Part shown: positions 1 through 39,992 of the stretch, piece after piece
Layout: each line of letters starts with the position of its first letter
How positions within the stretch are numbered: the stretch's first letter is position 1
Source of the DNA: Bacillota bacterium
GTDB taxonomy: Bacteria; Bacillota; Negativicutes; DSM-13327
Direction of reading: 5' to 3'
Assembly: GCA_017889585.1 (NCBI GenBank)
Contig: JAGFZX010000029.1
Coordinates: 1 to 39,992, forward strand
DNA length: 39,992 bases
Position numbers and translations under genes: made by a program
Notes under the pieces: generated by a model
Databases searched by the model: none
The model's input: the letters and a program-made list of their open reading frames with translations, nothing else
Told to the model about the DNA's origin: nothing

Positions 1-20
1 ACAGATATCAATGGAATTTA

Positions 21-59
21 AAGAAGATGACTCCTGTTCACTACAGAAATCATCTTCTT
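21..59 (-). terminator. Inverted repeat, probable terminator after the Ser-rich protein gene
   Basis: Perfect 10-bp arms, AAGAAGATGA at 21-30 and TCATCTTCTT at 50-59, separated by 19 nt. It lies about 70 nt beyond the stop of the minus-strand gene ending at 129. The tail on the minus strand is only moderately T-rich, and on the plus strand a T run follows about 14 nt later, so it might serve a plus-strand gene outside the window instead. Confidence 0.4.
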
Positions 60-128
60 AATATTGCATAGTCTTTTTTTAATTGTCCTTGACTACGGGT
101 ACAGATTACTCAGCCAAGTCTTTTCTTA

Positions 129-599
129 TCACATTTCTCTTTTATTATTTTTATATTTATTCCAAAAATAGCGGATACCCATCACTATACCGCCAACCAT
201 CAGAAGATTGATTAGCATGCCAAAAATGGATGACTCTCCGCCCATATTATTATGGCCAAACAGATTTCCTAACAGACTGCCTGCTAACATACCGCCACCA
301 AACATACTCGCATTACGCCAAAAACTACTCCCAGAAGATTGTGGCTGAGTATTTTGTTGGGCACTAGGAGTTGTTTGTTTAGCTGGCGCCGTATTACTAT
401 AACTATTGGCAGGTGCTGACGATTTATATGTCCCACTAGGAGCTGTTGGACTACTTGATGACGGGGAAGAAGTCGATGATTTGCTACTGCTAGGGGCAGA
501 AGACGACTTAGATCCTGAACTACTTACAGCAGCAAAACACACTGTGCTCACAAACATCATCAGCATCAATGTTAAAGCCATGATCTTTTTCATAAACAA
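129..599 (-). CDS. Small secreted/membrane protein, Ser/Thr/Pro/Gln-rich, unknown function
   Basis: I do not recognise a function. The N-terminus is a typical Sec signal peptide (MKKIMALTLM start, hydrophobic core, VCFAA cleavage region). It is followed by about 65 residues of low-complexity Ser/Pro/Thr/Gln sequence, a Gly-rich stretch (FGGGMLAGSLLGNLFG, about residues 99-114), a hydrophobic helix (about 125-145) and a basic tail. The Gly-rich plus single-helix layout is reminiscent of Tim44-like or YraN-type bacterial membrane proteins, but this is only a resemblance. Start: a GGAGG lies 5 nt before a TTG at 599, and the in-frame ATG at 593 is 11 nt away, so TTG is preferred by spacing and ATG by codon. 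The gene follows the 89-residue gene immediately; its ribosome site overlaps the end of that gene, so the two are probably cotranslated. Confidence 0.6.
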   Translation of the reverse strand: MFMKKIMALTLMLMMFVSTVCFAAVSSSGSKSSSAPSSSKSSTSSPSSSSPTAPSGTYKSSAPANSYSNTAPAKQTTPSAQQNTQPQSSGSSFWRNASMFGGGMLAGSLLGNLFGHNNMGGESSIFGMLINLLMVGGIVMGIRYFWNKYKNNKREM

Positions 600-869
600 C
601 TATTCCTCCCTATGCACTTTCACATCTTCTGGAAAAGCATAAATCGCCGACAAATTAGGCAGTTCACCTAACAAGTAACGATCAATATCATGAATATCAA
701 TAAAGAAGGAACAATTGACTTCTAAATATCCCTGTTCTTTATCTTTAGTCAATTTTTTTAAATGTTCACGTAGTTTGTGACACTCTGCTTCTGAAGCAGC
801 AACATCTAAAGTCACCAATGGCACGCCATAATCCCTAAGCACATCTTGTAAACTTATTCTTTCAGACAT
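600..869 (-). CDS. Conserved-looking small protein of unknown function (89 aa)
   Basis: No family recognised. The product is soluble, with no signal peptide or membrane segment; it is charged and predicted mixed alpha/beta (a Glu/Lys-rich helix around residues 27-45, then a hydrophobic strand region). The start at 869 is chosen because AAGGAGA lies at good spacing before this ATG; the upstream ATG at 905 has no ribosome site. The stop (TAG at 600-602) is directly followed by the start of the Ser-rich protein, with the latter's GGAGG inside the last codons of this gene. The two therefore form a small two-gene operon, separated from fakA by an AT-rich gap. A role linked to the secreted partner is inference from adjacency only. 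Confidence 0.55.
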   Translation of the reverse strand: MSERISLQDVLRDYGVPLVTLDVAASEAECHKLREHLKKLTKDKEQGYLEVNCSFFIDIHDIDRYLLGELPNLSAIYAFPEDVKVHREE

Positions 870-951
870 AAAAAATCTCCTTCCCATAGCCAGTATAGTA
901 TTCATAAAAATACTATCTATTCTATCCTTATAGTATATACAAAATATTAAT

Positions 952-977
952 AAAAATGAAGTATAAATTTCATTTTT
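952..977 (-). terminator. AT-rich hairpin between fakA and the small-protein operon
   Basis: Arms AAAAATGAA (952-960) and TTCATTTTT (969-977) with an 8-nt loop, 4 nt after the fakA stop codon on the minus strand. The stem is weak (mostly A-T), but its position immediately after the stop and the T-rich 3' arm suit an intrinsic terminator. Confidence 0.4.
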
Positions 978-980
978 GAA

Positions 981-2594
981 TTATTCAATACTAATAATAA
1001 AATGATAATGGGGCTGGCCACCTAGATATAGCTGCACTTCTATACCTGGGAAATCAGCTTCTACGGATTTTACCAATTGTCTAGCCTCAGTCTCAGCCAG
1101 CTCAGCTCCATAATACAAACTAATGATTTCATTTTCAGGTTGCAGTAAGGATTGTACCATTTTTTTCAACGCTGTACCTAGTTCATTAGCATCAACAATC
1201 ACCCTGCTATCTATCACACCGATGAAACTTCCGGAAACTACTGTATGACCATCGACCACACTATCCCGCACTGCTGTTGTTATAGCCGCAGCCTTAACCT
1301 CAGCAAGACGTCCAGTCATACGTTCAACATTACTAAGAATATCAAGCTCAGGATCAAAAGCTACCAATGCTGCCAGCCCCTGAGGAACATTAACCGTGGG
1401 CACAATCTCTACCCTGTCGCCTAGCAATTTTTTCACTTGCTGGACTGCCAATATAATATTTTTATTATTCGGCAAAATAATGTACTTTTCCCCATTCCCC
1501 TGATGGACAGCATCAATAAAATCCTCAACAGGGGGATTCATGGTCTGCCCACCCATGATTACGGCATTCGCTCCCATTTGAATCATTATTTCAGCCAATC
1601 CATGACCTGCAGCCACACTAATAATGACTATACCACTACGCTCTTGAGACGGCGCTTCTATCTCCAAGCGATGCTGGTGCTGATCAGCCATATTGTCAAT
1701 TTTGATATCATGTAAGGTGCCCCAGGCTGTCGCTGATTCTAGTATCATCCCTGGACGAGCAGTATGAATATGTACTTTCATAAAATCACTACCCTCAGCC
1801 ACTACTAGGGAATCGCCCATGCTAATGAGATGTTTTTTAGCTTCGGCAGTGCTAATACTACAACGTTTAACTAAAAATTCTGTGCAATAAGGATGTGTTA
1901 AATCCACCGCCTCTTGCTGACCTAAAACAGTCTGCAAACTATTGTCAAAGTTAGCCTCAGGACCATTATATGCACCACCTAACCCTTCTAGGCACCCTGT
2001 GAAAAATACGATCAAGCCCTTCCCACCTGCATCTACAACCCCAGCAGCTTTTAAAACAGGCAAAAGCTCTGGCGTTTTCTGGAGGGCAACATCACCAGCC
2101 TCAATGGCATGGGTTAAAACATCCATAAAAGTTAAACCGTCGCGCACTGCCCTATGAGCGCCCTTGGCAATGCCCTTAGCCACCGTGAGGATCGTGCCTT
2201 CTACAGGCTTTGACACCGCCCTATAAGCATATAATACACCATACTGAAAAGCCTTACCGAGCTCGGAGGATGTGGCCTGCTCCTTTCCAGCTAAACCACG
2301 AGCAATACCACGGAAAATTTGGGACAAAATTACACCTGAATTGCCTCTGGCCCCCATAATAGCACTATCTGCCGCCCGCTTACTCAAGGAGCCAATTCCA
2401 CTGTCGGTCACATCCTTTACAGCCCGGGCTACCGCTGCCAATGTTAACAGCATGTTAGTGCCAGTATCACCATCAGGTACTGGGAAAACATTTAAACTGT
2501 TAATATATTCATGTTCCCGCATAAAAGTTTGGTATGATCCTACAATCATATTTCGGAAATCATTACCTGTAACCCACTCAACAGTCTCCTGCAT
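981..2594 (-). CDS. fakA: DAK2/DegV-like domain kinase subunit, fatty acid kinase FakA family
   Basis: Likely the ATP-binding subunit of a fatty acid kinase, which phosphorylates fatty acids presented by a DegV (FakB) partner so that acyl-phosphate can enter phospholipid synthesis. Residues 1-200 form the DhaL-type (DAK2) nucleotide domain: the motif NVFPVPDGDTGTNM at about 35-48 carries the Mg-binding aspartates D41 and D43, and GARGNSGVILSQ follows at about 80. The middle and C-terminal parts contain the family's second domain (GAELAETEARQL near the end). The length of 537 is close to the usual 540-550. The start ATG at 2594 has AGGAGGAATTT in front. It lies 35 nt after degV in the same direction, the partner gene, which supports the Fak assignment. 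Older annotations call this family YloV or dihydroxyacetone kinase-like. Confidence 0.85.
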   Translation of the reverse strand: MQETVEWVTGNDFRNMIVGSYQTFMREHEYINSLNVFPVPDGDTGTNMLLTLAAVARAVKDVTDSGIGSLSKRAADSAIMGARGNSGVILSQIFRGIARGLAGKEQATSSELGKAFQYGVLYAYRAVSKPVEGTILTVAKGIAKGAHRAVRDGLTFMDVLTHAIEAGDVALQKTPELLPVLKAAGVVDAGGKGLIVFFTGCLEGLGGAYNGPEANFDNSLQTVLGQQEAVDLTHPYCTEFLVKRCSISTAEAKKHLISMGDSLVVAEGSDFMKVHIHTARPGMILESATAWGTLHDIKIDNMADQHQHRLEIEAPSQERSGIVIISVAAGHGLAEIMIQMGANAVIMGGQTMNPPVEDFIDAVHQGNGEKYIILPNNKNIILAVQQVKKLLGDRVEIVPTVNVPQGLAALVAFDPELDILSNVERMTGRLAEVKAAAITTAVRDSVVDGHTVVSGSFIGVIDSRVIVDANELGTALKKMVQSLLQPENEIISLYYGAELAETEARQLVKSVEADFPGIEVQLYLGGQPHYHFIISIE

Positions 2595-2629
2595 CTAAAT
2601 TCCTCCTATTGGCAAATAATACTGCTATA

Positions 2630-3469
2630 TTATATTTTTTCTTGGAAAACAATCCCGATTGTACCAGGTCCCAAATGAGCACCTAATACCGAGCCAATTC
2701 CAGCAGGCAATACACGGTTATCAGGATACATTTCTTCTATCCGCTCGATTATCCCTTGTCCATCAGCCCCCGCATCAATATGACCGACACCAATGTATTC
2801 TAAGTTTTGGTACTTTTGTAACTCATCCAGCATACGGTTAACTGCCCGTTGCTTGGTACGCACTTTATCCATCACAGCAACCTTACCATCTGATAGATAA
2901 AGCACTGGTCTTATTTGTAAAATTGTGCCAAATAATGCAGCAGCCCCACCGATACGTCCGCCCTTATATAAATATTCTAATGTATCAACAAGAATAAAGG
3001 TATGTGTTGCTTCAATCATAGCATGTAGTTTTTCTACAATGTCTGAAACTGACATACCAGAGGCCGCCATTGTCAGCGCTGCCTTAGCCATCTGCACCAT
3101 ACCAATCGAAGCGGTGCCTGAATCAATAACATGAATCCGCTGTTCATCAAGCATTTTGGCAATTGCTCTTGCTCCTTGGACAGTACCACTAAGCCCACCT
3201 GATACTGTAATAAGAATAATTTCTTTACCAGCATCAATAAGCGGTTTACAGACCTCAATAAAATCACCTGGTGCTGGCTGTGATGTTTGAGGATGCAGTT
3301 TTGTCTCCTTGGCAATCTTAAAGAGTTCTGCCGTAGAAAGCTCATCTTCAGGCCATTCTCTGTCGCCTATTCGTACTTTTAGAGACACGCCATGTAGATT
3401 GGGATACATCTCAAACATTTCCCGAGATATCTGTGCAATGCTATCTACAACAATGTGAATTCGGGACAC
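2630..3469 (-). CDS. fakB: DegV family protein, fatty-acid-binding subunit (FakB-like)
   Basis: DegV/EDD-fold lipid-binding protein that would hold the fatty acid for phosphorylation by the FakA-type kinase encoded just downstream. Family marks: an N-terminal strand ending in VVDSIAQIS (residues 7-15), TSQPAPGDFIE near 80, GGLSGTVQGAR near 110, IDSGTASIGMVQMA near 137 and a Gly-rich C-terminal segment (GSVLGAHLGPGTIGIVF). Length 279 is normal. The start codon is GTG at 3469, supported by AAAGGAG seven bases upstream. This is the first gene of a two-gene operon, divergent from the FtsA-like gene over a 213-nt AT-rich gap that should hold both promoters. The acyl-chain preference cannot be read from the sequence. 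Confidence 0.85.
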   Translation of the reverse strand: MSRIHIVVDSIAQISREMFEMYPNLHGVSLKVRIGDREWPEDELSTAELFKIAKETKLHPQTSQPAPGDFIEVCKPLIDAGKEIILITVSGGLSGTVQGARAIAKMLDEQRIHVIDSGTASIGMVQMAKAALTMAASGMSVSDIVEKLHAMIEATHTFILVDTLEYLYKGGRIGGAAALFGTILQIRPVLYLSDGKVAVMDKVRTKQRAVNRMLDELQKYQNLEYIGVGHIDAGADGQGIIERIEEMYPDNRVLPAGIGSVLGAHLGPGTIGIVFQEKI

Positions 3470-3682
3470 AATGTAACTCCTTTCAATATAAACAAGCTAT
3501 TAGCGTGCTATATCAATCATTATCTTTTTATTCTATCTATTTTAAAAAATACTATATATACCAAAAAATCTTTTTATAGACACAGCAATTATACCAGTCA
3601 AAAAGGAAATCAGCAACAAAAAGCGAAGATAACAAGCATAAAGGTTCTGCATAATTGAAACAATATCCAAAAGGAGTAATCT

Positions 3683-5833
3683 ATGGAAAGAAACCTGCTG
3701 TTTGCATTAGATATTGGTACACGCAGCGTTGTCGGTTTAGTTGGCGAAAAAGTAGACAATACGATTCAAATACTAACTTACGTACGCCGGGAACATCATA
3801 CTAGAGCTATGCTGGATGGACAAATTAATGATGTGCCCGAAGTAGCTAAAATTATCGCTGAAGTAAAGAACAAACTGGAAGAAACCTGTGGCAATCTGAA
3901 AAAGGTATCGGTAGCCGCAGCTGGTCGAGCCTTATGTACCATTAAATCTAGCGCAGAAATCGAAACCTCTGAGCGAGGTTTCCTTACAAAAAACGACGAG
4001 CATACTTTAGAACTGGCGGCAATCCAATTAGCGCAACAAAAATTGGCTACCTCAAATACAATCAACGATCCTACTGCTTATTATTGCGTAGGCTACAGTG
4101 TTATCAGCTTTACACTTGATCATACTCTCCTAAAAACCTTAGTCGGCCAACGCGGTAAAACAGCTGGTGTTGAAATCATCGCTACCTTTTTACCTAAACA
4201 GGTCATTGATTCTCTGCAGTCAGCCATTACCACAGTTAATCTAGAAATGGCAACCCTGACATTAGAGCCCATTGCTGCGATTAATGTACTCATTCCCCAA
4301 ACCATGCGCCATCTCAATCTAGTCTTGGTTGACGTCGGTGCCGGTACTTCTGATGTGGCAATTACCAAGGACGGTTCAGTCATCGGTTATGGCATGGTGC
4401 CTTGTGCCGGAGACGAAATTACCGAAGCCATCTCACAAAAATATCTCCTTGATTTCAATGTAGCCGAAGAGGTGAAACGCCAATTAAATGACCTCGAACA
4501 GGGAAAAGTCCTATTTAGCGATGTTTTAGGCCTTATGCACGAAGTCCCTGCTAATGAGATTATCAGCAGTATTAGCCAGGACGTCGCCCAGCTAGCCCAA
4601 GCAATTGCTCTGCAAATCATGACCCTTAATACAGCTCCTCCACAAGCAGTGCTACTCGTCGGTGGCGGTTCACTCACCCCTATGCTTCCTGAGCTTCTCG
4701 CTCAGGCCCTTGATATTCCGATCCCAAGGGTAGCAATTCGTCGCCCTGATACAATTCAAGGTATTACTAAAGTCCCCGAGGATCTTTGTACCCCTGATGC
4801 TGTAACTCCCCTAGGCATTTTAAACCTTTCTGCCAGCCCCACACTGAACTTTATTAATGTTACATTAAATAATCAACCTTTACGTCTATTTAATCTTGGT
4901 CAATTGACAATCGCTGACGCCCTCTTGGCTGCTGGCATTGATATGCGTAGTCTCCGCGGGCGACCAGGAATGGGCATAACCATCAATATTAACGAACAGA
5001 CCAAGTTTTTCCCTGGCACCCATGGCACGCCTAGCCGTATTGAACTAAACGGCGAGATCTCCTCACTTACCCACGAACTTAAAGAAAATGATACCATTAA
5101 AATAATCAACGGTATGGACGGCACTACACCCGCAGTATACTTCCACGACATTGTAGAAGGGCCTATATCATTTGCAATTACTATTAATGAACAGCCCTAT
5201 GGCATAAAGCCGACACTTCTCATCAATGGTCATCCCGCTGAACATGATACCCTACTCGCGGACCGTGATCAGGTCTCCTACCGACTGCCTGTTACCCTTG
5301 ATGAGGTATTAACATCAACTGACTGTAGACTGACGCCACCTCAGTATATCTACACCATAAACGGCACTGAGCGTATCTATAACACTTGGGCACAATATAC
5401 TATCAACCATGTTGCAGCGCAGGCTTCCACCCCTGTTAAGCCAGGTGACGCTATCACTGTTATTAATCCGCCTGAGCCTACTCTTGGCGAGTTACTAGGT
5501 TTAAATAACCCTGATGAAAACTTCCTTACTATATTGTTCAACGGCACCAACTGTTCCATCCCATTACGCCATGTTAGTATTACTATGAATAACGCCCCAG
5601 CACAGCCTACCACTGTTGCTCCTTGCGGCAGTATCATTGATTTTTCTTGTACTCAGCAGCAACATCCTATTATTAGCGATGTCTTACTAGCATCAAATTT
5701 TAATCCCGGCACTTTACCGCCAGGTAGCATTGTAACCATTCGATTAAATAAACAACCAACAGAATATACAGCCATAGTAAAAAATGGTGATGAGGTTGAT
5801 ATTTTAATCACTACAAAACAACAATCTGATTGA
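3683..5833 (+). CDS. FtsA-like actin-fold ATPase with long C-terminal extension
   Basis: The N-terminal ~390 residues are an FtsA/PilM-type actin-like ATPase: phosphate-1 motif FALDIGTRSVVGLVGE (8-23), phosphate-2 motif LVDVGAGTSDVA (about 213-224) and adenosine motif LLVGGGSLTPMLPELL (about 330-345). FtsA proteins are about 420 residues; here about 330 extra residues follow. That region holds at least two segments that look like repeated beta-grasp-type modules: a hydrophobic strand, TINxxE(Q), an L-x-G/P-GD or END turn, then I-x-I (for example LKENDTIKIINGMDG and VKPGDAITVINPPEP). The gene is not next to ftsZ or other dcw genes, so it is unlikely to be the main divisome FtsA. No C-terminal amphipathic membrane-targeting helix is apparent. 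AAAAGGAG precedes the ATG. Membrane-linked scaffold or pilus-assembly-like roles are possible but unproven. Confidence 0.75.
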   Translation: MERNLLFALDIGTRSVVGLVGEKVDNTIQILTYVRREHHTRAMLDGQINDVPEVAKIIAEVKNKLEETCGNLKKVSVAAAGRALCTIKSSAEIETSERGFLTKNDEHTLELAAIQLAQQKLATSNTINDPTAYYCVGYSVISFTLDHTLLKTLVGQRGKTAGVEIIATFLPKQVIDSLQSAITTVNLEMATLTLEPIAAINVLIPQTMRHLNLVLVDVGAGTSDVAITKDGSVIGYGMVPCAGDEITEAISQKYLLDFNVAEEVKRQLNDLEQGKVLFSDVLGLMHEVPANEIISSISQDVAQLAQAIALQIMTLNTAPPQAVLLVGGGSLTPMLPELLAQALDIPIPRVAIRRPDTIQGITKVPEDLCTPDAVTPLGILNLSASPTLNFINVTLNNQPLRLFNLGQLTIADALLAAGIDMRSLRGRPGMGITININEQTKFFPGTHGTPSRIELNGEISSLTHELKENDTIKIINGMDGTTPAVYFHDIVEGPISFAITINEQPYGIKPTLLINGHPAEHDTLLADRDQVSYRLPVTLDEVLTSTDCRLTPPQYIYTINGTERIYNTWAQYTINHVAAQASTPVKPGDAITVINPPEPTLGELLGLNNPDENFLTILFNGTNCSIPLRHVSITMNNAPAQPTTVAPCGSIIDFSCTQQQHPIISDVLLASNFNPGTLPPGSIVTIRLNKQPTEYTAIVKNGDEVDILITTKQQSD

Positions 5834-5910
5834 TTTGATTTCATCATACTTATGTATATATTTTTTTCTGAAAAATTATACCCCATTTTTGCAAATTATG
5901 ATAAAGAAAA

Positions 5911-5926
5911 CTTGGCTTCCGCCAAG
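5911..5926 (+). terminator. Short hairpin after the FtsA-like gene
   Basis: CTTGGC-TTCC-GCCAAG, a 6-bp GC-rich stem with a 4-nt loop, 78 nt after the stop codon at 5833. A second small hairpin (AGCCT/AGGCT) follows at once. There is no T run, so termination would be Rho-dependent or inefficient. Confidence 0.3.
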
Positions 5927-5962
5927 CCTCAGCGCAGGCTGAAACCTTAGTTGCCCTTACTT

Positions 5963-6022
5963 GGAATCAGAAAGTATGACACTTTCTGATTCCGTCGGAA
6001 ATTGTTATAATTTCTGATTCCG
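5963..6022 (+). repeat. Three copies of GGAATCAGAAA upstream of hcp
   Basis: A perfect 13-bp inverted repeat, GGAATCAGAAAGT (5963-5975) and ACTTTCTGATTCC (5981-5993) around 5 nt, followed by a second direct copy of TTTCTGATTCCG at 6011-6022 (first at 5983-5994, offset 28). It could be an operator with three half-sites, or an RNA structure at the end of the upstream transcript. No T run follows, so it does not look like a simple terminator. Confidence 0.5.
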
Positions 6023-6030
6023 TAATAAAT

Positions 6031-6046
6031 TGTGATACGAATCACA
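6031..6046 (+). promoter_or_regulatory. CRP/FNR-family binding site for hcp
   Basis: TGTGATACGAATCACA is a perfect palindrome and matches the family consensus TGTGA-N6-TCACA. Its centre (6038.5) lies about 41.5 nt before the start point predicted from the TATAAT at 6068-6073, the standard place for class II activation. Regulators of this family such as HcpR are known to control hcp in anaerobes; which protein binds here is inference. Confidence 0.65.
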
Positions 6047-6067
6047 TCTATCATGCTCTCACCCCCT

Positions 6068-6073
6068 TATAAT
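6068..6073 (+). promoter_or_regulatory. -10 element of the hcp promoter
   Basis: Perfect TATAAT, 35 nt before the hcp ATG, with a predicted start near 6080. There is no good -35 hexamer 17 nt upstream; the CRP/FNR-type palindrome sits over that position instead, as expected for an activator-dependent promoter. Confidence 0.55.
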
Positions 6074-6108
6074 TAGTTATGTAATAAACAATATAAGGAG
6101 GATATCAA

Positions 6109-7410
6109 ATGAGTATGTTCTGCCGTCAATGTGAACAAACTGCTGCAGGTACAGGTTGTACTAAAGTGGGGGTCTGTGGTAAAAACGAAGATATTGCCAG
6201 CCTTCAGGATACACTGGTTTTTGGATTGAAAGGAATTTCTGCTTATGCCCATCACGCGCGGGAACTAGGTGCTAGGGATGAACAAGTGGATGCTTTTATG
6301 CATGATGCTTTATTCTTTACTTTGACTAACGTTAATTTCAGCCTAGAAAGACATATTGAAATGGTCTTGAAATGTGGTGAAATGAACCTTAGAATTATGG
6401 AAGTGCTTGATAAAGCCCATGTTGATCGTTTTGGATCACCAACACCTGCTAAGGTCTTCACTGGCACTAGAGCAGGCCATGGTATTGTTATTACCGGTCA
6501 TGATCTATTAGACCTAGAAGAATTATTAAAACAAACAGAAGGTACAGGCATCAACATTTATACCCATGGCGAAATGTTACCAGCCCATGCCTATCCTGAA
6601 CTAAGAAAGTACAAACACTTAGTAGGCAACTATGGTACTGCATGGCAGAATCAGCGTACAGAATTTGAAAACTTCTCTGGTGCTATTTTAGTCACTACTA
6701 ACTGTGTAATGCCTCTTACTGATAAAACTACTTACGGTGACCGTATTTACATGCGCAACATCACTGGTCTGCAAGGCGGAAAACAAATCCTTGACCGTGA
6801 CTTCTCTGAAATTATTGCTCATGCTAAATCCTTACCGATGTTGCCTGAACAAGCTGGGGAACATACCTTGGATACTGGTTTCCATCATAATGTCATCCTT
6901 AGCTTGGCTGATAAAATTGTCGAAGCTGTTAAAACTGGTAAAATCAAGCGTTTCTTCCTCATCGGTGGTTGTGATGGTGCCAAAACCGGCCGTAACTACT
7001 ACACTGAAATGGCACAAAAAGTACCTAAAGATTGCGTTATTCTAACTGTAGCTTGTGGTAAATATCGCTTTAACGGCCTTGAGTTTGGTGATATTGACGG
7101 CATTCCTCGTCTACTGGATTTGGGACAATGCAACAACGCTTACTCCGGCATTCAGGTCGCAGTGGCCTTGGCTAGTGTCTTCAAATGTGGTGTAAATGAT
7201 TTACCTCTATCCTTTATTCTATCTTGGTATGAGCAAAAGGCAGTAGCCATCCTCCTAACCCTGCTGCATTTAGGTGTTAAGAACATCCGTATTGGACCTA
7301 CCCCTCCTGCCTTCATCTCACCAAATGTATTTAACGTTCTTAATGAAACATTCGGCTTGCAGCTCATCACAACTGCTGATGAAGATATGAAAGCCATTCT
7401 TGGTGAATAA
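6109..7410 (+). CDS. hcp: Hybrid-cluster protein (class III Hcp)
   Basis: Hcp carries a cubane and a hybrid Fe-S-O cluster and acts in NO/hydroxylamine detoxification and S-nitrosation chemistry. All ligands can be found. The N-terminal cluster uses C5-x2-C8-x8-C17-x5-C23. The hybrid cluster uses H131, E155, C199, C288, C316, C341, E375 and K377, matching the known ligand order (H244, E268, C312, C406, C434, C459, E494, K496 in Desulfovibrio). The region between the first cluster and the first histidine is about 113 residues shorter than in class I, and total length is 433 rather than about 550; this is the hallmark of class III. AAGGAGG precedes the ATG. It is a single-gene unit bounded by a terminator, and no hcr-type reductase is adjacent. 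Control by a CRP/FNR-type regulator is indicated by the upstream palindrome. Confidence 0.93.
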   Translation: MSMFCRQCEQTAAGTGCTKVGVCGKNEDIASLQDTLVFGLKGISAYAHHARELGARDEQVDAFMHDALFFTLTNVNFSLERHIEMVLKCGEMNLRIMEVLDKAHVDRFGSPTPAKVFTGTRAGHGIVITGHDLLDLEELLKQTEGTGINIYTHGEMLPAHAYPELRKYKHLVGNYGTAWQNQRTEFENFSGAILVTTNCVMPLTDKTTYGDRIYMRNITGLQGGKQILDRDFSEIIAHAKSLPMLPEQAGEHTLDTGFHHNVILSLADKIVEAVKTGKIKRFFLIGGCDGAKTGRNYYTEMAQKVPKDCVILTVACGKYRFNGLEFGDIDGIPRLLDLGQCNNAYSGIQVAVALASVFKCGVNDLPLSFILSWYEQKAVAILLTLLHLGVKNIRIGPTPPAFISPNVFNVLNETFGLQLITTADEDMKAILGE

Positions 7411-7461
7411 CATAAACTTCTACTGACCAAAAACCTAACCTTTTTGACAGTCTAAAAAAGC

Positions 7462-7504
7462 AAAGTCTACTAGTTGGCATATCGCTAGCTAGTAGACTTT
7501 TTTG
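7462..7504 (+). terminator. Bidirectional terminator between hcp and the CoA-transferase genes
   Basis: Twelve-bp arms AAAGTCTACTAG (7462-7473) and CTAGTAGACTTT (7489-7500) with a 15-nt loop and a T run on the plus strand. T-rich sequence also follows on the minus strand. It separates the convergent hcp and atoA. Confidence 0.85.
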
Positions 7505-7532
7505 TTATTAATATTGATCAATGATTACAAGC

Positions 7533-8192
7533 TTAAAATCCGCCCATCGCCTTAAGATCAGAACTTACAGTGAAGTCTGCTTCCGTTTTCATACGGATAG
7601 TTTCGACGGTAACACCCTCTGCTATTTCTTTTAACACTATACTGTCTTTTTCAATAGTAAACACACCAAGTTCAGTAACAATCATTGTTACTACACCCTT
7701 ACCAGTCAAGGGTAATGTGCATTTATTAAGAATCTTCGCCGAACCATCTTTAGCACAATGTTCCATAGCAATAATAACTTTTTTTGCGCCAACAACCAAA
7801 TCCATGGCTCCCCCCATACCTGGAATCATTTTGCCGGGAACCATCCAATTTGCTAGATTACCTTCCACATCGACCTGCAAACCACCCAGTACGGTTACAT
7901 CTACATGTCCCCCACGGATTAGAGCAAATGACATCCCACTATCAAACATCGCTGCACCAGGGACAAATCCTGCCGGCTGCCCACCAGCATTCACAAGATT
8001 AGGATCAATCTGGCCATTTACAGGGCCAAGACCGACAAAACCATTTTCCGACTGGAGGATCACACTGATCTCTTGTGGCAAATAATTAGCAACCAAGGTT
8101 GGCAGTCCGATTCCAAGGTTAACCACGTCACCGTTTTTTAATTCTAATGCCACTCGTCGCGCAATGATTGTTTTAACATCCAATGACTTCAT
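7533..8192 (-). CDS. atoA: CoA-transferase beta subunit (AtoA/ScoB type)
   Basis: Beta subunit of a class I CoA-transferase that moves CoA between short-chain acyl-CoA and acids such as acetoacetate. The glutamate that forms the covalent CoA-thioester intermediate is in SENGFVGLG (E about residue 49). [25 protein letters not shown] and [18 protein letters not shown] are all standard for the subunit. The start at 8192 has CAGGAGGA upstream and overlaps the stop of the alpha-subunit gene as ATGA, giving translational coupling; the ORF could extend to 8213 but has no ribosome site there. This is the last gene of the sigma-54-controlled operon. In this context the substrate is most likely acetoacetate made by the BKACE reaction; butyrate or acetate as CoA donor/acceptor cannot be told apart. 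Confidence 0.9.
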
Positions 8193-8851
8193 AGCCAATA
8201 TCCTCCTGTACAAATGATTTTGTCCACTAAAATCCCCGGGGTCATCACTTCGTCAGGATCAATTGCACCAATTTCTACTATTTCGTCTACCTCAGCGATC
8301 ACCAAATCAGCTGCCATCGCCATGATTGGATTGAAGTTCCGTGCAGTTTTATCATAGATTAAGTTGCCTGCCTTATCTGCTTTTTTTGCCTTGAGAAACG
8401 CAACACTTGCCCTCAATGGTTTTTCTAACAGATATTCTTTGCCATCAACAACTATTTTTTGTTTGCCATTTTCTACTATTGTTCCAATTCCGGTTGGAGT
8501 AAGCACCCCGCCTAGACCAGCTCCACCGCAGCGAATTCGCTCTGCAAGAGTTCCTTGGGGAACGAGTTCCACTTCAATCTCATTATCAATCATTTGTTTT
8601 CCGGTATATGGATTAGTACCGATATGAGAGACAATTGCTTTTTTTACTTGGTGGCTAACAATCAACCGACCAACCCCTTTATCCATAAACGCTGTATCAT
8701 TCGCAATTAATGTTATGTCGTTCACATCACTATCGATAATTACTTGAATTATATTATCCGGAGTTCCTACTCCTAAAAAACCACCAACCATAACGACCAT
8801 ACCATCATGTAAAAATTCTGCCACTTGATCAATACCGATCAATTTGCTCAT
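8189..8851 (-). CDS. atoD: CoA-transferase alpha subunit (AtoD/ScoA type)
   Basis: Alpha subunit partnering the beta subunit encoded directly downstream (4-nt ATGA overlap). Family features: the N-terminal [18 protein letters not shown] (about residues 18-35), [53 protein letters not shown] and a C-terminal [16 protein letters not shown]. The length of 220 is normal. The start at 8851 follows AAGGAGG at good spacing; the longer reading to 8899 has no ribosome site. There are 165 nt and a strong inverted repeat between atoE and this gene, so expression of the transferase pair may be partly uncoupled from the upstream operon. Confidence 0.9.
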
Positions 8852-8955
8852 CTTATTAAACCTCCTTCTAAAAAAATAATTTGCGGCGACTCCCACCAAT
8901 CTATAAACAATTTGAATTTTTTAATTGCTAAATATAACTTCCTCGTACTCTCCCT

Positions 8956-8994
8956 AAAGTAAAGGCTACCCATTTTGTTGGTAGCCTTTACTTT
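8956..8994 (-). terminator. Perfect 15-bp hairpin between atoE and atoD
   Basis: AAAGTAAAGGCTACC (8956-8970) and GGTAGCCTTTACTTT (8980-8994), loop 9 nt. On the minus strand the 3' side is U-rich inside the arm but is followed by AGGGAGAG, not a T run. It may be an attenuator, an RNA processing/stability stem, or a weak terminator inside the operon. Confidence 0.5.
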
Positions 8995-9016
8995 ATTCTT
9001 TATAATGGTTTTAATA

Positions 9017-10336
9017 CTACTGAAACAGCATAATACCAGTTATAGCAACCACGTTTCCAAGAATGAACAACAACATGGAAAAACCGATCAGATCACGGAT
9101 ACTGATATTGGCGATAGCCAATAGGGGCAAAGCCCAGAAGGGGCAAACCACATTCCATATGCTTTCACCCCAGGCGACACCCATAGCCACTTTCCAAGGC
9201 TCAACACCCAATTGTGCAGCAGCGGGCAGCATGAACGGCGCCTGCACAACCCAGTGGCCTCCGGCCGAAGGAACAAAGATACTGATAATCAGGGATGAGA
9301 AGTAGCAATACAGCTCAAAGGTTTGATAACTTGCTGCCTTTAAAAGCAAATCAGAAATCCAAACTACCAGCCCGCTCCCATCCATAATCGCCATGATTCC
9401 TGCATAGAAAGGGTACTGGAGGATAATTCCGGCCGCGGTGACAGCCCCTTTGGACATAGCCTTACTATAATTGATCAGCGAACCATGAGCTAATATGCCT
9501 AAAATTATAAAGCTAAATATCAATATGTTTAAATTCAAGGTGCCGCCTTTTACGAAAAAATTGACAACATAAGCGACTCCCATCAATCCCAAAGAGTAGT
9601 TCAAGATAGGGCTAGTGTCTATATGGTCAGCCAACTGTTTTTCCATTGGTTCGAGGACTGGGGCCTGCTCATCTTCAAACAAGCTAGGGTCAGCTAAAAC
9701 CATATCTTCCTTTTTGGGGATCATCAATACAAGAACTAACGGAACCAGGATAGCAAGAGTAATCGTAATAAAGAGGGCTTGCGGGTGAAAAATTGTTTGT
9801 GATAAGGGAATAAGTCCAATTTGTTTTTCCAAGAAGTGCCCCTTGGTATTGATCAATAGGGGCACTGATGCTGACATGCCGCCATGGGTAAGGATAATTC
9901 CAGAAAAGGCAGCTGTAACTAACAAACGAAAATCGACGTCAGGATGGAGTTTGGCCGCTTCCCGGGCAAGTAGTCCACCTGCAATCAATCCTAGGCCCCA
10001 GTTGAAATAATATAATGCCATGGAGGCAAAGCCGATGAATATTACGGTTTGTACTGGCGTACGAGGTATCCCGGCTACAGCCCTGAGAAACCTACGAACT
10101 ATGGGAGACGCTGCTAACGCGTAGCCACTTACTATTACTAATGTCATTTGCATGGCAAACGCTAAGATACCGAAGAACCCTTTCCCCCAGTCATCTACAA
10201 TTTTCATTATCGGTGTATTTGTAATGCCCAGTGCCATAGCGACAACAACCAAAGAGATCATCCAAGCAATTGCAAACGGGTCTGGCAGATATTTTTGCAT
10301 CAGATTTACAAAAAACATAAGGAGTCTATTAATCAT
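9017..10336 (-). CDS. atoE: Short-chain fatty acid transporter, AtoE family
   Basis: Integral membrane protein with about 11-12 hydrophobic segments, of the AtoE/short-chain fatty acid transporter family. Family marks include YLPDPFAIAWM (residues 15-25), FNWGLGLIAGGLLAREAA in the first half, GGMSASVPLLI, GIILQYPFYAGIMAIMDGSGL, PSAGGHWVVQAPFMLPAAAQLGV and WGESIWNVVCPFWALPLL. The length of 439 is typical. The ribosome site before the ATG is weak (GAGAATGGG). It lies between the dehydrogenase (51 nt upstream) and the CoA-transferase genes, so it probably imports the growth substrate, acetoacetate, or a related short acid used by this operon. A ~40-residue charged cytoplasmic loop (PKKEDMVLADPSLFEDEQ onward) splits the two halves. 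Confidence 0.88.
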   Translation of the reverse strand: MINRLLMFFVNLMQKYLPDPFAIAWMISLVVVAMALGITNTPIMKIVDDWGKGFFGILAFAMQMTLVIVSGYALAASPIVRRFLRAVAGIPRTPVQTVIFIGFASMALYYFNWGLGLIAGGLLAREAAKLHPDVDFRLLVTAAFSGIILTHGGMSASVPLLINTKGHFLEKQIGLIPLSQTIFHPQALFITITLAILVPLVLVLMIPKKEDMVLADPSLFEDEQAPVLEPMEKQLADHIDTSPILNYSLGLMGVAYVVNFFVKGGTLNLNILIFSFIILGILAHGSLINYSKAMSKGAVTAAGIILQYPFYAGIMAIMDGSGLVVWISDLLLKAASYQTFELYCYFSSLIISIFVPSAGGHWVVQAPFMLPAAAQLGVEPWKVAMGVAWGESIWNVVCPFWALPLLAIANISIRDLIGFSMLLFILGNVVAITGIMLFQ

Positions 10337-10387
10337 TATTACACACCCATTCTCTTTTATTTCTCTCGACAGCTTTCTTCTTGGACC

Positions 10388-11332
10388 TTAGATATAATAC
10401 TCTGATGCTTTTAACTGATGGATCAGTTTTTTCATAAACTCTTTCTTGATAACGGGGATCTCTGCTTCATCATATTTAAAGAATCCTTCTCCAGATTTTG
10501 TACCCAATTTACCCTCCGCCACTTTTTGCCGCAGAAGATTATTGGCCGACTGAGAATTATCTATGACTTTAAGTAAGTTATCCCCTACGATACACCAAAT
10601 ATCAAGACCACCGAAATCTGCAACCTCCAACTGACCTGTTGTAGCATACCTGAATGCTGGTCCAAACTTCAATGCTTTATCAACATCCTCAGGAGCAGCA
10701 ATACCCAATTCTATGATAGAAAATGCTTCTCTTGCCACACCTTGCTGAATTCGGTTAGCGACAAGCCCTGGAACATCCTTTAATACTTTAACCGTTTGCT
10801 TTTTAATGGAAGCATACATCTGTTCAACTTGTATAAAAATACTTTCTGGCATATTACCAAAACAAGATAATTCTACCAACGGCATCAAGTGGCCAGGGTT
10901 ATACCAATGACTTACCATCATTCGTTGTTTACGCTCATCACTAACAAGTGCCATCATCTCATTCAATGGTAAGCTAGATGTATTACTTGCCAGAATCGTA
11001 TGTTCTGGACAATATTCATCTAATTGCTTAAATAAGTCCTGCTTCAATTTTAAAATTTCCGGTACCGCTTCGATGACATAATCTCGGTCAGCCACTGCTT
11101 GCTTTAAATCTGTTGATAAGATGATCCTATCAAGAATCGGTTGTATTGTCTGAATCGTAATAAAATCTTCCTCGGCCAGTAATGTAAGTTCCTCTTCAAT
11201 CTCTTTTTTTGCCGAATGAAGCCGGGCTTCATCTGTATCATATAAATTAACCTCATATCCATACATGGCAAAAGCTTCTGCAATCCCATGTCCCATGGTA
11301 CCTGAACCTAAAACGGCTATGTTCTTAATCAT
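10388..11332 (-). CDS. 3-hydroxyacyl-CoA dehydrogenase family NAD-dependent enzyme
   Basis: Two-domain dehydrogenase with an N-terminal Rossmann fold (VLGSGTMGHGIAEAFA, about 7-22; acidic D at the end of strand 2, LYDTDE, indicating NAD). The central catalytic part has SNTSSLP and the His-Glu pair in HWYNPGHLMPLVE. The C-terminal 3HCDH domain has DVPGLVANRIQQGVAREAF and a terminal GTKSGEGFFKYDE. The usual butyryl-pathway Hbd has 282 residues and an HFFNP motif; this one has 314 and HWYNPGHLMP, closer to dehydrogenases that act on free 3-hydroxy acids such as carnitine. In front of a BKACE gene it most likely makes the 3-keto acid. The second of two consecutive ATGs is chosen because GGAGG is 6 nt before it. 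The exact substrate is unknown. Confidence 0.85.
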   Translation of the reverse strand: MIKNIAVLGSGTMGHGIAEAFAMYGYEVNLYDTDEARLHSAKKEIEEELTLLAEEDFITIQTIQPILDRIILSTDLKQAVADRDYVIEAVPEILKLKQDLFKQLDEYCPEHTILASNTSSLPLNEMMALVSDERKQRMMVSHWYNPGHLMPLVELSCFGNMPESIFIQVEQMYASIKKQTVKVLKDVPGLVANRIQQGVAREAFSIIELGIAAPEDVDKALKFGPAFRYATTGQLEVADFGGLDIWCIVGDNLLKVIDNSQSANNLLRQKVAEGKLGTKSGEGFFKYDEAEIPVIKKEFMKKLIHQLKASEYYI

Positions 11333-11361
11333 CATTATCCTCCATCTTATCCCTACTAGCG

Positions 11362-12186
11362 CTATTTACGCAAACCCAATATTTCCCTAGCATCATCTGT
11401 TGTAGCAACGCTACCGTTCGCTTCTTTAATGAGTCTAACCGCTCTTTCAACAAATTCCACATTTGATTTAGCCAAACGATTCTTAGCATACATAACGTTA
11501 TCTTCCATACCGAGACGAATATGTCCGCCTAGAGCAATAGTAGCCAATTGGATTGGTACATGCCCAGCGCCGATCCCGAATGCTGACCAGGTGGAGTCCT
11601 TTGGAATAAGGCTTTTAAGGTATACGAGATTTTCTACCGTAGCCGCTGTTCCTCCGGCTGCCCCCATGCAAAATTGAAAATGAATTGGCCCCTTCAATAT
11701 CCCCTTTTTTTGGTAGTATAGGGCATTGTAGATAAAACTAGCATCAAATACTTCAACTTCAGGCTTAATGCCATTCTCCTGGGCGACTAATCCCAATTTT
11801 TCCAAAAAGGCAGGAGGATTCAAAAACAAGCCTGTATGCATCCAGTTCATGGATCCGGCGTCATAGGAACACATTTCAGGTTTAAGAGCAATAAGATGAG
11901 CTATACGAGTTTCCTCAGTGGCATTCAGGTCGCCAGAGGTAGTGAGATTTAAGATAATTGGACATTTCTTTTCTTTAATAAGAGCAACTGTTTCTATGAA
12001 TTTTTCTGTGCTCATTGTACCGTTGCCTTCATCATCACGCATATGCAGATGAGCTACTGAGGCTCCTGCCTGCCAGCATTGATAAACGTCTTCAGCAATT
12101 TCTTTCGGAGTCATTGGCACGTTAGGATTATTTTCTTTCTTAGGCCATGCACCAGTTGTTGCAACAGTGATAATCGTTTTTCCCAT
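11362..12186 (-). CDS. Beta-keto acid cleavage enzyme (BKACE/Kce family, DUF849)
   Basis: Zn-dependent TIM-barrel enzyme that condenses a 3-keto acid with acetyl-CoA and cleaves it to acetoacetate plus a new acyl-CoA. Metal ligands H46 and H48 are in AHLHMRD. S84, E143, R224, E228 and D229 match the catalytic set described for Kce (Ser82, Glu143, Arg226, Glu230, Asp231, with small offsets). In lysine-fermenting Kce a glutamate at position 14 (GAE) is said, from memory, to bind the substrate amine; here the residue is W14 (GAW). The other lysine-fermentation genes (kdd, kal, kamA, kamD) are absent, so lysine is an unlikely source. Neighbours supply acetoacetate activation and thiolysis. Length 274 is normal for the family. 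AGGTGA precedes the ATG. Confidence 0.88.
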   Translation of the reverse strand: MGKTIITVATTGAWPKKENNPNVPMTPKEIAEDVYQCWQAGASVAHLHMRDDEGNGTMSTEKFIETVALIKEKKCPIILNLTTSGDLNATEETRIAHLIALKPEMCSYDAGSMNWMHTGLFLNPPAFLEKLGLVAQENGIKPEVEVFDASFIYNALYYQKKGILKGPIHFQFCMGAAGGTAATVENLVYLKSLIPKDSTWSAFGIGAGHVPIQLATIALGGHIRLGMEDNVMYAKNRLAKSNVEFVERAVRLIKEANGSVATTDDAREILGLRK

Positions 12187-12211
12187 GATTCATTCACCTC
12201 ATAATTTTTAT

Positions 12212-13396
12212 TTATATCAATTCGATAATTGTAGCAATACCTTGGCCGCCGCCAATGCAAAGAGTTGCTAGTCCACGTTTTGCATCACGTTGCTGCATAG
12301 CATGTATGAGTGTAACAAGTATGCGCGCACCACTAGCACCAATAGGATGTCCAAGAGCAACTGCACCGCCATGAACATTAATTTTTTCTTTTGGTAATCC
12401 TAACTCTTTACCGACTGCCAAAAATTGAGCGGCAAAGGCTTCGTTGGCTTCAAACAAATCAATATCGGCAACGGTTAAGCCTGCATTTGATAACGCTTTA
12501 CGCGTTGCTGAAACTGGCCCCATGCCCATAATGGATGGATCAACACCGCCAGATCCGTAACCAATAATTCTAGCCAGCGGTTTAAGTCCGAGTGATTTGG
12601 CTTTATCTGCGCTCATTACAACTAGCGCTGCAGCACCGTCATTGATACCTGAAGCATTGCCAGCGGTTACGGTACCATTCTCTTTCTTGAATGCTGTTCG
12701 CAAGCTAGCAAGAGAAGCTACAGTAGTATTGGGTTTAGGGAATTCATCGGTATCGAAAATAACATCGCCTTTTTTACCTTTGATGATCACTGGCACTATT
12801 TCATTTTTAAAGGCACCGCTTTCGATTGCATTAACCGCTTTAGTTTGCGATTCATAAGCTAACTCATCCTGGTCAGCCCGGGTAATACCATACTTAGCTG
12901 CTACATTTTCGGCAGTAACGCCCATGTGATAGTCATTGAATGCGCACCATAGACCATCTTGGATCATAATATCGATAAGTTTGCTGTTTCCCATACGGTA
13001 ACCCCAACGAGCCTTGCTATCCAAAAGATAAGGAGCATTGCTCATGCTTTCCATACCACCGGCAATAACAACCTCAGCGTCACCAGCCTTAATCGATTGA
13101 GCGGCTAGATTCACTGCCTTAAGGCCTGAACCACAAACCTTGTTAATGGTGAAAGATGGAACTTCTACTGGAATACCTGATTTGACTGATGCTTGGCGAG
13201 CTGGGTTCTGCCCTAAGCCCGCCTGAAGCACATTGCCCAGAATAACCTCATCAATCATGTTGCCTTCCACATGCGCACGTTCAAGAGCGGCCTTAATAAT
13301 AAGACTTCCCATCTCTTGCGCAGTTAAAGGAGCCAATGAGCCATTGAAACTACCTATAGCTGTCCGAACAGCACTAACGATAACTACTTCTTTCAT
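12212..13396 (-). CDS. atoB: Acetyl-CoA acetyltransferase (thiolase)
   Basis: Thiolase II that splits acetoacetyl-CoA with CoA into two acetyl-CoA, or runs in reverse. The nucleophile is C88 in [10 protein letters not shown]; the other active-site blocks are NVNEAF-like NEAFAAQFL (about 318), [16 protein letters not shown] (His about 349) and CIGGGQGIA (Cys about 379). Length 394 is standard. GGAGGAATG lies in front of the ATG. It is the first gene of the operon, 26 nt before the BKACE gene, with a consensus sigma-54 promoter 96 nt upstream of the start codon. As first gene it would be expressed together with the cleavage enzyme, consistent with disposal of acetoacetate through acetoacetyl-CoA. 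The acyl preference is not certain, since thlA and phaA enzymes look the same. Confidence 0.93.
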
Positions 13397-13491
13397 ACTT
13401 TTTCATTCCTCCACATAAGTTGTTACGCTAATTCATACCAATTCTTCCCATGAATTGTTGTATGGTCACTTATTGATTGCATCTTATGGTA

Positions 13492-13509
13492 ATGCAAATA
13501 ACGTGCCAA
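13492..13509 (-). promoter_or_regulatory. Sigma-54 (-24/-12) promoter of the thiolase-BKACE operon
   Basis: Read on the minus strand the site is TTGGCACGTTATTTGCAT, a full match to TGGCACG-N4-TTGC with GG and GC ten bases apart. Predicted start near 13482, leaving an 85-nt leader before the thiolase ATG. A sigma-54 activator gene lies directly upstream. Confidence 0.92.
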
Positions 13510-13549
13510 CTAAAATAAGGGGAATTATACTGCAATTTCTAAATATAAA

Positions 13550-13587
13550 AGCAATAATGCGATGAAATATTTCATCGCATTATTGCT
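13550..13587 (-). terminator. 38-bp perfect palindrome: terminator of the activator gene and/or enhancer site
   Basis: Arms of AGCAATAATGCGATGAAAT and its exact complement meet without mismatch. On the minus strand a TTTTATATTT tail follows, so it fits a terminator after the activator gene (stop at 13645). Its centre is also about 87 nt before the sigma-54 start point, a normal place for an upstream activating site. The sequence does not decide between the two. Confidence 0.65.
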
Positions 13588-13644
13588 CAAAATCAGAAAA
13601 GTCATTTAATTTTATCTATTATAACCTGATGGAAAAAATCATCA

Positions 13645-15195
13645 TTACTGATGCATATTTTCATCACCTATGCTTATTCCTAGTTTTTTTGCTTTTTTTA
13701 CAACAGTGGATTGATCTATTCTTAATATTTTGGCAACTTTCCTTGTACTTCCATAAATAGACAATGCTCTTTCTATCGTCTTTTTCTCAACATTCGCCAC
13801 AATTTCTTTAAGTCCTAATTCTGGATTGAGTAGTTCAGTATAACAAGAATCAATATTTAATAAAATTTCTATCTGTTGTGCACTAATCATCGCGTTTTGA
13901 TCTGAAATAATAACTAATCTCTCAATAATATTCTGCAATTCCCTTATGTTTCCTGGCCAAGAATAGTGCTTCAAAACTTCCAAACCCAGTTGTTCAATCT
14001 CCGTTAATTTACCGTATTTCCCATTGTAAATATCAATAAAATGTTGAGTCAATAAAACTACATCCTCAACTCTTGATCGCAATGCAGGAATATGAATAGG
14101 AAATATATTTAACCGATAGTATAAATCTTCTCTGAATTTACCTTGCTTCACCATTTCCCGCAATTCACAGTTTGTTGCCGCAATAATTCTCACATCGAGT
14201 TTAACTGACTTTCTTCCTCCAATTTTCGTCACTTCTTTATGTTGAATAACCCTTAGTAATTTGGACTGTAAGTCCATGGTCATTTCTCCGATCTCATCCA
14301 ATAACAATGTACCGTTGTCTGCCAATTCAAACATGCCTATTTTACCTGAAGGAGATGCGCCAGTAAAAGCTCCTTTTTCATAACCAAAAAGTTCCGATTC
14401 CAACAAGTTAGCAGGAATGGCTGCACAATTAACTTTTATAAAAGGGCCATCTTTCCTGGTGCTGTGCATATAAATTTCATCTGCTACAACTTCTTTACCA
14501 GTACCCGTTTCTCCCATAATAAGAACTGTAACATCTAAACCAGCCACTTGTTGTATCATTTGGGATACCTTCTGAATGCCTAAACTTTTTCCTACAAGAT
14601 TTTTATGTAGATGCATTTTCCTTAAATGCTCAATTTCTTGTTTGTGTTTAATTTCATATTCCTCAACTATTTTTATTTTTTGTTGTGATGCTTCTAAATC
14701 AGCTTCCATTGCTAAAAGATCTGTAATTTCTCTGTCAATAATTACGACTTTCTTAACGTTACCTTCCTCATCGAAAATTGGGATTCCTGTAATTAACATT
14801 TTTATCCCATTTCGAGTACTGGTCCCCATGGAGTTAACTTGTTTCTTTGTTTTAATGACCTCAGGAGTTACCGGATTTTTATATAAGCCTTCTTTTACTA
14901 TATCATTCACATATTTGTTTACTACTTCTTCAGCTCTTATACCTGTTATTCTTGTATAAGCCTTATTCACATAAAGCGTCTTGCCACTGCCATCTGCTAT
15001 ATATAACCCATCATAAAGATGGTCTCCAATCTCCCTAAAATCAAATTCTTTTAACTGCCTCAGCTCTTCACTTACTTTGTACAATCCTTCTGTAATTTTC
15101 TCTTTTTGTGTGACAATTTCATCATTATCTTTATTGATCTTATTCATCAAATCTATCAAGAAATTTATTGAAGAAAACCCGTATTGAGATTTCAT
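13645..15195 (-). CDS. Sigma-54-dependent transcriptional activator with PAS sensor domain
   Basis: Enhancer-binding activator. Order of parts: an N-terminal coiled region (about 1-55); a PAS domain (about 57-170) containing [22 protein letters not shown]; a linker coiled coil (about 170-195); an AAA+ domain with Walker A GETGTGKE, the sigma-54 contact loop GAFTGA and the Walker B region LLLDEIGEM, plus R-finger region [12 protein letters not shown]; and a C-terminal TyrR-like helix-turn-helix ([25 protein letters not shown] region). All motifs for activation are intact. The PAS domain probably senses a pathway intermediate or acyl-CoA. It is encoded in the same direction just upstream of the operon, with the sigma-54 promoter in between, and so is its likely regulator. 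AAGGAG precedes the ATG at 15195. No receiver domain is present. Confidence 0.93.
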
Positions 15196-15453
15196 TAAAG
15201 CACTCCTTATATATTAAATTCTATAATATAAAAATACAACGCTACCATCTGAAAGAAATGTCTTCCCTAGTTAACTTCTTCTGCAAAATAGTAACTTTCT
15301 ATTTGTTTTTTGGAATTCCTGCATTGTTATAATATCAAAAAGATCTCCTGCAGGAAAAGCTGTTCTTATCGCGAAGTGATAATAATATGTATCTATGAAA
15401 GGGACACTAATAATCTATTATGCTAACCATCTAAAGGAGCGTACAACACTACC

Positions 15454-16617
15454 ATGAATATCAAATTATATCTAATTGTAACAACCATGCTCACCATTTA
15501 TAGCGCTGCCAATTACTATGTCAGTCGGCGGGGCTGGCAGGCATTAAGCATGAATTCTTCCCAGGTGAGTGGTCGATGTTACAAACTCGTTATAAGCGTG
15601 CTAGCATTCTCCTATCCCCTCGCCCGCCTAGGCGAAACACTTTTACCTTCTCCTTTTATTGATAACCTTACACTCGTTGGTGCTGTATGGCTAGGAATGC
15701 TCTATTATTTATTTATTTTTACACTACTCATTGAAATTTTACGTGCAATTAATAAACGCTGGAATTTTTTATCCCCTAAATTAATAAGTCACCCTACTAT
15801 CATCGTGACTACGATCTTCTGCCTAACATTAAGCCTAATTAGTTATGGTACCTGGAATGCTCGGCATCCATTGACCCAAAATTACGAAATTACTATTCCT
15901 AAAACCGCTGGTTCCCTGGAAACATTACAAGTGGTAATGGTCTCTGATATCCATCTAGGCAACATTATTACTAATCAACGCTTAACAAAATTGATCAACA
16001 GAATTGACCAACTTGAGCCTGATATCGTATTGCTAGCTGGTGATATTATCGATAGTAAGGTTGATGCTCTAATCAACCAAAATATGATTGAAAACTTTAC
16101 TAGACTAAGACCTAAATTTGGCACATATGCTATTTTAGGTAACCATGAATACTTTGACCAAAAACCAGATGTGGCTATAAAGTATCTGGAACAAGGCAAT
16201 ATACATGTTCTGCGGGATAGTTCAGCGCTGATTGCTGGTAGTTTTTATCTAGTCGGGCGGGATGATTTGTCCAAAGAGCGGTATACAGGCACCAGCAGGC
16301 AGGATTTAGCTACTGTCATGGCAGGCATCAATCATACCTTACCCATTATTTTACTGGATCATCAACCCCACAGCCTACAAGATGGAGTGGAACAAGGTGT
16401 TGATTTACAACTATCTGGTCATACCCACTTAGGGCAACTTTTCCCCAATAGTTTGTTTACCAAAAACATGTATGAAGTAGACTGGGGCTATCTACGCAAA
16501 GAAAGTATGCAGATTATTGTATCTTGCGGTATCGGTACATGGGGCCCCCCTATTCGCATTGGCAACCATCCAGAAATCGTCAATATAACCATTCATTTTG
16601 GAAAACCTGAAAACTAG
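15454..16617 (+). CDS. Membrane-anchored metallophosphoesterase (YkuE-like)
   Basis: Calcineurin-type phosphoesterase with an N-terminal membrane part. Hydrophobic segments lie at about residues 5-20, 45-65, 70-95 and 112-132. The metal-binding motifs follow in order: VSDIHLG (about 163), LLAGDIID (about 195), ILGNHEY (about 228), LLDHQPH (about 304) and LSGHTHLGQ (about 322). All dimetal ligands are present. Proteins of this shape (YkuE/YaeI group) have been linked to hydrolysis of phospholipid-type or pyrophosphate substrates at the membrane; the substrate here is not known. AAAGGAGCG precedes the ATG. It is a single gene, divergent from the sigma-54 activator over 258 nt and convergent with the EAL gene at a shared terminator. 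Confidence 0.82.
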   Translation: MNIKLYLIVTTMLTIYSAANYYVSRRGWQALSMNSSQVSGRCYKLVISVLAFSYPLARLGETLLPSPFIDNLTLVGAVWLGMLYYLFIFTLLIEILRAINKRWNFLSPKLISHPTIIVTTIFCLTLSLISYGTWNARHPLTQNYEITIPKTAGSLETLQVVMVSDIHLGNIITNQRLTKLINRIDQLEPDIVLLAGDIIDSKVDALINQNMIENFTRLRPKFGTYAILGNHEYFDQKPDVAIKYLEQGNIHVLRDSSALIAGSFYLVGRDDLSKERYTGTSRQDLATVMAGINHTLPIILLDHQPHSLQDGVEQGVDLQLSGHTHLGQLFPNSLFTKNMYEVDWGYLRKESMQIIVSCGIGTWGPPIRIGNHPEIVNITIHFGKPEN

Positions 16618-16630
16618 TGAACTTGTTAGG

Positions 16631-16693
16631 AAATTAACCCCATTGTGGGAAATTATGCAATTAGTGCAGAACTTTCCACAATGGGGTTAATTT
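16631..16693. terminator. Bidirectional terminator between phosphoesterase and EAL genes
   Basis: Perfect 18-bp arms, AAATTAACCCCATTGTGG (16631-16648) and its complement (16676-16693), loop 27 nt. The right arm overlaps the last codons and stop of the minus-strand EAL gene. Confidence 0.85.
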
Positions 16694-18903
16694 TCATGTT
16701 GATGGTCTATGATTTCTACGTTAATTTTTTTTTCTAAATATGCTTCAATGTTTTTCAAAGGCACGGGTTTGCTAAAGAGGTAGCCTTGTACTTCATCACA
16801 ACCATATTGCTGCAAAAGATCTAATTGACCTTCAGTTTCCACGCCTTCTGCTGTCACGTTGAGGTGCATGGTTTGACCAAGAATAACGATGGTTTTTACG
16901 ATGGAAGCACTTTCTGGTGATAACTCTGCTTCTTGGATAAAAGATTTATCGATTTTCAATGTATCAATCGGCAGTCTTCTTAAATTTACTAAGGAGGACT
17001 GACCAGTGCCAAAATCATCCATAGCAATGCGGATCTGCATTTTCCCTAATTCCTTCATGGTCTCAATCGCCGCTGTAATATCATATAAACATAAGGTTTC
17101 TGTAATTTCCAGTTCTAGTAGCTGAGGTGAGGCACCCGTCTTCTCTAAAATAGACCTTATTGTTTCTAAAAGGTTACCATGATAAAATTGTTTGGCCGAA
17201 AGATTCACGGAAATGGTCATGGGCCTTCCCACTTCTTGCCATGTTTTAATTTGCTGACAGGCAATCTCTAAAGCCCAGGTTCCTAAGGGGACAATGAGCC
17301 CCGTTTCTTCCGCTAAGGGAATAAATTCATCCGGGAAGATCAATCCTCGCTCTGGATGTTGCCAACGCACCAATGCCTCAAGGGACTGAGTTTGTCCTGT
17401 TTTAATATTAACCCGAGGTTGGTAATAAAGAATAAATTCGTCTCTTTCAAGAGCATCTCGCAAGTCTCTTTCAAAATTGAGTCGACTTAAAATTTTCCTG
17501 GATAGTTCTTGCGTATATAAATGATAACTATTTTCCTTCTTTTCTTTAGCACATGCCATGGCAATATCGGCATGTTTCATTAAGATACCGATGTCATGAC
17601 CATCATCAGGATACACTGCAATCCCCACGCTACCTGTCAAAGAAAAATCATAGCCATCCACTTGAAATGCTTCACTACATGTACATAGTACCATTTCAGC
17701 CATCTCTTCGATAGATTTATCATTTTCATCGGTTAGCTGATAGATAATAATAAATTTATCCATACCCATGCTCGCAATATGGAAATTTTTTCCAATGTCC
17801 TTTAAGCGCTGACCCATTATTTGAAGTAGATTGTCGCCAGCATCATGACCAGCGATATCGTTGACAATTTTAAAACCATCTAAATCTAGCAACAAGACCG
17901 CAAATTTATTGTTAGATAGCTGCAAATTCCTAAATGTTTCTTTGATAAAATTCCGATTATGTAGTCCAGTAATGGGTTCATGATAGGCTAGGTATGAAAT
18001 CCTTTCTTGGTGTTTTTTTTGTTTTTGAATTTCCAACTGCAGAGAATCATATAAGCGAGCATTATCAATACTTAATGATACGACATTTGCAAACTGTTCC
18101 AGGATGGTCAGTTTCTCTTTAGTAAAGGTTTTTCCACTATCAGTTGAATATGCTAATCCTAAAACCCCAACAATTTGACTTTCACCATAGATGGGTACAC
18201 AAACCATTGCCCCCACCCCACTTGAATCAACCCCTGCAACTTTCATGGACCAAGAGCCATAATTATCAATGATAATACTATGACCTTGCTGCAATACTTT
18301 ACCAGCTAGGCCTTCTCCCAGTTTGATGACGATTCCAATATGCTCTTTATGGGGGCCACCAGTCGCCGCTTTCATTTCTAAGTATTTTCCTGCAGGATCT
18401 ACCCAAAAGATAAACGCATCGATAGAATCAGCCAAACCTGCGGCTCCTTCGACAATTGTTTGAAATAAGGTAGCCATATTCATACGTTTTACTAGCATCA
18501 ATGTTGTTCCAAATAATGCATTCAGATATGTATTTTTTGTAACCAATAATTCCTTATGTTCCTGAAGTAATTCCTGGTTTTTTTCCGAAAAAGTTAATTG
18601 CTGACGTAATTCTTCTTCTAATGCACTTAGTTTTTCATAAGCGGCCGCAAGTTCACAATTTGTTTTTCCCAATTCTTTATTTTTAATTTCATACTTTACT
18701 ATATGACGTTGTACAAGATAATATAAAATTATTCCTGTGAACGCAATAGAAATCCAGCTTTTAAATACTGAAATTTCAAGAAGGCCTTTTGCATCTTCAA
18801 CCATAAAAATTAGTAAACTATCAGAAAAAAATTTCCATAGACTGACGAAAATAACGTATAAAAAGGTAATCTGAAAAGACTTTCTATTTGAAGATGTGAG
18901 CAT
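16687..18903 (-). CDS. GAF / degenerate GGDEF / EAL c-di-GMP phosphodiesterase
   Basis: Membrane-attached c-di-GMP enzyme. Two hydrophobic segments (about 10-35 and 45-65) are followed by a coiled coil (about 70-120), a GAF domain (about 140-290), a GGDEF-fold domain (about 305-465) and an EAL domain (about 480-730). The GGDEF signature is replaced by MGMDKF, so cyclase activity is unlikely; such domains often bind GTP as a regulator. The EAL part is intact: SLEALVRW, the Asn in SVNLSAKQF, the Glu in ELEITETL, MDDFGTGQSSL, LKIDKSFI and AEGVET. The expected net activity is therefore c-di-GMP hydrolysis tuned by GAF. The start has GAGGGAGA in front. It is a single gene, next to a 416-nt gap of decayed sequence. 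The link to the neighbouring chemotaxis cluster is inferred from position. Confidence 0.92.
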   Translation of the reverse strand: MLTSSNRKSFQITFLYVIFVSLWKFFSDSLLIFMVEDAKGLLEISVFKSWISIAFTGIILYYLVQRHIVKYEIKNKELGKTNCELAAAYEKLSALEEELRQQLTFSEKNQELLQEHKELLVTKNTYLNALFGTTLMLVKRMNMATLFQTIVEGAAGLADSIDAFIFWVDPAGKYLEMKAATGGPHKEHIGIVIKLGEGLAGKVLQQGHSIIIDNYGSWSMKVAGVDSSGVGAMVCVPIYGESQIVGVLGLAYSTDSGKTFTKEKLTILEQFANVVSLSIDNARLYDSLQLEIQKQKKHQERISYLAYHEPITGLHNRNFIKETFRNLQLSNNKFAVLLLDLDGFKIVNDIAGHDAGDNLLQIMGQRLKDIGKNFHIASMGMDKFIIIYQLTDENDKSIEEMAEMVLCTCSEAFQVDGYDFSLTGSVGIAVYPDDGHDIGILMKHADIAMACAKEKKENSYHLYTQELSRKILSRLNFERDLRDALERDEFILYYQPRVNIKTGQTQSLEALVRWQHPERGLIFPDEFIPLAEETGLIVPLGTWALEIACQQIKTWQEVGRPMTISVNLSAKQFYHGNLLETIRSILEKTGASPQLLELEITETLCLYDITAAIETMKELGKMQIRIAMDDFGTGQSSLVNLRRLPIDTLKIDKSFIQEAELSPESASIVKTIVILGQTMHLNVTAEGVETEGQLDLLQQYGCDEVQGYLFSKPVPLKNIEAYLEKKINVEIIDHQHEN

Positions 18904-19015
18904 AATATCTCCCTCGCCCTTGCTTTCCCAAACTAAGGAACGCGCTTATCTTTAAAAATTGAAATCATTTTAGTGATAAAACCAGAAATATCTTCCCTCT
19001 GAGTGGCCGGTTTGC

Positions 19016-19189
19016 TTAACAATCGATTATTTCACTTGTAAATGTAAGTGCTGCTTCTTGTTGTATATCGATCTCTAATCGACTTCCGACTGGCCATAAG
19101 ATCATTCGACTAGCATCATAAGGTGAACTAATTGTTATGGTATGTTTCGATAAGACAATAATCCTTTTCTGATCAACACCACGAATGAC
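19016..19189 (-). pseudogene. Decayed coding remnant, possibly start of a PilZ/YcgR-type protein
   Basis: A 57-codon open stretch on the minus strand with good coding character but no convincing start or ribosome site; it ends in TAA at 19016. Its centre reads ILWPVGSRLEIDI, and then FTSEII, a pattern like the N-terminal YcgR domain of c-di-GMP receptors (VGxxLEI, then YxSxI). The expected PilZ domain does not follow, so it would be truncated. Together with the next entry it fills most of the 416-nt gap between 18904 and 19319; in the remaining part (18904-19015) I see nothing beyond the EAL gene's upstream region. Confidence 0.35.
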
Positions 19190-19202
19190 TCAGCTTGACA
19201 AA

Positions 19203-19319
19203 TTATTGTTTTAATTTACGATATTCAGCAAAAGTCCCGTCCAGTTGTACTTTCTATAGAAAAGGGTACCCAGGATGTAATTGTCGGCGATAATACTCAC
19301 CTATCTCTATGCACAGACG
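19203..19319 (-). pseudogene. Decayed coding remnant directly after the response regulator
   Basis: In one minus-strand frame the sequence reads IEIGEYYRRQLHPGYPFL, an amber stop, then KVQLDGTFAEYRKLKQ and TAA. Both halves look like protein sequence, and they are interrupted by one in-frame stop. No start codon is present, and it begins right after the TAG of the response regulator. Family unknown. Confidence 0.3.
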
Positions 19320-19715
19320 CTATTTAATAAGTCCTAGTTTACCCATTACAATAAGAAATTTGTCAATTTCAATAGGTTTCCAGGCATAGGCCTCACAGCC
19401 AGCATCATAGGCATTTTTAATGGTAGTCTTATCGTTGAGCGCAGTAGTCATGATAATTTTCGTCCGCGCTTCACCTTCTATCCCTTTTTGCTGTTCAATA
19501 TCCCTAATCGCTTTCGCAGCCTTAAGACCATCCAATTTGGGCATCATAATATCCAGACAAATAAGATTATAAGGGTTTTCTTCTTTTAGAGCTCCCAAGA
19601 ATGCATCGAGGGCCTCTAATCCATTGACAGCTATATCACAATCTCCATATCGGGAAAGAAATTTTTTCATGAAAATCCGGCTTGCTAGATCATCTTCGGC
19701 AATTAAAATTCTCAT
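19320..19715 (-). CDS. Single-domain response regulator (CheY-like)
   Basis: Receiver domain only, 131 residues. Acidic pocket E7-D8-D9 (LIAEDD), phosphoacceptor D55 in LICLDIMMP, the Thr in IIMTTAL and K in AWKPIEI are all present. No output domain is fused, so it acts by protein contact or in a phosphorelay. The ATG at 19715 is chosen because AGGTGGGG lies 7 nt before it; a GTG at 19727 has no ribosome site. It is 37 nt downstream of the Cys-rich PAS sensor kinase, its likely partner, and last in the large chemotaxis-type gene run. A 12-residue insertion after helix 4 (IEQQKGIEGEARTK) resembles stand-alone regulators rather than flagellar CheY. Confidence 0.9.
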   Translation of the reverse strand: MRILIAEDDLASRIFMKKFLSRYGDCDIAVNGLEALDAFLGALKEENPYNLICLDIMMPKLDGLKAAKAIRDIEQQKGIEGEARTKIIMTTALNDKTTIKNAYDAGCEAYAWKPIEIDKFLIVMGKLGLIK

Positions 19716-19752
19716 CTTGTGCCCCACCTTTCATTATTGTTTTTTTACTTTT

Positions 19753-20919
19753 TCACTCACTAGCAACCTGTTGCAATGGGAGTTTAATATAAAATCGAGT
19801 ACCCTTATCTTTATCGGTAGAAAAGCCAACCTTACCCTGTAAAAAAATTTCCCCGAATAACTTCATACTATAAGTGCCCACTCCCCGGCCAGCCCCTCTT
19901 GTTGAAAAGGAGCGATGGAAAACAAGATTTTGTGCCCTATCATCCATATATTGATCATTATGTACCCACAATGTTATCAATTCACGTTTATCCTCTTCCA
20001 TACTACAACCAAGGGTAACAACGCCCCCCTCATCACTAGCTTCTAGGGCATTTTTAATCATATTACCCAAGACTCTGCGTAGTAGCCGATGATCAGTGCG
20101 AATATTTTTGCTAGCGCAATGACTATCTAATTTAATTATTTTATTTACAGCAACATCATGTCCCTCATATAATTTATTGACAGATTTCAATATATCAGTA
20201 GTCTCGACGCTAGTTATCTCTAATGCCAATTCATTATTTTCAGCATCCATCAGATATTTTTGGGCCTGTATCTCTTCTACTAAAGATTTAAAGGTTTCTT
20301 CAACAAACTCTACTTCTGATTTTATTATGTCAGGTACATCGCCTTTCAATAGTCCGACGATTCCTTTTAAGGCGCCAGCCGTATTGATGACATCATGAAA
20401 AAATGTCCGCTCCAGTAGCCTTTTCCCCACGGCACCACTATTATCATTAACAGTTACTACATAAAACATTTCCTCATTTACTTCCAGGGGTGTAACGTGA
20501 ATAGATAAATTTACATTCTGTTCATAACCATTCCTGGTATTAATGTTTGAAAACTCACCTGAGGATTCCTCATTGTTTTCCATTGCTTTTAATATAGTAT
20601 TAACGCCATTACAATACTTACAGGCTTCTGCTGTGCCACAGCCATTTATGGCATCACAAGCATTAATACATTTTATAATTTCACCAGGCCGTTGTCCTGC
20701 AAGCTCTGAAGATTTCTGCATATTCATCGTCGCTAAGAATGCTTTATTGGCAAACACCGCTTGCCGACAGGTATTTAAAATCAAAATCATGCTCTTGGTT
20801 GCATCAAGGCCTTGTTTAAAATAAGGCAGTTCACTTAAGTAATCCATCTGTTTTTTTAAAACTTCATCGCTACAGCGCTCCCCTGGTGCATGCAATGTCT
20901 CTGCATCATGGCTAGTCAT
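19753..20919 (-). CDS. Histidine kinase with Cys-rich PAS domain
   Basis: Soluble sensor kinase. A PAS domain (about 35-165) contains a cluster of five cysteines, C84-x3-C88-x5-C94-x5-C100-x2-C103, around a GCG motif. This arrangement occurs in PAS kinases of anaerobes and could hold a metal or Fe-S centre, as NreB's four-Cys PAS does; the actual cofactor is inference. The phosphoacceptor is probably H175 in FFHDVINTAGAL. The catalytic ATPase region has the N box (NMIKNALEAS) and GRGVGTYSMKLF; the usual DxGxG box is replaced by VHNDQYMDD. Length 388. GGGGG precedes the ATG. The response regulator gene follows 37 nt downstream and cheB lies 81 nt upstream. No membrane segments, so it senses a cytoplasmic redox or ligand signal. 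Confidence 0.85.
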   Translation of the reverse strand: MTSHDAETLHAPGERCSDEVLKKQMDYLSELPYFKQGLDATKSMILILNTCRQAVFANKAFLATMNMQKSSELAGQRPGEIIKCINACDAINGCGTAEACKYCNGVNTILKAMENNEESSGEFSNINTRNGYEQNVNLSIHVTPLEVNEEMFYVVTVNDNSGAVGKRLLERTFFHDVINTAGALKGIVGLLKGDVPDIIKSEVEFVEETFKSLVEEIQAQKYLMDAENNELALEITSVETTDILKSVNKLYEGHDVAVNKIIKLDSHCASKNIRTDHRLLRRVLGNMIKNALEASDEGGVVTLGCSMEEDKRELITLWVHNDQYMDDRAQNLVFHRSFSTRGAGRGVGTYSMKLFGEIFLQGKVGFSTDKDKGTRFYIKLPLQQVASE

Positions 20920-21000
20920 TGTTTATCCCCCATCATCATTAATCTCGATTACTAATAATTGGCGTATAAGAAAAACATCATGAGTAGCTATAATTCCCTG

Positions 21001-22035
21001 TTATGCTCTTCCTAAAACAATTGCACAGAGTAGCTGTGCAATATTTTTCAACATAACCTGCTTGCAGACAGCCCCAATGTCATAGGCGACTTTAGGCATA
21101 CCATACACGATGCTGGACTGTTCATCTTGACCGATTGTCATCGCACCTGCTTTTCTCATTTTCAGTAGTCCTTTGGCACCATCATAACCCATCCCTGTTA
21201 AAATAACGCCTATCGCATTGGCACCAGCTTTATCTGCAACAGAATTAAACAATACATCAACAGATGGACAATGTCCATTCATTTTTTCACCTTTGATGCA
21301 TTCTACCATATAAGTACTCCCCTTGCGGTTGATGTGCATATGATAATCCCCCCCAGGGGCAATCAATACTTTTCCTGGTGTAATAATATCACCACTTTGT
21401 GCTTCTTTAACCTCCATTTGGCAGGAATTATTAAGTCGCTTGGCATACATGGCGGTAAATACAGGTGGCATATGTTGAACAACAACAATTCCAGGCATAT
21501 CCCGGGGCAAGGCATGGATGATTTCATAAATGGCTTCAGTACCACCAGTTGATGCACCGATTGCGATGATTGGGTTGTTACTACGCGCGCCAATGGTCCC
21601 TGAATGCTGCGCAACTATATAATCTTTCTTCAGATGACCAACTTTAGCCATGGATGCAATTTTTATCTTGATAATCAATTCATTCATAAAAGACTCTAGA
21701 TTTCGTTGCCCTTTCATATCTGGCTTGGTTACGAAATCAACGGCTCCAGCATTTAAGGCATCAAAAACATGGTCACTAACCGCACTCACCATCACAACCG
21801 GCAGTGGGTATTGGGGCATGAGTTTTTTTAAAAATTCAATACCATTCATACGCGGCATTTCCACATCAAGGGTTAATACATCTGGCTCTAAATCAAGTAT
21901 CTTATCTCGCGCCATAAAAACATCGACAGCGGTTCCTACAACTTCAATCCCATAATCTTTAGCAAGCCCCCTTGCCACCGTTTCTCTAAATAGTAAGGAG
22001 TCATCAATCACTAATACTTTTATCTTTTTCCCCAT
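21001..22035 (-). CDS. cheB: Chemotaxis protein-glutamate methylesterase CheB
   Basis: Two-domain receptor methylesterase/deamidase. The N-terminal receiver has DD at 11-12 and phosphoacceptor D57; a linker follows. The C-terminal esterase has the catalytic triad S162 (GASTGG), H188 (VVQHMP) and D285 (LTGMGYDG). Length 344 is standard. The gene starts only 12 nt after the stop of a degenerate cheR and has a weak ribosome site (AAGTGTGAG), which suggests it used to be translated by coupling to cheR. It reverses methylation by the CheR proteins of the same cluster and acts on the two MCPs encoded upstream. All catalytic residues are intact, so it should be active. Confidence 0.95.
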   Translation of the reverse strand: MGKKIKVLVIDDSLLFRETVARGLAKDYGIEVVGTAVDVFMARDKILDLEPDVLTLDVEMPRMNGIEFLKKLMPQYPLPVVMVSAVSDHVFDALNAGAVDFVTKPDMKGQRNLESFMNELIIKIKIASMAKVGHLKKDYIVAQHSGTIGARSNNPIIAIGASTGGTEAIYEIIHALPRDMPGIVVVQHMPPVFTAMYAKRLNNSCQMEVKEAQSGDIITPGKVLIAPGGDYHMHINRKGSTYMVECIKGEKMNGHCPSVDVLFNSVADKAGANAIGVILTGMGYDGAKGLLKMRKAGAMTIGQDEQSSIVYGMPKVAYDIGAVCKQVMLKNIAQLLCAIVLGRA

Positions 22036-22047
22036 ATCTACTCACAC

Positions 22048-22343
22048 TTACCCTTTCCGATACACCGCAGGCATAACGTAGTTCCCTGCTAATTGACTGC
22101 GAATGACCCATATGCAGGTAGCCTCCTGGTTCAGTCACATCATATTTTTTTATAAGTCGCATCTTTGCTTTATGCTCAAAATAAATTATCACATTCCTAC
22201 AAAAGATTACGTGAATTTTCTGTTTAAAAGGAAATCTTTTATCCCTTAAATTAAAGATTATGAAGACAACTTCCTGCTTTATTTGATCTAAAAATTGATA
22301 AATTCCAGCGTCTTTCTTAAAAATAACTTTATCCTTTTATCAC
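22048..22343 (-). pseudogene. Pseudogene of cheR (internal deletion and frameshift)
   Basis: About 95 codons match the C-terminal third of the intact CheR at 26245-27057: FPFKQKIHVIFCRNVIIYFEHKAKM, then PGGYLHMGHSQSIS in short pieces of the same order. The ribosome site region (ATAGGTGATAAAA) of cheR is kept, but the ATG is lost and about 175 codons are missing. Near the 3' end a small deletion shifts the frame, so the conserved ending VMPAVYRK is read in another frame and stops at 22048. The 369-nt gap between cheB and the MCP holds this relic and a copy of the cheR-MCP intergenic sequence. Confidence 0.85.
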
Positions 22344-22404
22344 CTATAAAACAAGCATAAGGCTCGGTAGTCTCCCATAGCCCTATGCTCATTTTTCCTG
22401 ATTA

Positions 22405-24909
22405 TTAATACTTGCCGAATTCCCTGTCACTCAGGGCGATTCTAGGTTTACTTTTGGTAGCAGCGGCTTCACTACGAGCAGCACTTATGTGACCTTCTGG
22501 TTTTCCCTGTTTATTGCCACCAGGATATTCATTCCTTTCATAACGGGCGAAGGACGTGGCATCCTTTTGCAATCTGAACTTACTGATCATTTCTTTCAGC
22601 ATATCAGCTTGACCAGAAAGTTCTTCACTGGCCGCTGCACTTTCCTCAGCTGTGGCCGAATTGGTTTGTACGACCTGGGCGACTTGTTCAATGCCCTTGT
22701 TAATTTGAGCAATGGCAGTTGCCTGCTCATTAGAGGCCTCAGCAATATCTCCAACTAAACTCGCAGCTGTCGCTACGCCGCTCACAATTTCCTCGAGAGC
22801 TTTAGCTGTGCCATTGGCTGTTTGTGTACCATCTATCACATTCTTGACTGAACCTTCAATGAGTGCTGTGGTTTCTTTAGCCGCATTGGCACTTCTGGCT
22901 GCTAGGTTCCTGACTTCCTCTGCTACAACAGCAAATCCTTTACCATGTTGTCCTGCCCGCGCTGCTTCCACAGCGGCATTAAGAGCTAAGATATTGGTTT
23001 GGAAAGCAATTTCATCAATCACTTTAATAATCTTCGAGATTTTAGAAGATGATTCGTTGATTTCTTCCATAGATTTCAGCATTTTGTTCATTTGGTGATT
23101 GCCTTGCTCCGCATTATCCTTGGCCTTTAACGCTAGCTCATTAGCTTTATTAGCATTGAGGGCATTCTCTTTTGTTTGCGATGCAATCTGACTGATCGAT
23201 ACCGTAAGTTGTTCGATAGAACTTGCCTGCTCTGTAGCGCCTTGGGACAGTGCTTGGCTACCATCAGATACTTGCCGGGAGCCGGAAGCAACCTGATCTG
23301 AGGCGTTATTGATGTCGCCAAATACTTCATTGAAGGATTGGATAATCAAATTTAAAGCATCTTTAATTTGAGCAAAATCCCCTTTATACTCATTATTGAT
23401 TGCCAGATCAAGGTTAGAATTAGCCATTTCACTGAGAACTTCAGCTATTTCAGCGACATAAGTAGACAAGGCGTCGAGGGTGTCATTCATTGCATTCTTA
23501 ATATCGGCATGGTCTCCCTTATAATTGCCTGTCACTCGTAGCTGGAGGTTACCGCCTGACATTTCCTTAAGTACGATCGAGGCTTCTTTAATTGGTTCTA
23601 TAACCGCATCTAGCGTTTTGTTGACACCTTCCACGATCTTGCGGAAATCACCACCATGTTTACTGGCGTCAGCCCGCGTATCGAGACGACCTTCCACAGC
23701 AGCCTCAACTAATACATTAGCATCAGTCACTAGAGCCGTAATGTTGTCAATACAAACATTCAGGTTATTCTTAATTTCATTGAAATCACCATTATATTTA
23801 TCAGTAATCTTCGGTGGAATATCGCCTTTGGAAATCCGTTCAACATACTCAGCGGCGACATTAAGTGGCCCAATGACGGAATCTAAAGTTTTATTAACGC
23901 CTTCCACAATTTTACGGAAATCACCACCATGTTTACTGGCATCAGCCCGCGTATCCAGGCGACCTTCCACGGCGGCTACAGATAGCTTATCGGCATCTGC
24001 CACTAGAGCAGTAATGTTAGTAATACAATTTTTCAAGCTCTTGCCCAGTACATCCTGGTCGGACTGAATTTTAATATGCACTGATAAATCTCCAGCTGCG
24101 ATCTGCTCTGCTGCCTGAGCGCTGCTGCGAATATTATTGACCATTAACGCAAAGGATTGACATAGCATGCCCACTTCATCTTTCGCTACCGCTTCAATGC
24201 TAACATTCACATCACCGACAGCTAACTTATCAGCCGCTGCTACCAGTTCTTTCACTGGATCACTGATCTTGCGTGCAATGAAAAAACCTAAACCTATGGC
24301 TAATATGATGACCACAGCCATAAGCATGAGCATCGTGCGGGTTGCAGAAGCAGCCTGTGCAGCATTATTTTCGGAAGTCTGCTTGGCGCCAGCGACTTTT
24401 ATATCAACCATTTTTTGCAAATTATTCTGATAAGCTATCCTAACTTTTTCTCCTTCGCCTCGCAGTAAAGCCCTAGCTCCAACAGGGTTTCCAGTATTAA
24501 CCATGTTAATTACTTGATCTGCTATCTGATTATAGGCAATGCGATTTTTCTGATCTTCCGCATATACATCCTTAAGTTCCTTAGTCACTATTGTTTTACC
24601 AAATTCATCCGAGAACTTGCCTAATTCACTGCGACGATCTACAATGCTCTTATTCAAAGCACTACGTTCTTCCAGAGTTTCTGCCAGGGTTAATTCTAGC
24701 AAATTATTGCGTAATCGATGAAAATTATCCGTCATATCTTGCAGTATACTAATAGGAACTGTTATTTTTTCATAAAGCAGAGTATCTTTATCATCAAGTT
24801 CTTTAATGCTATTAATACCGATATAGCCTACAAGACCTGTCAGTAACGCCACCAACATAAACCCTGTCATCAGTTTAGGCATAATTTTCATATTATTAAA
24901 CCATTGCAT
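22405..24909 (-). CDS. Methyl-accepting chemotaxis protein with serial HAMP-like repeats
   Basis: Transmembrane receptor of 834 residues. TM1 at about 12-32, an extracytoplasmic four-helix-bundle type sensor (about 35-187), TM2 at about 188-211, a HAMP domain, then several further HAMP-like units up to about 530. Two of them share an identical 32-residue core ([18 protein letters not shown] and onward) 91 codons apart. The signalling domain contains the conserved hairpin ([20 protein letters not shown]) and methylation helices. The C-terminal tail ([23 protein letters not shown]) is shared with the second MCP; there is no NWETF-type CheR tether. AGGAGGAG precedes the ATG. Serial HAMP modules are known in some receptors, where they pass and invert signals. 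The ligand is unknown. Confidence 0.92.
23609..23703 (-). repeat. Intragenic repeat, copy A (HAMP-like unit)
   Basis: A 95-nt segment that is closely similar to 23882-23976, offset 273 nt or exactly 91 codons. It encodes the repeated core of the HAMP-like modules in the MCP. Differences are mainly at third codon positions, so the repeat is kept at protein level. Confidence 0.85.
23882..23976 (-). repeat. Intragenic repeat, copy B (HAMP-like unit)
   Basis: Partner of 23609-23703, in the same frame of the same MCP gene. Confidence 0.85.
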
Positions 24910-24927
24910 ATTTTTCTCCTCCTATTT

Positions 24928-25548
24928 TTATAGTGAAGTGATAGCTTCACTTTTACGAAATAATTGGGCATCAGGTGTAACCTGCTCAAATAATTGCCCT
25001 ACTTCAGCGGGCATTTTCTGTGTTTGCTCTGTGGCAAAAAAACCACCTGGGACTAGCGAATTATGAAACATTTTAATAATTTCTACCCGCTGAGCCGGTT
25101 GCAGATGAAGTAGGACGTTTTTACAAAGAATTAGAGAAAAATTATCCCCGACTGGACTTAGAGATAACAAATCATGTTTCTGAAAAGCGAGACGACTACG
25201 GATTTGTTCAGCAATTTGAAAATGGCTACCATTATGGAGGGCTTTAAAATATTTTTGCAGAATCTCGGTCGGAATTCGTTCGACTTCTTCTCTAGGGTAG
25301 ATTCCCTTGGCTATAACGTCGCCAAACAGATTGCTACCATCAAGATCAGTAGCTGCAATCTGCAGGTTGCGAAATGAGAATCGTCCCATCCCTTCAGCCA
25401 GAATAAGTGCCAGGGTATAAGGTTCTTGCCCGGAAGCGCATCCTGCATCCCAAATGCGTATCGACGAACGACCAGCCGTACTGGGAATCAGATATTTGGC
25501 AATGTGCTCTAAGGTATGTAAATCCCGAAAAAAATAAGTAAAAGCCAT
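24928..25548 (-). CDS. Short CheR-type methyltransferase lacking the N-terminal domain
   Basis: SAM-dependent methyltransferase of the CheR family, 206 residues against about 270 for full CheR. It begins at the conserved FFRD segment that joins the two CheR domains, so the all-alpha N-terminal domain is absent. The SAM site IWDAGCASGQEPYTLAL (about 33-49) and an acidic LQIAATDLDG are intact; the catalytic-domain motif CRNVLIYF is LCKNVLLHLQ. The start is real, with AAGGAGGGA 5 nt before the ATG, so this is not simply a broken 5' end. It lies between cheW and the MCP of the left duplicated unit and has no counterpart in the right unit. It could methylate the adjacent receptor with altered specificity, or act on another protein. 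Confidence 0.85.
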   Translation of the reverse strand: MAFTYFFRDLHTLEHIAKYLIPSTAGRSSIRIWDAGCASGQEPYTLALILAEGMGRFSFRNLQIAATDLDGSNLFGDVIAKGIYPREEVERIPTEILQKYFKALHNGSHFQIAEQIRSRLAFQKHDLLSLSPVGDNFSLILCKNVLLHLQPAQRVEIIKMFHNSLVPGGFFATEQTQKMPAEVGQLFEQVTPDAQLFRKSEAITSL

Positions 25549-25574
25549 GATTCCCTCCTTGTTTCAAGACTTCA

Positions 25575-26084
25575 CTACTCTACAGCCTTGCTTACAGTAT
25601 CTATTTCTTCATCATTAAGTAGCTTGTCACAATCCAGCAAAAGTTTTACCTCAGTGCCTACCTTGCCAATGCCTTTGATATAACGATTATGAAAACCCGT
25701 CTTACCGGCTGGCGGTGGCACAATATTTTCTGGGGGAATCACGAGCACCTCAGCAACTTGATCCACAATCAGCCCTATAGAAATATCTCGAATATCAATG
25801 ACGACAATACACGTGCGGTCATTGTATTCCCGCGCTTCCTTTTTGAATCGGAGACGTACATCCATGACGGGAATAATTTTCCCCCGGAGGTTTATGATGC
25901 CTTTTATATAGTTAGGTAGTTCTGGTACTTCGGTTATTTCCTGAATGCCAATAATCTCGGTCACATACTTGATTTCAAAGCCATAGGCTTCTTTGCCGAT
26001 AGAAAAAGTAAGAAATTTCCCGCGTTGCGTATCTTCAGCTGTTTCAACGTAGTCACTCAATACTTCCGCCATTTTCGTGGTCAC
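25575..26084 (-). CDS. cheW: Chemotaxis coupling protein CheW (left copy)
   Basis: CheW joins receptors to CheA. The whole 169-residue product is a CheW domain: [53 protein letters not shown] in pieces, and GLIVDQVAEVLVI. A GTG start at 26084 is favoured (AAAGGAAAGGG upstream); the internal ATG (MAEV) at 26072 is possible. An ORF reading to 26132 is excluded, because that stretch is a relic of the cheA 3' end in another frame. It is nearly identical to the second cheW at 29541-30050, including an uninterrupted stretch of about 60 identical bases, so the duplication is recent or kept alike by gene conversion. It is 26 nt before the short cheR-like gene. Confidence 0.93.
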   Translation of the reverse strand: MTTKMAEVLSDYVETAEDTQRGKFLTFSIGKEAYGFEIKYVTEIIGIQEITEVPELPNYIKGIINLRGKIIPVMDVRLRFKKEAREYNDRTCIVVIDIRDISIGLIVDQVAEVLVIPPENIVPPPAGKTGFHNRYIKGIGKVGTEVKLLLDCDKLLNDEEIDTVSKAVE

Positions 26085-26094
26085 CCCCTTTCCT

Positions 26095-26147
26095 TTATGA
26101 TAATTGCCGCTCCAAAATACCATTAATATCAAGTATTGAGCTTATTC
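26095..26147 (-). pseudogene. Relic of the 3' end of cheA
   Basis: This 53-nt stretch matches the last codons of cheA (30059-30111) at 49 of 53 bases, including the final ILERQLS and TAA. It lies at the same distance in front of cheW as in the intact copy. It marks one breakpoint of the tandem duplication. Confidence 0.88.
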
Positions 26148-26244
26148 TTACTTTCTTAGCGCTATTTTTAATTCACCCCTCTATCTATTTACGCTTTGCT
26201 TAAATCACTAGCGTGTAATAACTGAGGAATATTTTTGAACTTTC

Positions 26245-27057
26245 CTACTCTTTTCGATACACTGCAGGCATAACATATTTGTAGCATGTATCCTCCCTAC
26301 CAATCGATTCCGAATGACCGATAAATAGGTAACCTCCTGATTCAGTCATTTCATAAAATTTTTTTATAAGTTCCATCTTTGTTGCATGATCAAAATAGAT
26401 CATTACATTCCTACAAAAGATTACATGAAATTTCTGTTTAAAAGGAAATCGTTCATCCATTAAATTAAATATCCTAAAGATAACCTCATTTTTAATTTCA
26501 TCTAAAATTTGATAATTTTCCTTATTTAATTTTCTAAAATAATTTAATTTCCAGCTTGCATGTAAGCTATCCAGACTTTCTAATGAATATATCCCTTTTT
26601 CCGCTGTTTCCAGCGCTTTAACAGATATATCAGTCGCTAATAATTTAGCATTCCAAGACATTTTTTCTGTACCAAAATAATCTGCTATAATCATGGCCAG
26701 TGTATATGGTTCTTCACCAGTCGAGCAGCCTGCACTCCATATTCTTAGATCTTTTTTTTTACTCGTAGCTTGTAGATAAGGCAAAACCTGCTGTTCAAAA
26801 TAAGTAAAATGAGCAGTTTCACGCATAAAAAAGGTATGATTGGTGGTAAGCTTATTAACAAGACTTGTTATTTCCAGCTTGGTACCATCGGCAAAGACAT
26901 ATTGTAAGTACTCGGAAAAATTTTCAAAGCCTTTTTCAATCAATAGATTGCTCAGTCGGCCTTCAATGAGATGCTTCTTCTGAGATAGATTTATACCATA
27001 ATTACTTTTAATATATGTTATTAATGTTTTGAAATCACGATCTGTTATTCCTATCAT
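26245..27057 (-). CDS. cheR: Chemotaxis protein methyltransferase CheR
   Basis: Full-length (270 residues) SAM-dependent receptor glutamate methyltransferase. An N-terminal helical domain (about 1-75), TFFMRE linker, SAM motif IWSAGCSTGEEPYTLAM (about 104-120), ATDIS (about 142), the catalytic-domain motif VIFCRNVMIYFD and the ending GGYLFIGHSESI are all intact. The start ATG at 27057 follows TAGGTGAT. It is the last gene of the right duplicated unit, 69 nt after its MCP. It is the only complete cheR in the cluster, so it presumably serves both receptors. Its left copy is the pseudogene at 22048-22343. Confidence 0.95.
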   Translation of the reverse strand: MIGITDRDFKTLITYIKSNYGINLSQKKHLIEGRLSNLLIEKGFENFSEYLQYVFADGTKLEITSLVNKLTTNHTFFMRETAHFTYFEQQVLPYLQATSKKKDLRIWSAGCSTGEEPYTLAMIIADYFGTEKMSWNAKLLATDISVKALETAEKGIYSLESLDSLHASWKLNYFRKLNKENYQILDEIKNEVIFRIFNLMDERFPFKQKFHVIFCRNVMIYFDHATKMELIKKFYEMTESGGYLFIGHSESIGREDTCYKYVMPAVYRKE

Positions 27058-27126
27058 TTTATCACCTATAAAATAGTCATAAGGCTAGGTAGTCTCCCAT
27101 AGCCTTATGCTCGTTTTCCCTGGTCA

Positions 27127-29508
27127 TTAATACTTGCCGAATTCCTTGTCACTCAGGGCGATTCTAGGTTTATTTTTTGTCGCGGCGGCTTCACTACGAG
27201 CAGCACTTATGCTTCGATCTGGTCTTGCCTTTTTATTGCCACCAGGATATTCATTTTTTTCATAACGTACATAAGATGTTGTTTCCTTCTGTAGTCTAAA
27301 TTTGCTAATCATCTCTTTCAGCATATCTGCTTGTCCTGAAAGTTCTTCGCTTGCCGCTGCACTTTCCTCAGCGGTTGCCGAATTGGTCTGTATAACCTGG
27401 GCTACTTGTTCTACGCCTTTATTGATTTGGGCAATCGCAGTAGCCTGTTCATTAGAGGCGCTAGCAATATCCCCCACAAGACTAGCAGCTCTTGCTACCC
27501 CATTCACTATCTCTTCTAACGCTTTAGCTGTTCCATTGGCGGTTTGGGTTCCATCTTCTACATTTTTGACAGAGCCTTCAATCAGCGCTGTGGTTTCCTT
27601 GGCCGCATTTGCACTCCTCGCTGCTAGATTTCTTACCTCTTCCGCAACAACCGCAAAGCCCTTACCGTGTTGCCCAGCTCTAGCCGCTTCAACAGCTGCA
27701 TTGAGAGCCAAGATATTGGTTTGGAAGGCAATTTCATCAATAACTTTAATAATCTTAGATATTTTAGAGGATGATTCGTTAATTTCCTCCATTGATTTAA
27801 GCATCTTATTCATCTGCAAATTGCCTTGTTCCGCATCTTCCTTAGCTTTTAGCGCTAATTCATTGGCTTGATTGGCATGTATCGCGTTATCTTTTGTTTG
27901 AGTAGCTACCTGGCTTATGGATACAGTAAGCTGTTCAACAGAACTTGCTTGTTCGGTTGCGCCTTGTGACAAGGCTTGACTACCATCAGATACTTGCCTT
28001 GACCCAGAAGTAACCTGATCGGTAGCTTCATTTATATTTCCCAACAAATCGATAAAGGATTGTATCGTATTATTCAATGAATTTTTAATAAGTGCGTAGC
28101 TTCCTTTATAGTCTCCTTGCATTTCTACGCACAAGTTCCCCTCAGCCATTTCACCCAAAACCTCTGTTGCCTCCTTAATAGGCTCTCCTATGGCATCAAG
28201 GGTCTTATTAAAACCATTGATTATATCGCAGTATTCACCTGAAAACTTGAACGCATCGCCCCGTACTTCTAGTTTTCCATTAATTGCTGCATCTGCAAGC
28301 ATGCCTGTTTCGTTTATAAGATTGCGTATTGCTTGCATCATACCTATAAATGCAGGTACTATTTTATCATGTTCAGATCGTTTGCCAACCTTAAGGTATT
28401 CATCAAGCCGACTAAGATCCCCCAAAGAAATCCTTACGACTACATCCTGAACAGCTAACAGTCTATTTTGCACCATATTTACAGCATCGGCAAATTCATG
28501 CAGTTCACCTTTATACAATCCTGTTACCTTTACGGTATAGTCATTAATTGCCATCCTGCCACTAACCATTTTCACTTCATTGATAGGCTCTGTTATCGCC
28601 TCAAGTGTCTGGTTAACCCCTTCTACAATCTTGCGATAGTCTCCGCTATGCTTGCTGGCGTCAGCCCTAGTACTGAGTTTACCTTCCCTGGCCGCTTGAG
28701 CCAACATGACAGAATCAGCTACAAGATTATTAAGTGCTCCTATGATCTTCACAAAAGCCTGACCAAGGCTTCCTACTTCATCATTAGTATCAATCTTTAA
28801 GTTAACATCGAGATTGCCGCTAGCAATACTATCAGCCGCCTCGACAATGCGATTAACAGGCCTACTGATGATTCTTGCTATAAATAATCCCAGTCCCACC
28901 GCCAAGGCCATCCCTGCCAAGACAATAACAATCATAATATATGTCGTTTTACTTGCCAGCGCGGTATTGCTTTCAGAACGCATTTTAGCTTCCTGCATAT
29001 TCATGTCATACAACGCCTGTAGTGATGCATCTATCGCCTTTCCTGTAGCGTCACCTTCACCTGCAACCACCGTCATGGCTTGTTCCAGTTGGTTTGTCAT
29101 AACAAAACTCATATATTTTTCGATAACTATTTTATACCGACTAATTGCAGTATTTAAATTCTCAAACTCTTTTTTTTCTGTGGTGGAATTAATGTTTTTT
29201 TCGTAGGTGACTATATTCTTTTCTAAATTTTGAAAAGACTTTCTTGCATTATCAGCCACTTGTGTTTTATTTTCACTGCTAGCCAAATAAACTCTTAATA
29301 TTAACATACGCGTACGTAAAAATTCGCTCTGTATTTGTCCGATATTATTTAACGATACCGTATTTTCCTCATAAAGTTTAACATCTTCCCCAGCTATGGT
29401 ACGAATATTGACAATGCCAACTACCCCAATAAGACCCGCAAGCAGAGCAACCACAATAAAACCGATAATTAGTTTTGCAGATATTTTGAGATTATAATAC
29501 CAACTCAT
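27127..29508 (-). CDS. Methyl-accepting chemotaxis protein
   Basis: Receptor of 793 residues and paralogue of the MCP at 22405-24909. TM1 at about 12-32, an extracytoplasmic four-helix-bundle type domain (about 35-188), TM2 at about 190-212, HAMP, then further HAMP-like units to about 510. The signalling domain is almost identical to that of the paralogue, including the hairpin and the C-terminal tail ending EFGKY, whereas the sensor domain is clearly different. Shared tail and core with divergent sensor suggests the two receptors feed the same CheA with different inputs. The units between HAMP and the signalling domain differ in number and sequence from the left copy. The start has GGAGAT upstream. 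The ligand is unknown. Confidence 0.93.
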
Positions 29509-29540
29509 AATAGATCTCCGCCCTTTCCATTCATAATATG

Positions 29541-30050
29541 TTATACAGTCTTATTAATCGTATCTATTTCTTCATCATTAAGCAGTTTATCGCAGTCCAG
29601 TAACAGTTTTACCGCAGTGCCTACCTTACCAATGCCTTTGATATAACGATTATGAAAACCTGTCTTGACGGCTGGCGGTGGCACAATATTTTCTGAGGGA
29701 ATCACGAGCACCTCAGCAACATGATCCACAATCAGCCCAATGGAAATATCCCGAATATCAATGACGACAATACACGTGCGGTCATTGTATTCCCGCGCTT
29801 CCTTTTTGAATCGCAGCCGTACATCCATAACAGGAATAATTTTCCCCCGGAGGTTAATAATGCCTTTCACATAGTTAGGCAGTTCTGGTACTTCGGTTAT
29901 TTCCTGAATACCAATAATCTCTGTCACATACTTGATTTCAAAACCATAGACTTCTTTGCCGATAGAAAAAGTAAGAAATTTCCCGCGTTGCGTATCCTCT
30001 GCTGTTTCGACGTAGTCACTCAATACTTCCGCCATTTTCGTGGTCACCAT
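29541..30050 (-). CDS. cheW: Chemotaxis coupling protein CheW (right copy)
   Basis: Second CheW, 169 residues, nearly identical to the left copy. Differences lie mostly in the last 15 residues and at a few surface positions. The start is ATG-GTG (MVTTK), and the GTG corresponds to the start of the other copy. It is 8 nt after the cheA stop and 32 nt before its MCP, so cheA, cheW, MCP and cheR form one transcription unit. This is probably the ancestral copy because the intact cheA lies directly before it. Two almost identical CheWs would be interchangeable in arrays, so the differences in the C-terminal end are the only visible basis for separate roles. Confidence 0.94.
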
Positions 30051-30058
30051 CCTTTCCT

Positions 30059-32155
30059 TTATGATAATTGCCGCTCCAAAATACCGTTGATATCAAGTAT
30101 TAGGCTTATTCCACCATCACCGAGTATTGTGCATCCTGCAATGCCCTGGACTTTCTTCAAGTAGCGGGGCAATGCCTTGACAACAACTTGCTGTTCACCG
30201 ACTAGTTTATCTACAAACAAACATGCCGTTTTTGAATCGCTCTCAATCATGACCATAATTCCATCACTGATCGTCGTCACAGCGTTTTTAATATTAAATA
30301 TGCGATGAATTCTAAGGACTGGATAACACTGCCCTCTGATCATAATCAACTCATTGCCATCCCCATCACTGATCACATCTTTTTCATCAATTCTAAAGGA
30401 TTCTCGAATTGAGATTGTCGGTATTGTATACCGGGATTTGCCAACACTGACCTCGATACCATCGATGATTGCCAAGGTCAATGGGATTTTTACGAATATT
30501 TCTGTCCCTTTGCCGAAGGCACTCTCAATTGCAATACTGCCACCAATTTTTTCAATATTCTTGGTTACAACATCCATCCCTACACCACGACCAGAAAACT
30601 CTGTAACCTCCTCATTCGTCGAGAAACCAGCAAGCAGAATATAGGAGAATACTTCTTTGTCAGTAAGTTCATGTTCTGGTTTATGTACTAGACCTCGCTG
30701 CCTGGCTTTGTTTAAAATCTTGTCCCGATTAAGACCCTTACCATCATCCCGCACAATGATCACAACATCGCCACCAGCATTCTTAGCTTCCAAGGTTATT
30801 TTACCTATGGAAGGTTTACCAGTGCCCATCCGTTCCTCTTTGCACTCCAGACCATGATCCATGGCATTACGGATGAGATGCATCAACGGATCGGACAGAT
30901 GATCAATAATATTTTTGTCAACTTCCGTAGTTTCACCGATAATTTCTAGATCTACCTCTTTAGCAAGCCTTTTGCTCATGTCCCGTACAATTCTATTCAT
31001 TTTGTGGAAAACCATGGATACAGGTACCATGCGGATCGACATCACAATATCCTGCAATTCATCAGTCAATTTTCGCAGTTGCCTGGCGGCCTTACTAAAA
31101 CCCTCTAATTGCAAGCCTGCTAAATCTGGATTTTTGGTGACCATTGCTTCTGAAATAACAATCTCACCTACAATATCCATAAGCATATCTAATTTAGCAA
31201 CAGATACGCTAATAATATTTTGCTGCCTGTTATTTGAAGTTCTAGGATCTCCTTCCTTACTCGTTTCAAGATTTTCGGATTGGGGATATCGATCGGCTTC
31301 TGGTGTATCTTCTAATACTATTTCTCTTTTACGGTGTAAGGCTGTGATTTCCGCAGGATAATGATCAACTTGGTTGATGTCCATCTTCCGTAGAAAAGCC
31401 GTCTGATTGAGGGCGCTTTCAACTTCTGCATAGGAGACTGCTGTACTAAAGCAAATTAAGAAACCGTTGTCTCGTATGATATCAGCACTTTGCTCATTAT
31501 CAATCATATCTGCCGGAATATGATACAGCTCATTTACGATATCTTGCAGATTATTAACAACCATATAGGCCCGAATATTCTCCATTTGGCAATCTTCATC
31601 AAAGAATACTCGCACACAATATTTGATATTCGCCGCGTTTTCTTCAGGGGGTGTTTTATAAGAACTAATATAATACTTCGTCTTTGTTCCATCTGGTGAA
31701 GAATTTGAAACAACAGCCGGAGTAGCGTGTTGATCCTCATAAGATTTTTTCATCTGGGTGAGCAGTGTTTTAATCTCATCAATAAGATCATCACCTAAAC
31801 CATCTGCGGCATGGCCCTGTTCAATTTTATGCATTTCAGCTTTTATAAAATCAATTCCTGACAATACCAAATCTGATAATCTTGCAAAATTTAATTGAAT
31901 GTTCTGATTTGCTCTGATAAAGAAAAATAGATCCTCCATTGAATGGGCGACTGATCCGATGTGATTAAACATCATCATCGCTGATGAACCTTTGACAGTA
32001 TGCATAATCCTAAAGATTTCGTTAATCGCGCCCATCTCAAACCTTTTGTCTTTTTCACATTTGATAATGATGTCTTCAAGTTGTTCTACAAGCTGATTGC
32101 CTTCAAACAAATACATCTCTAGCATTGGCTCTTTGCTTATTCCATCCTCCGACAT
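30059..32155 (-). CDS. cheA: Chemotaxis histidine kinase CheA
   Basis: Class II kinase with five regions in order. P1 phosphotransfer domain with H52 in RIMHTVKGSS; a P2-like region (about 150-275) for CheY/CheB docking; P3 dimerisation (SVAKLDMLMDIVGEIV); P4 ATPase with the N box HLIRNAMDHGLE, DDGKGLN and GRGVGMDVV; and P5, a CheW-like regulatory domain ending ILERQLS. All catalytic motifs are present. ATG at 32155 is chosen because AAAGGGGG is 6 nt before it; another ATG two codons upstream is too close to it. It is followed by cheW after 8 nt and preceded by cheY. It is the only CheA in the window, so both MCPs likely use it. Confidence 0.95.
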   Translation of the reverse strand: MSEDGISKEPMLEMYLFEGNQLVEQLEDIIIKCEKDKRFEMGAINEIFRIMHTVKGSSAMMMFNHIGSVAHSMEDLFFFIRANQNIQLNFARLSDLVLSGIDFIKAEMHKIEQGHAADGLGDDLIDEIKTLLTQMKKSYEDQHATPAVVSNSSPDGTKTKYYISSYKTPPEENAANIKYCVRVFFDEDCQMENIRAYMVVNNLQDIVNELYHIPADMIDNEQSADIIRDNGFLICFSTAVSYAEVESALNQTAFLRKMDINQVDHYPAEITALHRKREIVLEDTPEADRYPQSENLETSKEGDPRTSNNRQQNIISVSVAKLDMLMDIVGEIVISEAMVTKNPDLAGLQLEGFSKAARQLRKLTDELQDIVMSIRMVPVSMVFHKMNRIVRDMSKRLAKEVDLEIIGETTEVDKNIIDHLSDPLMHLIRNAMDHGLECKEERMGTGKPSIGKITLEAKNAGGDVVIIVRDDGKGLNRDKILNKARQRGLVHKPEHELTDKEVFSYILLAGFSTNEEVTEFSGRGVGMDVVTKNIEKIGGSIAIESAFGKGTEIFVKIPLTLAIIDGIEVSVGKSRYTIPTISIRESFRIDEKDVISDGDGNELIMIRGQCYPVLRIHRIFNIKNAVTTISDGIMVMIESDSKTACLFVDKLVGEQQVVVKALPRYLKKVQGIAGCTILGDGGISLILDINGILERQLS

Positions 32156-32219
32156 AATCATCCCCCTTTCTTAGCACGATTTGCTGAATACTATAGGCTA
32201 ATGCAACGTATCAGTAAGC

Positions 32220-32573
32220 TTATAATTTGCTTAATGCTTTTATAACAATATCTTCTGTGAAGGGTTTGACAATAAAATTCTTTGCCCCAGCCATTACAGC
32301 ATCTCTGATCATGACCTCCTGGCCCATAGCACTTACCATGACCACCTTAGCCTTACCATCGATTTCTCTTATTTGCTTTAGTGCCGTAACACCGTCAACT
32401 TCAGGCATGGTAATGTCCATTGTTACAATATCAGGCTTAAGCTCTTTATATTTTTCCACAGCCTCAGCACCATTTCCAGCCTCACCAATCACTTGAAAAC
32501 TATTTTTTTCTAACATGGTTTTTAGACTTAGCCTCATAAACATGGTATCATCAACAATCAATACACTTTTCAT
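32220..32573 (-). CDS. cheY: Chemotaxis response regulator CheY
   Basis: Receiver-only protein of 117 residues. Acidic pair D8-D9, phosphoacceptor D53 (IVTMDITMP), T/S in VMVSAMG and K in FIVKPF are all in place. It is first in the chemotaxis run and 64 nt before cheA. ATG at 32573 gives the usual N-terminus (MKSVLIVDD); a GTG four codons upstream sits on top of the GGAAGG ribosome site and is rejected. Whether its target is a flagellar switch cannot be told; no flagellar gene is nearby. It may instead signal to the second regulator at 19320 or to c-di-GMP enzymes. Confidence 0.92.
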   Translation of the reverse strand: MKSVLIVDDTMFMRLSLKTMLEKNSFQVIGEAGNGAEAVEKYKELKPDIVTMDITMPEVDGVTALKQIREIDGKAKVVMVSAMGQEVMIRDAVMAGAKNFIVKPFTEDIVIKALSKL

Positions 32574-32646
32574 CAGTACGAACACCTTCCTTCAAGAAAA
32601 TTTTCAATCACTTGACATCATTTAAGCAGGCAATCCGAAATACGCT

Positions 32647-33225
32647 CTAACAATCTAAAATTAGTTTAACTGCCTGTACAATCCTAGCTTTTAAATCAAA
32701 AATGCATCCACCCATTTGCCAGATGAATGTAGTTGACCATATGATGCCAAATATTGCATCAGTCAACGCTTGTATATCCACATCGGCGGGAATTTCCTGA
32801 TCCGCAGCACCCTTTGTTACCAGATCAAATATTACTTCCAATCTTTCATTGACAATGTGATTCATTTTCCCCAGCAAATCAACATCATATCTGAACATAT
32901 CAAAAGAAAACATGGCTGTAGTTATTTGAGGGTAGTTTTGATAATACTCCGCATATGCTGTAGCAAAGTACAATATCCCCGCTTTTCCTACAATTTTGTT
33001 ATCTATTATTGTATTTTTAATTAACTCGTCAAAGCTAGCAGATCGATCCAAGATCGCCATCACTATATCCTTCTTACTGCCAAACTGCTTGTATATGGCA
33101 GGCTCTGTTATATTCTGTCTTCTGGCGATTTCCTTGGTCGTGAGGCCATTGATGCCCGCCTCATCAAGCAAATCAATGGCCGTAATAATGATTTTTTCTT
33201 TTCTTTTTAAAACATCGTTATACAT
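32647..33225 (-). CDS. TetR family transcriptional regulator
   Basis: One-component repressor of 192 residues. The N-terminal HTH (about 8-55) has the typical order: ...KIIITAIDLLDEAGINGLT, TKEIARRQNITEPAIYKQFGSK in pieces, with the recognition helix EPAIYKQF. The C-terminal ligand domain has no recognisable specificity. The gene has its own consensus promoter with a small palindrome at the start point, so it is likely autoregulated. It is oriented towards the chemotaxis cluster, with cheY starting 73 nt after its stop, so readthrough into cheY is possible. No transporter is adjacent, which makes efflux control less likely for a local target. Confidence 0.9.
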   Translation of the reverse strand: MYNDVLKRKEKIIITAIDLLDEAGINGLTTKEIARRQNITEPAIYKQFGSKKDIVMAILDRSASFDELIKNTIIDNKIVGKAGILYFATAYAEYYQNYPQITTAMFSFDMFRYDVDLLGKMNHIVNERLEVIFDLVTKGAADQEIPADVDIQALTDAIFGIIWSTTFIWQMGGCIFDLKARIVQAVKLILDC

Positions 33226-33242
33226 AATTACCTCTCAATATG

Positions 33243-33254
33243 GTTAGTCCTAAC
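33243..33254 (-). promoter_or_regulatory. Candidate TetR operator
   Basis: GTTAGGACTAAC, with 5-bp inverted arms GTTAG/CTAAC, lies 17 nt before the TetR gene's ATG and next to the predicted transcription start. It is well placed for autorepression. TetR operators are commonly longer palindromes, so the outer bases may matter too. Confidence 0.45.
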
Positions 33255-33262
33255 TCACCTTA

Positions 33263-33291
33263 ACTATACAAAAACCTGAAAATTTTGTCAA
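33263..33291 (-). promoter_or_regulatory. Sigma-A promoter of the TetR gene
   Basis: On the minus strand, TTGACA (33291-33286), 17-nt spacer, TATAGT (33268-33263). The predicted start is near 33256, adjoining the palindrome at 33243-33254. Match and spacing are close to ideal. Confidence 0.8.
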
Positions 33292-33339
33292 TTATTTTTA
33301 GCAAATATATATAATATTCACCAAATTGTCGCCATAAAT

Positions 33340-33401
33340 GAGTGCATCCATGAAAAACTCCCACCACCTTAGATGTGGGGGAGTTTTTCATGGATGCACT
33401 C
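33340..33401. terminator. 62-nt inverted repeat at the 3' end of the hybrid kinase gene
   Basis: Perfect 23-bp arms (33340-33362 and 33379-33401) around a 16-nt centre that can pair further (CCCAC/GTGGG). The right arm lies inside the kinase gene and encodes its last residues ([10 protein letters not shown]). The T run follows the arm on the plus strand, while the minus strand has no T run after it, so it is an unusual terminator for the gene it overlaps. Confidence 0.55.
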
Positions 33402-35354
33402 ACTTGTTTTTTTTACATACTTCTTAATCAAATCCACCGTTTGACTGAAATTAATCGGTTTACTAATATAATCATTCATACCTGCTACTAAGCATTTTTC
33501 TCTATCACCTTGCAAAGCATAGGCAGTCATTGCGATAATCGGCGTGTAATATTCCATCGTTTTCTCTTTTAGCCGAATGATGGCAGTTGCCCCATAGCCA
33601 TCCAAATATGGCATATTGACATCCATCAAAATTACGTCAAATTTTTCCTGTTCAAAAGCCTCAACGGCTTGCTGGCCATCTTCCACGGCAATAACCTTAA
33701 AACCATTTTTCTTTAAAATGATCGTTAACATATTTCTACTGACTAGATCATCCTCAGCAAGTAATACTTTTTTTAGTTCACCACTTTCATACTGAATAGA
33801 ATCTTGATAAACAATATCCCTTTGAGGCACTTGGGCTGACTGCAGTCCAAATACGGCTGTAAAACAGAATGTACTTCCTTGACCATCTTTGCTTTCAGCC
33901 CATATTTCACCATCCATTAGTTTCGTCAGTTTTTCGGCAATAGCCAGACCAAGTCCCGTTCCACCGAACTGCCGTGTGATTGAATCATCTACTTGGCTAA
34001 AGCTTTGGAACAATCGATCTATTTTCCCCTCAGCGATACCAATTCCCGTATCTACAATCACAAACTTTACCTTAACTTGATCTTCACCCCATTGTCTACC
34101 AGTAATGGCGATATCTACTTTTCCCTTATCTGTGAACTTTATAGCATTACCGATTAAATTCATCAGCACCTGTCGCAGCCTAAAAGGGTCTCCAATTAAT
34201 ATTCGTGGAACGTCTACGCCGATGCTAGTGGTAATAGACACCCCTTTTTGTTGGGCAGCATAATCAAATAAAGCAATCACCTCATTGATGACTGACCCTA
34301 ATCCAAATGGTATCTCTTCCAAAATCAGTTTATCTGCTTCAACCTTAGAATAATCCAATATGTCATTTAGCACATTTAAAAGCAACTTGGTTGATGACTT
34401 CACAATTTCAAGGTATTCTCTTTGTTGGTCCCCCAAATCCATCATCAATATCAAGTCTGTCATGCCAAGGATTCCATTCATTGGAGTCCTGATTTCATGA
34501 CTCATATTGGCAAGGAATTGACTTTTCGCAGTATTAGCTCTTTCTGCCTCCTCCTTGGCTTTTAATAATGCATCCTCATAGCGTTTCCGCTCAGTAATAT
34601 CTGTTGCCATGCTGATTACCGCCCGGCGTCCATCGGCTAAGCTACCAAGGGGGGCCGTACTAAAATCCCAGATGCGGGTGGAACCACTTCGGGTCTTAAC
34701 CATGTACTCCCCCACCTGTACTCGTTCTGAAATATTGAAGAGATTTTTTACTTTATCATGCACCTCTTCCCACTGAGCACCATAGGCTCTCTGTAACCAG
34801 TCCTTCACTCTCGGGGTATCCTGTTGGGTGTAACCAGTTATTTCCGTCCATGTATTACTGATTTGCAGAACCTCACCATCTTCAGCATGAATAATCACCG
34901 GCAAAGGTGCGCTGGCAATGGCTCGGTGGAATCGTTCTTCACTCGCCCTGGCTTTCTCCTTTGCCTCTGCAGCGACAGCCGTCTGTACTGCGGCCTGCAT
35001 GGTTTTATACAAAATTTCCCGGGTCAAGATGCTTTTAGGGATATAATCTGTTGCCCCTGCTTTCATCATCTCAGTCGCTACTAGTTCGCCGCCATGTCCT
35101 GTCAGCATGATGATCGGTGTACAGATGCCTCCTGCCCGGGCTTCACGTAACACTTCGATCCCATTTTTTTGTGGCAACATGTAATCGATAAAAATACAGT
35201 GAAAATCCTCGCTAAAGAGTCGTTCTAATCCAGCTTCTCCACTGTCAGCTTCGATAATTTCATATTTAGAATTAGCACCTTGCAGCAGTCTTTTCATACT
35301 TTTCCGGTCAATAGTATCATCGTCAATAATCAAAATACGAAAAATATTCTCCAT
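33369..35354 (-). CDS. Hybrid sensor kinase REC-PAS-HisKA-HATPase-REC
   Basis: Soluble 661-residue hybrid kinase. An N-terminal receiver (about 5-125, D57 in IFIDYMLP), PAS with PAC (about 140-265), HisKA with H in [12 protein letters not shown] (about 291), HATPase with [15 protein letters not shown] and [12 protein letters not shown], and a C-terminal receiver (about 530-650; [11 protein letters not shown]). All phosphotransfer residues are intact, so an internal relay is likely. No HPt domain is fused, so it would need an outside transmitter. No transmembrane segments; signals enter through PAS or the first receiver, possibly from the neighbouring stand-alone regulator. It lies 18 nt after the PAS kinase gene and is therefore cotranscribed. 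Its 3' end is overlapped by a long inverted repeat. Confidence 0.93.
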
Positions 35355-35372
35355 AAATACCCCCCCTACTTC

Positions 35373-36491
35373 TTACTCCTTCGCCCAAGTAAAAGAAAAT
35401 ACTGCACCTTGATCCGGCTTTGAGGTTAATAGGATTTCCCCTTTTTGCTCTTCTACAATTTTCTTGACAATAGCGAGGCCAACTCCAGTATTTTCTTGCT
35501 GATCTCTGGGCTGCATAACATGAAATATGGTAAATACTTTTTCATGGTTGATCGCAGCAATACCAGGTCCATCATCACTTACCGAGAACTTATAAAACCT
35601 GCCTGCATCCTGGGCGCTTATTTGAATGCGCCCATCACCCCTGTGATGATGCTTAATTCCATTGCCAATCAAATTAGCAAAAACCTGACGCAATTTTATA
35701 GCTTGGGTTGTAAAGATAGGCATATCATCAAGGATTTCAATGACAAACTGGTGTGGCGGCTTAAGATCCTGGATAATATCATCCAGCAATTGCCGAACAT
35801 CACATTCCACATTAGAGCTTTTTTCTCTGCCAACGCGGGAATATTCTAAAATACCCTGAATTAGATTTTCCATGCGCCTGACCCGCCCCCTTAATAATCC
35901 CATATTGGTACGAATCTCATCGGTGGCCACAGGACCTAAGTCCTCTTCAATCCATTGGGATAAATTATTAATGGCGCGCAGGGGGGCCTTAAGATCGTGA
36001 GATACGATATATGCGAACTGATCAAGTTCATTATTCTTCTCAATTAATTCATTTTCCGCTCTTTTACGCTCCGTTAAATCACGCGCTAAGGATAATATGA
36101 TCTGCTTATTTGATAGTTTAATCAGTCGGCAATTAATTTCCACTGGAATATAAGTACCGTTTTTCGCCACATGTATTGTTTCGAAGGAACCCCGCCCGAT
36201 TATTCGTAATTGATCCAAAAAAGCCTGTATTCTTTCCTGATTTTCATCTGGTCGACCAATCGCGCTGAAAGATACTTGCATCAATTCTGCTCTACTATAG
36301 CCTAAGCGATGGCAAGCCAATTCATTGACTTCCAGAAAAGGACCAGGAGTTCCATCAGGCAACAATTCATACACATAGATAGCATCATTGGCATGTTCAA
36401 ACAGCAGACGATAGAGATGTTCTTGCTCAGCCCCTAGCTTATTGCTACCTTCTGGCATTTCATTTTGCTCACTACCTGTCATCTTTGACAT
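35373..36491 (-). CDS. PAS histidine kinase
   Basis: Soluble kinase of 372 residues: a PAS domain (about 25-145), a short coiled coil and a HisKA domain with H in FAYIVSHDLKAPLRA. The catalytic region has N box NLIGNGIKHHH, SDDGPGI and TGVGLAIVKKI. The kinase core is a clear paralogue of the one in the Cache kinase at 37008-38783 (LDQFAY.. SHDLKAPLRAI, MENLI.GILEYSR, FSV..DGPGI, then FTW at the end). It has no fused receiver, and a single-domain regulator is encoded 57 nt upstream. The start at 36491 is preferred over a GTG just before it, with GAAGGGG upstream. Probable partner of the regulator and/or the downstream hybrid kinase. Confidence 0.9.
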   Translation of the reverse strand: MSKMTGSEQNEMPEGSNKLGAEQEHLYRLLFEHANDAIYVYELLPDGTPGPFLEVNELACHRLGYSRAELMQVSFSAIGRPDENQERIQAFLDQLRIIGRGSFETIHVAKNGTYIPVEINCRLIKLSNKQIILSLARDLTERKRAENELIEKNNELDQFAYIVSHDLKAPLRAINNLSQWIEEDLGPVATDEIRTNMGLLRGRVRRMENLIQGILEYSRVGREKSSNVECDVRQLLDDIIQDLKPPHQFVIEILDDMPIFTTQAIKLRQVFANLIGNGIKHHHRGDGRIQISAQDAGRFYKFSVSDDGPGIAAINHEKVFTIFHVMQPRDQQENTGVGLAIVKKIVEEQKGEILLTSKPDQGAVFSFTWAKE

Positions 36492-36551
36492 CACTATTTA
36501 ACCCCTTCTTGTTATTCGCAATACAATACTTAGAAGATAAAAAGCACACTG

Positions 36552-36980
36552 CTAATCAGGCATTCTGCACAACATCCAGTAAGAATCCACAATTCTTATA
36601 GCATCTTTGAATTGTTCTGGCTCAACAGGTTTAACAATATAACCTGCTACATTAAAGTTGTAGGCACTTACAACATCCCTTTCTTCATCCGAAGACGATA
36701 ATACCACCACCGGAATCTGTTTGAGATTTGGATCCTCCCTAATTACTTGCAAAAATTCAATACCATTCATCACTGGCATATTAATATCTAACAATATCAA
36801 TACTGGTTGCCCAATAGGTTCCCTCTCAGCCGTTCCCCTTAATAATTCTAAGGCCGCCAATCCATTGATCGCCCTGATTAATGGATTCTTGATATGATGC
36901 TTGATAAAAGCGCGTTCAACACTCATTACATCAACGTCATCATCATCCACTAACAAAATGGTTATTTTATTATAGTTCAT
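36552..36980 (-). CDS. Single-domain response regulator (Rcp1-type)
   Basis: Receiver-only protein of 142 residues with the longer N-terminal strand and loop seen in regulators that partner phytochrome-type or PAS kinases. D12-D15 acidic stretch (LLVDDDDVD), phosphoacceptor D65 (LLDINMP), S in VVLSSSDEE and K in IVKPVEP. The gene sits between two kinases with paralogous cores, 27 nt after the Cache kinase and 57 nt before the PAS kinase. It is a natural shared phosphate carrier for both, or a shuttle to the hybrid kinase. There is no output domain. Confidence 0.92.
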   Translation of the reverse strand: MNYNKITILLVDDDDVDVMSVERAFIKHHIKNPLIRAINGLAALELLRGTAEREPIGQPVLILLDINMPVMNGIEFLQVIREDPNLKQIPVVVLSSSDEERDVVSAYNFNVAGYIVKPVEPEQFKDAIRIVDSYWMLCRMPD

Positions 36981-37007
36981 CAGTAATCATCCTTTCAGTA
37001 TGAGTAT

Positions 37008-38783
37008 TCAGTTCATCGATTTGGGCCAAGTAAAAAGAAAGGTTGCCCCTTGCCCTTGTTCAGACTTTATACCGACACTTCCACCTTGTTGTTGTACGAT
37101 TTTTTGTACCAACGCTAGTCCAATACCAGTGCTTTCAAACTGATCCCGAGGTTTTAAGGTTTGAAAAATTTGAAAGATTTTCTGATGTTGCGCTACATCA
37201 ATACCTGGCCCGTTATCTGCTACTGAAAATTCATAGAACAACTCTTGCTCTGTAGCTGCGATGCTAATAACACCTTCCTGCTGATGATGATGTTTGACTG
37301 CATTACTAATTAAATTAGAAAAAACCTGCCATAACTGGATGGGGTTCGCCATAACGCTCGGCATAAATGAGCCCATTACGATCCTAAAGGCTGGCGAACA
37401 TCCTAATTCGCCGATAATCCCTTGTAACATTTGCTGTGTATCTACTAATTGCGTTTTGTTCTTTACTTTGCCAATGCGCGAGTATTCCAGGATACCAATA
37501 ATCAAGTTTTCCATACGTAGAGCTCTACTACGCAGCAAGCCCAATTTTTCCTTAGCACTATCATCAACACTCCCTGCCAAATCTTCCTCTAACCATTGGG
37601 ACACATTCATAATAGCCCGCAAAGGAGCCTTCAAGTCATGGGACGCCACATAAGCAAATTGATCTAATTCCCGATTACTAATCTCTAAGTTGCGCAAAGA
37701 AATCTCTAATTCCTTCTTGTTATCTGTTAGCGCTTTTTCTCGCGAAGCCACAGCCTCAGCCATGAGCCCGAAATCCCGAGAAAGGCCAGCCAATTCCTCG
37801 TAACCTTCTGCACCTGTCGCTACTTGATACTTCCCTGCTGCCACTGCCTGCATATTTTTCACTAACGCGAGAATAGGTTGCAGAATTTTCTTTAGTAACC
37901 AGATAGCCACTATTAAAGCAACCAACAAGGCAATAAAAACTCCCGCTATAAAAATGCTGCGGGCAGTTTGCAGGGATGCCAAAGCTGTATCAGCGTTCTG
38001 TCCCACAATAACAGGCCAGCCGATGGGTTTGACGATAGCCACGCTGATTAGATAATTAGCGTGTTTATCAATATGCTGATAATTCCCGCCCTCACCATTA
38101 AGAGCATTTTTGCTGTAATCCAGTTCTCTCACATTGGTTCGCTGATCGACATTCTCTACACTGGTATGGCCGATATAAGTACCTTCTGTATCGGTAATTC
38201 CAGCCCAGCCGTCAGCAATGGTATTTGCATGGGCAACAATCTGATTCAGTGATCCTAGATTCAAATTAGCAACGATCATACCCTGCTTTAGTGGACGGAC
38301 AAGAGTGATGGTTGGCTGGCCAGTAACGGGCGACATAAACGTTGTCGACCAAAAAGGTCGTCTGCTATTACCAATATGTTTATAATAACTGGTCCCAACT
38401 ACGTTATTACCGACATAATCCGGATTATTCGGTGCCATCATTACCACAATTCCTTGCTCATCAATAACTTGAACGCTGTCAAAAAAAGAGAAGTTTTTCA
38501 TGGTCAATACCAGATAATGTTGCACTAACGATCGATTATCTATGCCAAGATATTCCACTACATCAGCCGTTTGTTGAATAGCCTTATCAGCCGTATTCAA
38601 AAAATCGAGAAGTTCTGCAGCTAAAGACTCTGCCACTATATGATTTTTTTCTATAATTTGGCCACTCATCTTATCATTGAGTAATTGCAAGGTAAAAAAG
38701 CTAATCAGTAAAATTGGCAGCGTCGCTATCAACATAAAATTAAGCGTGAGAGTATTCTTTAAGCTTTTCGTAAATCTATTCAT
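37008..38783 (-). CDS. Membrane histidine kinase with double-Cache sensor and HAMP domain
   Basis: TM1 (about 14-36), a large extracytoplasmic region (about 40-275) of double Cache type with internal motifs such as DSVQVIDEQG, a Ser/Thr-Pro-Val-Thr-Gly-Gln segment (SPVTGQPTITLVRPL) and GWAGITDTEGTYIGH. TM2 (about 280-304) is followed by HAMP (about 305-355), a coiled coil, HisKA with H in FAYVASHDLKAPLRA and HATPase with SNAVKHHH, DNGPGI and TGIGLALVQKI. The Cache layout binds small organic ligands in related sensors. The start ATG lies inside the 3' end of the solute-binding-protein gene (8-nt overlap), so both are translated together. ORFs reading further upstream to 38849 are not supported by a ribosome site. 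The binding protein probably presents ligand to this sensor. Confidence 0.9.
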   Translation of the reverse strand: MNRFTKSLKNTLTLNFMLIATLPILLISFFTLQLLNDKMSGQIIEKNHIVAESLAAELLDFLNTADKAIQQTADVVEYLGIDNRSLVQHYLVLTMKNFSFFDSVQVIDEQGIVVMMAPNNPDYVGNNVVGTSYYKHIGNSRRPFWSTTFMSPVTGQPTITLVRPLKQGMIVANLNLGSLNQIVAHANTIADGWAGITDTEGTYIGHTSVENVDQRTNVRELDYSKNALNGEGGNYQHIDKHANYLISVAIVKPIGWPVIVGQNADTALASLQTARSIFIAGVFIALLVALIVAIWLLKKILQPILALVKNMQAVAAGKYQVATGAEGYEELAGLSRDFGLMAEAVASREKALTDNKKELEISLRNLEISNRELDQFAYVASHDLKAPLRAIMNVSQWLEEDLAGSVDDSAKEKLGLLRSRALRMENLIIGILEYSRIGKVKNKTQLVDTQQMLQGIIGELGCSPAFRIVMGSFMPSVMANPIQLWQVFSNLISNAVKHHHQQEGVISIAATEQELFYEFSVADNGPGIDVAQHQKIFQIFQTLKPRDQFESTGIGLALVQKIVQQQGGSVGIKSEQGQGATFLFTWPKSMN

Positions 38784-39906
38784 CATGCACCAGCTTAAAT
38801 TTCCCGTCCTGGACAGAAAAAATAAAATTCTCACGTTGTGCATCACCAAAGGAATCTAAAGTATAGTCCCCCCATAGCCCTGAAACGACGCCCTTGGTTA
38901 AGATGGTCTGCTTTAATTGACGAGCATCAGAATTCAATCGTAGTCCTGCAATGACAACTTCAGCAGCTTCATGTCCATAGGCTGCAGCAAAATCTGGTTT
39001 TTTACCAAAACGATGTTGGTACCGTTCCACAAACTGTTCATACTTGGGATACCTAATTTCTGGATTCATAGGATTACAAAAAACAACACCCTCTACAGTC
39101 GGCCCACCACTTTGTAGAAAATCATCAGTCATCGCCCAACTACTGGAGAAAATCCTTGCCTGAAGACCAATTTTTCGTATTTGCTGACAGAACATGGCAG
39201 CATCTATCCCCCCTGCGATCAACAATACTCCCTCTGGGCGTAACTCAGCAAGTTTTTTCATTATTTCCAAGTAGCTGAAACTGGTGCCTGATGTAAACTG
39301 ACAGATGCCAATAATTTCACCGCCCAGAGCACGATAGGTTGTCGAGAAATTTGCTGACCAATCCTCAGCGAAATCACGATTGGCCAAATCATACAGAATG
39401 ACCATTCTTCTAATCCCTATTTTACTTACATATTTCACCTGCGCATCAGTGGCCGCCTTCATTGGCGGCATGACTGCAAAAAAATTGTCATCGTTCCCAG
39501 TTAGTTTACTAGTACGGGTGGTAGGACTAACCATCAGAATATCCTTGGCTTCCCGACTATTGATAAATGGCATCGCCGCTACCGAAGCAGTACTGGTCAT
39601 ATGACCAATAATAACTGATACGCCTTCCGCTACCAATTCCTTATCTGCAACTAGTGCAAGTTTAGTATCACTATGATCGTCTTTAACGATTAATTCAATG
39701 GGAATTCCCCCTAGTCCACCAACAGCATTCGCTTCCTCAATTGCCAAGATTACTCCATTATGACCACTTAGCCCAATATCAGAGAATCGCCCTGTTAAAC
39801 CACCGACATAACCAATTTTAATGGGTTTATTTGTCAAGCAACCCGTCAAGCTTAGGGAGATCAATAGTAGCATCACAATCACTGAAATGGTAATGACCTT
39901 TTTCAT
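38776..39906 (-). CDS. ABC-type solute-binding lipoprotein, Leu/Ile/Val family
   Basis: Periplasmic-binding-fold protein of 376 residues with a lipoprotein signal peptide (basic start, hydrophobic core, lipobox LTGC with C23). The mature part has the type I fold marks of the LivJ/AmiC group: IKIGYVGGLTGRFSDIG near the N-terminus, AIEEANAVGG, VIIGHMTSTASVAA, ATDAQVKYV and AAYGHEAAEVVIAGL. No permease or ATPase genes follow; a Cache histidine kinase overlaps its end by 8 nt. That supports a sensing rather than transport role, as in binding-protein-dependent two-component systems. Ribosome site GGGAGGCGG is about 11 nt before the ATG. The ligand is probably an amino acid or small amide but is not determined. 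Confidence 0.9.
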   Translation of the reverse strand: MKKVITISVIVMLLLISLSLTGCLTNKPIKIGYVGGLTGRFSDIGLSGHNGVILAIEEANAVGGLGGIPIELIVKDDHSDTKLALVADKELVAEGVSVIIGHMTSTASVAAMPFINSREAKDILMVSPTTRTSKLTGNDDNFFAVMPPMKAATDAQVKYVSKIGIRRMVILYDLANRDFAEDWSANFSTTYRALGGEIIGICQFTSGTSFSYLEIMKKLAELRPEGVLLIAGGIDAAMFCQQIRKIGLQARIFSSSWAMTDDFLQSGGPTVEGVVFCNPMNPEIRYPKYEQFVERYQHRFGKKPDFAAAYGHEAAEVVIAGLRLNSDARQLKQTILTKGVVSGLWGDYTLDSFGDAQRENFIFSVQDGKFKLVHDE

Positions 39907-39992
39907 TGCCGATTGTCCGCCTCCCGTCTGATGCTATATTTGGCATTATAAAAAACACTGGTTTCCCTATTGATATCCTACCTGCTTATCTG

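Follow-up and report, generated by a model that had tools for sequence, protein, structure and literature searches.

The atoDAEB operon of Escherichia coli, together with AtoC, brings a CoA-transferase, AtoE, a thiolase and a sigma-54 activator into one system, and the same parts are found in our window (i.e., the whole stretch of 39,992 nucleotides analysed, from a Pelosinus-like bacterium). However, the window adds a dehydrogenase and a BKACE, and its activator carries a PAS domain, with no receiver domain matched, and scores 307.9 bits against an AtoC cut-off of 714; a plain AtoDAEB reading was rejected since it leaves the dehydrogenase and the BKACE unexplained. The Kce cluster of lysine fermentation has the BKACE family and its zinc ligands in common with our locus. 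The deoxyribonate BKACE pathway (PMC6365646) likewise combines a dehydrogenase, a BKACE, acetoacetate activation and a thiolase, but with an SDR dehydrogenase, MFS transporters and a glycerate kinase. The phloroglucinol pathway of Clostridium scatologenes (PGR-DPGC-TfD-TAL; PMC10470551) shares the TfD and TAL steps, the CoA-transferase and the thiolase, as well as a Trp in place of Glu14 and the missing CoA-contact residues. In contrast, the block in the window has neither PGR nor DPGC, has AtoE where C. scatologenes has a major-family transporter, and possesses a sigma-54 promoter with a predicted operator and a dehydrogenase of a second type (~38% identical). We conclude that the operon is a variant of this known pathway, with no ring opener in the block, and that its enzymes resemble those of the latter half of the route that degrades the plant-derived ring phloroglucinol.

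The sequence-only reading had grouped the thiolase, BKACE, dehydrogenase, AtoE and AtoDA genes with a consensus -24/-12 promoter and a PAS-type sigma-54 activator, and our analysis bears this out. Indeed, 7/7 genes were recovered at their coordinates on the minus strand (Table 1), with Pfam domains CoA_trans (twice), SCFA_trans, 3HCDH, BKACE and thiolase, plus PAS and Sigma54_activat for the regulator. With the activator gene on the upstream side of the promoter, the block comprises six metabolic genes, and not seven, behind a near-perfect sigma-54 promoter sequence, with the regulator gene adjoining. The operon genes, for which cotranscription is predicted, are closely spaced, run in one direction and end with a terminator-like hairpin, although hairpins of this kind are no more frequent in the window than expected by chance.

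Table 1. Features of the locus, with positions in the window and the basis of each assignment
Feature	Position	Strand	Basis
Terminator-like hairpin past the last operon gene, each strand with a T run	7462..7500	.	plus-strand scan; minus-strand fold
AtoA, CoA-transferase beta	7533..8213	-	TIGR02428 311.1 bits, cut-off 243.55
AtoD, CoA-transferase alpha	8189..8899	-	NF007394 338.3 bits, cut-off 315
Hairpin between atoE and atoD, no T run on the coding strand	8956..8994	-	fold
AtoE-family short-chain fatty acid permease, predicted importer	9017..10336	-	PF02667 407 bits
Predicted (S)-3-hydroxy-5-oxohexanoate dehydrogenase, TfD-like	10388..11335	-	residues S120/H143/N194, F58, A227; context
BKACE, triacetate acetoacetate-lyase type (Trp14)	11362..12186	-	PF05853; residues; tree
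Thiolase (acetyl-CoA C-acetyltransferase)	12212..13396	-	TIGR01930 513 bits, cut-off 240.55
-24/-12 (sigma-54) promoter sequence TTGGCACGTTATTTGCA	13493..13509	-	score 12.0/12.5
Perfect 38-bp palindrome with predicted operator GATGAAATATTTCATC (13561-13576)	13550..13587	.	fold; cross-species conservation
Sigma-54 activator (PAS + AAA + HTH), predicted operon regulator	13645..15195	-	Pfam PAS, Sigma54_activat 239 bits, HTH_50

A comparison of BKACE gene neighbourhoods, as proposed from the sequence alone, covered 80 related loci, of which 38 carry BKACE genes alongside the phloroglucinol ring opener DPGC, and 25, together with that of the window, form stand-alone modules with TfD and the AtoE permease. 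At position 14, our BKACE has Trp in place of the Glu14 of Kce, the same substitution as described for the C. scatologenes TAL that was assayed (PMC10470551). Of 36 positions that tell apart BKACEs from phloroglucinol loci (n = 38) and those with Glu14 (n = 8), 33 have the TAL residue and 2 the Kce residue in our enzyme. When stand-alone and phloroglucinol loci are taken together (64 BKACEs), residue 14 is Trp in 54 and Phe in 10; Trp14 was nevertheless rejected as sole proof of a TAL, as it is shared by 11 of 31 BKACEs from other contexts. The enzyme also keeps H46, H48, E228 and R224, the zinc ligands and the Arg of the family. In the tree, stand-alone and phloroglucinol BKACEs are interleaved, with 11 changes on the best tree and, on starred branches, at least 4 changes for each stand-alone group. 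Altogether, our enzyme belongs with the triacetate acetoacetate-lyases (TAL) and not with the lysine type, its activity being predicted. A lysine-fermentation Kce acting on 3-keto-5-aminohexanoate, for which speaks the closest NCBIfam model (Lys_ferment_KCE, NF052387), is strongly disfavoured by residue and context and must be seen as very improbable: the model gives 292.9 bits against a cut-off of 382, Glu14 is replaced, and D-lysine 5,6-aminomutase (PF09043, KamD) was not found in the genome of the window (83.7% complete), in agreement with the earlier view that this is not the lysine route. Of 10 family genomes, 7 contain the aminomutase, and in 7/7 of these it lies 1.2-1.5 kb from a separate Glu14 BKACE.

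The dehydrogenase shows F58 and A227 at CoA-contact positions and retains S120, H143 and N194. TfD of C. scatologenes is reported to lack the CoA-contact residues Lys56 and Asn221 of Hbd and to keep Ser/His/Asn (PMC10470551), and the enzyme of a related locus (L027) has S122/H143/N194, matching the residues printed for TfD. In Sporomusa malonica (75% identity) and Bradyrhizobium (54-57%), dehydrogenases of the same type have PGR-like SDR and DPGC cyclase genes as neighbours. In the dehydrogenase tree, the window's enzyme belongs to type a (22 rows), which forms a clade separate from the assayed type b. All 25 NCBIfam families listed for this protein fell below their cut-offs (25/25), and its best solved relative is an acid dehydrogenase (165.7 bits), with 3-hydroxybutyryl-CoA dehydrogenases close behind (161.4). 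These features suggest a TfD-like dehydrogenase with (S)-3-hydroxy-5-oxohexanoate as predicted substrate. Note that databases name such enzymes '3-hydroxybutyryl-CoA dehydrogenase'. Carnitine clusters place a 3HCDH-family dehydrogenase beside a BKACE, and the HWYNPGHLMP motif pointed out by the sequence-only reading is indeed present; its 'carnitine-dehydrogenase-like' label does not hold, however, since the protein falls far below the carnitine dehydrogenase models, at 124.5 bits (cut-off 592) and 101.3 bits (cut-off 414). Neither a thioesterase nor a betaine gene was seen in the block, and catabolism of carnitine (dehydrocarnitine) appears hardly credible.

The entry compound indicated jointly by sequence features, genome context and the predicted regulon is (S)-3-hydroxy-5-oxohexanoate or triacetate, both intermediates of phloroglucinol breakdown and the former its ring-opening product, and this prediction supersedes the view that the compound is unassigned; the closed enzyme set for a 3-hydroxy/3-keto acid remains supported by the gene content, with predicted activities. 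In the proposed route, AtoE would take up the acid, the TfD-like dehydrogenase would convert (S)-3-hydroxy-5-oxohexanoate into triacetate (3,5-dioxohexanoate) and NADH, and the TAL-type BKACE would turn triacetate and acetyl-CoA into acetoacetate and acetoacetyl-CoA. AtoDA would then activate acetoacetate to acetoacetyl-CoA and the thiolase would yield acetyl-CoA, so that the net conversion would be triacetate + 2 CoA to acetate + 2 acetyl-CoA. Because both halves of cleaved triacetate are acetoacetyl units, AtoDA and the thiolase should suffice to finish the route. We give a probability of about 70% to an operon that imports (S)-3-hydroxy-5-oxohexanoate or triacetate and ferments it to acetyl-CoA, with predicted enzyme activities and a predicted cargo and direction for AtoE, whose cargo could instead be acetate, butyrate or acetoacetate.

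AtoE transports short fatty acids, and TAL-like enzymes of shifted specificity might serve another short 3-hydroxy or 3-keto acid (e.g., 3-hydroxyvalerate, 3-hydroxyhexanoate or 5-hydroxy-3-oxohexanoate). BKACE_178, another BKACE, is reported to be somewhat active towards a number of C5-C6 keto acids (PMC6365646). However, we consider such a substrate quite improbable, since no residue column gives a good separation of the two groups of TALs, stand-alone and phloroglucinol (0.80 at best, 1 being perfect), the disposal of different acyl-CoA products would require additional genes of which the operon has none, and the C. scatologenes TfD reduces acetoacetate at 0.02% of the triacetate rate (PMC10470551).

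No DPGC was found in the genome of the window, for which an assembly gap could account at 83.7% completeness, nor in 16 of the 25 other stand-alone genomes. Cyclase matches above 100 bits were lacking in 17/26 stand-alone genomes, including C. homopropionicum, S. silvacetica, Oleispirillum, Peribacillus and Psychrobacillus, and in 14 there was none whatever at E 1e-10. In a genome listed as 100% complete with the same operon (G054), the best DPGC match reaches 84 bits, compared to 580-638 for full DPGCs. The search for PGR in the genome of the window returned SDRs at 39-41%, and the PGRs of phloroglucinol loci are equally alike to the same query. With no ring opener found in its genome, the cell would likely use the block to import and ferment ring-opened fragments that other microbes release. 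Alternatively, the acid may be made in the cell, an unrecognised ring opener or split pathway feeding the operon while AtoE exports or exchanges short-chain acids. Indeed, 9/26 stand-alone genomes do encode such a cyclase: five have a full DPGC at another place in the genome, with a DPGC-PGR pair on a different contig in G002, and four more have divergent cyclases of ~270 aa, that of G017 beside a second phloroglucinol-like gene set. Given the 17 genomes cited above, among them that of the window, this origin of the acid seems rather unlikely.

Concerning regulation, a consensus promoter sequence adjoins an activator with an AAA domain. The promoter, TTGGCACGTTATTTGCA (13509..13493, minus strand), is the best -24/-12 site in the window and the only one scoring above 10.0, lies 96 nt before the thiolase ATG, and has a score reached by 0 of 2000 Markov shuffles of this gap; a -24/-12 site also precedes the operons of most stand-alone relatives. 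The activator translation shows GAFTGA and a recognition helix with ..DQSTVVKKA... The palindrome doubles as a terminator-like hairpin after the activator gene (-25.9 kcal/mol, z -7.45), and its predicted operator core, GRTGA-N6-TCAYC, is common to different species while the outer arms vary. The operator form covaries with a residue in the activator recognition helix, and stand-alone loci without the operator have different recognition helices. GRTGA-N6-TCAYC is thus the likely operator of the activator, which would bind the form GATGA-N6-TCATC, located 51 nt ahead of the -24 element, upon a signal sensed by PAS. The palindrome as a mere terminator was rejected, as the core alone is conserved and the operator-less loci carry other helices, but its operator and terminator roles may overlap.

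The core precedes the TAL operon in 20/26 stand-alone loci versus 0/38 phloroglucinol loci. This contrast first covered only the region upstream of the first gene of the TAL operon, and as many phloroglucinol operons have TAL at an internal position, whole loci were rescanned for the composite of operator and promoter, which was found in 21/26 stand-alone loci versus 1/38 phloroglucinol loci (S. malonica). The dyad is missing before TAL in 6/26 stand-alone loci, in two of which (L007 and L010) it precedes atoE; in these two and in L019, the composite lies ahead of a neighbouring operon and not of TAL. Once shared descent was removed, the association of operator and module type was not significant (5 independent pairs, p 0.125). 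The composite occurs once in the genome of the window and 28 times in 41 genome scans, with 0 in reversed controls. It stands ahead of the ring-opening genes atoDA-cupin-PGR-DPGC in S. malonica, and in S. silvacetica also ahead of acyl-CoA dehydrogenase/EtfBA/crotonase genes, as expected of a route ending in acetoacetyl-CoA.

On a larger scale, and tentatively, at somewhat less than even odds, Negativicutes, Clostridia, Bacilli and Proteobacteria unable to open the phloroglucinol ring might form a scavenger guild with a dedicated sigma-54-controlled import-and-cleave operon for acids released by polyphenol degraders; breakdown would be split between species, and the PAS-EBP/GRTGA-N6-TCAYC regulon would have been repeatedly joined to or cut from ring-opening genes. 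Titles and abstract openings in the largely open-access literature that was searched described neither a stand-alone module nor sigma-54 control of the phloroglucinol pathway, and gave nothing direct on triacetic acid lactone catabolism. Our results provide a specific predicted substrate for an operon whose BKACE has the lysine model as its top-scoring match, and suggest that, in soil and gut, different species can share the carbon of flavonoids and tannins once the ring has been opened. In addition, the predicted regulator-operator pair offers a means of finding such genes in genomes.

With respect to finer details of the locus, generic scans showed no enrichment over chance in the window, either for promoters (22 found, 24.0 expected) or for terminator-like hairpins (4 found, 5.9 expected). 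Homologous starts suggest that AtoD begins near 8851 and AtoA near 8192, and not at the TTGs. Finally, a hairpin similar to that between atoE and atoD is found in the relative G054.

The block consists of seven genes, all leftward (table); gene calls and family profile matches thus bear out the proposal, made in the sequence-only reading, that a sigma-54 activator lies together with thiolase, BKACE, dehydrogenase, AtoE and AtoDA genes. Intergenic gaps from the thiolase gene to AtoE are 25, 26 and 51 nt, while that of about 165 nt between AtoE and AtoD contains a hairpin, similar to one obtained by folding in the relative G054. This hairpin is strong, lacks a T run on the coding strand, and may be an mRNA processing or stability element. 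The block ends with a terminator-like hairpin, but such hairpins are not enriched in the window (4 found vs. 5.9 expected by chance). G054 carries the same seven genes in identical order (77–96% identity), and since the flanking genes differ by eye between the two genomes, the block behaves as a unit. Note that the P. fermentans UBA6563 assembly (L001/L107/L115) shows only a short thiolase-like match between activator and BKACE; the window has a whole thiolase gene.

Features of the predicted operon in the window
Feature	Position	Strand	Details
Gene block	7533-15195	minus	Along transcription: PAS-type sigma-54 activator, (promoter), thiolase, BKACE, 3HCDH-family dehydrogenase, AtoE, AtoD, AtoA
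Predicted dyad operator	13561-13576		Inside palindrome 13550-13587
-24/-12 promoter sequence	13509..13493	minus	Score 12.0 of 12.5
AtoE/AtoD hairpin	8956-8994		
Terminator-like hairpin	7462-7500		

All functions of this block are predictions, for which the closest model is the phloroglucinol pathway, whose enzymes were assayed by Zhou et al. 2023. According to that work (PMC10470551), the ring is first reduced by PGR and then opened by DPGC, which gives (S)-3-hydroxy-5-oxohexanoate. TfD oxidizes this acid to triacetate, from which TAL, a BKACE in which Trp replaces Glu14, yields acetoacetate and acetoacetyl-CoA. Compared with 3-hydroxybutyryl-CoA dehydrogenase, TfD is missing two residues that contact CoA; both are missing from the window dehydrogenase as well (F58, A227), in which Ser, His and Asn are conserved. 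Its best solved relatives decide little, being nearly tied (pyridine-carboxylate dehydrogenase, 165.7 bits; 3-hydroxybutyryl-CoA dehydrogenases, 161.4). In relatives, ‘PGR’ and ‘DPGC’ are names given from gene set and homology, as NCBIfam returned only SDR and weak arylformamidase matches, and locus L027 was equated with the assayed C. scatologenes cluster only through its gene set and residue numbers (Trp16 by counting, S122, H143, N194).

Lysine fermentation offers another role for a BKACE, namely Kce, whose Glu14 contacts the substrate amino group according to the same paper (PMC10470551). The window BKACE scored 292.9 on the lysine Kce model (cut-off 382) and has Trp14. At 36 positions that distinguish the 38 BKACEs of phloroglucinol loci from 8 with Glu14 (7 from the family, 1 solved Kce), it agrees with TAL 33 times and with Kce twice; it resembles the TAL type, not the lysine type. 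Trp14 also occurs in 11/31 BKACEs from other contexts. KamD is present in 7 of 10 family genomes, each time with a separate Glu14 BKACE 1.2–1.5 kb away; neither was found in the window's genome (83.7% complete), in line with the reported absence of lysine fermentation genes. The suggested likeness to carnitine dehydrogenase did not hold, its models scoring far under cut-off. A second BKACE of this genome (L108, Val14), with aminotransferase-, dehydratase-, SDR-, aldehyde dehydrogenase- and MFS-like neighbors by eye, would belong to a separate pathway. At L009, L012, L037 and L040, a Trp14 BKACE adjoins another cyclase family (~25% to DPGC where measured) and TfD is not present. The position of Kce Tyr145, a Tyr said in PMC12871164 to occur in all BKACEs, is Phe in all 64 TAL-type enzymes (38/38 phloroglucinol-locus, 26/26 stand-alone; window residue 147), suggesting that Tyr145 would be non-essential for triacetate cleavage if TAL acts as assayed.

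Known chemistry leads us to infer triacetate as a fitting substrate. Both of its cleavage products would be acetoacetyl units, so that AtoDA and thiolase could finish the route with no further genes; the closed route proposed earlier would be complete for triacetate, whereas other 3-keto acids would need their own disposal of the acyl-CoA product. The operon itself has no ring opener; residues and homologue neighborhoods point to the triacetate/phloroglucinol route for the entry compound, which the sequence-only reading left unassigned. Of 246 related loci, the best 80 were compared: 38 of the BKACE genes share their locus with DPGC, and 25, plus that of the window, are accompanied by a TfD-type dehydrogenase and a gene of the AtoE family, DPGC not being nearby (stand-alone modules). 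Two dehydrogenase types, a (HWYNP, as in the window) and b (mostly HFWNP, as in L027), occur in both kinds. The kinds interleave in the BKACE tree, a quick tree with 37/98 weak forks: the best tree shows 11 changes, and its starred branches give at least 4 for each stand-alone group. No alignment column separates the kinds well (best 0.80).

Within the 26 stand-alone genomes, the window's included, full DPGC was found in 5 (580–607 bits), a divergent cyclase in 4 (149–165 bits), and no cyclase above 100 bits in 17, of which 3 had 55–70-bit matches and 14 no match at E 1e-10. Incompleteness weakens these absences, but G054, listed as 100% complete, counts toward them (best match 84 bits), as do C. 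homopropionicum, S. silvacetica, Oleispirillum, Peribacillus and Psychrobacillus (completeness not given). Most stand-alone genomes would thus have to import the acid. Since G002 carries DPGC and PGR on another contig (L111), apart from L002 and L007, some genomes may use the module in trans. L110 (G017) adds another set of phloroglucinol-like genes, also divergent (cupin, dehydrogenase, SDR, thiolase, two cyclases at 30–33%, BKACE at 49%). L109 (G019), perhaps a different cyclic diketone route, combines a divergent DPGC-like cyclase with a TfD-like dehydrogenase, BKACE (55%), iron alcohol dehydrogenase-like gene, its own sigma-54 activator, and LarB/LarC-like genes (named by eye).

The consensus -24/-12 promoter sequence was confirmed as the sole site above 10.0 in the 40-kb window, and its score was never reached when the gap was Markov-shuffled 2000 times. 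Upstream of the -24 element lies a dyad with the core GATGA-N6-TCATC or, mostly in gut species, GGTGA-N6-TCACC. In the 350 nt before the first gene of the TAL operon, the perfect dyad occurs in 20/26 stand-alone vs. 0/38 phloroglucinol loci (two of the latter with one mismatch), and a promoter scoring at least 10 in 24/26 vs. 1/38; over whole loci, the composite of both occurs in 21/26 vs. 1/38. With shared descent removed, the association is not significant (5 independent pairs, p 0.125), the direction being almost always the same where pair members differ.

Genome-wide, the composite is specific: it matched once in the window's genome and once each in two more of the 10 family genomes, 13 times in 9/15 type-a and 12 times in 12/16 type-b genomes (both chosen mostly for carrying the module), and never in reversed-sequence controls. 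All but one of the 28 matches adjoin activator, BKACE, AtoE or AtoDA genes; the other precedes an acyl-CoA dehydrogenase/EtfBA/crotonase block at the same locus in S. silvacetica. In S. malonica, the composite stands directly before atoD-atoA-cupin-PGR-DPGC, which ties the regulator to phloroglucinol. Position 495 of the activator recognition helix is Gln in 14/14 GATGA and His in 11/12 GGTGA loci; L026 combines a type-a dehydrogenase with GGTGA and His, and the four stand-alone loci of this comparison that lack the site have other helices. This correspondence could stem partly from descent. The Bacillaceae loci L019 (15315-18689), L022 (11980-15324) and L024 carry an additional BKACE, with Gln14, whose companions are a PanE-like reductase and a GntP-type permease; operator and promoter are the same there, and the set is a probable sister module for some acid. 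Finally, both S. malonica and G054 have a short methyl-accepting chemotaxis protein beside the module (L006 2388-3206, L106 4446-5312), with relatives by clustering at L007, L010 (short) and L011, and is likely a chemoreceptor for the same compound.
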